Source: Candidatus Aminicenantota bacterium (GTDB taxonomy: Bacteria > Acidobacteriota > Aminicenantia > Aminicenantales > UBA4085). Taken from it: 43,739 bases of DNA. Below the pieces are notes generated by a model that was given only the letters and a program-made list of their open reading frames with translations, did no database searches and was not told where the DNA came from. The stretch spans positions 1 through 43,739 of the forward strand of contig JALHTW010000151.1 of the NCBI GenBank assembly GCA_022866045.1. Reading direction: 5' to 3'. Shown in pieces: positions 1 to 43,739 of this stretch; positions within the stretch are counted from its first letter, which is position 1; each line of letters starts with the position of its first letter. The position numbers were made by a program, and so were the translations under genes.

Positions 1-433
1 CCTGGTCTCCCAGCGAAAGGAGCAGCGTGCCGACCTGGTCTATGCCGGCCGAGGGAAGTCCGGTCAGAATATCCCCCTCCCGACAATTCGACGTCGAGCG
101 TCCTGGAATGATCTCAACATGTTTCTCGCCCAAAAGGCCGATGGACGATAACGTGACCTGAGAATCCTTGGGAATCTCCACCTGCGGATAAATGGTCAGG
201 AAGACCTGCGCCCGGCGCCGGACGAGCTTGATGTCCTTGACATAGCCGATCGGGACGCCGGCCATTTTCACCGCGGCCCGTTTATCCAGGCCTACGGCGG
301 TCTCGAAATCAGCCGAGACCGTGTATCCCGAACTCTTGAAGAGCACGGACATGTCCCCGACGATGAAGATGAACACCGCCAGGATGAAAATGGCCGTCGC
401 GACGAAAATCCCGATGCGAAGCTCGCGCGTCAT
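1..433 (-). CDS. mlaD: MlaD-like MCE-domain lipid-binding protein (partial, runs off left edge)
   Basis: The minus-strand frame opens with ATG at 433 (MTRELRIGIFVATAIL...) and continues off the window edge, so the C-terminus is missing. It has a short cytoplasmic N-terminus, one hydrophobic helix at about residues 7-27, and then an MCE/MlaD domain recognisable from the stretch VGLDKRAAVKMAGVPIGYV and a later LLGEKHVEI. In the family these proteins are anchored in the inner membrane and bind phospholipid in the periplasm as the substrate-binding part of an Mla-type ABC transporter. It starts 16 bp after the ATPase gene stop and follows the permease and ATPase genes in the usual mlaE-mlaF-mlaD order. 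Whether the system moves lipid inward or outward cannot be read from the sequence. Confidence 0.9.
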   Translation of the reverse strand, partial: MTRELRIGIFVATAIFILAVFIFIVGDMSVLFKSSGYTVSADFETAVGLDKRAAVKMAGVPIGYVKDIKLVRRRAQVFLTIYPQVEIPKDSQVTLSSIGLLGEKHVEIIPGRSTSNCREGDILTGLPSAGIDQVGTLLLSLGDQ

Positions 434-449
434 TGTCTTCTCCCCCCCC

Positions 450-1196
450 TCACCAATTCGTGATCGGGCCTTGGGCCCGTCCGTGGATGAACTGCTGGAC
501 GACGGCGTTCGCCGAATTCTTTATGGCCTCCGGGGTGCCGATCTCGACGATCCGTCCTTCATAGAGCAAGGCGATCCTGTCCGCGACCTTGTACGAGCTG
601 ACCATGTCGTGGGTGATCACCACGGAGGTCACGGTCATTTCTTTTTTCAAGAGGATGATCAATTCGTTGATGGCGTCCGCCCGGATCGGATCGATGCCCG
701 TCGACGGCTCATCATAAAGGATGATCTCCGGCCGATAGGCGATCGCCCGGGCAAGGCCGACCCTTTTTTTCATGCCACCGCTGAGCTCATAGGGCATCAG
801 GCCCTCGATCCCGCTCAACCCGACCTTGGCCAGGCAGTCCGCCACCCTCGTCCTGATCCCATCCGGCCCCAGGTCCGTGTAGCGCTCCAGCCCGAACGCC
901 ACGTTCTGGGCCACGGTCATCGAATCGAAGAGCGCCGCGGCCTGGAAAAGCATCCCGAACCGGCGCGTCGCCCGGAGAAGCTCGTCGCCCCGCAGCGCCG
1001 TGATGTTCATCCCGTCGACGTTGATCTCGCCGCGGTCCGGCTTCATGATGCCGATGAGGAGCTTGAGCAGGACGCTTTTGCCGGAGCCGCTTTGCCCGAT
1101 GATGACCATGGTCTCGCCTGTCCGGATCTCAAGGTTCACGCCGTTCAGGACCTTCTTCGGCCCGAAGGACTTGCGGACATCGATGATACGGATCAT
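450..1196 (-). CDS. mlaF: Mla-type ABC transporter ATP-binding protein
   Basis: A 248-residue ABC ATPase. Visible are the Walker A motif GQSGSGKS (34-41), the ABC signature LSGGMKKR (138-145), the Walker B IILYDEP (158-164) and a switch histidine in VVITHD. The GMKKR signature with a following STGIDP is typical of MlaF/Ttg2A rather than of importer ATPases. Its ATG overlaps the TGA of mlaE in an ATGA arrangement, so translation is probably coupled to the permease. It should power phospholipid transport between inner and outer membranes together with the adjacent MlaE and MlaD. Confidence 0.93.
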   Translation of the reverse strand: MIRIIDVRKSFGPKKVLNGVNLEIRTGETMVIIGQSGSGKSVLLKLLIGIMKPDRGEINVDGMNITALRGDELLRATRRFGMLFQAAALFDSMTVAQNVAFGLERYTDLGPDGIRTRVADCLAKVGLSGIEGLMPYELSGGMKKRVGLARAIAYRPEIILYDEPSTGIDPIRADAINELIILLKKEMTVTSVVITHDMVSSYKVADRIALLYEGRIVEIGTPEAIKNSANAVVQQFIHGRAQGPITNW

Positions 1197-1981
1197 AGGC
1201 TCAGGTTTCCCGGAAGGAACTTACTTAGGAAAAAGTTCGAGATGAGGATCGAGATGCTGGCGATCACGACCGTCCGGGTCGTAGCCCGGCCCACGCCCTC
1301 GGCGCCGCCTTCGGCTTTGAGCCCCTGCCAACAGCCGATAACGGCGATGATAACGCCGAAGACCCCGGCCTTGAGGACCCCGGTCAGAACGTCCCACAGC
1401 TCCAGATAGAGGAGCGTGTTCCGGAGATAGACCGTGCCGTTGACGCCCATGATCACCACGTTATAGATCAGGCCGCAGATGATGCCGATGATGTCCCCGA
1501 AGATGGTCAGGCAGGGAAGCATTAAGAACGCGGCAACAGTCCGGGGCACCACGAGATACCGGTTGGGATCGGCTCCGAGCGTAAAGAGCGCATCCACCTG
1601 CTCCGTGATCTTCATCGTGCCGATCTCCGCGGCCATGGACGAGCCGACCCGGCCGGCGGCCATCAGACCGACGAGGATGGGGATGAGTTCCTTGGTCAGC
1701 CCCAGCGAGATTATCGGGCCGCCGTACGCCTCGGAGCCGGGCCCGATGTAGCGGTGAAAGCCGAGATACGTCTGGAGGGCGAAGACCAGCCCGCCGAATG
1801 CCGCGGTCAACGAAATGACGGGCAGCGTCCGGACGCCGATCTCCTCAAGCTGCTGGAGAAAGATCTTCTTTTCCCAGGGCCGCTTGAAAAGATTTCTGAA
1901 TGTTTTGGAGGAAAGGAAGGCCACCTCACCGAGCTGCCGGAAGAATTCGGCGAGAAGAGAGATTCTTTGGTCGCGGCCCAT
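1193..1981 (-). CDS. mlaE: Mla-type ABC transporter permease
   Basis: A 262-residue membrane protein of the MlaE (DUF140) permease family. It has about five hydrophobic segments and the family's conserved central region around residues 95-130 (ELIPILVGLMAAGRVGSSMA, EIGTMKITEQVDAL), where the permease normally contacts the ATPase. The ATG at 1981 lies 2 bp after the dnaB stop codon, and the 3' end overlaps mlaF by 4 bp. It therefore sits in a dnaB-mlaE-mlaF-mlaD transcription unit. Function in outer-membrane lipid homeostasis is inferred from the family and from the gene set. Confidence 0.93.
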   Translation of the reverse strand: MGRDQRISLLAEFFRQLGEVAFLSSKTFRNLFKRPWEKKIFLQQLEEIGVRTLPVISLTAAFGGLVFALQTYLGFHRYIGPGSEAYGGPIISLGLTKELIPILVGLMAAGRVGSSMAAEIGTMKITEQVDALFTLGADPNRYLVVPRTVAAFLMLPCLTIFGDIIGIICGLIYNVVIMGVNGTVYLRNTLLYLELWDVLTGVLKAGVFGVIIAVIGCWQGLKAEGGAEGVGRATTRTVVIASISILISNFFLSKFLPGNLSL

Positions 1982-1983
1982 CC

Positions 1984-3360
1984 TTACGCCTCGGCTTCGG
2001 TATAAGTGAATTCAAGGTCCGCGAATCGGGCATATTTGTCCTGAAAAGCCAGCTTGACCGTGTCTGTTGGGCCGTTCCTCTGTTTGGCGATATTGATTTC
2101 GGCGACCCCCTGGACCCTGACCTCGCGCAGCCGCTCTTCCTTGGAAAGATACATCTCGGGCCGGTAGATGAAGATCACCACATCGGCGTCTTGCTCGATG
2201 GCGCCGGACTCCCGGAGGTCGGAAAGCTGCGGGCGCCGCTCACCGCGTCCTTTTTCGGGAGCCCGGCTGAGCTGCGAAATACCGACCACGGGGATCCGGA
2301 GTTCCTTGGCCAGTTCCTTGAGCGACCGCGAGATGAAGGACATTTCCTGGTTGCGGTTCTCGAACCGGCCCCCCGTCCGCATGAGCTGGATGTAGTCGAT
2401 AAAGACGATGTCGAGGTGCCTCTCCATCTTGAGGCGGCGGGCCTTGGCCTTCATTTCCATCAGGGTCAGGGCGGGCGTCTCGTCGAGATAGATGTTCGCG
2501 TGGGAATATTTTTCGGCGCTCAGACGGATCCGCTCGAGCTCTCGGTCGCTGATGTAGCCCGTGCGGACGCTTTTTATGTCGATCATGGCGTCCGCGCAGA
2601 GCATCCGGATGACGATCGCCTCCTTCGACATTTCCATGGAGAAAAAGCCCGCGGCATAATCGGTTTTGATGCCGACATGCTGGGAGATGTTCAGGCATAA
2701 AGCGGTCTTCCCCATGGACGGCCGGGCGGCGATGATGACCAGTTCCTGAGGATGGAAGCCCGCCGTAAGCTTGTCGATATCGCGAAAGCCCGAGGGGATG
2801 CCCGTGACGGCCTCCCGCTTCTCGGTCAGCCGCTCGATGATGTCCATGGTCGGCCCGGTGAGGTCGGCCATAGAGAGGAACCCTTGTTTCGTCCTCTCCT
2901 CGGCGACATCGAGGATGGCCGCCTGGGCGGCGTCGAGAAGCTCGTCCGCATCCTCTTTCTGCTCGTAGCTGGCGCTGATGATCTTGGCCGAAGAAAGGAT
3001 CAGCCGCCTCAGGAGGGCCTTTTCTTTAATGATCCGGGCATAGTATTCGACATTCAGGTTCTTGGGCACGCCGTCCATCAAGGAGGCCAGATAGGCAGCG
3101 CCTCCGATCTCGTCAAGGGAGCCTTCCCGTCGCAACTCCTCGCTCAGGGCCAGAAGTTCGACCGGGCTCCCTCTATCGACGAGATAGGAGATCCGTTCGA
3201 TGATCTTCCGGTGGGCGTCCCTGTAAAAATCCTCCGGCGAGATGATGGAAAGCACCACGTTGAGACTTTTGTTATTGACGAGGATCGCGCCGAGAACGGT
3301 CTTCTCGGCCTCAGGACTATGGGGAGGAGTCTTTTTGAGAAACATTAAATCGAGTTCCAC
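1984..3360 (-). CDS. dnaB: Replicative DNA helicase DnaB
   Basis: A 458-residue DnaB. The N-terminal domain (about 12-110) includes SPEAEKTVLGAIL. The RecA-like C-terminal domain has Walker A ARPSMGKT (212-219) and Walker B IVFIDYIQLM, followed by ISRSLKELAKEL, GISQLSR and the late DADVVIFIYRPE, all DnaB hallmarks. The start is best taken as GTG at 3360, because AAGGAGGAG lies just upstream at good spacing. An internal ATG at 3345 is the alternative. No intein is visible. It unwinds the fork as a hexamer. The upstream neighbours rplI, rpsR and rpsF give the common rpsF-rpsR-rplI-dnaB order; the downstream coupling to mlaE is less common. Confidence 0.97.
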   Translation of the reverse strand: MELDLMFLKKTPPHSPEAEKTVLGAILVNNKSLNVVLSIISPEDFYRDAHRKIIERISYLVDRGSPVELLALSEELRREGSLDEIGGAAYLASLMDGVPKNLNVEYYARIIKEKALLRRLILSSAKIISASYEQKEDADELLDAAQAAILDVAEERTKQGFLSMADLTGPTMDIIERLTEKREAVTGIPSGFRDIDKLTAGFHPQELVIIAARPSMGKTALCLNISQHVGIKTDYAAGFFSMEMSKEAIVIRMLCADAMIDIKSVRTGYISDRELERIRLSAEKYSHANIYLDETPALTLMEMKAKARRLKMERHLDIVFIDYIQLMRTGGRFENRNQEMSFISRSLKELAKELRIPVVGISQLSRAPEKGRGERRPQLSDLRESGAIEQDADVVIFIYRPEMYLSKEERLREVRVQGVAEINIAKQRNGPTDTVKLAFQDKYARFADLEFTYTEAEA

Positions 3361-3437
3361 GAGTCTCCTCCTTCCGGGCTTCGGTAACGCGCCCTCTTGT
3401 CTCTGCCTCTTACTGACTCCTTTTGATGACGCCCGTT

Positions 3438-3911
3438 TTATTTATCGGCGGCCGGGCTTTCCTCTTCTTCCTCTTTGACGACGGCGACCTTGACCTCTGC
3501 CTTGTCGTCGTGATAGACCTTGACCGGAACCGAGTAATTGCCCAGTCGTTTCAGCGGCTCGTCCAGGACGATCTTTTTCTTGTCGATATCAAACCCGATC
3601 TTATCCAGCGCGTCCTTGATGTCCGAGGCGCTCACCGACCCGAAGATGTGGTCCTTTTCGCCCGTTCTGCGGCTGAACGAGAGCGTGACCTGGTTGAGCT
3701 TCTCGATGAGCTCTCGATAGGACATCCGCTCCTGTTCGACCTTTTTCTTCAAGGCCTGCCGCTCGATCTCGATCATCTTCATGTTCGAGGCCGTGATCTC
3801 GATCGCGAGTTTCCTTAGAATGAGGTAATTCCGTCCGTAACCAGGGGCGACGTTGACAAGGTCGCCCTTCCGGCCGACGTTTTCGACATCTTGTTTCAGG
3901 ATGACCTTCAT
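3438..3911 (-). CDS. rplI: 50S ribosomal protein L9
   Basis: A 157-residue L9. The start is set at the ATG at 3911 (MKVILKQDVENVGRKGD), which matches the usual L9 N-terminus; a longer open frame to 3953 is not needed. The N-terminal rRNA-binding domain includes APGYGRNYLILRKLA, then comes a long charged helix, then the C-terminal domain with the GSVSASDI element. The last dozen residues are an acidic, low-complexity tail (KEEEEESPAADK). L9 binds 23S rRNA and affects frame maintenance. It lies between rpsR and dnaB on the same strand. Confidence 0.97.
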   Translation of the reverse strand: MKVILKQDVENVGRKGDLVNVAPGYGRNYLILRKLAIEITASNMKMIEIERQALKKKVEQERMSYRELIEKLNQVTLSFSRRTGEKDHIFGSVSASDIKDALDKIGFDIDKKKIVLDEPLKRLGNYSVPVKVYHDDKAEVKVAVVKEEEEESPAADK

Positions 3912-3939
3912 GATTCCTCCCGACGTTCCTCCGAACCCG

Positions 3940-4197
3940 TTAATCCTCGACATAGGGCAGCAGCGCCATCAAGCGCGCCCGCTTGATGGCTGTGGCCAGT
4001 TTTCTCTGGTGAAAGGCGCAGGTTCCCGTGACCCGGCGGGGCGAGATCTTGCCCCGGTCGGGAATGTACTTTTTCAGGATGTCGGCGTTCTTGTGATCGA
4101 TGAACTTCACGTTCCTCTGGCAAAAGCGGCAGAATTTCTTCTTGGGCGGGAAGAATTTTTTATACGAACTCTTTTCGGCTCTTTCTTCTCTGGCCAT
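3940..4197 (-). CDS. rpsR: 30S ribosomal protein S18
   Basis: An 85-residue S18. It keeps a CRFC pair at residues 22-25 and a later TCAFH (Cys and His), a probable zinc-type set of ligands, so this is a C+ form. The core [22 protein letters not shown] is the conserved S18 rRNA-binding helix region. It pairs with S6 on the 30S platform, and rpsF lies immediately upstream: the S18 ATG at 4197 is 1 bp from the S6 stop. The start is the only reasonable one. Confidence 0.97.
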
Positions 4198-4198
4198 C

Positions 4199-4618
4199 CT
4201 ATGCCTCCTCGCCCTTCTTGGTCTCCGGCGTCACGACGCTCTCCTTGCCGGCCGTGGCGTCCGCGGGTTCTTCAACGGCGTCTTTTGTCCTGCCCCGGCC
4301 CGCCATTTTCTTCCTTTTCCGGACGTTCTGCTGTGTTTCCTTCATCAGCGTCAGGTGGCGGAGGATGGTATCCATCTGCCGGAAGCGGCGGCCGAGCTCC
4401 AGCGGGATGTCAGGCCCGCCGTCATAGTGAAAAAAGACATAATAAGCTTCACCGTATTTGCCGATCTGATAGGCCATTCTCCGTTTCCCCCACTTTTCGA
4501 GCTTGACCATCTTCCCGTTCTTTTGAGAAACGACGTCGGCCATCTGCTGGATGAGGACATCCGCGTCCTCTTCGCTCAAGTTGGGAGAGATGAGAAATCC
4601 CGTCTCATACAGTCTCAT
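4199..4618 (-). CDS. rpsF: 30S ribosomal protein S6
   Basis: A 139-residue S6. The ferredoxin-like core runs through residues 1-100 ([18 protein letters not shown] at the start, [19 protein letters not shown] in the middle). After it comes a basic stretch ([11 protein letters not shown]) and an acidic low-complexity tail of about 35 residues, longer than the 95-105 residues of a minimal S6. Tails of this sort occur in several phyla and are not decisive. It heads the rpsF-rpsR-rplI-dnaB block and follows pth after an 82-bp gap that contains a hairpin. An AAGGAGG-like site precedes the ATG. Confidence 0.96.
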
Positions 4619-4641
4619 AAAAACCTCCTTGTGGTTTAGCA

Positions 4642-4666
4642 GCTCCTCCTCTTTCGGAGGGGGAGC
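4642..4666. repeat. Hairpin in the pth-rpsF gap
   Basis: Two 10-base arms (4642-4651 and 4657-4666) pair with one G-T wobble around a five-base loop. There is no T-tract on the minus strand, so it is not a classic terminator. It may be an RNA processing or pausing site in the long minus-strand transcript. It resembles other CTCC/GGAG-rich hairpins in this window. Confidence 0.5.
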
Positions 4667-4700
4667 AAGGAGAATACGTTATGTTTCCCCTGTTGGCACG

Positions 4701-5258
4701 CTAATTAAAATGGTTCATCGCCCTGTCGATCCCGCTCGCGAGGATCAGGTCCAGCGCCTCTCGGGCTTTATCCAAGCTCTCCTCCAAGAGTCCCTTTTCT
4801 CCTCTCCTGAACGCCGCAAGGACGAACTGGACGATATCGCCGCCGGACGGCGCCGGCCCGATCCCGACCCGGATGCGGGGGAACCGGGTCGTCGCGATCT
4901 CCTGGACGATTGAGGTCATCCCTTTGTGCGTCCCTGGCCCGCCGTCCTTGCGGATCCGGATCTCGCCGAGCGGGATATCGATGTCGTCATAGACAACGAG
5001 GAGCCTCTCGGGCTCGAGGCGCATGCCCCGGACGAGTTCCCTCACGGCTTCGCCGCTTGCGTTCATGAAGGTCTGGGGCATCGCCAGGATCACTTTTTTC
5101 GACCCTCTTCTCACTTCGGCCGTTTTCGACAAAAACTTGTTCTTTTTCACCCGGACATCCCAGGCCTTGGCGACCCCCTTGATGAACATAAATCCCACGT
5201 TATGGCGGGTTTCCGCATAACGCCGGCCGGGATTGCCCAGGCCCACGACGGCCCACAC
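4701..5258 (-). CDS. pth: Peptidyl-tRNA hydrolase
   Basis: A 185-residue Pth that recycles peptidyl-tRNAs dropped by ribosomes. The family motifs are clear: GLGNPGRRYAETRHNVGF near the N-terminus (with the catalytic His), MPQTFMNASG, and VYDDIDIPLGEIRIR with the catalytic Asp. The loop usually written GTHNG or GGHNG reads GTHKG here, so the substrate-contacting Asn is a Lys. The start is GTG at 5258, preceded by GAGGAG inside the end of rplY. It begins 3 bp after the rplY stop, a common prs-rplY-pth arrangement. Confidence 0.95.
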   Translation of the reverse strand: MWAVVGLGNPGRRYAETRHNVGFMFIKGVAKAWDVRVKKNKFLSKTAEVRRGSKKVILAMPQTFMNASGEAVRELVRGMRLEPERLLVVYDDIDIPLGEIRIRKDGGPGTHKGMTSIVQEIATTRFPRIRVGIGPAPSGGDIVQFVLAAFRRGEKGLLEESLDKAREALDLILASGIDRAMNHFN

Positions 5259-5261
5259 GCT

Positions 5262-5936
5262 TTATTTCTCCTCTTTTTCTTCTTCTTCTTTCTTGCGCTC
5301 TTTTTTGATGACTTCGGGCTCGGCGGCTTCGACCGGGGCTTCCGCGACGACTTCTTCTTCCGGTTTGGCCTCGACCTTCTCCTCGTGCGGGACCTGGATC
5401 AGGACGATGACCGTGTTCGGCTCGCTGATCAGCTTCACGCCCTCGGGCGGCACGATGTCCGCGATCTTCATCGACTGGTGGAGATGGAGGGCGGAGATGT
5501 CAATCGTGATATGCTCGGGGATGTTGGCCGGGAAACATTCGATCTCGACCTCGCGCGTCATGAAATCAACGAACCCGCCCTCGGTCTTGACCCCGATGGC
5601 TTCGCCCGCGAGCTCGATCGGAATCGCGACCCGGATCTCCTTGTCCATGGCGATCTGAATCAGGTCGGCGTGCAGAAGCTCGTCCGACGTCTGATCGATC
5701 TGGAGGTCCTTGATCATGACGTCCTTTTCCTCGCCATCGAACGCGATCTTGAAGATCGTGTTCTCCCCGGTCTCAGATTTCAGGATTCTGATGATGTCCT
5801 TTTTATCCAGGATCAATGGAACGCTCGCCGCGCCCTCGCCGTAAAGGATGGCCGGAACCATCCCGGCTCTCCGGATCCGGCGCGAGGCATTTTTTCCGAA
5901 GATGTCTCTTTTTTCGCTTTTGATGACCAGGCTCAT
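5262..5936 (-). CDS. rplY: 50S ribosomal protein L25/Ctc family
   Basis: A long-form L25 (Ctc/TL5 type) of 224 residues. The start is ATG at 5936 (MSLVIKSEKRDIFGKNASRR), supported by GAGGAGG nine bases upstream; the longer frame to 5954 would overlap that site. The 5S rRNA-binding beta-barrel covers roughly residues 5-95. The C-terminal TL5-like domain follows and includes CFPANIPEHITIDIS. The last 30 residues are a Glu/Lys-rich tail. It lies between prs and pth. Confidence 0.95.
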   Translation of the reverse strand: MSLVIKSEKRDIFGKNASRRIRRAGMVPAILYGEGAASVPLILDKKDIIRILKSETGENTIFKIAFDGEEKDVMIKDLQIDQTSDELLHADLIQIAMDKEIRVAIPIELAGEAIGVKTEGGFVDFMTREVEIECFPANIPEHITIDISALHLHQSMKIADIVPPEGVKLISEPNTVIVLIQVPHEEKVEAKPEEEVVAEAPVEAAEPEVIKKERKKEEEEKEEK

Positions 5937-5950
5937 CGGTGCATTCCTCC

Positions 5951-6880
5951 TCACACAAACAGTGAGCTCACAGAGCTCCCTTCGTTGATTCTGCGGATGG
6001 CTTCGCCGAAGATCTCGGCGACCGACAGGGTGACGATCTTCCTGCAGCTTTTGCTTTTATCATTCAAGGGAATAGTGTTCGACACGATCAACTTTTCGAG
6101 CGGCGACTTCTCGATCTTTTCGACAGCCTGCCCGGACAGCACGGAATGGGTGCAGACCGCATAAATCGCCTTCGCCCCGTTCGCTTTCAGGGCCTCGGCG
6201 CTGAGGACCAAGGTCCCGGAGGTATCCACAATGTCGTCGAACAGGACGCAATTCTTGTCCTTCACCTCGCCGATGACGTTGAAGACTTGGGCAATGTTCG
6301 GCGCGGGGCGCCGCTTGTCGACGATGGCCAAGTTCGCGCCCAATCTTTTCGCGAATAACTTGGCCCGGCCCACGCCTCCGGCGTCCGGGGAGACCACGGT
6401 CAGGTCAGAAATGCCCAGACCCTGGACGTACTTGGCCAGGACCGGGACGCCGAAGAGATTATCCACCGGGATCGAGAAGAATCCCTGGATCTGGGGCGAA
6501 TGGAGGTCCATGGTCAGGACCCGGTTGGCCCCCGCCGCTTCGAGTAGGTCGGCCACGAGCCGGGCGGAAATGGGCACGCGCGGCCTGTCCTTCCAGTCCT
6601 GCCGGGCGTAACAAAAGTAAGGCATGACGGCCGTGATCCGCTCCGCCGACGCCCGCTTGAATGCATCGATCATCAGGAAGAGCTCCATGAGATGGGTATT
6701 GGCATCGTGGGAGCCGGTCTGGATGACGAACACGTCCTCACCGCGCACGTTCTCGTCGATATAAAAATGGATCTCTCCGTCGCTGAACCGTTCCAGGACG
6801 CACTTACCCAACTCAATCTTGAGATAGCTCCCGATCTCGCGGGCAAGGCCGATGTTCGAAGACCCGGCGAAAACTTTCAT
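5951..6880 (-). CDS. prs: Ribose-phosphate pyrophosphokinase
   Basis: A 309-residue PRPP synthase making 5-phosphoribosyl diphosphate from ribose 5-phosphate and ATP for nucleotide, His and Trp synthesis. Visible are the N-terminal MKVFAGSSNIGLAREIGSYL, the metal/ATP region DLHSPQIQGFF, and the PRPP loop VLFDDIVDTSGTL. The start at 6880 is set by AAGGA a few bases upstream and by family length. The same frame stays open upstream through the tRNA-Gln gene into ispE with no stop. Independent initiation here is the simplest reading, but an IspE-Prs read-through product is not excluded by the sequence. Confidence 0.95.
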   Translation of the reverse strand: MKVFAGSSNIGLAREIGSYLKIELGKCVLERFSDGEIHFYIDENVRGEDVFVIQTGSHDANTHLMELFLMIDAFKRASAERITAVMPYFCYARQDWKDRPRVPISARLVADLLEAAGANRVLTMDLHSPQIQGFFSIPVDNLFGVPVLAKYVQGLGISDLTVVSPDAGGVGRAKLFAKRLGANLAIVDKRRPAPNIAQVFNVIGEVKDKNCVLFDDIVDTSGTLVLSAEALKANGAKAIYAVCTHSVLSGQAVEKIEKSPLEKLIVSNTIPLNDKSKSCRKIVTLSVAEIFGEAIRRINEGSSVSSLFV

Positions 6881-6932
6881 GGTCGATTCCTTCGTTTTAT
6901 ATCTTAAACGCTCCATTTTTTTTATGTCTAAA

Positions 6933-7004
6933 CTGGGGCGGGAGGATTCGAACCCCCGAATAGCGGATCCAAAGTCCGCTGCCTTACCGCTTGGCGACGC
7001 CCCA
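6933..7004 (-). tRNA. tRNA-Gln (anticodon UUG)
   Basis: A 72-nt cloverleaf can be folded by hand. The acceptor stem TGGGGCG pairs with CGCCCCA and is followed by discriminator G. The D arm is GCCAAGCGGTAAGGC, the anticodon stem GCGGA/TCCGC holds loop CTTTGGA with anticodon TTG, and the T arm is GGGGG/CCTCC around TTCGAAT. It is closely similar to other bacterial tRNA-Gln. CCA is not encoded (the next bases are TTT), so a CCA-adding enzyme is needed. It lies between ispE and prs, an arrangement I recall from some deltaproteobacteria. Here the flanking reading frame is open straight through it. Confidence 0.95.
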
Positions 7005-7006
7005 GC

Positions 7007-7864
7007 CTCAAGCTCTCTCCAGCCCTGCTCCCGGGTAAGCGTCTCGACAAGGACGGCCGCCCCGCGCATCTTCATCGCAGCCAAGCTCTGCTCGGCCTTG
7101 GCGCGGTCACGGAAAAGCCCGTACACCGCCGAGCCCGATCCGGTCACGAGAGACAATTCCGCGCCTTGCTTTCGGAAAAGGCTCTTAACCTCTATTAATT
7201 GAGGATAGAAGCTAAAAATCGTGTCTTCGAGATTATTTTCCAGAAATCCAAATTCTCGGGTTTCTAAAAACCGGCTAATTTTACTGTCTTTACCGGCCGA
7301 AGTCAAGGATGAGAGAAGGAGGTTTGCATAGATCAACGCCGTCGAGACCGGGAAGGGCGGAAGGACAAGAACGAGAGGAAGACGGGGCAGGTCGGGGAGG
7401 GGCCAGAGCTTGTCCCCTCGCTCCTCCCCGAGGCACAGCCCGCCTTCGAAAAAAAAGGGGACGTCGGCGCCAAGCGTCTTTCCAAGATCCGCGATTTCAG
7501 GCTTGGACAGGCCTAGCCCCCAGATCTTATTCAGGGCGTAAAAAGTCACCGCCGCGTTGCTGCTCCCGCCAGCCAAGCCCCGTCCTGCGGGGATGTTCTT
7601 TTCGACATGGATTTCGATCCCGGCCGAGACACCGAAACGGTCCTTAAGGAGCTTCACGGCCTTAAAGACCAGATTGCTCTCGTCCCAGGGGATGGAGGGA
7701 TCGCTTCCCTGGAGCCGGATCTCGGACGAAGCAAGAGTCCGGAATTCGAGCAGGTCCGAGAGGCTGATCCACTGGAAGAGGGTCCTGATATCGTGGTAGC
7801 CATCGGGTCTTTTCCGGACGACCTCGAGGCCCAAGTTGATCTTGGCGAACGATCTAATTTTCAT
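7007..7864 (-). CDS. ispE: 4-diphosphocytidyl-2-C-methyl-D-erythritol kinase, no own stop codon
   Basis: A GHMP-family kinase of the non-mevalonate isoprenoid pathway, phosphorylating CDP-methylerythritol. The N-terminus MKIRSFAKINLGLEVVRKRP, the ATP loop PAGRGLAGGSSNAA, the ADVPFFFEGG segment and the late TGSGSAVYGLF are typical. The recognisable protein ends about residue 286 (TLTREQGWRELE), a normal family length. No stop codon occurs there: the frame continues through the tRNA-Gln gene and into prs, stopping only at 5951. The end coordinate given is therefore the last codon before the tRNA. Its ATG overlaps the upstream lipoprotein gene by 11 bp. Confidence 0.88.
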
Positions 7865-8576
7865 GTTTCAGGATCTTTTCGATGTCTTCCCAGATCTTCG
7901 GGGAAAAGTCCTTCAGAAAATCTTTGGTGAAAAGGCGGTCCGCGACCGGCTTGTTAAAAGCCATGACCAGGACAGTGATACTTCCGCGGCCGTCGACACT
8001 CCGGAAATCCAGCCGGCGTGGGACGGAGCTTCCCGGGAAAAATTCCCGCACTTTGAATTCGAAATCTCCCTTCCTGCCGGAGGCCTTGCGGCCCTCGTCG
8101 TCTTCATTGAATGTCCATTCCGAAAGAGTCTGTCGGTCCCCCATCCGTTCGCCTTTCCAGCGGCCGCAGAGGAGGCTGGTCATCTCCTGGAGACTGAGAC
8201 GGGATCCCAGGAATTTTTCGATGATCTCGTCCGGGAGCGCTTTCCAATAGACTTTTTTCGAACGGAGGACGAAATAAGCCTCGCCCTCATCGATGTGGAT
8301 CTCCGCGGCCGTCCGGCCCAGCCAGTCTTGGATATCGACCTTGGCCCGGCGGGAAGGCTCGAGGACGAAGGAAAATTTGGACCTGGCTGATTCCCCGTTC
8401 ATGGTGACCCTGAGGGAGGCATAACCCTCGATCTCATTCAGCGCCGCGGGGACCGGCGCGATGATGGCGCGCGGCGCTCGGCAGCCGGCGGAAACGAGGA
8501 TCGCCGCGAGAGCCATGAAAGCTCCGGTCTCGATCTTCTTTATCAACGGGGGACGTCCTTGGTCGGCATTGTCCAT
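7854..8576 (-). CDS. LolB-like outer-membrane lipoprotein
   Basis: A 240-residue predicted lipoprotein. After a basic N-region (PPLIKKIE) and a hydrophobic stretch, a lipobox LVSAGC places the modified Cys near residue 32. The mature part begins with an EIEGYASLRVTMNGE strand pattern, then RAKVDIQDWLGRTAAEIHID, consistent with an incomplete beta-barrel that binds lipid or lipoprotein. The position directly upstream of ispE and prs matches lolB-ispE-prs in gammaproteobacteria, which supports a LolB-like role in inserting lipoproteins into the outer membrane. Sequence identity to LolB is not obvious, so the name is tentative. It overlaps ispE by 11 bp. Confidence 0.65.
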   Translation of the reverse strand: MDNADQGRPPLIKKIETGAFMALAAILVSAGCRAPRAIIAPVPAALNEIEGYASLRVTMNGESARSKFSFVLEPSRRAKVDIQDWLGRTAAEIHIDEGEAYFVLRSKKVYWKALPDEIIEKFLGSRLSLQEMTSLLCGRWKGERMGDRQTLSEWTFNEDDEGRKASGRKGDFEFKVREFFPGSSVPRRLDFRSVDGRGSITVLVMAFNKPVADRLFTKDFLKDFSPKIWEDIEKILKHEN

Positions 8577-8591
8577 GGGCAGACCGCTTCG

Positions 8592-8864
8592 TCAATCCAG
8601 CTTAAAGCCGTAGTCCTCGGTCTTTTTCTGGGCCGGAGTTTTCGGTTTGGCCGACGCCGGAGCGCCGTCATCTGACAGATGGAACCCGTAATCTTCGGTC
8701 TTAATCTTTTTGGACTTCTGTGCCTGGCCGATCTTTCTCTTGCGGGACAAGGGATAGAACGGAGATTTCAGGCGCTTGCCGAAGCAAGACAGGTTCGGGC
8801 TAAAGATCATGAGCAGGACGAACGCCCCGAAGACGATGAGTATGCCGGCGAAACCCCAATTCAC
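8592..8864 (-). CDS. Small single-pass membrane protein with duplicated KTEDYGF motif
   Basis: A 90-residue protein that I do not recognise. One hydrophobic helix spans about residues 4-24 (FAGILIVFGAFVLLMIF), followed by a strongly basic stretch (LSRKRKIGQAQKSKK), so the tail is probably cytoplasmic. The tail holds two near-identical nonapeptides, KTEDYGFHL and KTEDYGFKL, the second forming the exact C-terminus; an Ala/Pro/Lys linker separates them. The start is GTG at 8864 with GAGGA at good spacing. It is the first gene of the minus-strand run toward lolB and ispE. The repeated tail looks like a docking or degradation peptide, but that is only a guess. Confidence 0.75.
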   Translation of the reverse strand: MNWGFAGILIVFGAFVLLMIFSPNLSCFGKRLKSPFYPLSRKRKIGQAQKSKKIKTEDYGFHLSDDGAPASAKPKTPAQKKTEDYGFKLD

Positions 8865-8934
8865 GGTCGATCCTCTTTAATAAAAAGTCGCGGGAGGCTA
8901 TAACCCCGGAAACTGCGCGGGACTATTATAGGAC

Positions 8935-8940
8935 TCGCCG
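8935..8940 (-). promoter_or_regulatory. Candidate -10 box for the 8864-to-left gene run
   Basis: A minus-strand TATAAT sits about 70 bp upstream of the GTG at 8864, giving a leader of roughly 64 nt. No convincing -35 hexamer is seen at 16-18 bp spacing. Confidence 0.4.
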
Positions 8941-9004
8941 CCAAAAAAGAAAAGGGGAAAAAATCAGATATCTTTAGGCTCCCCGGACATTCAGGCGCGG
9001 GCGA

Positions 9005-9124
9005 TCAATCTTCCTGGAATTCCGGGATCTTGGCTCTTTCCTTCTTTTTTCCGAAATGAAACCCGATTAAAAAAGCGGAGGAAATGGCTATAACCGTAAT
9101 CAGCGTTTTGAAAAAGTCCTTCAT
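9005..9124 (-). CDS. 39-residue single-TM microprotein
   Basis: A short frame with GGAAGG seven bases before its ATG at 9124. The product begins MKDFFKTLITVIAISSAFLI and then runs GFHFGKKKERAKIPEFQED. This is one hydrophobic helix at about residues 7-23 with a short basic/acidic tail. The good ribosome site, TM-shaped composition and positive-inside tail argue for a real gene. No function can be named. It lies alone between the minus-strand 90-residue gene and the plus-strand MEMO fusion. Confidence 0.6.
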   Translation of the reverse strand: MKDFFKTLITVIAISSAFLIGFHFGKKKERAKIPEFQED

Positions 9125-9187
9125 CAGTAAACCTTCCACTCTCTATTCTATTCAGGCGCTCGAAAAAGTCAACACATCAGACACATC

Positions 9188-9220
9188 GGGCTCGGAGGGA
9201 CTCGCTCCCTCCCCGAGCCC
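9188..9220. repeat. GC-rich hairpin upstream of the MEMO-AMMECR1 gene
   Basis: Outer arms GGGCTCGG (9188-9195) and CCGAGCCC (9213-9220) pair, and the inner AGGGA/TCCCT extends the stem. The last 12 bases, CTCCCCGAGCCC, recur exactly at 16387-16398. No T-tract follows. The rest of the 9125-9281 stretch shows nothing else recognisable. Confidence 0.55.
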
Positions 9221-9281
9221 TCTTCGGAGGAACGAATCCCTCTCAAGGCCGATGAAGGACCCGCCCAGCTTTTTTTCGGAT

Positions 9282-9310
9282 TTGATTTCTGTCCATTTTG
9301 TCTATATATT
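9282..9310 (+). promoter_or_regulatory. Sigma-70-like promoter for the MEMO-AMMECR1 gene
   Basis: TTGATT (9282-9287) and TATATT (9305-9310) are separated by 17 bp and lie 34 bp upstream of the ATG at 9344. A GAGGA ribosome site is present in the leader. Confidence 0.6.
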
Positions 9311-9343
9311 TCAATAGAGATTTCCAAGGACTTCGAGGACATC

Positions 9344-10783
9344 ATGAAGGGAAAAATGATTATCCTTTTTTGGGTGGTTTCATTCTTGGCCTCCTCTTTC
9401 TCTTCGGCCCAAGGGATTCGAAAGCCTGTCTGGGCTAGCCAATTCTATGACGAGAACAAAGCTGGGCTCTCTTCGCAGATCGACGGCTTTCTCGCGGCCG
9501 CAAAGCCCGAGCCCGTTCCTCCAGGCCAAATCCAGGCCTTGATTGTTCCTCACGCCGGCTATGTCTATTCCGGAAAGACGGCGGCTTTCGCGTATAAGCT
9601 CGTTCAAGGCGCGGACATCGAGACCGTCGTCATTCTGGGTCCTTCTCACCGCCTCGCCTTTGACGGATGCTCGATCTATCCCGAGGGCGGATTCGAAACC
9701 CCGCTCGGTATCGCTGATATCGACAAGCCCGCGGCCCAGGCCATCGCTAAAGCGTCGGGGTTCGGCTTCATTCCCGAAGCCCACGCCGAAGAGCATTCGC
9801 TCGAGGTCCAGGTGCCGTTCATCCAAAAAGTCCTGCCGAAAGCCAAAATCGTTCCCATTGTCATGGGCCTTCCCGCCGAAACGACGATCCGGACGCTGGC
9901 CGGCGCCCTGGTCAAAGTCCTCAAAGATAGACGGGCTCTCGTCATCGCTTCGACCGACATGTCGCACTTTCTAAAAAAAGACGAGGCGAACGCCCTCGAT
10001 AAAAGCACGATCGACCTCGTCCAAAATCAAAAGATCACGACGCTCATGAGAAAAGTCGAGCGCGGGGAAAACATTTTATGCGGCGGAGCAGCGGTCGTCA
10101 CGGCGCTTTTATATGCACAACAAATGGGCGAGGCCAAGGTCGCGGTTCTCAAATACGCCGACTCTGGGCCGGCTGGCGGCCCGGACGCCGGCGTCGTCGG
10201 GTACTTTGCGGCGGCCGTTACGACCGGCCCCGCATCACCGCGCGAATTCTCGCTCTCGGCGGACGAGAAAAAAGAGCTGCTCCGTGTCGCCCGGCAGGCC
10301 GTGGAGCTCTTTGTCCGGGAAAAGAAGATCTTGGAATACAAGACTGCGAACCCGAATTTCCTGTCCGAAAAGGGCGCTTTTGTTACGTTGAGAAAAAAAG
10401 GCGAGTTGAGGGGATGCATCGGCTATATCGAGCCCTTCTTCCCTCTATTCCAGACCGTGCTGCGCTGCGCCATTTATGCCGCGACCGAGGACACGCGGTT
10501 CTATCCAGTCACCCCAGCAGAGCTGAAAGACTTGGAGTACGAGGTCTCCGTCCTCACGCCTTTAAAGAAGATCGAAAATCCCGCTTCCGTCCAGGTCGGA
10601 AAGCACGGACTCGTGATCGCGAAAGGCGAACAGCGCGGGTTGTTGCTCCCCCAGGTCCCGGTCGAAAACAACTGGGACCGAGAGGAATTCCTGGCCCAGG
10701 CCTGTCTCAAAGCCGGCTTCGCCCCCGACGCCTGGAAAAAGGGCGTCGAGATCTATACCTTCGAAGCTATCGTCTTTAAATAA
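9344..10783 (+). CDS. Exported MEMO1-like / AMMECR1 fusion (AmmeMemoRadiSam B+A)
   Basis: A 479-residue protein joining two families. Residues 1-22 look like a signal peptide (basic MKGK, hydrophobic core, SSA cleavage region). Residues 27-295 are MEMO-like: PHAGYVYSGK with H70, GPSH with H102, DMSH with H208 and ILCGG with C246. H70, H102 and C246 correspond in context to the metal ligands of human MEMO1. Residues 300-479 are AMMECR1-like with LRGCIG (355-360) and EYEVSVLTPL. In AmmeMemoRadiSam clusters these occur with a radical SAM protein; none is nearby. Substrate and reaction are unknown. Export is an inference from the N-terminus and is odd for this family. Confidence 0.85.
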   Translation: MKGKMIILFWVVSFLASSFSSAQGIRKPVWASQFYDENKAGLSSQIDGFLAAAKPEPVPPGQIQALIVPHAGYVYSGKTAAFAYKLVQGADIETVVILGPSHRLAFDGCSIYPEGGFETPLGIADIDKPAAQAIAKASGFGFIPEAHAEEHSLEVQVPFIQKVLPKAKIVPIVMGLPAETTIRTLAGALVKVLKDRRALVIASTDMSHFLKKDEANALDKSTIDLVQNQKITTLMRKVERGENILCGGAAVVTALLYAQQMGEAKVAVLKYADSGPAGGPDAGVVGYFAAAVTTGPASPREFSLSADEKKELLRVARQAVELFVREKKILEYKTANPNFLSEKGAFVTLRKKGELRGCIGYIEPFFPLFQTVLRCAIYAATEDTRFYPVTPAELKDLEYEVSVLTPLKKIENPASVQVGKHGLVIAKGEQRGLLLPQVPVENNWDREEFLAQACLKAGFAPDAWKKGVEIYTFEAIVFK

Positions 10784-10786
10784 AAA

Positions 10787-10833
10787 GGCCGCGGGGCAAG
10801 CCGTCCGCCATTTTTGCCGGTCCTGCCCCGGCC
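10787..10833 (+). terminator. Probable hairpin terminator after the MEMO-AMMECR1 gene
   Basis: GGCC..GGGGCA (10787-10798) pairs with TGCCCCGGCC (10824-10833) just after the stop codon. No proper T-tract follows, so strength is uncertain. Confidence 0.45.
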
Positions 10834-10882
10834 CGTGCCTCTGATTTCCTCGAATTCGGTGTGCATCCCAAAATCGTAAATA

Positions 10883-10891
10883 TGTTATAAT
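10883..10891 (+). promoter_or_regulatory. Extended -10 promoter for fmdB-waaF-gmhB-rel
   Basis: TGtTATAAT is a consensus -10 with the extended TGn element, 21 bp before the fmdB ATG at 10913. The -35 region is poor, as is usual for extended -10 promoters. AAGGAAA follows as ribosome site. Confidence 0.6.
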
Positions 10892-10912
10892 ACGACTATA
10901 AAGGAAATAAAA

Positions 10913-11194
10913 ATGCCGATTTACGAGTATACGTGCCAAAGCTGCAAGAAGCGGTTCGAAAAGCTGCAGAAGGTTTCCGACCCGCCGTGCAATAAATGCC
11001 CGAGCTGCGGCGGCCCCGTGAAAAAAAATGTCTCCTCTCCGGCCATTCAATTCAAAGGTAAAGGGTTCTACATTACGGACTACGCCAAGAAGGAACGCCC
11101 CGCCCAAGAAGCGAAAGCCAAAAGCAAGGACAAGCCCAAGGACGAAAAACCGGCTGAAACGATCCCCGCCGACAAGCCCTGTTCGGACAAATAA
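10913..11194 (+). CDS. FmdB-family zinc-ribbon protein
   Basis: A 93-residue protein. Residues 1-45 form the FmdB/CxxC_CXXC_SSSS zinc ribbon: MPIYEYTCQSCKKRFEKLQK, then CNKCPSCGGP with four further chances for Cys ligands, ending in KGKGFYITDYA. The remainder is Lys/Ala/Pro-rich and probably disordered. FmdB was named as a putative regulator of amide-use genes, but the family's biochemical role is not settled. It is the first gene behind an extended -10 promoter; waaF follows 16 bp after its stop. Confidence 0.9.
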   Translation: MPIYEYTCQSCKKRFEKLQKVSDPPCNKCPSCGGPVKKNVSSPAIQFKGKGFYITDYAKKERPAQEAKAKSKDKPKDEKPAETIPADKPCSDK

Positions 11195-11210
11195 AATCGG
11201 CTCGCTTGCC

Positions 11211-12218
11211 ATGAAGACCGTCGTCCGCGCCCCCAACTGGATCGGTGACGTCATCTTCGCTCTCCCGGCGCTTGAAAGCCTCAAGGCAAATTTTCCCGAA
11301 GCCGGGATCTGGCTCGCGGCCAACGCCTGGGTCAAAGACCTTTTCTCGAGCGGCGAATTCGCCGACCGGGTCATCCCCCTCGGATCATCGAATCAATATA
11401 AAAAATTTAGGGAGTCGGCCCGTGAACTCAAACGTCACGCCTTCGACCTCGGCCTGCTCCTGACTAACTCCTTCTCCTCGGCGCTCTTGTTCGCCACGGC
11501 GAAGATCCCCGAGCGCTGGGGATATCACCGCGACGGCCGCGGCCTTTTTCTGACGAAGAGCGTTCATCTGAAGGATGAAGACCCTCCGCCCCACATGGTC
11601 CGTTATTACCTCCGCCTCCTCGAGGGTCTGGGCTTGAAAACGCTGCCGCCGGAGATCAAGCTCACCGTGTCCGCCGCAGAAAAAGAGCTCGCCCGAAAGC
11701 AGCTGACCGCCCTCGGCGCGGATATGAAAAAACCGCTGGCCGTTCTCAACCCCAGCGCGGCTTACGGTCCAGCGAAACGCTGGCCGGCCACCAGGTTCGC
11801 GGAGCTCGGCCGGCTTCTTCAGGAACGTAAAAACGCGGACATCGTGATCACGGGAGCGCTGGGCGATGCGGCGTCGGCTAGCGAAATCGCCTCCCATATG
11901 TCCGAAAAATCCATCAACCTCGTCGGTAAAACGAGCCTCCGCCAGCTCTTGGGCGTCATCAGCCAGGCCTCGGTCTTCATCACAAACGATACCGGTCCTA
12001 TGCACGCGGCCAATGCCCTGCGCGTCCCGGTCGTGGCCGTTTTCGGGCCGACCGACCCGCGCGTCACCGCTCCCTTCCACCAGCCGGCGACGGTCATTCA
12101 CAGAGAAAATATCGCCTGCTGGCCCTGTTCCTACCGAAGATGCCCCTACGACCACAGGTGCATGCTCGAGATCCCGACGTCAGAAGTCTTTGAAGCCGCG
12201 GCAGCCTATATCCCATGA
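11211..12218 (+). CDS. waaF: ADP-heptose:LPS heptosyltransferase (GT9 family)
   Basis: A 335-residue GT9 glycosyltransferase adding heptose to the LPS inner core. The start at 11211 gives MKTVVRAPNWIGDVIFALPA, the usual WaaF N-terminus; a longer open frame from 11028 overlaps fmdB and is not needed. Acceptor-side and donor-side motifs include NPSAAYGPAKRWPATRFAEL and FITNDTGPMHAANAL (ADP-heptose site). A Cys-rich stretch, CWPCSYRRCPYDHRCM, lies near the C-terminus, as in many WaaF proteins. It overlaps gmhB by 4 bp (ATGA). Heptosyltransferase II is likely, but I cannot rule out a related transferase. Confidence 0.88.
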   Translation: MKTVVRAPNWIGDVIFALPALESLKANFPEAGIWLAANAWVKDLFSSGEFADRVIPLGSSNQYKKFRESARELKRHAFDLGLLLTNSFSSALLFATAKIPERWGYHRDGRGLFLTKSVHLKDEDPPPHMVRYYLRLLEGLGLKTLPPEIKLTVSAAEKELARKQLTALGADMKKPLAVLNPSAAYGPAKRWPATRFAELGRLLQERKNADIVITGALGDAASASEIASHMSEKSINLVGKTSLRQLLGVISQASVFITNDTGPMHAANALRVPVVAVFGPTDPRVTAPFHQPATVIHRENIACWPCSYRRCPYDHRCMLEIPTSEVFEAAAAYIP

Positions 12219-12796
12219 AAAATCGGGCCGTTTTCCTCGACCGCGACGGGACCATCAACGTTGATGTCGGCTACCCGAACAATTACAGTCAAATCAAGAT
12301 TTATCCGTCGAGCTTCGAGGCCCTCCGGAAAATTAATGCCGCAGGACTCCTCGTGGTTATCGTGACTAACCAATCGGGGATTGGCCGCGGGCTTCTGACC
12401 GAGGATAATCTCGAAGACATCCATCAGGATATGATGGCCGAATTCGCTTCCCGGAACATTCGCATCGACGGCATTTATTACTGCCCTCACTACGACCTGT
12501 CGGACATCCCGCGATACGGCCAAAACTGCTCCTGCCGCAAGCCTGAACCCGGCCTGGGCTTCAAAGCGGCCGACGACCTCGGCATCGACCTCGACAACTC
12601 TTACATGATCGGCGACAAGGTCGAAGACATCCTCTTCGGCCTGAATATCGGGGCCCGGCCCGTCCTTGTCCGGACCGGGTTCGGCGCCTCGGCCGAAATA
12701 AGGCTTCGGGAAATGGGTGTCACGCCCGCCGCCGTCGCGGATGATCTCCTCCAGGCCGTGGATTGGATCCTCGATCACGACCTTCGAAAAAAATGA
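12215..12796 (+). CDS. gmhB: D-glycero-D-manno-heptose 1,7-bisphosphate 7-phosphatase
   Basis: A 193-residue HAD phosphatase removing the C7 phosphate in ADP-heptose synthesis. The nucleophile motif FLDRDGTIN (residues 7-15), the TNQSGIGRG segment and the zinc loop with CPHYD and CSCRKPEPG are characteristic of GmhB. The late GDKVEDI provides the HAD acidic residues. The ATG overlaps the waaF stop and its TGA overlaps the rel ATG, so the three genes are likely translationally coupled. The substrate anomer (alpha or beta) is not evident. Confidence 0.93.
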   Translation: MKNRAVFLDRDGTINVDVGYPNNYSQIKIYPSSFEALRKINAAGLLVVIVTNQSGIGRGLLTEDNLEDIHQDMMAEFASRNIRIDGIYYCPHYDLSDIPRYGQNCSCRKPEPGLGFKAADDLGIDLDNSYMIGDKVEDILFGLNIGARPVLVRTGFGASAEIRLREMGVTPAAVADDLLQAVDWILDHDLRKK

Positions 12797-14922
12797 TCCG
12801 CTTTGACGATATTCTAGAAAAGATTTCCTCCCGCACCAGCGAGAAGGACATCGCCCTTCTCCAAAAAGCCTACGTTTTCTCGGCCAAGGCCCACAAAGGA
12901 CAAGTCCGCCGCTCGGGCGAGCCTTATCTCAGCCATCCCCTCGAGGTCACGAACTTTCTCGCCGATATGAACCTGGACCGGACGACCCTCATCGCCGCGC
13001 TTCTTCACGACGTCCTGGAAGACACTGACGTCACGCCCGCCGAGCTCAAAGAGGCCTTCGGAAAAGACGTCGCCGGGCTCGTCGAAGGTGTGACAAAGAT
13101 CAGCCGCGTCCAGGAGGCCTCTTCCGAAGCCCGGCGGGCTGAGACTGTCCGGAAGATCATTCTGGCGATGACCGACGACCTTCGGGTCATCTTCATCAAG
13201 CTCGCCGACCGGCTGCACAACCTCCAGACGCTCAAGTTCCTCGACGAAGATAAGCAGAAACAGATCGCGTCCGAAACGCTCGAGATCTACACGCCCATCG
13301 CCAACCGCCTCGGGATGGGGCGGATCAAAGCTGAGCTCGAAGACCTCGCCTTCCGCTATGTAGAACCCAAGGAATATTTCCGCATCGCGTCGCTCGTCGA
13401 ACCGCGCCGGAAGCCGGCCGAGGCCGATCTCAACAAATTCAAAAAGACGCTCGACGCCCTCATGAAGGCGAATGGCATCCCGGCCGAGATCTATTTCCGC
13501 ATCAAGCGGCCCTACAGCGTCTATTGCAAGATGAAAACGCAGCACATCGATTTCGGCCAGGTCTATGATTTCTTGGCCCTCCGGATCATCACCGATTCGG
13601 TCAAGAACTGCTATGCCGCCCTCGGCATCATCCATCAGAAATGGCCGCCCATCCTCCACCGCTTCCGCGATTTCATCGCTATGCCCAAGCCCAACCTCTA
13701 CCAGGCCCTCCACACGACCATCATCACCGAGGACAAGCAAAGCTTCGAGATCCAGATCCGGACGCGCGAGATGCACAACCTCGCCGAGAACGGAATCGCC
13801 GCGCACTGGAAATATAAGGACGAGGATCCTCAGGGCCTGATCCGGGAAGACAAGCGGCTGCAGTGGCTGCGGGAAATGGTCGAGCTTATCCGCGAGCAGA
13901 AAAACTCCCAAGAATTCCTGAAAAACCTCAAGATCAATCTCATCCCCGAAGAGGTCTATGTTTTCACGCCGAAAGGTCGGGTCGTCTCCCTTCCGAGCGG
14001 CGCGTCGGCCTTGGACTTTGCCTTTCGCATCCATTCCGAGATCGGGTTTCACAGTGCCCAGGCCAAGATCAACGGCAAGCTCTCTCCTCTCAAGACGCTC
14101 CTGAAGACGGGCGACATCGTCGAGATCCTTACCGCCCCCGAGAAAACCCCTTCGCGGGGCTGGCTGAACATCGCCTTCACCTCGGGCGCCCGCCACCAGA
14201 TCAAGCGCTGGCTGAACCAGCAGGAGAAGGGCAAAAGTGTCGCCCTCGGAAAAAAGTTGTGGAACAAAGAGATCGGTAAATTCCATTTGCCTCCCGGATT
14301 TCCCCAAGGAGAACCCCTTATCGAACGCCTCCGCCAGGCGGCCGGTCTCCGAATCTCGACGCTTGAAGATTTTTACGCGCTGGCCGGGATCGGGAAGGTC
14401 GTCATCAACAAGAAATTCCTGGAAAAGACGGCCCAGGCCAGCCTGGACGCGGGGAAAAAAGAGAAAGAGCCGAAGACGCCAGAGCTTGAGATCCAAGTGA
14501 AAGACAGGAACGGGGAGCTCGTCCGCCTGGCCAAATGCTGCTCACCCATCAAAGGCGAGCCCATCATCGGATATATCACTTCGGGAAAAGGCCTCACGGC
14601 CCACGCCCTCCGCTGCCCCTTGATCGCCAGGGAGATCCTGGCCCCGGAGCGAATGGTGGATGTCTCGTGGGGAAGCGTGACCCAGGAAAATTTCAAGGCC
14701 GGGCTCGTCGTCCGGTCCGCGGACACGCCTGGGCTCCTCGCCGAAGTGGCCTCCGCGATCTCCCGGCTGAGGTGTAACATCACCAAAGCCGAGGTTGAAA
14801 CGTTCGCCGACAACAAGGCTCAAATCAAGCTCGGCCTGATCATTAAGGACATCCAGCACCTTGAAGCCATCATGAAAAATATCTCCACGATCAAAGACGT
14901 CCATTCCGTGGAAAGGATTTAG
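12793..14922 (+). CDS. rel: Bifunctional (p)ppGpp synthetase/hydrolase Rel/SpoT
   Basis: A 709-residue long RSH protein. The start is ATG at 12793 in an ATGA overlap with gmhB. The HD hydrolase domain is intact: YLSHPLEV (H48), LLHDVLEDT (H72-D73, E76-D77). The synthetase domain contains KRPYSVYCKM, YDFLALRIIT and AMPKPNLYQALHTTI. A TGS domain (VFTPKGRVVSLPSGASALDF), a Cys-containing ZFD/CC region (LAKCCSPIKGEPIIGYIT with HALRCPL) and a C-terminal ACT domain follow. Both activities are expected. It is the last gene of the run and ends 7 bp from convergent rpmB. Confidence 0.95.
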   Translation: MIRFDDILEKISSRTSEKDIALLQKAYVFSAKAHKGQVRRSGEPYLSHPLEVTNFLADMNLDRTTLIAALLHDVLEDTDVTPAELKEAFGKDVAGLVEGVTKISRVQEASSEARRAETVRKIILAMTDDLRVIFIKLADRLHNLQTLKFLDEDKQKQIASETLEIYTPIANRLGMGRIKAELEDLAFRYVEPKEYFRIASLVEPRRKPAEADLNKFKKTLDALMKANGIPAEIYFRIKRPYSVYCKMKTQHIDFGQVYDFLALRIITDSVKNCYAALGIIHQKWPPILHRFRDFIAMPKPNLYQALHTTIITEDKQSFEIQIRTREMHNLAENGIAAHWKYKDEDPQGLIREDKRLQWLREMVELIREQKNSQEFLKNLKINLIPEEVYVFTPKGRVVSLPSGASALDFAFRIHSEIGFHSAQAKINGKLSPLKTLLKTGDIVEILTAPEKTPSRGWLNIAFTSGARHQIKRWLNQQEKGKSVALGKKLWNKEIGKFHLPPGFPQGEPLIERLRQAAGLRISTLEDFYALAGIGKVVINKKFLEKTAQASLDAGKKEKEPKTPELEIQVKDRNGELVRLAKCCSPIKGEPIIGYITSGKGLTAHALRCPLIAREILAPERMVDVSWGSVTQENFKAGLVVRSADTPGLLAEVASAISRLRCNITKAEVETFADNKAQIKLGLIIKDIQHLEAIMKNISTIKDVHSVERI

Positions 14923-14929
14923 CCGGGGA

Positions 14930-15121
14930 TCAGATGGCTTTCTGGACTTTCCCTGAACGAAGGCATCGCGTGCAGACCCAGATCTGTCTCACGCCCGTGG
15001 ACGTCTGGGCCTTGACGTGTTGAAGGTTCGGCTTCCATTTCTTGGGCGACGCCTTATGGGAATGGCTGACGCTGTTGCCGAAGAGGGGGCCTTTCTGGCA
15101 AATCTCACAAACTTTAGGCAT
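14930..15121 (-). CDS. rpmB: 50S ribosomal protein L28
   Basis: A 63-residue L28. The start is ATG at 15121 (MPKVCEICQKGPLFGN), the normal L28 N-terminus; the upstream open frame to 15172 crosses the promoter and is not used. Two CxxC pairs, CEIC and CTRC, mark a zinc-binding C+ form. SHSHKASPKKWKPNLQ is the conserved core. It has its own promoter downstream of folD. Confidence 0.95.
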   Translation of the reverse strand: MPKVCEICQKGPLFGNSVSHSHKASPKKWKPNLQHVKAQTSTGVRQIWVCTRCLRSGKVQKAI

Positions 15122-15143
15122 GGTCGTTCTCTTTAAGGAAGCC

Positions 15144-15172
15144 CTTATAGCATAAAACAGCAAAGGCCGCAA
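15144..15172 (-). promoter_or_regulatory. Promoter of rpmB
   Basis: On the minus strand TTGCGG (15172-15167) and TATAAG (15149-15144) are 17 bp apart, and TGC before the -10 makes it extended. It sits about 23 bp ahead of the rpmB ATG. Confidence 0.6.
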
Positions 15173-15186
15173 CTGATTTTTCTTTC

Positions 15187-16104
15187 TCAGAAATGATGGC
15201 GGCCCTTGAACGCCTCAAGCGTGTTCCGCATCAGCATGGCGATGGTCAACGGCCCCACGCCACCCGGGGAGGGAGTCAGCCAGCCCGCCTTATCAATGAC
15301 CCGGGGCTGGACATCGCCAGCCCAAGTAAAGCCTTTATCCTGGATCTCTTTCTCACGTTTAGGGTCGTCGCCGAAGAGTTCCCGAACCACGGCCTTATCG
15401 CTCACGGCATTGCTCCCGACGTCGATGACCAGCGCGCCTTCCTTGACAAACTCGGGGCCGATGAAGCCGGGCTTGCCCATGGCGGCGATGAGAATATCGG
15501 CGCGGGCGGCGACCTGGGCGAGGTTCTTGGTCTTACTGTGGCAGATCGTCACCGTGCCGTTTTCATTGGTGATCATTGCCGCCAGCGGCTTGCCGACGAT
15601 GAGGCTCCGGCCGATGACCACAACATCCTTGCCTTCGATCCCCACGCCGGCGGATTTAATGAGCTCGAGGACACCCAGCGGCGTGCAGGCCCGCAGGCCG
15701 GGCAGGTTCTGGAGGAGGAGACCCAGGCTATAGGGATGAATGCCGTCGACGTCCTTTTCCGGATTGATCCACGAGATGACCTCATGAGCAGCGAAGCCCT
15801 TAGGAAGCGGAAGCTGGACGAGGATGCCATCCACCTTGTCCTCGTTGTTCAAATCCTCGATCTTGGCCTTGAGCTGATCCCGGGCCGTGTTCGCCGCCAG
15901 GTAAAGGACCTGGCCGTAGAGACCCAGACTCTGGCAGGCTTTTTCCTTCATCCGCAGATAGCTCTGGGAAGCGGGGTTGTCGCCGACAAGGATCCCGACA
16001 AGCCCCGGGACTTTGCCGAAGGTTTGCTGGCACAGGGCAACTTCATTTTTGACCTGATCTCGAATCTTGTCCGCGACAGGTTTACCTTCAAGCCACGTGC
16101 CCAT
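15187..16104 (-). CDS. folD: Methylene-THF dehydrogenase / methenyl-THF cyclohydrolase
   Basis: A 305-residue FolD interconverting methylene-, methenyl- and formyl-tetrahydrofolate in one-carbon metabolism. The start is ATG at 16104 with GGAGGAG close upstream; a longer frame to 16164 crosses the promoter. The catalytic Lys lies in SYLRMKEKA, and DGILVQLPLPKGF, VIGRSLIVGKPLAAMI and PGGVGPLTIAMLMRNT are family signatures for substrate and NAD(P) binding. The promoter abuts the MITE-like element at 16168. Confidence 0.97.
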   Translation of the reverse strand: MGTWLEGKPVADKIRDQVKNEVALCQQTFGKVPGLVGILVGDNPASQSYLRMKEKACQSLGLYGQVLYLAANTARDQLKAKIEDLNNEDKVDGILVQLPLPKGFAAHEVISWINPEKDVDGIHPYSLGLLLQNLPGLRACTPLGVLELIKSAGVGIEGKDVVVIGRSLIVGKPLAAMITNENGTVTICHSKTKNLAQVAARADILIAAMGKPGFIGPEFVKEGALVIDVGSNAVSDKAVVRELFGDDPKREKEIQDKGFTWAGDVQPRVIDKAGWLTPSPGGVGPLTIAMLMRNTLEAFKGRHHF

Positions 16105-16135
16105 GCTCTCCTCCTCTCTCGAAATTCCCTCCCCG

Positions 16136-16164
16136 ATTATACTGGGACAATATTTGGATGACAA
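16136..16164 (-). promoter_or_regulatory. Promoter of folD
   Basis: Minus-strand TTGTCA (16164-16159) and TATAAT (16141-16136) with exactly 17 bp between them, 32 bp ahead of the ATG. The MITE-like palindrome begins only 4 bp upstream of the -35. Confidence 0.75.
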
Positions 16165-16167
16165 GAT

Positions 16168-16357
16168 TATTAACCTTTATTATTCATAAATTGCGTCGTT
16201 TCCTCGAGAAGAGAATTCGCAGATGGCGCCGAATTCAAAACAAGGGGGGCACGATCCCAAATTCCGGAGAATCTGGGTCATGTCCCCGAATTCGGCGCCC
16301 CTCTGCAAATTCAGGACCGGGAGAGATAACGTCATTCATGAATAATTCAGGTTAATA
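16168..16357. mobile_element. MITE-like 190-bp long palindrome
   Basis: The ends TATTAACCT and AGGTTAATA are inverted copies. Going inward, ATTATTCAT matches ATGAATAAT, and the arms meet again strongly at GGCGCCGAATTC (16225-16236) against GAATTCGGCGCC (16288-16299). The interior GGGGGCACGATCCC also pairs with GGGTCATGTCCCC, closing on ATTC-CGGA-GAAT near 16264. The whole unit can fold as one long hairpin. It carries no gene. The TA at each end could be a 2-bp target duplication, as with IS630/mariner-type MITEs, or just the outer base pairs. The non-coding 16105-16475 stretch otherwise holds the folD promoter and a small hairpin. Confidence 0.65.
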
Positions 16358-16371
16358 GATTGTTAAAAATT

Positions 16372-16390
16372 GGAGCGCCAGCGGCGCTCC
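16372..16390. repeat. Perfect 8-bp hairpin followed by CCGAGCCCTTTTT
   Basis: GGAGCGCC (16372-16379) and GGCGCTCC (16383-16390) pair around AGC. The following CCGAGCCC and T-run look terminator-like on the plus strand, but no plus-strand gene precedes it. CTCCCCGAGCCC here is identical to 9209-9220. Confidence 0.5.
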
Positions 16391-16475
16391 CCGAGCCCTT
16401 TTTGGCATAAAGATTGCTCCACCCCTTCTCCTTGACGAATCACCGTAAAAAGACTAATTGTATAAACGGAGAAAC

Positions 16476-16847
16476 ATGAGAAAAAATCTCGTTGCCGCCC
16501 TGGCTCTCATCTGCCTCTCGTCCGCTTTCTTTGCCGGCTGCGGCGCCTTCCGTTCCGCTGACCAGCTTAAGTTCGGCGTCTGGGCTTCGGAGAAAAATCT
16601 CTGGGACGAGGCGATTTTCCGCTGGAAAAAGGCCCTCGCCGCTAACCCGAAATCGGTCGGGGCTCACAACAACCTTGCTGTCGCCTACGAAAAAAAGGGA
16701 TTGTTCGAGGAGGCCCTCAAGGAATACGAGCTGGCGTTGAAGCTCGACCCCGAAAACACCTATGTAAAGTCTAATTACAAGAACTGCCAAGAAAATATCC
16801 AGGCGCCGAAAAAAGAAACGAAAGACAACAAAGATGAAAAAAAATAG
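16476..16847 (+). CDS. TPR lipoprotein
   Basis: A 123-residue predicted lipoprotein. The start is ATG at 16476 with GGAG five bases upstream; an earlier ATG at 16458 lacks a site. The signal MRKNLVAALALICLSSAFFAGC ends in lipobox FAGC. Mature residues 32-105 contain about two tetratricopeptide repeats (WDEAIFRWKKALAANPKS and FEEALKEYELALKLDPEN), normally a protein-binding scaffold. The C-terminus is Lys-rich. It overlaps the next gene by 14 bp, and the trio with the large protease suggests a joint envelope function. Confidence 0.85.
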   Translation: MRKNLVAALALICLSSAFFAGCGAFRSADQLKFGVWASEKNLWDEAIFRWKKALAANPKSVGAHNNLAVAYEKKGLFEEALKEYELALKLDPENTYVKSNYKNCQENIQAPKKETKDNKDEKK

Positions 16848-17499
16848 CGGGTTCCTGATCCTTGCCATCCTTGCGGCGCTGGCCGTGTCCTGCGCCACGG
16901 AATCCTCGGTCAAAGTGAAGGTCGTAATTCCCGGCTCCCCGGCCGTCCGCCTTGATCCCTACCGGGAGATCGTCGTGGCCGCCTTCTGGCAGGAGACAGA
17001 GCTGAAGGACTTCAACCTCAATCAGGCCCTCGTCAACTATCTCCGGGATGAGATCGAACACCAATTCAAAGGCAAACTTTCCTCCAAAACAATCTCCTGG
17101 GAAAACGCCCAGATGACGGAAAACAAGGATTTCTGGAAACAGCTGCTCCCGGAACCCCAAGGCTGTCTTATCCTGACGGGAAAAGCCCAGTTCACCCAGG
17201 ATGTACGCAAAGCGCTCCTCGCCAAAGATAGACGGGCTATAGATGACGGCCCCTTCACGCCCGAAAAAGCCTGGGCCGCGCGCAAAAGCTTCTCCCTCAA
17301 ACTCGGCATCTATCTCATCAAGCCGGATACCGGAGAGGTCCTCTTTCAGAGGGACTTCCAGGAAGCGATGGACTATGAAGGTCAGAAGCAAATGGCGGAG
17401 TTCGCCTTCTTTGACCTTCTCCAGAAGATCAAGCTGAAGCTTTTCCGTCTTCTTTTCGGGTCCGAAAAAATCCAGGAACGGTACCTCCTGTCGAGATAA
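16834..17499 (+). CDS. Lipoprotein of unknown function
   Basis: A 221-residue protein that I do not recognise. The N-terminus MKKNSGFLILAILAALAVSC is a signal with a probable lipobox (AVSC). The mature domain has alternating strand/helix patterns (YREIVVAAFWQE, LVNYLRDEIEHQF, GCLILTGKAQF) and a late KLGIYLIKPDTGEVLFQRDF that resembles a GNA1162/LPP20-type or CsgG-like envelope-lipoprotein fold. That resemblance is only an impression. It overlaps the TPR lipoprotein by 14 bp and precedes the metalloprotease/barrel gene by 11 bp. Confidence 0.75.
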   Translation: MKKNSGFLILAILAALAVSCATESSVKVKVVIPGSPAVRLDPYREIVVAAFWQETELKDFNLNQALVNYLRDEIEHQFKGKLSSKTISWENAQMTENKDFWKQLLPEPQGCLILTGKAQFTQDVRKALLAKDRRAIDDGPFTPEKAWAARKSFSLKLGIYLIKPDTGEVLFQRDFQEAMDYEGQKQMAEFAFFDLLQKIKLKLFRLLFGSEKIQERYLLSR

Positions 17500-17510
17500 A
17501 AGGAGCTCCT

Positions 17511-20474
17511 ATGATGTCTTATCGAAGACTCGTCCCACTCGTTTTCCTGACCGCCGCCTTGGCCCTTCCCGTCCTGGGCCAGGATTATTTCTTCCCGTAC
17601 TACGGGAAGAACAAGGTCGTCTATGAAAAATTCTCCTGGAAAACATATCCCACCGAGCATTTCCAGATCTATTTCTACGTCGACGACGTGAACGCCCTGA
17701 AGAATATCGCCGAAATGGCCGAAAGCTCCTACCGTAAGATAAGCGGAGAGCTCAAGCACCAGCTCAGCGAGCCCGTGCCCCTCATCTTTTACACGACGTA
17801 CACGGATTTCGAGCAGACGAATATGTTCGAAGTGTCGGAAGGTGTCCTCGGCGTTTCCGAGCCTGTCCTCCACAGGATCGGCATCCACGGCGACATGTCG
17901 GCTGACGAGCTCCAAACGCTGATTACGCATGAGCTGACCCACATCTTCGAGTTCGAAATCCTCTGGGGCAATCTCGGCGGGGCCCTCTACGCCCTCAACC
18001 AGCCGCCGCTCTGGACCTTCGAAGGCCTCTCGGAATATTTCACCGGAGAATGGTCGTCCTGGTCCACGCTGATCCTCCGCGACACTGTCCTCAACGACCG
18101 GATCCCCGAGCTGGCCGAATCGGGAGAGCTTTTCTCCCGCTATCCGCTCCCCCGCGAGCCGGCCTACGATTTCGGCCATGCCATCTATGAATTCATGGAA
18201 TCCCGGTTCGGAAAGAACGCGATCCGCGAATTCTTCCAGTCCCTCAAAGGGGGTTCCCCGTTGCTCGGAAAACGGGATCCGCTAAAAAAAGCCTTCAACA
18301 TGGAGCCCCGGGAATTCAGTTTTGAATTCAAAAGATATCTAAGGAACCGGTTCAAGGACTTTACCAGCCGCGAGAATCCCGAGGACTATAGCGTTCCCTT
18401 GGGTCCTGAGTTCCCGATGAACCCATATTATTTCGCCTTCTCTCACGCCGTCTCTCCGTCCGGGGATATCGTGGCGACCATCACCTTCAACGCCATGGAC
18501 GGCGATATCGATATCGTCCTGATGTCGATAAAGGACGGAAAGATCCTCAGAAACCTGACCAAGGGCTACACCTCTCAATATGAATATATTAAATATGAGA
18601 TCGACTCCTCTCTCGGTAGAAGCCTGGCCTGGTCCCAGGACGGCGACCGGCTCGCCTTCTTCGCCCGGGACGGCCAGAAGCACACGCTTTTCATCCTCGA
18701 CGCCATCACCGGGGCCACATTGGGCAAGGTCAAGCTCCCGCTCGACCAGCCCGTCTGCCCGAGTTTCTATCCGGACGGCCAAAAACTCCTGTTCTCCGCG
18801 TTCCAAAAAGGGGTCCGTGACATTTTCGTCCTCGACCTAGCGACAGAGAAAATCACGAACCTGACCCAGGACGACCTGTTTGAAAAGGCGCCGGCCCTTT
18901 CGCCCGACGGCACCGCCGTCGTCTATTCGATCCGGGTGGACACGTACGACAAACTGTTCCTCTCTCCCCTCGACGATCTCAAAAAGAAAAAACAGCTCAC
19001 CTTCGGCACGGGCAACACGGTCACGCCCGAATTTTCCGCCGACGGCAAGACCGTGTTCTTCGCCGGTGACATCAAGGATGCCTACAACATTTATTCTTTA
19101 AGCCTGGAAACGGGCGAGCTCCGCCGCTACACGGACGTCCGGACCGGGAATTTCTTCCCGGCGCCCATTCCCAACAACCCCAAGCAGATCATTTTTTCTT
19201 CCTTCAACAAGGGCGCCTTCCAGCTTTTTAGAAGCGATGCCGTAGGCGTCGTCGAACAGACGCTGACGTTCGCCGACATCGGAGCCGGCGAGAAATTCAA
19301 GAAATTCGAGCCCATCCTCACCCTGGAGATCAACAAGGACAAGATCAAAGCCCACGAGGGCATGGGCAAACTCTATGTTGCGTCCCGGCCGCCCGTGGAC
19401 GCCATCGTCTCAACCGACGGGTCGATCTACGGCGGCTCCGCCCTTGCCTTCACGGACATCCTCGGCGACTACACCTTTTCGGCCACGGCCTATCAGGTCA
19501 GGGAGTTCCGCTCGATGTTTCTCGGCTATCTCAACCAGAGGAACCGTTTCCAGTGGGCGGTCAACGCCTTTCAATACACGATCTATTATTATCCTAACAG
19601 CTATTATTACGACCCCACCCTCTGGAGTTGGACAACCTATCAGGACGCCATCGCTACGCGGAAGATCACCGGGGTCAGCACCTTGGCCTACTATCCTCTC
19701 AACAAATATGTCCGAGCCGAGGGGAGCTTCGGCTACTTTCACTACGAGGAGGAGTTTCTCGATCCCTCTAACCTCGGCCTGGGTTCGGGTGCGACCTCTG
19801 GATATTTCTTAAACGGGAATATGGTCTCCGCCTCATTTTCTCTGACGGGAGAGACCACGCGCTTCAAGCGGTACGGCCCGGCTGCGGGCAACACATTCCG
19901 GGTCTCGGTCTCCCAGGCTCTTCCCGTAGCCGAAAATTTCCTCCATAACACCACCCTCGAAGCTGACCTGCGCAAATATTTTTACCTCGGAGCAGATTTT
20001 CTTTTCGCTTTCCGCGCCCAAGGCTTCTTGAGCGCGGGGCGCGATCGCTTCCTGGGCTACTACGGAGGGAACAATTCCGTCCGCTCGGCGTACTTTTACA
20101 GCCTCGTCGGCACGGAATATTGGATCGCCAACGCCGAGTTCCGCTTCCCGCTCATCGATGCGGCCTCAACGATCGTCGGCCCGGTCGGGCCTGTCCGGGG
20201 AGTCTTTTTCTTCGACATCACCCGGAACAAATACGGCGACTACCCGGCGAAATTTTACCGATGGGACACCGACACCACCTCTGCGACTTACGGAAATCTC
20301 CTGATGATCGACGCCGTCGGCTCCTATGGCTACGGCGTCGAGTTCTTCATCTTCGGCCTTCCGGTCCACATCGAATTCGCCAAGCGACTCGAGTGGCCGA
20401 GCATATCCAAGCCCTTCAGTTTCAGGGGATTCGGAAATTTCAAAACGAACTTCTGGATCGGTTTTGACTTTTAG
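17511..20474 (+). CDS. Surface metalloprotease / TolB-like propeller / outer-membrane barrel protein
   Basis: A 987-residue exported protein. The signal peptide spans about 1-23 (cleavage near VLGQ). A peptidase-MA-like gluzincin domain follows at about 25-290 with HELTH (140-144) and WTFEGLSEYF (E171/E175 as third-ligand candidates). Residues 305-600 hold TolB/PD40-type beta-propeller blades (SPSGDIVATITF, SPDGTAVVYSI, SADGKTVFFAGD). The remaining 350 residues are rich in alternating aromatic strands and end in Phe (NFWIGFDF), as outer-membrane beta-barrels do. A GGAG site precedes tandem ATGs. A cell-surface protease is likely; the substrate is unknown. Confidence 0.85.
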   Translation: MMSYRRLVPLVFLTAALALPVLGQDYFFPYYGKNKVVYEKFSWKTYPTEHFQIYFYVDDVNALKNIAEMAESSYRKISGELKHQLSEPVPLIFYTTYTDFEQTNMFEVSEGVLGVSEPVLHRIGIHGDMSADELQTLITHELTHIFEFEILWGNLGGALYALNQPPLWTFEGLSEYFTGEWSSWSTLILRDTVLNDRIPELAESGELFSRYPLPREPAYDFGHAIYEFMESRFGKNAIREFFQSLKGGSPLLGKRDPLKKAFNMEPREFSFEFKRYLRNRFKDFTSRENPEDYSVPLGPEFPMNPYYFAFSHAVSPSGDIVATITFNAMDGDIDIVLMSIKDGKILRNLTKGYTSQYEYIKYEIDSSLGRSLAWSQDGDRLAFFARDGQKHTLFILDAITGATLGKVKLPLDQPVCPSFYPDGQKLLFSAFQKGVRDIFVLDLATEKITNLTQDDLFEKAPALSPDGTAVVYSIRVDTYDKLFLSPLDDLKKKKQLTFGTGNTVTPEFSADGKTVFFAGDIKDAYNIYSLSLETGELRRYTDVRTGNFFPAPIPNNPKQIIFSSFNKGAFQLFRSDAVGVVEQTLTFADIGAGEKFKKFEPILTLEINKDKIKAHEGMGKLYVASRPPVDAIVSTDGSIYGGSALAFTDILGDYTFSATAYQVREFRSMFLGYLNQRNRFQWAVNAFQYTIYYYPNSYYYDPTLWSWTTYQDAIATRKITGVSTLAYYPLNKYVRAEGSFGYFHYEEEFLDPSNLGLGSGATSGYFLNGNMVSASFSLTGETTRFKRYGPAAGNTFRVSVSQALPVAENFLHNTTLEADLRKYFYLGADFLFAFRAQGFLSAGRDRFLGYYGGNNSVRSAYFYSLVGTEYWIANAEFRFPLIDAASTIVGPVGPVRGVFFFDITRNKYGDYPAKFYRWDTDTTSATYGNLLMIDAVGSYGYGVEFFIFGLPVHIEFAKRLEWPSISKPFSFRGFGNFKTNFWIGFDF

Positions 20475-20635
20475 GGCAGGCTCGGACGGTTTTGCCGCCA
20501 ATCAATCCTTATTATTTCCCCTTCCCCCTAGGACTTCAACTGATCTCAAAAACTGCACCTCTTCGGCTAAGCCGGCGAGGACAATGGCGATGATCGAGGA
20601 CGGGCTCCCCGGGCTTATTTTTTTACAAAAATCTC

Positions 20636-20664
20636 TTGAAATCATGCCCGGGGAATGGTATGAT
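20636..20664 (+). promoter_or_regulatory. Promoter of dnaA
   Basis: TTGAAA (20636-20641) and TATGAT (20659-20664) are 17 bp apart. The start of transcription would fall near 20671, giving a 75-nt leader that contains the DnaA-box cluster. Confidence 0.7.
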
Positions 20665-20694
20665 GGCCAAGCTTTCTTGAGGAATCAGTTAAAA

Positions 20695-20726
20695 ATTTCC
20701 ACAGATGTGGATATTTCTGTGGAAAA
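20695..20726 (+). promoter_or_regulatory. Cluster of three DnaA-box-like sites before dnaA
   Basis: ATTTCCACA (20695), ATATCCACA (on the minus strand, 20714-20706) and TTTTCCACA (minus strand, 20726-20718) resemble the DnaA box TTWTNCACA. The outer two form an inverted repeat (TTTCCACAG/CTGTGGAAA). The position in the leader suits autoregulation of dnaA by DnaA, or an origin sub-region. Confidence 0.65.
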
Positions 20727-20745
20727 ATAATTCTCGTTCACGCAA

Positions 20746-22071
20746 ATGGAAGAAAAGACGAATCCTTGGCTTCAAATCATTCTTGACGTCAAGAAAAAAA
20801 TCGACGCGGACAGCTTCGAAACGTGGTTCGAGCCCACGGCGTATATCGGGCAGGAACGCGACAGCCTCTATATCAAGGTCCCAAACCCCTACTTCAAAGA
20901 TTGGATCTCCTTCCATTTTTCGAGCCTCCTCAACGAAAGCTCCCAGAAGATCTTCGGCAAGGTCTATGATATTAAATATATTCTTGACGAATCGCCGTCT
21001 TCGTTCATGCGCCGCTCGCCCGATGAGCGGCGGACAAAATCAGGGATGCTTCTCAACCCGAACCTGAACCCCAACTATACGTTCGAGAACTTCGTCGTCG
21101 GATCATGCAACCAGTTTGCCCATGCCGCCTCTACGGCCGTGGCCAAGAACCCGGCAAAATCCTACAATCCTCTTTATGTCTACGGCGGCTCCGGGCTCGG
21201 AAAGACCCACCTGATGAATGCCATTGGCCATTTTACGCTCCATAATGATCCCCGCTTGAAAATTCTCTATATCACAACCGAAAAATTCATGAATGACCTC
21301 ATCAACCATCTTCAGTACGGAAAAATCCTGGATTTCCGTCAAAAATACAGGAGTATCGATGTCCTTCTCATGGACGATATCCACAACCTTTCCGGCAAAG
21401 ACCGGACCAAAGAAGAATTTTTCCACACCTTCAACCATCTTTACGACAACCAGAAACAGATCGTCATCTCCAGCGACTGTCCGCCCAAGGAAATCCTCGG
21501 ACTCGAGGAGCGTTTTCGCTCCCGGTTCGAATGGGGATTGATTGCCGACTTGAAACCGCCGGATATTGAGACCCGGATCGCCATCCTGAAAAAGAAGGCG
21601 GAGCTTGAGGGATTTGACCTTCCCGATAGCGTCGCTCTCTTCATCGCCGATAAAGTCCATTCCAACATCCGGGAATTAGAAGGGTACCTGAGAAGAGTCG
21701 TTGCCTTTTCTTCTTTAAAAGGCGAAAAGATTGAATTGGACCTGGCCAAGGAATCCTTGAAGGACCTTTTGGATTTGACATCCCGAATCATCTCTGTGGA
21801 AAAGATCCAGAAATTGGTCTGCCATAAATACAAAATCAAACTCGACCAGTTGAAATCTAAAAATAATTCTCCGAAATTCGCCTTTCCCCGCCAGATCGCC
21901 ATGTATTTATCCAAAGAGCTTACACCTACCTCTCTTCCGGAAATCGGCAAAAAATTCAGTGGAAAACATCATACAACTGTCCTCTATAGCATCCGAAAAA
22001 TCGAGCGAATGCGCAAAGAGAATTCGGATTTTGACAAAGAAATCAACAGCTTAATAAACTTCATCCAGTAA
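20746..22071 (+). CDS. dnaA: Chromosomal replication initiator DnaA
   Basis: A 441-residue DnaA. Domain I includes FETWFEPTAYI. The AAA+ domain has Walker A GGSGLGKT (147-154), Walker B VLLMDDIHNL (206-215), sensor region SSDCPPKEI and ERFRSRFEWGL. Domain IV ends in the DNA-binding signature GKHHTTVLYSIRKIE. Domain II is short. No good Shine-Dalgarno precedes the ATG. dnaN follows after a 124-bp AT-rich gap, so this is the usual origin-proximal dnaA-dnaN pair. Confidence 0.97.
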   Translation: MEEKTNPWLQIILDVKKKIDADSFETWFEPTAYIGQERDSLYIKVPNPYFKDWISFHFSSLLNESSQKIFGKVYDIKYILDESPSSFMRRSPDERRTKSGMLLNPNLNPNYTFENFVVGSCNQFAHAASTAVAKNPAKSYNPLYVYGGSGLGKTHLMNAIGHFTLHNDPRLKILYITTEKFMNDLINHLQYGKILDFRQKYRSIDVLLMDDIHNLSGKDRTKEEFFHTFNHLYDNQKQIVISSDCPPKEILGLEERFRSRFEWGLIADLKPPDIETRIAILKKKAELEGFDLPDSVALFIADKVHSNIRELEGYLRRVVAFSSLKGEKIELDLAKESLKDLLDLTSRIISVEKIQKLVCHKYKIKLDQLKSKNNSPKFAFPRQIAMYLSKELTPTSLPEIGKKFSGKHHTTVLYSIRKIERMRKENSDFDKEINSLINFIQ

Positions 22072-22195
22072 TGGAATCAAGGTCTTTGAAACGTTATGCA
22101 CATTTTATTTGCATTTCTTCTTCTTATTTACTAATCTTTATTTATATATTAAGAAATAATAATAAGAATAAGATCTCTCTCGGGAAGGTGCATCG
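22072..22195 (+). other. Candidate oriC / DNA-unwinding region
   Basis: The dnaA-dnaN gap is strikingly AT-rich compared with its flanks. It contains one exact DnaA box TTATGCACA (22094-22102), followed by about 70 bp of A/T runs (22104-22175) that would melt easily. Only one consensus box is seen here, so this may be the unwinding part with further boxes upstream of dnaA. The dnaN ribosome site lies at the right end. Confidence 0.5.
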
Positions 22196-23296
22196 ATGAA
22201 ATTTTCAATCGTGAAAGAAAATATACTAGAAGAGCTTCAGCTTCTTCAGGGAATTATTGAGAAAAGGAACACGATGCCGATCCTGGCGAATGTCCTTATC
22301 CAGGCTTACGAAAAAGAGGTTGAGATCACGGGGACGGACCTTGAGGTCGGACTCATAACCCGTTTCGAAGCTCAGGTCGATGATCCGGGCGCGATCACGG
22401 TCTCGGGGAAGAAGATTTTTGAGATCGTGAAGTCTCTCCCGGATGGGAAGCCGGTCGCGTTCAAAGAGGATAAGGACCTGATGATGGAAGTCACCTCGGG
22501 TGAAAGCGAGTTTAAAGTCCTCTGCCTGCCGAAGGAGGATTATCCTCACGTTCCTGAGCCGAAATTCGCGAAGATGATCGATTTTCCGATCGAGCAATTC
22601 AAGGACATGATCGACCGCGTCTTTTTCGCCATCGCCCAGGAGCAGAGATATTATCTCAACGGGGCGCTCATGGTCTTGAAAAACAAGTCCCTGGAACTGG
22701 TGAGCACGGACGGGCATCGGCTGTCTTACACGGCCAAGAGTCTTGACAACCTAAGCCTTTCTAAGGAAATCCGGGTCATTGTCGCAAAGAAGACGCTCAG
22801 CGAGATCAGAAAATATAACGAGGGGCCGCTTGGATTCGATCTGGACGAGAACAACCTTTTCTTCCGATGCGGTCACCGGACGCTTATTTCCCGGATTATA
22901 GAGAGTAAATTCCCCAATTTCGAGGCCGTCATTCCCAAGGACAACCCGAACGTGGCCATGTTGCAGAGGGAGGAATTCACGAACGCCATCCGGCGAGTGT
23001 CTCTTCTGTCCTCGGAACGCTCCCGGGGCATAAAATTCACCCTGGAAAAGAACAGGATGCGGCTGTTCTCCTCGAACCCCGAGATCGGCGAGGCCCGGGA
23101 CAAGCTGGATATCGAATATAAGGGCGCCGGCCTGGAGATTGGGTTCAATTCCCAATACGTCCTCGATTTTCTGACGACGGTAAGCTCCGAGAAGATCCGG
23201 CTCGAGCTGAAGGACGAGAACAGCGCAGCTCTCTTGCGGCCCGAAGCGGACGAGGACGTCAAAAGCCTTTACGTCCTCATGCCCATGAAGATATAG
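22196..23296 (+). CDS. dnaN: DNA polymerase III beta sliding clamp
   Basis: A 366-residue clamp protein with the expected three-domain pattern: MKFSIVKENILEELQLLQGI at the start, the domain II segment YLNGALMVLKNKSLELVSTDGHRL, and the C-terminus ending YVLMPMKI, close to the common YV(I/V)MP(M/V) ending. It encircles DNA and tethers polymerase III. An AAGGTG site precedes the ATG. It is followed by a convergent hydrogenase-maturation gene. Confidence 0.97.
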   Translation: MKFSIVKENILEELQLLQGIIEKRNTMPILANVLIQAYEKEVEITGTDLEVGLITRFEAQVDDPGAITVSGKKIFEIVKSLPDGKPVAFKEDKDLMMEVTSGESEFKVLCLPKEDYPHVPEPKFAKMIDFPIEQFKDMIDRVFFAIAQEQRYYLNGALMVLKNKSLELVSTDGHRLSYTAKSLDNLSLSKEIRVIVAKKTLSEIRKYNEGPLGFDLDENNLFFRCGHRTLISRIIESKFPNFEAVIPKDNPNVAMLQREEFTNAIRRVSLLSSERSRGIKFTLEKNRMRLFSSNPEIGEARDKLDIEYKGAGLEIGFNSQYVLDFLTTVSSEKIRLELKDENSAALLRPEADEDVKSLYVLMPMKI

Positions 23297-23302
23297 CTCG
23301 AG

Positions 23303-23319
23303 GGAAGAAGCTCGCTTCC
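23303..23319. terminator. Weak hairpin between convergent dnaN and the hydrogenase protease gene
   Basis: GGAAG (23303-23307) and CTTCC (23315-23319) pair around a seven-base loop right after the dnaN stop. The stem is short and has no good T-run. Confidence 0.3.
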
Positions 23320-23339
23320 TGGCTCCCCTTTGCTGGATT

Positions 23340-23873
23340 TCAAATACGATATTTCTTGGCCAATGTCTTGGACAGAAATTCGGCAAGGGTATTCACTGAT
23401 TTTTTGACGGGATCGGAAAGCTCATTTGTCCGGACATTAAAACCAATCGTTTCCGGCTGGATCCCCAGCACCATCACCTTACAGCCGATGGATTCCTCCA
23501 AATATCTCACAAATAACGCCAGCGAGAGCTTATGCGTCGAGAAACCTTCGTCCGGGATCCGGTCTTTTTCCACGAGAAAGACCGCGCCCGGCCGATGCGG
23601 CCCGACAGCCGCGTCAAGGATCAGGACGAGGTCGGGATCGAACTTCCGGATCTCCCCAGTGAGGCTCTCGGGCGATTCATAGCCGAGCGAAATCTTTAGG
23701 CGGGACCGGGCTTTCCCGCGCAGGGATTTTTTGAGCTTTCCGGAGCAGACAATCCCCGCCGCGTCGTCTCCCCTTGTTTTATTCCCCACGCCCAAAATAA
23801 CGGTTCTTCGTGCTTTTTGGATTTCCCGGCGGGTCCGTCGTTTCCAGGTTATATGAGGCCGAGAGTTTTCCAT
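23340..23873 (-). CDS. [NiFe] hydrogenase maturation endopeptidase (HycI/HyaD family)
   Basis: A 177-residue protease that trims the hydrogenase large subunit after nickel insertion. VILGVGNKTRGDDAAGI holds the conserved Gly-x-Gly-Asn and Asp nickel-sensing residue. LDAAVGPHRPGAV has the second Asp, and STHKLSLALF the conserved His. The late VLGIQPETIGF is also typical. The start is ATG at 23873 with AAGGA upstream; a longer open frame to 24041 overlaps the ferredoxin gene. It is the last gene of the hydrogenase operon, so its target is almost certainly the large subunit at 25350-26552. Confidence 0.88.
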   Translation of the reverse strand: MENSRPHITWKRRTRREIQKARRTVILGVGNKTRGDDAAGIVCSGKLKKSLRGKARSRLKISLGYESPESLTGEIRKFDPDLVLILDAAVGPHRPGAVFLVEKDRIPDEGFSTHKLSLALFVRYLEESIGCKVMVLGIQPETIGFNVRTNELSDPVKKSVNTLAEFLSKTLAKKYRI

Positions 23874-23947
23874 TTTTTTATGTCCTTCGCAGGGTAAAAA
23901 ATGACGAACCATACCTGATGTGCATATGCGCAGCCGAAGGTTCGCGA

Positions 23948-24394
23948 TTATTGAGCGGGTTCGGTTTTCGGCGGTTCCGGCTTCGGTGGCGCGGCCGCGG
24001 GTTTGGGCTCTTTCTTCGGGAGCGCCCGGACGAATTCCCATTCCATCTTGAGGTTGTGCCGGTCGAAGTCGGCCGTCTCGAACAGATGGTCAATCTCCAT
24101 GGCCTTCACCGGATTTGTGGGGCAGGAATCGACGCACTGGGCGCAGTGAATGCAGCGGTCGTTGTGGATGATCATCTTGAATTTCTTCTCGGCTTCGACG
24201 ACCGACGTGATTTCGATCGCCTCGGCCGGGCAGTCCCGCTCGCAGGCCCGGCAGGCGATGCAGATCTCGGGATGGAGGAAGGGGGTTCCGCGGAAGTCCT
24301 TGGGCACATCGAGTTTCTTGAACGGATAATCCACCGTGTTCGGCTTTTTGAAGAGGCTCCGAAGAAGCTCCGGAAGGAAAACCGCTAATCTCAT
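23948..24394 (-). CDS. NuoI/HycF-like 2x[4Fe-4S] ferredoxin subunit
   Basis: A 148-residue polyferredoxin subunit. Two CxxCxxCxxxCP motifs, CIACRACERDCP and CIHCAQCVDSCP, would bind two [4Fe-4S] clusters that carry electrons from a donor, probably reduced ferredoxin, to the small subunit. The start is ATG at 24394 (MRLAVFLPELL), overlapping the NuoH-like stop by 4 bp. The last 25 residues are Pro/Lys/Glu-rich and probably flexible. The position after nuoH matches the nuoH-nuoI order of complex I operons. Confidence 0.92.
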   Translation of the reverse strand: MRLAVFLPELLRSLFKKPNTVDYPFKKLDVPKDFRGTPFLHPEICIACRACERDCPAEAIEITSVVEAEKKFKMIIHNDRCIHCAQCVDSCPTNPVKAMEIDHLFETADFDRHNLKMEWEFVRALPKKEPKPAAAPPKPEPPKTEPAQ

Positions 24395-25362
24395 AATAGC
24401 AATCCCTTGATTAAGATGACAACGAGAAGCTGAAGGATGGCCAGGGGGGCCAGATATTTCCAAGCGAAGGACACGACCTGGTCGACCCGGATCCTCGAGG
24501 TTAGGGCCCGGATGAGCGACAGGAAGAAGATGACGAAAAGCGTCTTAATAATGAAATTCAACAGGCCGAGCCACAGGCCTCCGGGAAAGCCGGCCAGGAA
24601 GACCGTAGCGACAAGGCCGGACGATACGACGAGCTCGATGTCGATCATCAGCCGGAAGAAGGCCAGCTTCTTTCCCGAATACTCGGTAAACGTCCCTCCG
24701 ACGATCTCTGTTTCAGCATGGGGGATGTCGAACGGCGTCCGCTCGAGCTTGGCCTGGACCGAGATGAGGGCGATGACGAAGCCGAGCAGATTGGGCAGGA
24801 TGAGGAGGGGCTTTTTCTGGTAGAACAGGGCAATCTCGGAGAGCCGCCAGGAATTGGCCAGGATCGCGGGCGAAAGGACGGCCATGAAGAGAGGGACCTC
24901 GTAGCCGAAGAGCATGGTCAGGACGCGCGTCCCGCCGATCGTCGAGAAGAAGTTCGTCGAGGACCAGCCGGCCAGGAAGAAGATGAGCGTCGGCAGGCTG
25001 AGGAGATAGAGGAGGACGATGATGTCGCCGGGGAAGGAGATCATTCGGACCACAGCTTCGTTCGAATGCCAAATCGGCAGGAGCAGGCCGGCCGTGGCGA
25101 CGATGGCCAGGCCGAAAATCGGCAGGAGCGTAAACAGGATTTTATCCGCTTTCTCGGGGACGACGTCCTCTTTGGACATGAGCTTGAAGAAATCGGCGAC
25201 AGGCTGAAGGATACCCCAGGGCCCGGTGTGCGTCGGGCCCATCCGGTTCTGAAGGCGGGCGTAAACCTTCCGGTCGAACCATTCGCAGAACGTGGCATAG
25301 ACGAAGAGGAACAGAATCCCGGGATAGACGAGAAGGTAAAGAACGGTTTTCAGAACGGCCAT
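24391..25362 (-). CDS. NuoH/HycD-like membrane anchor subunit
   Basis: A 323-residue protein with about eight transmembrane helices. The hallmark FDRKVYARLQNRMGP (residues 29-43) and the later PFDIPHAETEIVGGTFTEYS are shared by NuoH and group 4 hydrogenase subunits HycD/EchB/MbhM. It links the hydrogenase arm to the ion-pumping subunits. The gene overlaps the large-subunit gene by 13 bp and the ferredoxin gene by 4 bp. Confidence 0.93.
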   Translation of the reverse strand: MAVLKTVLYLLVYPGILFLFVYATFCEWFDRKVYARLQNRMGPTHTGPWGILQPVADFFKLMSKEDVVPEKADKILFTLLPIFGLAIVATAGLLLPIWHSNEAVVRMISFPGDIIVLLYLLSLPTLIFFLAGWSSTNFFSTIGGTRVLTMLFGYEVPLFMAVLSPAILANSWRLSEIALFYQKKPLLILPNLLGFVIALISVQAKLERTPFDIPHAETEIVGGTFTEYSGKKLAFFRLMIDIELVVSSGLVATVFLAGFPGGLWLGLLNFIIKTLFVIFFLSLIRALTSRIRVDQVVSFAWKYLAPLAILQLLVVILIKGLLL

Positions 25363-26552
25363 ACCGCATTCCTTTTCAAAGAAGGATTTTTGAAGCGTTC
25401 GTCGGCGAGTTTCCGGAGCTCGCTGAAGCGGAGGGCTTTTTCCTCGCCGGTCCGGGCGTTCACGAGCTCGACGGCCCTCTCGGCGCAGCAGATGCAGGGG
25501 TCGATGGCGGCGAAGATCAGCGGGATGTCGGCGATAAACCCGTTCCTGAGCATCTCGACCGTCGCCGGATAGTTCGCCAGCGTCGGCGCCCGGACCTTCA
25601 GCCGCTCGGGCTTGTCCGTGCCGTTGGATTTGATGTAATGCGTGTTCTCTCCTCGCGGCGCTTCATAGCGGCTGAGGACCTCGTTGGGCTTGGCTCGCTT
25701 GGGCGCCTTGACCGCGATGCCGCCGGCGGGCAGGCTCTTGAGCAGAAACTCCGAGATCTTATAGGACTCGAACAGCTCCTTGATCCGGACCACGGTCCGG
25801 CCCAGGACGTCGCAGGTATCCGCCGTGCAGACATCAAAAGGAGTTTCATCGTAAGCGGCATAGGGATCATCCTTCCGGACATCCCTGGTGACGCCGGAGG
25901 CGCGGGCGGTCGGGCCGACGGCGCAGAGATCCATCGCCCTTTCCTTGGATAGGTATCCGACGCCGGCGAGGCGGGCCACAAACGTGGGCTCGTTGGCTCC
26001 GATCTTGAAATAGTATTCGGTTCGCTTCTTCAAGACCTCCAGGCCGTCAAGGATCTTCTTGACCTGGAGGTCGTCCAAGTCCCGGCGGACACCCCCGATC
26101 GTGTTCATCGCGTAATGGACGCGGTTGCCGGAGATCATCTCCAGGATGTCCATGACGACCTCGCGGTCGCGCCAGGTATACATGAAGAAGGAGTCGAACC
26201 CAGCCTCGTGGCCGGCCACTCCCAGCCAGAGCAGGTGGCTATGAATTCTCTCGAGTTCCGCGACGAGCGTGCGGATATACAAACCGCGCTTGGGAGGCTC
26301 GATCTCCATGAGCTTCTCCACGCCCTGGACGTAGCAAGTGGTATGGGAGTGCGAGCAGATGCCGCAGATGCGCTCCATCAGGTAGATATTCTGAATCCAG
26401 GTCCGCTCTTCGGCGAGCTTTTCCAGCCCGCGATGGTTGTAGCCGAGCCGGATGTCCGCGTCCCGGATGACTTCGCCTTCGACGGTCATCCGCAGGCTGA
26501 TGGGTTCTTTCAGGGCGGGGTGCTGGGGGCCGATGGGGATGGTGAACTTCAT
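25350..26552 (-). CDS. Group 4 [NiFe] hydrogenase large (catalytic) subunit
   Basis: A 400-residue homologue of NuoD/HycE/EchE/MbhL. Both nickel-iron ligand pairs are intact: RICGICSHSHT (C63, C66) and DPCICCAER (C353, C356), which complex I NuoD has lost. R359 is followed by a 41-residue tail, like the C-terminal extension that HycI removes from HycE. The substrate is expected to be protons/H2. The overlap with the NuoC-like gene is 4 bp (ATGA). The Cys pairs and the dedicated protease together make an active [NiFe] site likely, not a quinone site. Confidence 0.93.
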   Translation of the reverse strand: MKFTIPIGPQHPALKEPISLRMTVEGEVIRDADIRLGYNHRGLEKLAEERTWIQNIYLMERICGICSHSHTTCYVQGVEKLMEIEPPKRGLYIRTLVAELERIHSHLLWLGVAGHEAGFDSFFMYTWRDREVVMDILEMISGNRVHYAMNTIGGVRRDLDDLQVKKILDGLEVLKKRTEYYFKIGANEPTFVARLAGVGYLSKERAMDLCAVGPTARASGVTRDVRKDDPYAAYDETPFDVCTADTCDVLGRTVVRIKELFESYKISEFLLKSLPAGGIAVKAPKRAKPNEVLSRYEAPRGENTHYIKSNGTDKPERLKVRAPTLANYPATVEMLRNGFIADIPLIFAAIDPCICCAERAVELVNARTGEEKALRFSELRKLADERFKNPSLKRNAVWPF

Positions 26553-27022
26553 TGTTTGCCTCCGGGGATGATCTCGGGGGGCCGCTCGTATTTCCAGTCC
26601 TTCCTCAGGGGGTAGTTGCCAGCCGGCCAGTCGTCGGGCACGACGAGGGGCCGCGGGTCGGGGATATGGTCCACGATGATGCCGAACATATCCTGGAGTT
26701 CCCGCTCGTAGAAAATCGCTCCGGGCACGATGGGAGAGATGCTTTCAATATGCGGATCGGCCTTCGGGATCCGGGTCCGGACGCTCAGGCTCCCATTGTC
26801 GTGGCCGAAATGATACAGGATCTCGAAGGAGTCCTCGACGTCCACCCCGCTGATCGCCGCGATATACCAGAGGCCCAGGTCCTTTTTGAGGCTCACGGCC
26901 ACGGCCGCGAGATTTCTGGGATCGACCTTCATAAAGACCCGCCGCAGGCCGGGATTGGACATCTCGACGATCTTGTCGCCGAGAAAGCTTTTCAATTTTT
27001 CCATCAATTCTATATCGGTCAT
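26549..27022 (-). CDS. NuoC-like (30-kDa) hydrogenase subunit
   Basis: A 157-residue member of the complex I 30-kDa family (NuoC, MbhK, EchD). The signature ERELQDMFGI occurs at about residues 108-117, followed by RPLVVPDDWPAGNYPLRKDW. It packs beside the catalytic subunit and has no cofactor. It is a separate gene, unlike the NuoCD-type fusion of HycE/HyfG, which separates this system from formate hydrogenlyase. Confidence 0.92.
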   Translation of the reverse strand: MTDIELMEKLKSFLGDKIVEMSNPGLRRVFMKVDPRNLAAVAVSLKKDLGLWYIAAISGVDVEDSFEILYHFGHDNGSLSVRTRIPKADPHIESISPIVPGAIFYERELQDMFGIIVDHIPDPRPLVVPDDWPAGNYPLRKDWKYERPPEIIPGGKQ

Positions 27023-27036
27023 AAGGTCCTCAAAAT

Positions 27037-27456
27037 CTAGAGTTTACCCAGGAGTTTGATGACGCCGTCCAGAATGGCGTCGGGACGGGCCGGGCAGCCG
27101 GGGACGTAGACATTCACCGGGATGACCTGGTCCAGGCCTCCCATGATGTTATAGGCGCCGCGGTAGACGCAGCCCGACATGGCGCAGGCGCCGACGGCGA
27201 TGACGAATTTTGGATCAGGGGTCTGTTCGTAAATGCGGATGATCCGGTCCTTGATCTGGCGGGTCACTGGGCCGGTGGCGATGATCACGTCCGCGTGCCG
27301 CGGCGTGGCCTTGAGAAGGACGCCGAACCGTTCCACGTCGAAGCGGGGGGTGAGCGCCGCCACGATTTCGATGTCACAGGCGTTGCAAGCGCCCGAATTC
27401 AGATGCAGGATCCATGGGGATTTGATCCGCGACCAGCGAGTCAGCCGTTTCAGCAT
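27037..27456 (-). CDS. NuoB-like small subunit with proximal [4Fe-4S] site
   Basis: A 139-residue small subunit (NuoB/HycG/EchC/MbhJ). The cluster ligands are NSGACNACDIEI (a CxxC pair), VGACAMSGC and VPGCPARPD. The first pair is CxxC, as in hydrogenases, rather than the adjacent CC of complex I NuoB. It should relay electrons to the nickel-iron site. It sits between nuoA-like and nuoC-like genes, as in complex I operons. Confidence 0.93.
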   Translation of the reverse strand: MLKRLTRWSRIKSPWILHLNSGACNACDIEIVAALTPRFDVERFGVLLKATPRHADVIIATGPVTRQIKDRIIRIYEQTPDPKFVIAVGACAMSGCVYRGAYNIMGGLDQVIPVNVYVPGCPARPDAILDGVIKLLGKL

Positions 27457-27457
27457 A

Positions 27458-27790
27458 TCAGTTCCTTGTCACGAGGGCCATGACGGAGAGGAAGATCACG
27501 GCCAGGTAGAGGATGGCGAACCAGACGATCTTGCCGGACGGGACGGTCGCGATCACAAGAGTGGCGACGTGCATGATGGTGAAGAAGAGGGCGACAAAGA
27601 AGAAGAGGCGGTATCCGAACTGGACCTTGACGCCCGGGATGTCCTCTCCGCAGGCATATGTCGTGAGCTTGCCGCCGGCCTTGTTGAGCCGCGGCGCCAT
27701 CCGTTTTCCAAGAAGGTAGAGAAGCCCCGCAACAAGGAGGAAAAGGACGAACGCCAGGGGCGGCGAGACGAGAATCGCGATCCCTTTCAT
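27458..27790 (-). CDS. NuoA-like membrane subunit
   Basis: A 110-residue protein with three hydrophobic helices. The loop after helix 1 reads GGKLTTYACGEDIPG, equivalent to the conserved Tyr-x-Cys-Gly of NuoA. Hyf, Ech and Mbh hydrogenases as I know them lack a clear NuoA, so its presence is notable. In complex I NuoA lies near the quinone channel entry and NuoH. It lies 2 bp from the nuoB-like gene. Confidence 0.82.
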   Translation of the reverse strand: MKGIAILVSPPLAFVLFLLVAGLLYLLGKRMAPRLNKAGGKLTTYACGEDIPGVKVQFGYRLFFFVALFFTIMHVATLVIATVPSGKIVWFAILYLAVIFLSVMALVTRN

Positions 27791-27793
27791 GGT

Positions 27794-28102
27794 TTACCCT
27801 TTCAGCTTTGTCAGCTTCCGGATGTCCAGGCTCTTGGTGTGCCGGTAGATGTTGATGATGATGGCCAGCGCGGTCGCGACGAGGCTGACTTCGACCACGA
27901 TGAAGGTAATGACCAGGCTCTGGGCGAGCAAGGTGTTCTTCTTGACGAATCCCGTGGCCAGAAGCGCCAGGCTCACGCCCTTGCTGATGACTTCGATGCC
28001 GATGAAAAGCTTAATGACGTTCTTCATCGTCAGAAGACAGTAGAGGCCCACGAAAAGAAGGCCGGCCGCAAAGGCCATGTACAAGAACCACGTGTTATTC
28101 AT
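27794..28102 (-). CDS. NuoK/MnhC-like membrane subunit
   Basis: A 102-residue, three-helix protein of the NuoK/MrpC family. The conserved membrane glutamates are present in IGIEVISKG and IVVEVSL, equivalent to the two proton-path Glu of NuoK. The C-terminal tail is basic. It overlaps the NuoJ-like gene by 8 bp, a tight nuoJ-nuoK pair. Confidence 0.88.
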   Translation of the reverse strand: MNNTWFLYMAFAAGLLFVGLYCLLTMKNVIKLFIGIEVISKGVSLALLATGFVKKNTLLAQSLVITFIVVEVSLVATALAIIINIYRHTKSLDIRKLTKLKG

Positions 28103-28577
28103 CTTTATTCCTCTTTCGGAATAGGGCGAGCACCGAGAACACGCCGGCGAGGATGATCGCGAGCTGGCCGATGAGGTCGAAGGTCCTCTGCTTCCACAGG
28201 ACGTCGCCGAAAGCGCCCGACTCTGATGTCTCGGGGAGGGCCGGGACCTTCTGGAGAAGGCCCTTCATGACGAGAACGTCGATGAGAATAAACGCAACGA
28301 AGACGAGCGGAAAGATCAGCCGGGCGAGCTTGGATTCGCGGACGTCGCCCTCTGCTTTGGTCAAGGCGATGGTCAGCATGAAGAGGACTGTAATCAGGCC
28401 GGCTACGACCGAGATTTCGAAGACGCCGGCGTAGGGGGCGTTCATCTGGAAGAAGAGGATGCCGAGAAAGAGGCTGGCCAGGGCAAGGCTGATGGCCGAT
28501 TTGATGAGGTCCTTCGACAGGATGGCCAGGATGGAAAAGAGGACCACTCCGGATAAAAGGAGTATTTGCCAAATCAT
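28095..28577 (-). CDS. NuoJ-like membrane subunit
   Basis: A 160-residue protein with about five hydrophobic segments. Pattern and position match NuoJ (or the MrpA-tail/MrpB module): SAISLALASLFLGILFFQMNAPYAGVFEISVV contains the conserved Glu and the NuoJ helix that forms a pi-bulge in complex I. The C-terminus ends basic, consistent with a cytoplasmic end. It precedes nuoK-like, as in nuo operons. Confidence 0.82.
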   Translation of the reverse strand: MIWQILLLSGVVLFSILAILSKDLIKSAISLALASLFLGILFFQMNAPYAGVFEISVVAGLITVLFMLTIALTKAEGDVRESKLARLIFPLVFVAFILIDVLVMKGLLQKVPALPETSESGAFGDVLWKQRTFDLIGQLAIILAGVFSVLALFRKRNKDE

Positions 28578-28580
28578 GTT

Positions 28581-30062
28581 CTAAATTCCCCAAGAACCGA
28601 GCGCGAGATGTATTCCCCGGGCCAGCACGTCCGACGCCGGCTGGATCCAGGATTTTATAAAGGCCGAGAAAAAGAGGCCCACGCCGATCGAAAGAAGGGC
28701 CAGGATGACCGTCGAGGCCGTCATCCAGAAGGGCGCTTCCTTAACGTTCTTCCACTTCTCATCGAGCTTCCCGAAGAAGGCTTTGCGCTGCATGAGGAGG
28801 TAATACCAGAGCGTCAAAACGCTGGCCAGGATGGCGACGAGGGCGAGGGGCCACTCCTTCGCCTGGACGAGGGCCATGATAATGATGAGCTTGCTCCAGA
28901 AGCCGCTGAGCGGAGGAACGCCGACGATCGAGAGCGAGCCGATGAGGCTTGTGGCCGCGGTCACGGGCATCCGCTTGGCCAGGCCGCCCATCTCCTCGAG
29001 GTTCCGCGTGCCTGTCGCATGCTGGACCGAGCCCGAATTCAAGAACAGGAGCCCTTTGGCCAGGGCGTGGTTGAAGAGGTGGAAGAGCCCGCCGGCGATG
29101 CCGAGCGGGGTGCCGATCCCGATGCCCAGGACGACATAGCCCACTTGGCTGATCGAGGAATAGGCAAGCAATCGTTTCATGTCTTTCTGGCCGAGAGCGA
29201 GGAAGGCGGCAACAACGATGGATACGGCCCCGAGATACATGAGGACTTGAGAGAGGGCCGGCGTCAGGCCGAAGACATTGAACAAGATCCGGGTCAAAGC
29301 GTAAACGCCGGAAACTTTGATGAGCAATCCGGAAAGGATGGCCGAAATGGGCGCCGGCGCCGAGGGGTGTGCGTCCGGAAGCCAGGCGTGAAAGGGAATC
29401 AAGGCTGCCTTGAGCCCGAAGCCCATGATGAAAAGGGCGGCGCAAAAGCCGACGACGAATTTGGCGTCCAGGCTGCGAAGGCCAGCGGCTACGGCGGTGA
29501 AGCCAAGGCTGCCCGTCATGCCGAAGAGGACGGCGATACTGATCAGGATGGCCGCGGAGGCGATGACCGACAGCATCAGATATTTGAACGAGGCTTCGAG
29601 CTCATCATGCTCCAGGCCGTACGCGACCAGGGCATAAGAGGCGATGGCGGCGACCTCCAGGAACAAGTAAACGTTGAACAAGTCGGTCACGAGCACGAGA
29701 CCGTTCATCCCGGCCGCCATCATCAAGAGCAGGGCGTAGTAGTTGGCCTTGGCGCCGTAGCGCTCCATGTAATCGATGGAGTAAAGGCTGACGCACAGGG
29801 TGAGGAGCGAAATGGCCATCAGCATGAACAGGCTGAAGCCGTCCACCGCGACCGTGATTCCGACCGGCTCGCCCAGCCAGTTGAGCTGTTTGAGGACAGG
29901 CCCTTCGCTTATCACCTGCCGGCCGGCGGTGACAGCGAGGACGAGGAGGAGGAGGAAGACGGCGTTGGCGAGAAGATCGGGCAGAACTCTTTTTGATATC
30001 TTTCCTATCAAGGGCAAGAGCGCCGCGACCACGAGAGGCAAGCCGATAAACAGGAAAATCAA
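28581..30062 (-). CDS. Antiporter-like subunit (NuoM/NuoN/MrpD family), third of three
   Basis: A 493-residue protein with about 14 hydrophobic helices. The key pumping residues can be seen: Glu in LFNVYLFLEVAAIASY and Lys in MGFGLKAALIPFHAWLPDAH, followed by RLLAYSSISQVGYVVLGIG. It belongs to the proton/sodium antiporter-like subunits of complex I and Mrp. Ion identity cannot be read. The gene ends 3 bp before nuoJ-like begins. Confidence 0.9.
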   Translation of the reverse strand: MIFLFIGLPLVVAALLPLIGKISKRVLPDLLANAVFLLLLVLAVTAGRQVISEGPVLKQLNWLGEPVGITVAVDGFSLFMLMAISLLTLCVSLYSIDYMERYGAKANYYALLLMMAAGMNGLVLVTDLFNVYLFLEVAAIASYALVAYGLEHDELEASFKYLMLSVIASAAILISIAVLFGMTGSLGFTAVAAGLRSLDAKFVVGFCAALFIMGFGLKAALIPFHAWLPDAHPSAPAPISAILSGLLIKVSGVYALTRILFNVFGLTPALSQVLMYLGAVSIVVAAFLALGQKDMKRLLAYSSISQVGYVVLGIGIGTPLGIAGGLFHLFNHALAKGLLFLNSGSVQHATGTRNLEEMGGLAKRMPVTAATSLIGSLSIVGVPPLSGFWSKLIIIMALVQAKEWPLALVAILASVLTLWYYLLMQRKAFFGKLDEKWKNVKEAPFWMTASTVILALLSIGVGLFFSAFIKSWIQPASDVLARGIHLALGSWGI

Positions 30063-30089
30063 AGGTCCTCCTCTATCTATTCAAGTTAC

Positions 30090-31955
30090 CTATTTTATCA
30101 GCAAATTAATCAGGGCGGCGACGGCGAGCAGCCCGCCGAGACACCAGGCTAGGTAATTCGCGTAATGGCCGGTGTGGGCTTTTTGAAGCACTCCGCTGAA
30201 GGCGCTGCCCGTCTTCGTGACGATCTTCTCGAAAAAGAAATCGATCGGCCGGTCGATGCCCTTGAACAGGACCAGGGAAAAGCATCTCAGGAAGACGATG
30301 CCCTGCTCGTAAAGGTCGAAGACGCGGGCCTCGGCCAGGTCGTAGATCTGCTTGATCACCGGGAACTTGTGAACGGGCTCGGAGGCCAGATAGGCCTTCT
30401 TATCGCCGCGTTTCCAGCCGGTGAAGTGCAGGCAGAGGGCGATGAGCAGGCAGAGGATCGATATCCCTGCCACGGGATTGAACAGGCTCAGGGCGTGGGC
30501 TGTAAAATCGATGTTTTCGCCGGCTTCGACGTGGCCCTCGAGGATGGGCTGGATGAAATTCACCAGGGGGAGCTTATTAAATACGCCGAACGTGATGCAG
30601 AGAAAAGCCAGGATGAGGATCGGGATAAATACCGGAGCCGGACTTTCTTTTACGGGCGGGACTTCTTTGGTTCTCGGGCCGAAGAACACGGAGTGGCCGG
30701 CCTTGAGGAACGAGGCAAAGGTGAAGATGGCGCCAACCCAGGCGGCGATGGCGAAGACAGGATATCCGGTCTCGAGCGCGCCGTGGAAGATCATTTCCTT
30801 GGAGACAAAGCCGTTGAGGGGCCAGACGCCCGAAATGGCCAGGGCGCAGACCGAGAAGCCGAACGCCGTCAAAGGCATATCTTTGCTCAGCCCGCCCAGT
30901 TTTTTCAATTCGGTCGTACCGGTGCGGTGCTCGACCGAGCCCGCGCTCAGGAACAGACCGCATTTATACATGGCGTGGTTGATCATGTGGAAGATCCCGC
31001 CGGCGATGCCGATGGGAATGGCCGTGCCGATGCCCAGGATCATGTAGCCGACCTGGCTGACAGCGTGATAGGACAGCAGCCGCTTGAAGTCCTTCTGGAT
31101 GAGGGCCATCATGACGGCGAAGACGATCGTCGCGGCGCCGATGATCATGAGGACAAGGGACAAGGAGCTTCCTTTCTCGAGCTTGAAGAGGTCAAGCGTG
31201 ATCCGGGCCAGGAGATAGATCCCGAGCAGTTTTTCGAACGCCGCGGGGAGAAAGGCCATGAAGGTCACCGGCGCGTCGATGGCGGCGTCGGGAATCCAGG
31301 TGTGGAACGGCATGGCCCCCGCTTTGCCGATGGCGCCGATCATCATCATGATAAACGCCGTCACGGCAAGGCCTTCGGGCTGGACCGAGATCTGGGATAT
31401 CGTCAGGGTGCCTGTGATCGACCAGAGGATGGCGATGCCTAGGATCATGCAGAAATCGCAAAATCCGCTGATGAGGAACGCCTTGACCGCGGTGCGGTTC
31501 GATGACTTTCCGCCGATCGTGATCAAGCCGTAGAGGGTCAGGAGCAGGCCTTCCCAGAAGAAGACCAGGGGGACGAAGTTATCGGCGAGCACCGCGCCGT
31601 TGGCCAGGGCGGCGGACAGAAACACATAAGCGTAATACTCGCCCACGCGGGGATCGTTCTTCATTTTGACGGTCGAATACAGGGTGATGAGGAAAAGGAA
31701 GCCGGAAAGGCCGAGGAGGATGAAGCTCGAGAAATGGTACAGCCGCAGCTCGAAATTGATCCCATTTCCCATCCACGGCAGGCGGAATTCAAGGTTCTTC
31801 ACGGAGAAGAGGGCGAACCCGAGATAGAGGACGGCGACCGAGGCGAGGAGCGCAATCCCCTCCCGGAGGAGCTTCATGTTCCTGGGGATGAGAAAGCAGA
31901 TGACGGCGGCGAGGGCGGGCAGAAGGATTGGCCATAAAAGGGTTTGGGGGGTCAT
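30090..31955 (-). CDS. NuoL-like antiporter subunit with lateral-helix C-terminus
   Basis: A 621-residue NuoL-like protein. The start is taken at ATG 31955 (MTPQTLLWPILLP), which overlaps the previous TGA as ATGA; an upstream ATG at 31967 is the alternative. Pumping residues are in FFWEGLLLTLYG (Glu) and IGAIGKAGAMPFHTWIPDA (Lys), then RLLSYHAVSQVGYMILGIG. About 110 residues beyond the core (DLAEARVFDLYEQG onward, ending HTGHYANYLAWCLGG) match the NuoL lateral helix and last TM. It should be the distal pump. Confidence 0.92.
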   Translation of the reverse strand: MTPQTLLWPILLPALAAVICFLIPRNMKLLREGIALLASVAVLYLGFALFSVKNLEFRLPWMGNGINFELRLYHFSSFILLGLSGFLFLITLYSTVKMKNDPRVGEYYAYVFLSAALANGAVLADNFVPLVFFWEGLLLTLYGLITIGGKSSNRTAVKAFLISGFCDFCMILGIAILWSITGTLTISQISVQPEGLAVTAFIMMMIGAIGKAGAMPFHTWIPDAAIDAPVTFMAFLPAAFEKLLGIYLLARITLDLFKLEKGSSLSLVLMIIGAATIVFAVMMALIQKDFKRLLSYHAVSQVGYMILGIGTAIPIGIAGGIFHMINHAMYKCGLFLSAGSVEHRTGTTELKKLGGLSKDMPLTAFGFSVCALAISGVWPLNGFVSKEMIFHGALETGYPVFAIAAWVGAIFTFASFLKAGHSVFFGPRTKEVPPVKESPAPVFIPILILAFLCITFGVFNKLPLVNFIQPILEGHVEAGENIDFTAHALSLFNPVAGISILCLLIALCLHFTGWKRGDKKAYLASEPVHKFPVIKQIYDLAEARVFDLYEQGIVFLRCFSLVLFKGIDRPIDFFFEKIVTKTGSAFSGVLQKAHTGHYANYLAWCLGGLLAVAALINLLIK

Positions 31956-33382
31956 TTGAGCCACCATCCGATATGGGCCGTCGCAACCTCGGCCAGCTTC
32001 GCGGGAAAGGAGACGAAGATTCCTGCGACGAGCGACAGGAAGGCGAGGAGGGCGACGACGAAAACCATGGATTTTGTCTTTTCCGGAGCCGCAACCTTGG
32101 CTTCACCCAGGAAGACCTGGCTGAAGACTTTGAACAGGTAAAACATCGTCAGGACGGCCGTGAAGAGGGCGACGGCGGCGAGCCAGACGTGTCCGGCCTG
32201 GACCGTCCCCATGATGACCAGGAACTTGGAGAAGAAGCCGCCAAAGGGCGGAATGCCGATAACCGAGAAAGCGCAGAAGAGGAAGGCAATGGCTGTGATG
32301 GGCATGGTCTTGATGAGGCCGCCCATCTCCCGGACGTCCTGCTTGTGCGTGGCGTGGATGACGATGCCGGCGCAGAGGAAGAGGCCGGCCTTGGCCAGGC
32401 CGTGCATCAGGATGAAGAGGAGCGAGCCCGAAATGCCCGCTTCGTTGGCCAGGCTGAACCCGAGGAAGATGTAGCCGATCTGGCTGACGGTGGAGTAGGC
32501 CAGGATGCGCTTGAAGTTGTTCTCGACGGTGGCCGCAGCCGCCGCGACGAGGCTGGAAATGACGGCGAGAATGGGGATGATGTTCGGCCAGTCACCCGGA
32601 AGCTGGAACGTGTAGAGAAAGATCCGGGCATAGGCATAGATGCCGATTTTGACCAGCACGGCGGCATGGAGCAGGGCTGTGACCGTGGTCGGTGCGACAC
32701 CGGCGTCGGGCAGCCAGGTATGGAGGGGGACCGTAGCCGATTTGCTGAACATGCCGAACAGGATCAGCAGCACGGCGGTTCCGGGAATCACCGTGCCTCG
32801 CATCATCGTCAAGTCGAACGAGTTTGTGCTGCCGTAGATCTGGATGAATCCCAGGAGCATGACCGCAGCGCCGAAAAAGGTGACCAAAAAGGCTTTGTCG
32901 GCTTTTCGGACAAAGTCTTTGAGCCGGTAGAAGCCGATGAGGCGCCAGCAGCAGACGGCGATGATCTCCCAGAAGAGGTAGATGAAGATCAGGTTTCCCG
33001 AGTACACCAGCCCCATCATGGACCCGATGAAGAGGACCACCAACAGGTAGTATTCATTCTGGTTTTCCTCGTGATGGATGTACCCGAGCGAATAGATAAT
33101 GATCAGGAATCCGACGAACGAGGAGACGATGGACATGAAAATCGCGAGCGGGTCGATGATGAGGATGAAGTCCAACCCCAGAATGAACTCCTTCCGGAGG
33201 ATGGTCTCACCGCCGGCAAAGGCCGTGGGCAGCAGGAACAGGGGCAGGAGCGCGGTGGCGGCGCCGAGGACGACCGCCCAGGCCGACCGCACGGGCTTGG
33301 AAATGAGGCTCGCCAGCGGGATCGTGAAGGAGCCAATGATTGGGACGAAAACCGTGAGCAGGGTTATTGTCTCGATATTCAT
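31952..33382 (-). CDS. Antiporter-like subunit (NuoM/NuoN family), first gene of hydrogenase operon
   Basis: A 476-residue, roughly 14-helix protein. The start is ATG at 33382 (MNIETITLLTVFVPIIGSF); a longer open frame to 33424 would begin upstream of the -10 box and is impossible from that promoter. Pumping residues appear in LIFIYLFWEIIAVCCW (Glu) and FGMFSKSATVPLHTWLPDAG (Lys), followed by RILAYSTVSQIGYIFLGF. No Shine-Dalgarno is seen. The promoter's -10 box ends only 13 bp from the ATG, so the leader would be very short. Confidence 0.9.
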   Translation of the reverse strand: MNIETITLLTVFVPIIGSFTIPLASLISKPVRSAWAVVLGAATALLPLFLLPTAFAGGETILRKEFILGLDFILIIDPLAIFMSIVSSFVGFLIIIYSLGYIHHEENQNEYYLLVVLFIGSMMGLVYSGNLIFIYLFWEIIAVCCWRLIGFYRLKDFVRKADKAFLVTFFGAAVMLLGFIQIYGSTNSFDLTMMRGTVIPGTAVLLILFGMFSKSATVPLHTWLPDAGVAPTTVTALLHAAVLVKIGIYAYARIFLYTFQLPGDWPNIIPILAVISSLVAAAAATVENNFKRILAYSTVSQIGYIFLGFSLANEAGISGSLLFILMHGLAKAGLFLCAGIVIHATHKQDVREMGGLIKTMPITAIAFLFCAFSVIGIPPFGGFFSKFLVIMGTVQAGHVWLAAVALFTAVLTMFYLFKVFSQVFLGEAKVAAPEKTKSMVFVVALLAFLSLVAGIFVSFPAKLAEVATAHIGWWLK

Positions 33383-33394
33383 TGCGGAGGGCAA

Positions 33395-33424
33395 AGTATA
33401 TTTTTTTCTTCCTTGAAATGTCAA
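33395..33424 (-). promoter_or_regulatory. Promoter of the hydrogenase operon
   Basis: Minus-strand TTGACA (33424-33419) and TATACT (33400-33395) are 18 bp apart. Transcription would begin near 33388, about 6 bases before the ATG at 33382, giving a nearly leaderless mRNA. Confidence 0.7.
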
Positions 33425-33539
33425 GAGTTTTTAACATGGAATTCTCAGGATTTCCACAGAAAAATTGAGCCGGACACCAGCCCCTATCCCAGCCTTTAGA
33501 AAAACAGAAACAGGGTCTTGTATTCCCGGAAGTTTTCCA

Positions 33540-33568
33540 TTGATTTTTGCCCGGCAATATAGGATAAA
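33540..33568 (+). promoter_or_regulatory. Weak candidate promoter for the GNAT-like gene
   Basis: TTGATT (33540-33545) and GATAAA (33563-33568) are 17 bp apart, 33 bp before the ATG. GGAAGG is the ribosome site. The -10 is a poor match. Confidence 0.35.
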
Positions 33569-33601
33569 ATAGGTTAATGCCGAAAGAAAGGGAAGGCGAT
33601 C

Positions 33602-34726
33602 ATGCTCATCGATATCCGGGAAGTAAGAACAAATAAAGACTTAAAAACCTTCATTTTTCTTCCCGAGAAGATCCATGGGGGACATAAAAACTGGGTCCAT
33701 CCCGTCTATATGGACGAATGGAAGTATTTTGATCCGAAGAAGAACAAGGCCTTCAGCTATTGCGACACGGTCCTTTTGCTCGCGTATCGCGGGGACAAGG
33801 CCGCCGGGCGGGTGATGGGGATCATTAACTCCCGCTTCAACGAATACCGGAAGGAAAATATCGCCCGGTTCGGGTATCTCGAGACTTGGGAGGACCCGGA
33901 GGTGGTTCATGCGCTGCTCGGCAAGGTTGAGGATTGGGCCCGGCAGAAAGGCATGACCCGGATCATCGGCCCTTATGGGTTTTCCGACCAGGACCCGGAA
34001 GGCTGGCTTATCGAGGGGTTCGAGAACCGGGCGACGATCGCCACCTATTACAATTATGAATGGATGCCGCGGCTGGCGGAAAAAGAAGGCTACATCAAAG
34101 ACATCGATTATTACGTCTATAAACTCTCGGTCCCCAACGAGCTTCCGGAGTTCTACATCAAAATCCATGAAAGGATCCAGCGCCGCGGGAGCTACGTCAT
34201 CCATGAATTCCGCAAGCGGAAAGAGCTCAAGCCTTGGATCCGGCCGGTCCTGGGGCTCATGAACGAATGCTACACAAACAGCAACATCTACGGCTTCGCC
34301 CCGCTCGACGAAAAGGAAATGGACGACCTGGCCAAACGCTACCTTCCCGTCGTCAACCCCCGGTTCGTCAAGGCCGTGACGAAAGACGATGAGATCGTAT
34401 CCTTCATCATCGGCATCCCCGACATGACCGAGGGGATCCAGAAAGCCCGGGGACGGCTCCTGCCCTTCGGCTTTATCAAGGTCCTCCGCGCGTCCAAGAA
34501 GACGAAGCAGCTGGACCTGCTCCTCGGGGCGGTCAAGGAGAGATACCGCGGCCTCGGCCTCGACGTCCTCATGGGCGTTAAAATGCTCCAGTCCGCCTCG
34601 GAAGCCGGATTCAAGACGCTCGACACGCACCACGAGATGGAGAGCAACGTCAAGGTCCGGGCGGAAATGGAGCGCATGGGCGGCGTGTTGTATAAAAAGT
34701 TCAGAGTTTATCAGAAGAATCTATAG
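33602..34726 (+). CDS. GNAT-superfamily-like protein, function unknown
   Basis: A 374-residue protein. The C-terminal half has the look of an acyl-CoA-binding GNAT fold: LLGAVKERYRGLGLDVLMGV resembles motif A (R-x-x-G-x-G/L), followed by KTLDTHHEMESNVKVRAEMERMGG. The N-terminal half includes FIFLPEKIHGGHKNWVHPV and a Trp/Tyr-rich middle (EGFENRATIATYYNYEWM). I recall this protein family as widespread and uncharacterised in Bacteroidota-like genomes. The substrate is unknown. It is monocistronic, and its stop codon abuts that of the convergent NRAMP-like gene. Confidence 0.75.
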   Translation: MLIDIREVRTNKDLKTFIFLPEKIHGGHKNWVHPVYMDEWKYFDPKKNKAFSYCDTVLLLAYRGDKAAGRVMGIINSRFNEYRKENIARFGYLETWEDPEVVHALLGKVEDWARQKGMTRIIGPYGFSDQDPEGWLIEGFENRATIATYYNYEWMPRLAEKEGYIKDIDYYVYKLSVPNELPEFYIKIHERIQRRGSYVIHEFRKRKELKPWIRPVLGLMNECYTNSNIYGFAPLDEKEMDDLAKRYLPVVNPRFVKAVTKDDEIVSFIIGIPDMTEGIQKARGRLLPFGFIKVLRASKKTKQLDLLLGAVKERYRGLGLDVLMGVKMLQSASEAGFKTLDTHHEMESNVKVRAEMERMGGVLYKKFRVYQKNL

Positions 34727-35986
34727 GCCGAGAAGACTGCCTAGATACACGACGCTCAGGGCGACGAGGAGCACGACCGTTGCCCAGGAAATGATGTTAT
34801 AACCGCGCTTGCTCGCGTATTCCCCCATCAGTTTCTTATTATTGATCAGGAGCAGCATGAAGATCAGAATCACGGGCAGGACGAGGCCATTGATGACCTG
34901 GGAAATATACATTACGGGAAAGAGCGGAACGCCGGGGATGAGAATGACCCCCGCGCCGAGGAAAATCAGCATCGAATAGAGCCCGTAGAACTGCGGCGCT
35001 TCGGAGAATTTCTTGTTGACGCCGTTCTCCCAGCCCATCCCCTCGCAGACGACGAAGGCCGTGGAGAGCGGCAGGATCGAGGCGGCGAAGAGCGAGGCGT
35101 TGAGGAGACCGAAGGCGAAGAGGGCCGAGCAGTATTTGCCGGCGAGCGGCTTTAAGGCGAGGGCGGCGTCCGCAGCTGTTTCGACGCGGATTCCAGCTTT
35201 AAAAAGGGTGGCGGCGCAGGTGAGGACGATGAATCCGGCCACGATCGTGACCACGAAGCTCCCGACGATGACGTCCAGCCGGGAATGCTTGTAGTCCTTG
35301 AGGGCGATGTTCTTTTCGACGATCGCCGCTTGCAGATAGAACTGCATCCATGGGGCGATGGTCGTCCCCACGAGACCGATGATCATGCCCAGGCTCTCCG
35401 AGGAGATCTTGAAGCTCGGCGCGACCAGGCTTTCCCCGACGGCGCCCCAGTCCGGCTTGGAAAGGATCCCGGCGACGATATACGTGACGTAAAAGACGCA
35501 GGCGTAGAGGAAGATCTTCTCGACCGACCGGTAATTCCCTTTCACGACGAGCAGCCAGACGAGAATGGCGGCCAGGGGCACGGAGATATATTTGGGAATG
35601 TGGAAGATCTCCAGGCTTGAGGCGACGCCGGCGAATTCGGCGATGACATTGCCGAAGTTGGTCAGGACTAGGGCGAGGAGGAGATAGAACGTGATCTTCA
35701 CCCCGAACCGCTCTCGGATTAGGTCCGAAAGTCCCTTGCCCGTCACGACGCCCATCCGGGCGCTCATTTCTTGGATGATGATCAGGACGACCATGATCGG
35801 GAGGAGAGACCAGATCAGGTTGTAACCGAAGTGGGCGCCGGCCATCGAGTACGTGGCAATGCCGCCGGCGTCGTTGTCCACGTTCGAGGTGATGATCCCC
35901 GGCCCGGCCACGGCGAGGAAGAGGAGCACGCCCCTCCAATGGAGTCTTGAGGGTCTTTTCTTGATGATCTGCGTATCGTTCTGCAT
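34721..35986 (-). CDS. NRAMP (SLC11)-family metal transporter, atypical metal site
   Basis: A 421-residue protein with about 11 TM helices and the NRAMP fold. The first-helix motif, DPGN in manganese/iron NRAMPs, reads NVDNDAGG here (residues 35-42). The sixth-helix MPH site reads TTIAPW (208-213), with no Met or His. Such a site resembles the NRAMP-related magnesium transporters (NRMT) more than classic manganese carriers; that comparison is from memory. The ATG directly abuts the stop of the MgtE-N/CBS gene, so the two proteins probably act together. Mg2+ or Mn2+ are the likely ions. Confidence 0.85.
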   Translation of the reverse strand: MQNDTQIIKKRPSRLHWRGVLLFLAVAGPGIITSNVDNDAGGIATYSMAGAHFGYNLIWSLLPIMVVLIIIQEMSARMGVVTGKGLSDLIRERFGVKITFYLLLALVLTNFGNVIAEFAGVASSLEIFHIPKYISVPLAAILVWLLVVKGNYRSVEKIFLYACVFYVTYIVAGILSKPDWGAVGESLVAPSFKISSESLGMIIGLVGTTIAPWMQFYLQAAIVEKNIALKDYKHSRLDVIVGSFVVTIVAGFIVLTCAATLFKAGIRVETAADAALALKPLAGKYCSALFAFGLLNASLFAASILPLSTAFVVCEGMGWENGVNKKFSEAPQFYGLYSMLIFLGAGVILIPGVPLFPVMYISQVINGLVLPVILIFMLLLINNKKLMGEYASKRGYNIISWATVVLLVALSVVYLGSLLGL

Positions 35987-37285
35987 CTATTCCGCGAATT
36001 GTGTCTGCATGATGTCCTTGAGGGTGATGATCCCCTTGAGGACGTTGTCCTGGTCCACGACGGGCAAGGCCAGGAACTTGTATTTTTTAAAGAGCAGCGC
36101 CACGTCTTCGACGTCGTCCTGGGGGCCGACTTTGATCAGATGGGTGTTCATCAATTTTTTGAGGGGGATGTCCTTATCGCAGATGATGAGATGGCGGAGG
36201 GTCGAGACGCCGACCAGGTGGTTGTCCTTGTCCGTCACGAAAATATAGGAGATGCATTCCAGGGGATACGTCGTTTTCCGGAACTCTTCGATCGCGTCGC
36301 CGATCGTCCTGTCCTTGTGAAAGGACAGAAAATCCTTGGTCATAATGCTGCCGGCCGTTCCCTCCTTGAATTTCAAAAGCTCTTCGACGGCCTCACGGGA
36401 CAGTTTCTTCATGGTCCGGATGAGCTTTTCCTTTTTTTCTTTAGGAAGGTCGGCGAGTAAGTCGGTGGCCTCGTCCGGGGCCATTTCCTCCAGGATGTCC
36501 GAGGCCTGCTCCACGGGAGCGGATTCGATCAAGGAGACCTGGAGCTTGGGGTCCTCGACCTCTTCCAGGGTCTGGGCAGCGGTCTGCAGGTCAAGGGCCC
36601 GGAAGATCGAGGAGCGGTTCACCCGGTCGAGCTCCTCGAGGATATCGGCCAGGTCCGAGGGGTGGATTTCGTGGATCTTGCGGGCGGTGACGTTCAGTTT
36701 CAGGTTCCGCTTGACCGGGTCGGAAAGCAGGGGCTGGACGTACTTCCAGGAGATCATCTTTTCCTCGAACTTGTAGGCGAACAGCCAGTTGGTAAAATAA
36801 TCGACGCTCCGGAGCCAGCCCAGCCGGCGGAGAATGCCGCGGATGCCGTAGTCCACATGGACGACGCGCAGGTCCTGGTTGACGATGAGAAGATGGATGT
36901 CGTTGACCCGTTCGATCTTGGCGCCCATGGTGTCCACGACCTGCTTGTCGAGGAGTTCGTCGCGGAGGAAGATTTCGTCATTGGCCACTTCGAGAGGCTT
37001 GAATTTTTCCTCGGCACCGGCCTTGAGTCGAATGGCCGTCGTGTTCAGGCTTTGGACCTCCTGCCAATCCAGCTCGAGGAGCCGTTTTTCTTTGCGTTTT
37101 TTGACGGCCAAGCCCGACACTTTGGGGAAGGGCTCTCCCAGCTTGACTTTGAGGTCGGCGAGTTTCCCGACGGCATCGCCGTCCGCGTTCACGACAAAGC
37201 GGCCCAGGATCTCGGAAATATGGAGGAACATGTTGATGGTCGTGTCCTGGATCTCTTTGATGCTGGCATTTTCCACGGCGGCCAT
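35987..37285 (-). CDS. PRC-barrel / MgtE-N / CBS-pair protein lacking the MgtE pore
   Basis: A 432-residue soluble-looking protein. Residues about 20-95 and 100-155 look like two PRC-barrel units (ILGRFVVNADGDAVGKL, TMGAKIERVNDIHLL). Residues 205-305 are an MgtE N-terminal domain (IHEIHPSDLADILEELD, ILEEMAPDEATDLLADLP). Residues 310-430 are two CBS domains beginning TAGSIMT. In MgtE these parts sense Mg2+ and gate a five-helix pore, but no membrane segments follow here. The next gene, without any gap, is an NRAMP-like transporter. I infer a magnesium-sensing regulator of that transporter. GAGGA precedes the ATG. Confidence 0.85.
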   Translation of the reverse strand: MAAVENASIKEIQDTTINMFLHISEILGRFVVNADGDAVGKLADLKVKLGEPFPKVSGLAVKKRKEKRLLELDWQEVQSLNTTAIRLKAGAEEKFKPLEVANDEIFLRDELLDKQVVDTMGAKIERVNDIHLLIVNQDLRVVHVDYGIRGILRRLGWLRSVDYFTNWLFAYKFEEKMISWKYVQPLLSDPVKRNLKLNVTARKIHEIHPSDLADILEELDRVNRSSIFRALDLQTAAQTLEEVEDPKLQVSLIESAPVEQASDILEEMAPDEATDLLADLPKEKKEKLIRTMKKLSREAVEELLKFKEGTAGSIMTKDFLSFHKDRTIGDAIEEFRKTTYPLECISYIFVTDKDNHLVGVSTLRHLIICDKDIPLKKLMNTHLIKVGPQDDVEDVALLFKKYKFLALPVVDQDNVLKGIITLKDIMQTQFAE

Positions 37286-37314
37286 GGTCTATCCTCGTCT
37301 TATTCCCGAAAATG

Positions 37315-37344
37315 CTTATAACACAAAAAAATGAAGGGATACAA
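37315..37344 (-). promoter_or_regulatory. Promoter of the MgtE-N/NRAMP pair
   Basis: Minus-strand TTGTAT (37344-37339) and an extended -10 TGtTATAAG (37323-37315) are 18 bp apart, 30 bp from the ATG at 37285. Confidence 0.55.
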
Positions 37345-37353
37345 GAAAAAATT

Positions 37354-37393
37354 GGGGGCACATCACTTTTTATGAAAAAAGTGATGTGCCCCC
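37354..37393. terminator. Strong bidirectional terminator after polA
   Basis: GGGGGCACATCAC (37354-37366) pairs perfectly with GTGATGTGCCCCC (37381-37393), and inner T/A runs extend the stem. On the minus strand it is followed by AATTTTTT, and on the plus strand by ATCTTTTTT. It lies 7 bp after the polA stop codon and should isolate polA from the MgtE-N/NRAMP operon. Confidence 0.85.
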
Positions 37394-37400
37394 ATCTTTT

Positions 37401-40088
37401 TTACTTCGCCTCGGCCCAGTTGGGGCCCCAGCCGAGCGAGACCTTGAGGGGGACCTTGAACTCACAGACGTTTTCCATCCTGTCGCGGACGAGGCGCTCG
37501 ACCTTCGCTTTCTCTTTTTCGGGGACCTCGAAGACGAGCTCGTCGTGGACCTGGAGGATCATCCGCGCGGCGAGCTTTTGTTGCCGGAGCTCGCGCCAGA
37601 TGTCGATCATCGCTTTTTTCATCAGGTCAGCGGCCGTGCCCTGGATGGGCATGTTGAGGGCCATGCGGCGGCCGGCCTGCTGGGCGACCTTGTCGGACTG
37701 CCGGAGTTCCGGGACCTGGCGCTTCCGCCCGAAAAGCGTTCCAGAATAGCCGCGGGTCTTCGCTTCTTCGACTTTCTTCTCCAGGAATTCTTTGACCTTC
37801 GGATATTTGGCGTAGTACCGGTCGATGAACTCCTGGGCTTCCGAGTTCGATGTCCGAAGCTCCTTAGCCAGCGAAAACGCGGACGTGCCGTAGATGATGC
37901 TGAAGTTGATGATCTTGGCTTTCCGCCGCTGCTCGTCCTTGAAGAGCGATGATGCCGGGCCGAAGACGCGGTTGGCGGTCTCCTCATGGATGTCCCGGTC
38001 TTTCACGAACGTCTCGATGAGCGCCGGGTCTTCAGACATGTGGGCCAGCACGCGAAGCTCGATCTGCGAATAATCGGCGCCAAGGAAGAGATGGCCTTTC
38101 TCGGGAATGAATGCCTTCCTGAACCTCTTTCCCCATTCGCCGCGGGCAGGGATATTCTGCAAATTGGGATCGGAGCTTGACAGCCTTCCCGTCGAGGCCA
38201 CCGTCTGGTTGTAAGACGTATGAATGCGGCCCGAAGCGGGGTCGGCGAGCTCGGTCAGGGCATCGGCATAAGTTGATTTGAATTTTGCGAGCTGTCGGTA
38301 TTCGAGCACGTGCTGGGCCAGGGGATGGAGCAGGGCCAGCTCTTCGAGGACGTCCATGGACGTCGAAAAACCTTTGGTCGCCTTGGTCTTTTTTGACGCG
38401 GGAAGCTGGAGCTTGTGAAAAAGGATCTGGGCCAGCTGCTGGGGGGAATTGATATTGAATTCCGTCCCGCTCGCTTCGAAAATCTTCTTCTCCAGGCGCG
38501 AAAGCTCCGTCTCAAGCTCCGCGGAAAGTTTTTTCAAGGCCCCGGCATCGACTTTGACACCGGCCATTTCCATGCTGGCGAGGATCTCGATCAGAGGCTG
38601 CTCGATCTCGCGGTAGAGAGTGTCGAGCTTTTCGGCCTCGATTTTCGGCCAGAGCAGGCGGCTGAGCTCAAGGGCGTAATCGGTGTCCTGACAGGCATAG
38701 GGAATTACTTTTTCCACGGCGACGTGGTTCATCGTCACTTCGTTCTTGCCTTTGCCGACGACCTCGTTGTAGGGGATTGCGGGCGCCTGGAGATAGACCA
38801 TGGCCAGCCTGTCCAGGTTGTGCTTTCCCCAGTTCGGCTCTAAAAGATATGAAAGGACCATGGTGTCGAGATCGATGCCCCGAAGATGTAAACCCTCGTG
38901 TTCAAAGACGATGAAATCATATTTGATGTTCTGGCCGATCTTTTTGATTCTTGGGTCTTCAAGAATGTCCCTGAGGATTCCGAAAGCCGTTTCCATCGAA
39001 AGCTGCTTCGGGGCGCCCGGATAATCATGCCTGAGCGGGAGATAATAGGCTTCTCCTGGTTCTATGGAAAAAGACATCCCGACCAGATGGGCCTGGGTGG
39101 GGAAAATATTATCCGTTTCCGTATCCAGCGAGACCATTCCCGCCTTTTTGATCCGTGAAACGAGCTCGGCGAGCTCCCGCTCCGTAAAAATTGCCTTATA
39201 TTTCCGCTCGGCTTTTTTCGGCTTTTTCATGTAATCGGCCAGCAACGAGGTGAATTCGAGCTCTTGAAAAAGTCTGGCCGCCTCCGCATAATCGGGCTCG
39301 ACGACTTCGAAGCGCTTTGGGTCGAACGCTACGTCCATCTTTTTTTCGATGATGACGAGCTTGCGGCTCATTTCGAGCTTGTCCATGTTCTGCTCGATCT
39401 TCTCTTTCACCCTCGGGTTCTTGATCTTTCCCAGGTTTTTGAGGAGGTTGTCGAGCGATCCGAACTCTTCGATAAGGTTTTTGGACGTCTTTTCCCCGAT
39501 TCCGGGCACGCCGGGGATGTTGTCCGACGGATCCCCCCAGAGGGATAGCACGTCCACGACCTGGGAGGGCGAGACACCGAAGAATTCTTTCACCTTGGCC
39601 TCATCCAGGGTGATCTCCTTGACGGGATTGAAGACGGCGGTCGATTTGTCGACAAGCTGGAGAAGGTCTTTGTCCGTCGTGACGATGACGGTCAGGAATT
39701 TCTTGGCCGCCGCCTTCCTGGCCAGGCTGCCCAGGACGTCGTCCGCCTCGTACTTTTCGTAGACGAAGACTGGAATCCGCAGGGCGCCGATGACCTCTTT
39801 GAGCTTCGGGATCTGTTTGATCAGGTCCTCGGGCATAGGCTTGCGGTGAGCTTTATAGTCTTTATAGATTTCGTGCCTAAACTTGGGGCCGGGGGCGTCG
39901 AACACAATCCCGAGATATTCAGGCTTCTCCCGGTCCATTATCTTACGCAGCGTGCTGATAAACCCAAAAATGGCATTCGTCGGGAATCCCTGGGAGGTCG
40001 AAAGGCTTTGGATGGCGTAATACGACCGGTAGAGCAACGAGTTCCCATCGATGAGATAGACTTTTTTCTCGCTCATGGCGAATTTCAT
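37401..40088 (-). CDS. polA: DNA polymerase I
   Basis: An 895-residue Pol I with all three activities. The 5'-3' exonuclease domain (about 5-290) begins VYLIDGNSLLYRSYYAI and has VDVLSLWGDPSDNIPG. The 3'-5' proofreading domain keeps its acidic residues (SLDTETDN, GQNIKYD, YACQDTDYA), so proofreading is probably active. The polymerase domain has DYSQIELRVLAHMS, the O-helix RRKAKIINFSIIYG and QVHDELVFEV. The start is either ATG at 40088 or the internal ATG at 40076 (MSEKKVYLIDG); no ribosome site decides. If the candidate promoter overlapping 40088 is right, 40076 is the start. Confidence 0.96.
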   Translation of the reverse strand: MKFAMSEKKVYLIDGNSLLYRSYYAIQSLSTSQGFPTNAIFGFISTLRKIMDREKPEYLGIVFDAPGPKFRHEIYKDYKAHRKPMPEDLIKQIPKLKEVIGALRIPVFVYEKYEADDVLGSLARKAAAKKFLTVIVTTDKDLLQLVDKSTAVFNPVKEITLDEAKVKEFFGVSPSQVVDVLSLWGDPSDNIPGVPGIGEKTSKNLIEEFGSLDNLLKNLGKIKNPRVKEKIEQNMDKLEMSRKLVIIEKKMDVAFDPKRFEVVEPDYAEAARLFQELEFTSLLADYMKKPKKAERKYKAIFTERELAELVSRIKKAGMVSLDTETDNIFPTQAHLVGMSFSIEPGEAYYLPLRHDYPGAPKQLSMETAFGILRDILEDPRIKKIGQNIKYDFIVFEHEGLHLRGIDLDTMVLSYLLEPNWGKHNLDRLAMVYLQAPAIPYNEVVGKGKNEVTMNHVAVEKVIPYACQDTDYALELSRLLWPKIEAEKLDTLYREIEQPLIEILASMEMAGVKVDAGALKKLSAELETELSRLEKKIFEASGTEFNINSPQQLAQILFHKLQLPASKKTKATKGFSTSMDVLEELALLHPLAQHVLEYRQLAKFKSTYADALTELADPASGRIHTSYNQTVASTGRLSSSDPNLQNIPARGEWGKRFRKAFIPEKGHLFLGADYSQIELRVLAHMSEDPALIETFVKDRDIHEETANRVFGPASSLFKDEQRRKAKIINFSIIYGTSAFSLAKELRTSNSEAQEFIDRYYAKYPKVKEFLEKKVEEAKTRGYSGTLFGRKRQVPELRQSDKVAQQAGRRMALNMPIQGTAADLMKKAMIDIWRELRQQKLAARMILQVHDELVFEVPEKEKAKVERLVRDRMENVCEFKVPLKVSLGWGPNWAEAK

Positions 40089-40116
40089 TATGAACTGCTT
40101 TATGGAGAATAATCAA
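40087..40116 (-). promoter_or_regulatory. Low-confidence promoter of polA
   Basis: Minus-strand TTGATT (40116-40111) and CATAAT (40092-40087) are 18 bp apart. The -10 overlaps the first possible ATG, which would favour the start at 40076. Confidence 0.3.
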
Positions 40117-40169
40117 GAGAAAGCCGGTTTTGACCGCTTTGGCGCGTAGCGCCTATCCCGCTCAATTTA

Positions 40170-40197
40170 TTGACATTGAAACGCAAACTGGTATAAT
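40170..40197 (+). promoter_or_regulatory. Consensus promoter of yceD-rpmF-fab genes
   Basis: TTGACA (40170-40175) and TATAAT (40192-40197), both perfect consensus, with 16 bp between. The start would be near 40204, about 21 bases ahead of the ATG at 40225. Confidence 0.8.
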
Positions 40198-40224
40198 AAG
40201 GCAAATTTAGCTGGACGAATAACG

Positions 40225-40743
40225 ATGTTGATTGATATTGATAAAGTGCCGAAAGACGGGTTGAGGCTCAGCCGGAATTTCGATTTCGCGAGTCTAGAGT
40301 TGGTGGAGGAGGATACCGTTTTCCTCCAGCCCGTCCAGGCCGATGTTACCATAAAAAAAATGGGAGACGAGATCTGGATCAAGGGCCGGATCACGACCTG
40401 CCTGAGCTTTGTCTGCAGCCGGTGCCTGACGCCCTTCGAATTTCCAATTGACTCCAAGTTCGACCTGGTTTTCCTTCCCGAGGAATTCCATGAGCTCAAG
40501 GATGAGTTCGACGACGAGGGTATCGACCAGCTTTTCTACCAGAATCGCCAGATCGATATCCGGGAGGTAATCTTAGAGCAATTAAACTTGACGTTTCCCG
40601 CCAAGCCGCTTTGCGCGGAACGCTGCGAGGGGATCTGCGCGGTGTGCGGCCAGATCCGCCGGAACGGGAATTGCGGTTGTGCGATCGAAGAATCCGACAC
40701 ACGCCGGGAAAAAATAAAAATCTTTGTGAAAGACAAGAGATAA
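40225..40743 (+). CDS. yceD: YceD/DUF177-family protein
   Basis: A 172-residue DUF177 protein. The family Cys motif is in the middle (FVCSRCLTPFEFPID) and a second Cys cluster lies near the C-terminus (CAERCEGICAVCGQ, NGNCGC). In many bacteria this gene precedes rpmF, as here, and the family is linked to 23S rRNA and ribosome assembly. It has its own consensus promoter. The role is not firmly established. Confidence 0.9.
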   Translation: MLIDIDKVPKDGLRLSRNFDFASLELVEEDTVFLQPVQADVTIKKMGDEIWIKGRITTCLSFVCSRCLTPFEFPIDSKFDLVFLPEEFHELKDEFDDEGIDQLFYQNRQIDIREVILEQLNLTFPAKPLCAERCEGICAVCGQIRRNGNCGCAIEESDTRREKIKIFVKDKR

Positions 40744-40926
40744 ATGCCTAACCCCAAACGAAGACACTCTCACTCCCGAAAAGGAAAACGCCGGGGGCAT
40801 GATGCGCTCGTTGTCCCTTCCTTTTCCGTGTGTTCCAATTGCGGGACGCCCAAACTCCCCCATAAAGCCTGCCCGGAATGCGGTTACTATCGCGGCCGCC
40901 AGGTCATCAAAGAAGCCGAAGAATAA
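40744..40926 (+). CDS. rpmF: 50S ribosomal protein L32
   Basis: A 60-residue L32: MPNPKRRHSHSRKGKRRGHD, then a zinc-type CSNCG and CPECGYYRGR. It starts directly after the yceD stop. The yceD-rpmF-plsX-fab order is standard, and here a plsX remnant follows after 13 bp. Confidence 0.96.
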   Translation: MPNPKRRHSHSRKGKRRGHDALVVPSFSVCSNCGTPKLPHKACPECGYYRGRQVIKEAEE

Positions 40927-40939
40927 ACGGGAGGCGAAG

Positions 40940-41101
40940 ATGAAGATCGCCGTCGACGCCATGGGGGGGGATTTCGGCCCCCAAATCACGGTCCCGGGAG
41001 CAGTCAGGCAGGCCCGGGATATCGTCATCAGCCGCGTCCAGGAAAAGATCTCCGAAGAAATCGCCAAGGCGGCGCCGAGCCCAGGCGGAGCGAGGGCATA
41101 A
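40940..41101 (+). pseudogene. plsX: plsX remnant with large internal deletion
   Basis: A 53-residue frame with a strong ribosome site (GGGAGG). The first 22 residues (MKIAVDAMGGDFGPQITVPG...) are the exact PlsX N-terminus. From RQARDIVISRVQEKISEEI onward it resembles the PlsX C-terminal helix, as in proteins ending AxxxARxxVxxxVxEKIxEEL. Some 280-290 residues of a normal 330-residue PlsX would be missing, in frame. Such a product could not be a phosphate acyltransferase. An in-frame deletion, a deletion at a short repeat (A-x-x-AR), or an assembly collapse would all explain it. The C-terminal match is a judgement by eye. Confidence 0.7.
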
Positions 41102-41842
41102 ATGATTTTCCGGGAGCGGATCTCCTTAATCACGGGAGCCTCCCAGGGAATCGGCGAGGCGATCGCTCGTGAATTCGCGGCCGAGGGCGCGGCCGTCGTG
41201 CTCGTCGATATCCAGAAGGCGAAGCTCGACGAAGTCGCCCAGAAGATCGCGGAGAAGGGCGGGAAGGCGGCCGTTTACCAGGCCGATGTGTCAAAACACG
41301 ACCAGGCGAACGCCGTCGTCGAATCCGTGATCAAGGAATACAAGAAGATCGACCATCTCATCAACAACGCCGGCATCACCAAGGACGGTTTTCTCATGAG
41401 GATGAAGGAAGAAGAATGGGACGCCGTCATCGCCGTGAACCTCAAGGGCATTTTTAATTTTTCCAAGGCTGTCATTCGGAGCATGATCGGCAGCCGCTAC
41501 GGGCGGATCGTCAACCTCTCGTCCGTGGTCGGCCTGATGGGCAACGCCGGCCAGGCGAACTACGCGGCCTCCAAGGCCGGGCTCATCGGCTTCACCAAGT
41601 CGCTGGCCCGCGAAGTGGCTTCGCGCGGCATCACCGTCAACGCGGTGGCCCCCGGCTATATCGCCACACCCATGACGGCCAGCCTTCCCGAGCAGGTCAA
41701 GACCGCATTTCTCGGCCTCATTCCCTTGCAAAGGTTCGGGGAACCGGCCGAAGTGGCCCACGCCGTCAAATTCCTCTGCTCGGATGAAGCCGCGTACATA
41801 ACCGGCCAAGTCATTCAGATCAACGGCGGGATGTATATGTAG
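41102..41842 (+). CDS. fabG: 3-oxoacyl-ACP reductase
   Basis: A 246-residue short-chain dehydrogenase reducing 3-ketoacyl-ACP with [13 protein letters not shown] (11-18) binds the cofactor. NNAG, a Ser in NLSSVVG and YAASKAG supply the catalytic tetrad. The start directly follows the plsX remnant stop (TAA then ATG). acpP and fabF follow. fabH and fabD, often found between plsX and fabG, are absent. Confidence 0.94.
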
Positions 41843-41874
41843 GATTTTCCGATAAAATAAAAATGGAGGTTAAC

Positions 41875-42117
41875 ATGGAAAGAGACGAATTATTGAAGAA
41901 AATGAAGGTGATCGTGGCAGACAAGCTGAGCATCAGCGAAGATCAAGTGACGGAAACAGCCTCTTTCATCGAAGACCTGGGCGCCGACTCCTTAGACACC
42001 GTGGAACTCGTCATGGCCCTCGAAGATGAGTTCGGCCTCGACATTCCCGACGAGGAAGCGGAAAAGCTGACCACAGTCGGCAAGGCGATGGACTATATTA
42101 TGGGCCATGTTTCTTAA
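41875..42117 (+). CDS. acpP: Acyl carrier protein
   Basis: An 80-residue ACP. The start is ATG at 41875 with GGAGG six bases upstream; an earlier ATG at 41863 overlaps that ribosome site. The phosphopantetheine Ser is in [19 protein letters not shown], followed by [19 protein letters not shown]. It overlaps fabF by 11 bp. Confidence 0.97.
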
Positions 42118-43381
42118 CCCGGGAGAACAGAAGAATAAAGCAGCGAATCGACGGGTCGCCATAACCGGGATCGGCCTTGTAACCCCCTTGGGCGTAGGCA
42201 CCCAGAAGACCTGGGACGGCCTTCTCGCCGGCCGGAGCGGGATCGGCCCCATCACCAGATTCGATGCCAGCCGCTTTTCGACGCGGATCGCCGGCGAGGT
42301 CAGGGATTTCCATCCGCTCGATTTCATCGACAAGAAAGAGGTCCGCAAAATGGACCTGTTCATCCAGTTCGCCCTGGCGGCGGCCCATCTCGCCGTCGAG
42401 GACTCGGGCATCAACCCGGCGCTTCTTGAAAGCGACCGCTGCGGCGTATATGTCGGCTCTGGCATCGGCGGGATCGGGACGATCGAGGAGACGCATAAGG
42501 TCCTCCTTGAGAAAGGGCCGGACCGTGTTTCGCCGTTCTTCTTGGTTTCGGTCATCATCAACGAAGCCTCGGGGCAAATTTCCATCAGATACAAGGCCAA
42601 AGGACCGAACTCGGCGGCCGTTACAGCCTGCACGACGGCGACCCATTGTCTCGGGGATTCCTTCCGGCTGATCGCCCGGGGCGATGCGGACGTGATGATT
42701 GCCGGCGGGTCCGAAGCGCCCATCACGCCGCTCGGCGTCGCCGGGTTCTGCACCATGAAAGCCCTCTCCGAGCGGAACGACGAACCCCAGAAAGCATCGC
42801 GGCCGTTCGACGCCAAGCGCGACGGGTTCGTTATGGGCGAAGGCGCCGGCATCTTGCTGCTCGAAGAGCTTGGCCAGGCCCTCAAGCGAGGGGCAAAGAT
42901 TTATGCTGAGGTGGTGGGCTACGGTATGACCGGCGACGCCTACCATATCGCCGCTCCGGCGATGGACGGCGAAGGCGCGGAGCGCGTCATGCGGAAAGCC
43001 CTGGAGGACGCGGGCGTTCCGCCGGGCGATGTCCAATTCATCAACGCCCACGGCACATCCACCCCCCTTAATGACAAGATCGAGACCGCGGCGATCAAGC
43101 GGGTCTTCGGCGACCATGCCTCGAAGCTCGCCGTGAGCTCGACCAAGTCCATGACCGGCCATCTTCTAGGAGCGACCGGCGCCGTCGAGATCGCCGCCAC
43201 CGCGCTCTGCCTCAAGCACCAGATCATGACGCCGACGATCAACTACGAGTACCCGGACCCGGAGTGTGACCTGGATTACGTGCCGAACAAAGCACGGCCG
43301 GCCGAGATCGTATTTGCGTTGAACAATTCCTTCGGCTTCGGCGGGACCAATGGCTCCCTGTTGCTGAAAAGGTTCGAATAG
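42107..43381 (+). CDS. fabF: 3-oxoacyl-ACP synthase II
   Basis: A 424-residue condensing enzyme elongating acyl-ACP. The Cys-His-His triad is intact: TACTTATH with C175, NAHGTST with H315, and SMTGHLLG with H352. The first 15 residues ([15 protein letters not shown]) are a short extension before [15 protein letters not shown]. The ATG at 42107 lies inside acpP, and no better start is seen. rnc, a common next gene, does not follow. Confidence 0.95.
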
Positions 43382-43430
43382 CAAAAAAGCAGGCAAGAAG
43401 AAAAATTTCTGATATCAACGCATTAATTAA

Positions 43431-43739
43431 AATGACATCCCCGTTCGGGCGGTTAAAGAGTCCGTGTCGCTGCTCGCCCCTATTTTCATCGCCTTCGTGA
43501 TTACCCATATCCTACTGATCGGATACGGTATCCTCTCTCACATTCCCCAGATCGGACCCGTTTCTCACCAGATCCGCACAGATTTCAGCGCCGGGCTGAC
43601 CGTCCTCGGCGGAGGCGGAATGCTGTTGCTTTTTCTGAAGGCATTCTCCATGGGAGGGGGGACATATACGGGAATTGAGGCCGTTTCCAACGGCCTTCAG
43701 ATCCTTCGGGAGCCGAGAGTGCATAACGGGAAACGGACC
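43431..43739 (+). pseudogene. APC-family permease fragment lacking its N-terminal half (runs off right edge)
   Basis: From 43431, after an in-frame TAA, the frame reads NDIPVRAVKESVSLLAPIFI and on to ITHILLIGYG, then GGGTYTGIEAVSNGLQILRE, typical of the middle of amino-acid/polyamine permeases (COG0531). The alignment by eye begins near the fifth TM helix (N-x-R-x-VKESV), so about 170 N-terminal residues are missing, and the frame starts only about 50 bp after fabF ends. No plausible start with a ribosome site is present. This is either a truncated gene or an assembly junction near 43430. The C-terminus lies outside the window. Confidence 0.6.

Follow-up and report, generated by a model that had tools for sequence, protein, structure and literature searches.

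What is the long palindrome beside folD in this Candidatus Aminicenantota genome, and does it belong to the gene or to a mobile element? In the 43,739-nt stretch of DNA analysed here (the window), positions 16168-16357 fold end to end into one hairpin, between folD (minus strand, start at 16104) and a divergent gene for a TPR lipoprotein. An earlier note on this DNA had described a 190-bp, near-complete, non-coding palindrome and proposed a miniature transposable element (MITE), a REP/RAYT-associated element, or a structured regulatory RNA or DNA, with an IS630- or TnpA_REP-type transposase as the partner to look for. The palindrome is real and far beyond chance: folding of 16140-16380 gave z scores of -6.1 for DNA and -7.7 for RNA, and 200 dinucleotide shuffles all folded less well. 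Its matched tips, GGCGCCGAATTC arms and G-rich centre are all visible in the sequence, and the only open reading frame across it is a 65-aa chance ORF. The length needs correcting, as the mobile unit is 178 bp (Table 1); the 190 bp overran its ends, since TTAA reads the same on both strands and a direct duplication of it mimics an inverted repeat. We conclude that the element very probably belongs to the IS1380 family as a non-autonomous DNA transposon, or type II MITE. Short and without a transposase gene, it carries terminal inverted repeats, CCTGAATTATTCATRAATT, at both ends.

Table 1. Features of the element and its surroundings (window coordinates).
Feature	Position	Strand	Evidence or remark
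Complete 178-bp MITE copy	16174..16351	+	End alignment of 37 copies; own genome holds at least 40
Left target site duplication TTAA, 4 bp	16170..16173	.	Identical to right one
Right target site duplication TTAA, 4 bp	16352..16355	.	Copy-end alignment
Left terminal inverted repeat CCTTTATTATTCATAAATTG (family consensus CCTGAATTATTCATAAATTG)	16174..16193	+	Matches IS1380 ends
Right terminal inverted repeat, minus-strand reading CCTGAATTATTCATGAATG	16333..16351	-	
Subterminal GTTTCCT	16198..16204	+	Tip distance equals that in IS1380 element of Aminicenantes HyVt-101
Inner arm GCAGATGGCGCCGAATTC	16219..16236	+	Pairs with 16288-16306 in DNA and RNA folds
Inner arm GAATTCGGCGCCCCTCTGC	16288..16306	+	Pairs with 16219-16236 in DNA and RNA folds
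Core hairpin GGGGGGCACGATCCC...GGGTCATGTCCCC	16244..16287	+	Repeat found outside MITE too
folD, neighbour outside element	15187..16104	-	FolD models, best E 3e-96
folD promoter-like site TTGTCA-17-TATAAT	16136..16164	-	Upstream end 5 bp from target duplication

The element is far from unique. At least 40 copies, with 87-96% identity to the folD copy, are spread over many contigs of the same genome, and truncated copies occur besides; the dispersed copies number about forty to sixty. The copy numbers from the searches are minima; a palindrome is matched on both strands, which gives two search rows per copy. The true number is probably higher, since several copies lie at contig ends. With up to two mismatches allowed, the tip pattern CTGAATTATTCATRAATT matched the genome 106 times, and the reversed control pattern never. 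The consensus from 33 full copies is 178 bp long; copies diverge from it by a mean of 4.7% (8.7% pairwise), a level that gives no hint of very recent movement. Two copies at contig ends (L010, at the start of C75 of the own genome, G000, and L013, at the end of C354) have a common inverted flank, GGCGGCCTAGGCGCCGC..., also seen near L069, which may be another dispersed repeat or an assembly break.

The copies also reveal how the element meets its target. Among the 37 copies with both ends available for boundary alignment, the element starts with (usually C)CTGAA and finishes with TTCAG(A/G). A perfect 4-bp duplication brackets 22 of them, whereas shuffled pairing of the ends gave 5.1 on average and never more than 13 in 10,000 trials; bases farther out match at background level only. 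The duplication has the consensus YTAR, with TTAA, CTAA, TTAG, CTAT, TTTA, TAAA and similar sequences as examples. The TA target sites suggested earlier thus give way to a 4-bp YTAR-type site, and no aligned copy with a duplication of exactly TA was seen. A survey of piggyBac elements that used IS1380 as an outgroup reports that the duplication is usually TTAA, the variants being TTAG, TAAA and CTAA (PMC10813416), a spectrum close to that of the MITE. IS1247, a published IS1380 member, is listed with a 5-bp duplication (PMC3281130).

The ends of the element point to a particular transposase family. A genome of the same order (G055) holds a complete IS1380-family element (L126), whose 446-aa transposase matches NCBIfam NF033539 (E 2e-119) and is 100% identical to that of Candidatus Aminicenantes bacterium HyVt-101 (L264). 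This transposase gene is bounded by the tips CCTGAATAATTCATAAAAAAAGCTGTTTCCT and CCTGATTTATTCATAAATTG (in short, CCTGAATAATTCATAAA/CCTGATTTATTCATAAATT). The left end of the MITE, CCTGAATTATTCATAAATTGCGTCGTTTCCT, agrees with the IS1380 end at 24 of 31 positions, with GTTTCCT equally spaced, and the best of 3000 shuffles of that region agreed at 21. Similar tips occur in IS1380 elements of KSB1, Desulfobacterales, Bacteroidetes, Chlorobiaceae, Oxalobacteraceae, Nitrosomonadaceae and others, and five of the nine judgeable elements have a perfect 4-bp duplication (CTAA, CTAG, CTAT, CTAG and CTAC, judged by eye); that of the HyVt-101 element is imperfect (TAAA/TTTA). Because tips and GTTTCCT spacing match an IS1380 element of the same order, and tips and duplication are common to IS1380 elements elsewhere, we assign the MITE to the IS1380 type. 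The partners proposed earlier were wrong: the ends and the 4-bp duplication are those of IS1380, not of IS630/Tc1 (TA) or REP/RAYT.

Shortened IS1380 elements also occur elsewhere in this order. Two further genomes (G028 and G031) contain internally deleted forms (L194, L207 and L211), about 230-360 bp long, that keep IS1380 ends and an N-terminal piece of the transposase; from these we take it that the IS1380 family spawns MITEs. A genome of the window's own family (G011) holds the same IS1380 subgroup as a fragment (L206), and most other IS1380 loci of the order (e.g., L127 and L129) show no such tips within the margins searched. In three genomes of family f5 (G037, e.g., L099 and L067; G045; G047), many other short elements have CTGNATTATTCA tips and differing interiors, with 153 tip matches in G037; these probably represent additional MITE families of this type. 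A 1.1-kb tip pair in G045 (L097), considered as an autonomous partner, encloses a corrinoid-protein gene and no transposase.

Similarity to IS1380 is confined to the ends, as the MITE interior (about 110 bp) shows none. The exact left end found no match in viral contigs or in 84,980 species genomes, a collection that possibly omits this genome's own record, so no known IS has exactly such a subterminal sequence; a plasmid collection likewise gave no match to the element. Neither PF13701 nor a protein search detected an IS1380 transposase in the own genome, although this is a draft of 365 contigs, 94% complete, and repeats break contigs in it. We therefore infer both mobilisation in trans and its chemistry, with a partner that may have been lost or may be missing from the draft assembly. 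An IS1380 transposase supplied in trans would bind the CCTGAATTATTCATRAATT ends, excise or copy the element and insert it where a 4-bp YTAR site has been cut with a stagger, so that a 4-bp direct duplication results. Copies have built up mainly between genes, and the folD copy inserted 5 bp upstream of the -35 hexamer with both flanking genes left intact.

Sites without the element were found, at folD in relatives and for another insertion. The folD/TPR pair occurs there with gaps of 164 bp (L248), 183 bp (L250) and 168 bp (L262); the gap here is 368 bp, or about 186 bp when the element and one TTAA are subtracted. The conserved TATAAT of folD and a TTGTCA hexamer are still present here, with the insertion just upstream. 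The earlier note correctly placed the palindrome beside a promoter-like site, but put it 4 bp from the -35, whereas 5 bp separate that hexamer from the target duplication upstream. Elsewhere in the genome, one copy (L037) lies in the loop of another repeat; when its flanks are spliced together around a single duplication, they align to an uninterrupted counterpart (L231) at 79% over 99 nt with no disruption at the junction. Near the folD copy, between the MITE and the TPR gene, the minus strand at window positions 16372-16390 carries a terminator-like GC-rich stem followed by AATTTTTAAC.

Most insertions appear to spare genes. A simple ORF model, used rather than curated genes, could be applied to 26 copies with enough flank: 25 fall outside ORFs, and the remaining one covers no more than the initial 19 nt of an ORF taken from its longest start. 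In at least five copies (L012, L019, L021, L023 and L034), the left duplication provides the terminal TAA of a frame that stays open for more than 300 codons, and L007 is a weaker sixth case. This follows from the target sequence itself: YTAR contains TAA/TAG, so insertions can hit a stop codon while the upstream gene stays intact. Insertions on the TAA of YTAR would thus be harmless, keeping the upstream frame whole.

The centre of the element has a wider distribution than its ends. The MITE core is a 44-nt GGGGACA hairpin, GGGGACACGATCCCAAATTCCGGAGAATTTGGGTCATGTCCCC. Its occurrences in the own genome are mostly inside MITEs; among 39 genomes of relatives, 16 have a match, and in most of these (e.g., L041) the core stands without the shell. 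A variant of the core is found in a second palindromic family of roughly 140 bp with the ends CCCAAAATTGCCGATAG...CTATCGGCAATTTTGGG (L319, L320 and L321, on C135, C138 and C344 of the own genome), and L069 is a chimera of the MITE and this CCCAAAATTGCCGATAG-ended family. The core is inverted in three MITE copies (L074, L077 and L088) and lost from another (L095); recombination between shared arms would suffice for the inverted cores and chimeras.

Several other palindromes were seen alongside these. A third family of about 130 bp has the form GACCGTCGATCACTTTC...GAAAGTGATCGACGGTC around GGGGGACACAATACCCTGTCCC (L219, L222, L223 and L234), and a truncated MITE (L091) terminates in half of such a GACCGTCGATCACTTTC...GAAAGTGATCGACGGTC repeat. 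Three MITEs (L005, L036 and L037) sit within the loops of GGGGACAC-AATACCC hairpins as nested palindromes, of which L231 is the uninterrupted form. Within the window, positions 37346-37401 form a near-perfect 26-bp inverted repeat with GGGGGCACATCAC, in a style like that of the GGGGACA hairpins. On a rather unlikely reading, the palindromes would form a nested system in which the core (GGGGACAYGAT-CC...GG-TCATGTCCCC) is traded among repeat families with different ends, namely IS1380-type MITEs, other palindromes and solo hairpins, with MITEs landing in the loops of further GGGGACA hairpins.

How much of this could be explained otherwise? The core might itself be the active part, spreading by insertion into, or recombination with, several kinds of palindrome, and the IS1380-like ends might be a passive shell. 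The solo cores in relatives, the palindromes with other ends that share the core, the inverted-core MITEs and the chimera are all in keeping with this, yet target duplications flank the IS1380 ends, which means that the outer unit, at least, was moved by its ends, and no duplication was identified around the core; we regard this reading as improbable. Movement of a REP/REPIN-type palindrome by a RAYT (Y1 transposase) is much less likely still, even though the core (GGGGACA...TGTCCCC) is REP-like and can stand alone, and three Y1_Tnp genes are present in the genome. REPINs lack the inverted IS-type tips and the 4-bp target duplication that the element has, and a full core-like hairpin lies within about 1.5 kb at only one of 30 Y1_Tnp loci, with the own-genome locus among those that have none. 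An IS630/Tc1-type MITE inserted at TA, to which the AT-rich tips with an adjoining TA might point, is the least credible explanation, given tips that match IS1380 and the YTAR-type duplication.

A conserved regulatory hairpin of folD, acting as RNA or DNA, would account for the extreme foldback and the position 5 bp from the -35. This too is very unlikely, as the same element lies beside dozens of unrelated genes and has no Rfam match that would suggest a riboswitch, and its absence between folD and its neighbour in relatives means that it is not conserved folD regulation. Over the 33 full copies, substitutions affect 4.5% of paired and 5.9% of unpaired positions, and 142 single changes break pairs while only five double changes compensate; rates this similar, with so few compensations, do not suggest selection for a folded RNA. 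An IS1380-type MITE is thus the reading we retain: the earlier guess of a MITE was right, and what the note gave as its refutation, a single copy with a site conserved at folD, is not what the genome and its relatives show. An IS630 or REP/RAYT partner and a regulatory role found no support.

As an ordinary kind of mobile DNA, the element resembles several known systems. With IS1380 insertion sequences (NF033539, PF13701) it shares terminal inverted repeats, a 4-bp YTAR-type duplication and, in the case of the Aminicenantes element, the GTTTCCT spacing, but it has no transposase gene, an unrelated interior and a length of 178 bp against about 1.6 kb. Bacterial type II MITEs such as Chunjie of Geobacter uraniireducens and QMITE2 of Coxiella are likewise small, non-coding hairpins in tens of copies, mostly intergenic, with terminal inverted repeats, direct duplications and IS similarity confined to the ends (PMC10969869); the element here differs in its IS1380 ends and in a core common to other palindromic repeats. 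MITEPye1 of Paracoccus yeei is comparable in its IS-related inverted repeats, direct duplications, long stem-loop and intergenic position, but has IS1182 ends and only 1-3 copies per chromosome (PMC11578231). REP/REPIN elements with RAYTs resemble the core alone, as the whole element has IS tips and a target duplication and no RAYT association was found. No previous account of an IS1380-type MITE turned up in the literature searched, which comprised sources other than subscription journals.

The palindrome beside folD is thereby explained, and a repeat with many copies in an uncultured Aminicenantes lineage is linked to a transposase family. Insertion at stop codons may help such elements to accumulate. 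The core common to several repeat families is a concrete, testable puzzle, and an unknown activity that moves or converts it would, if true, be new.
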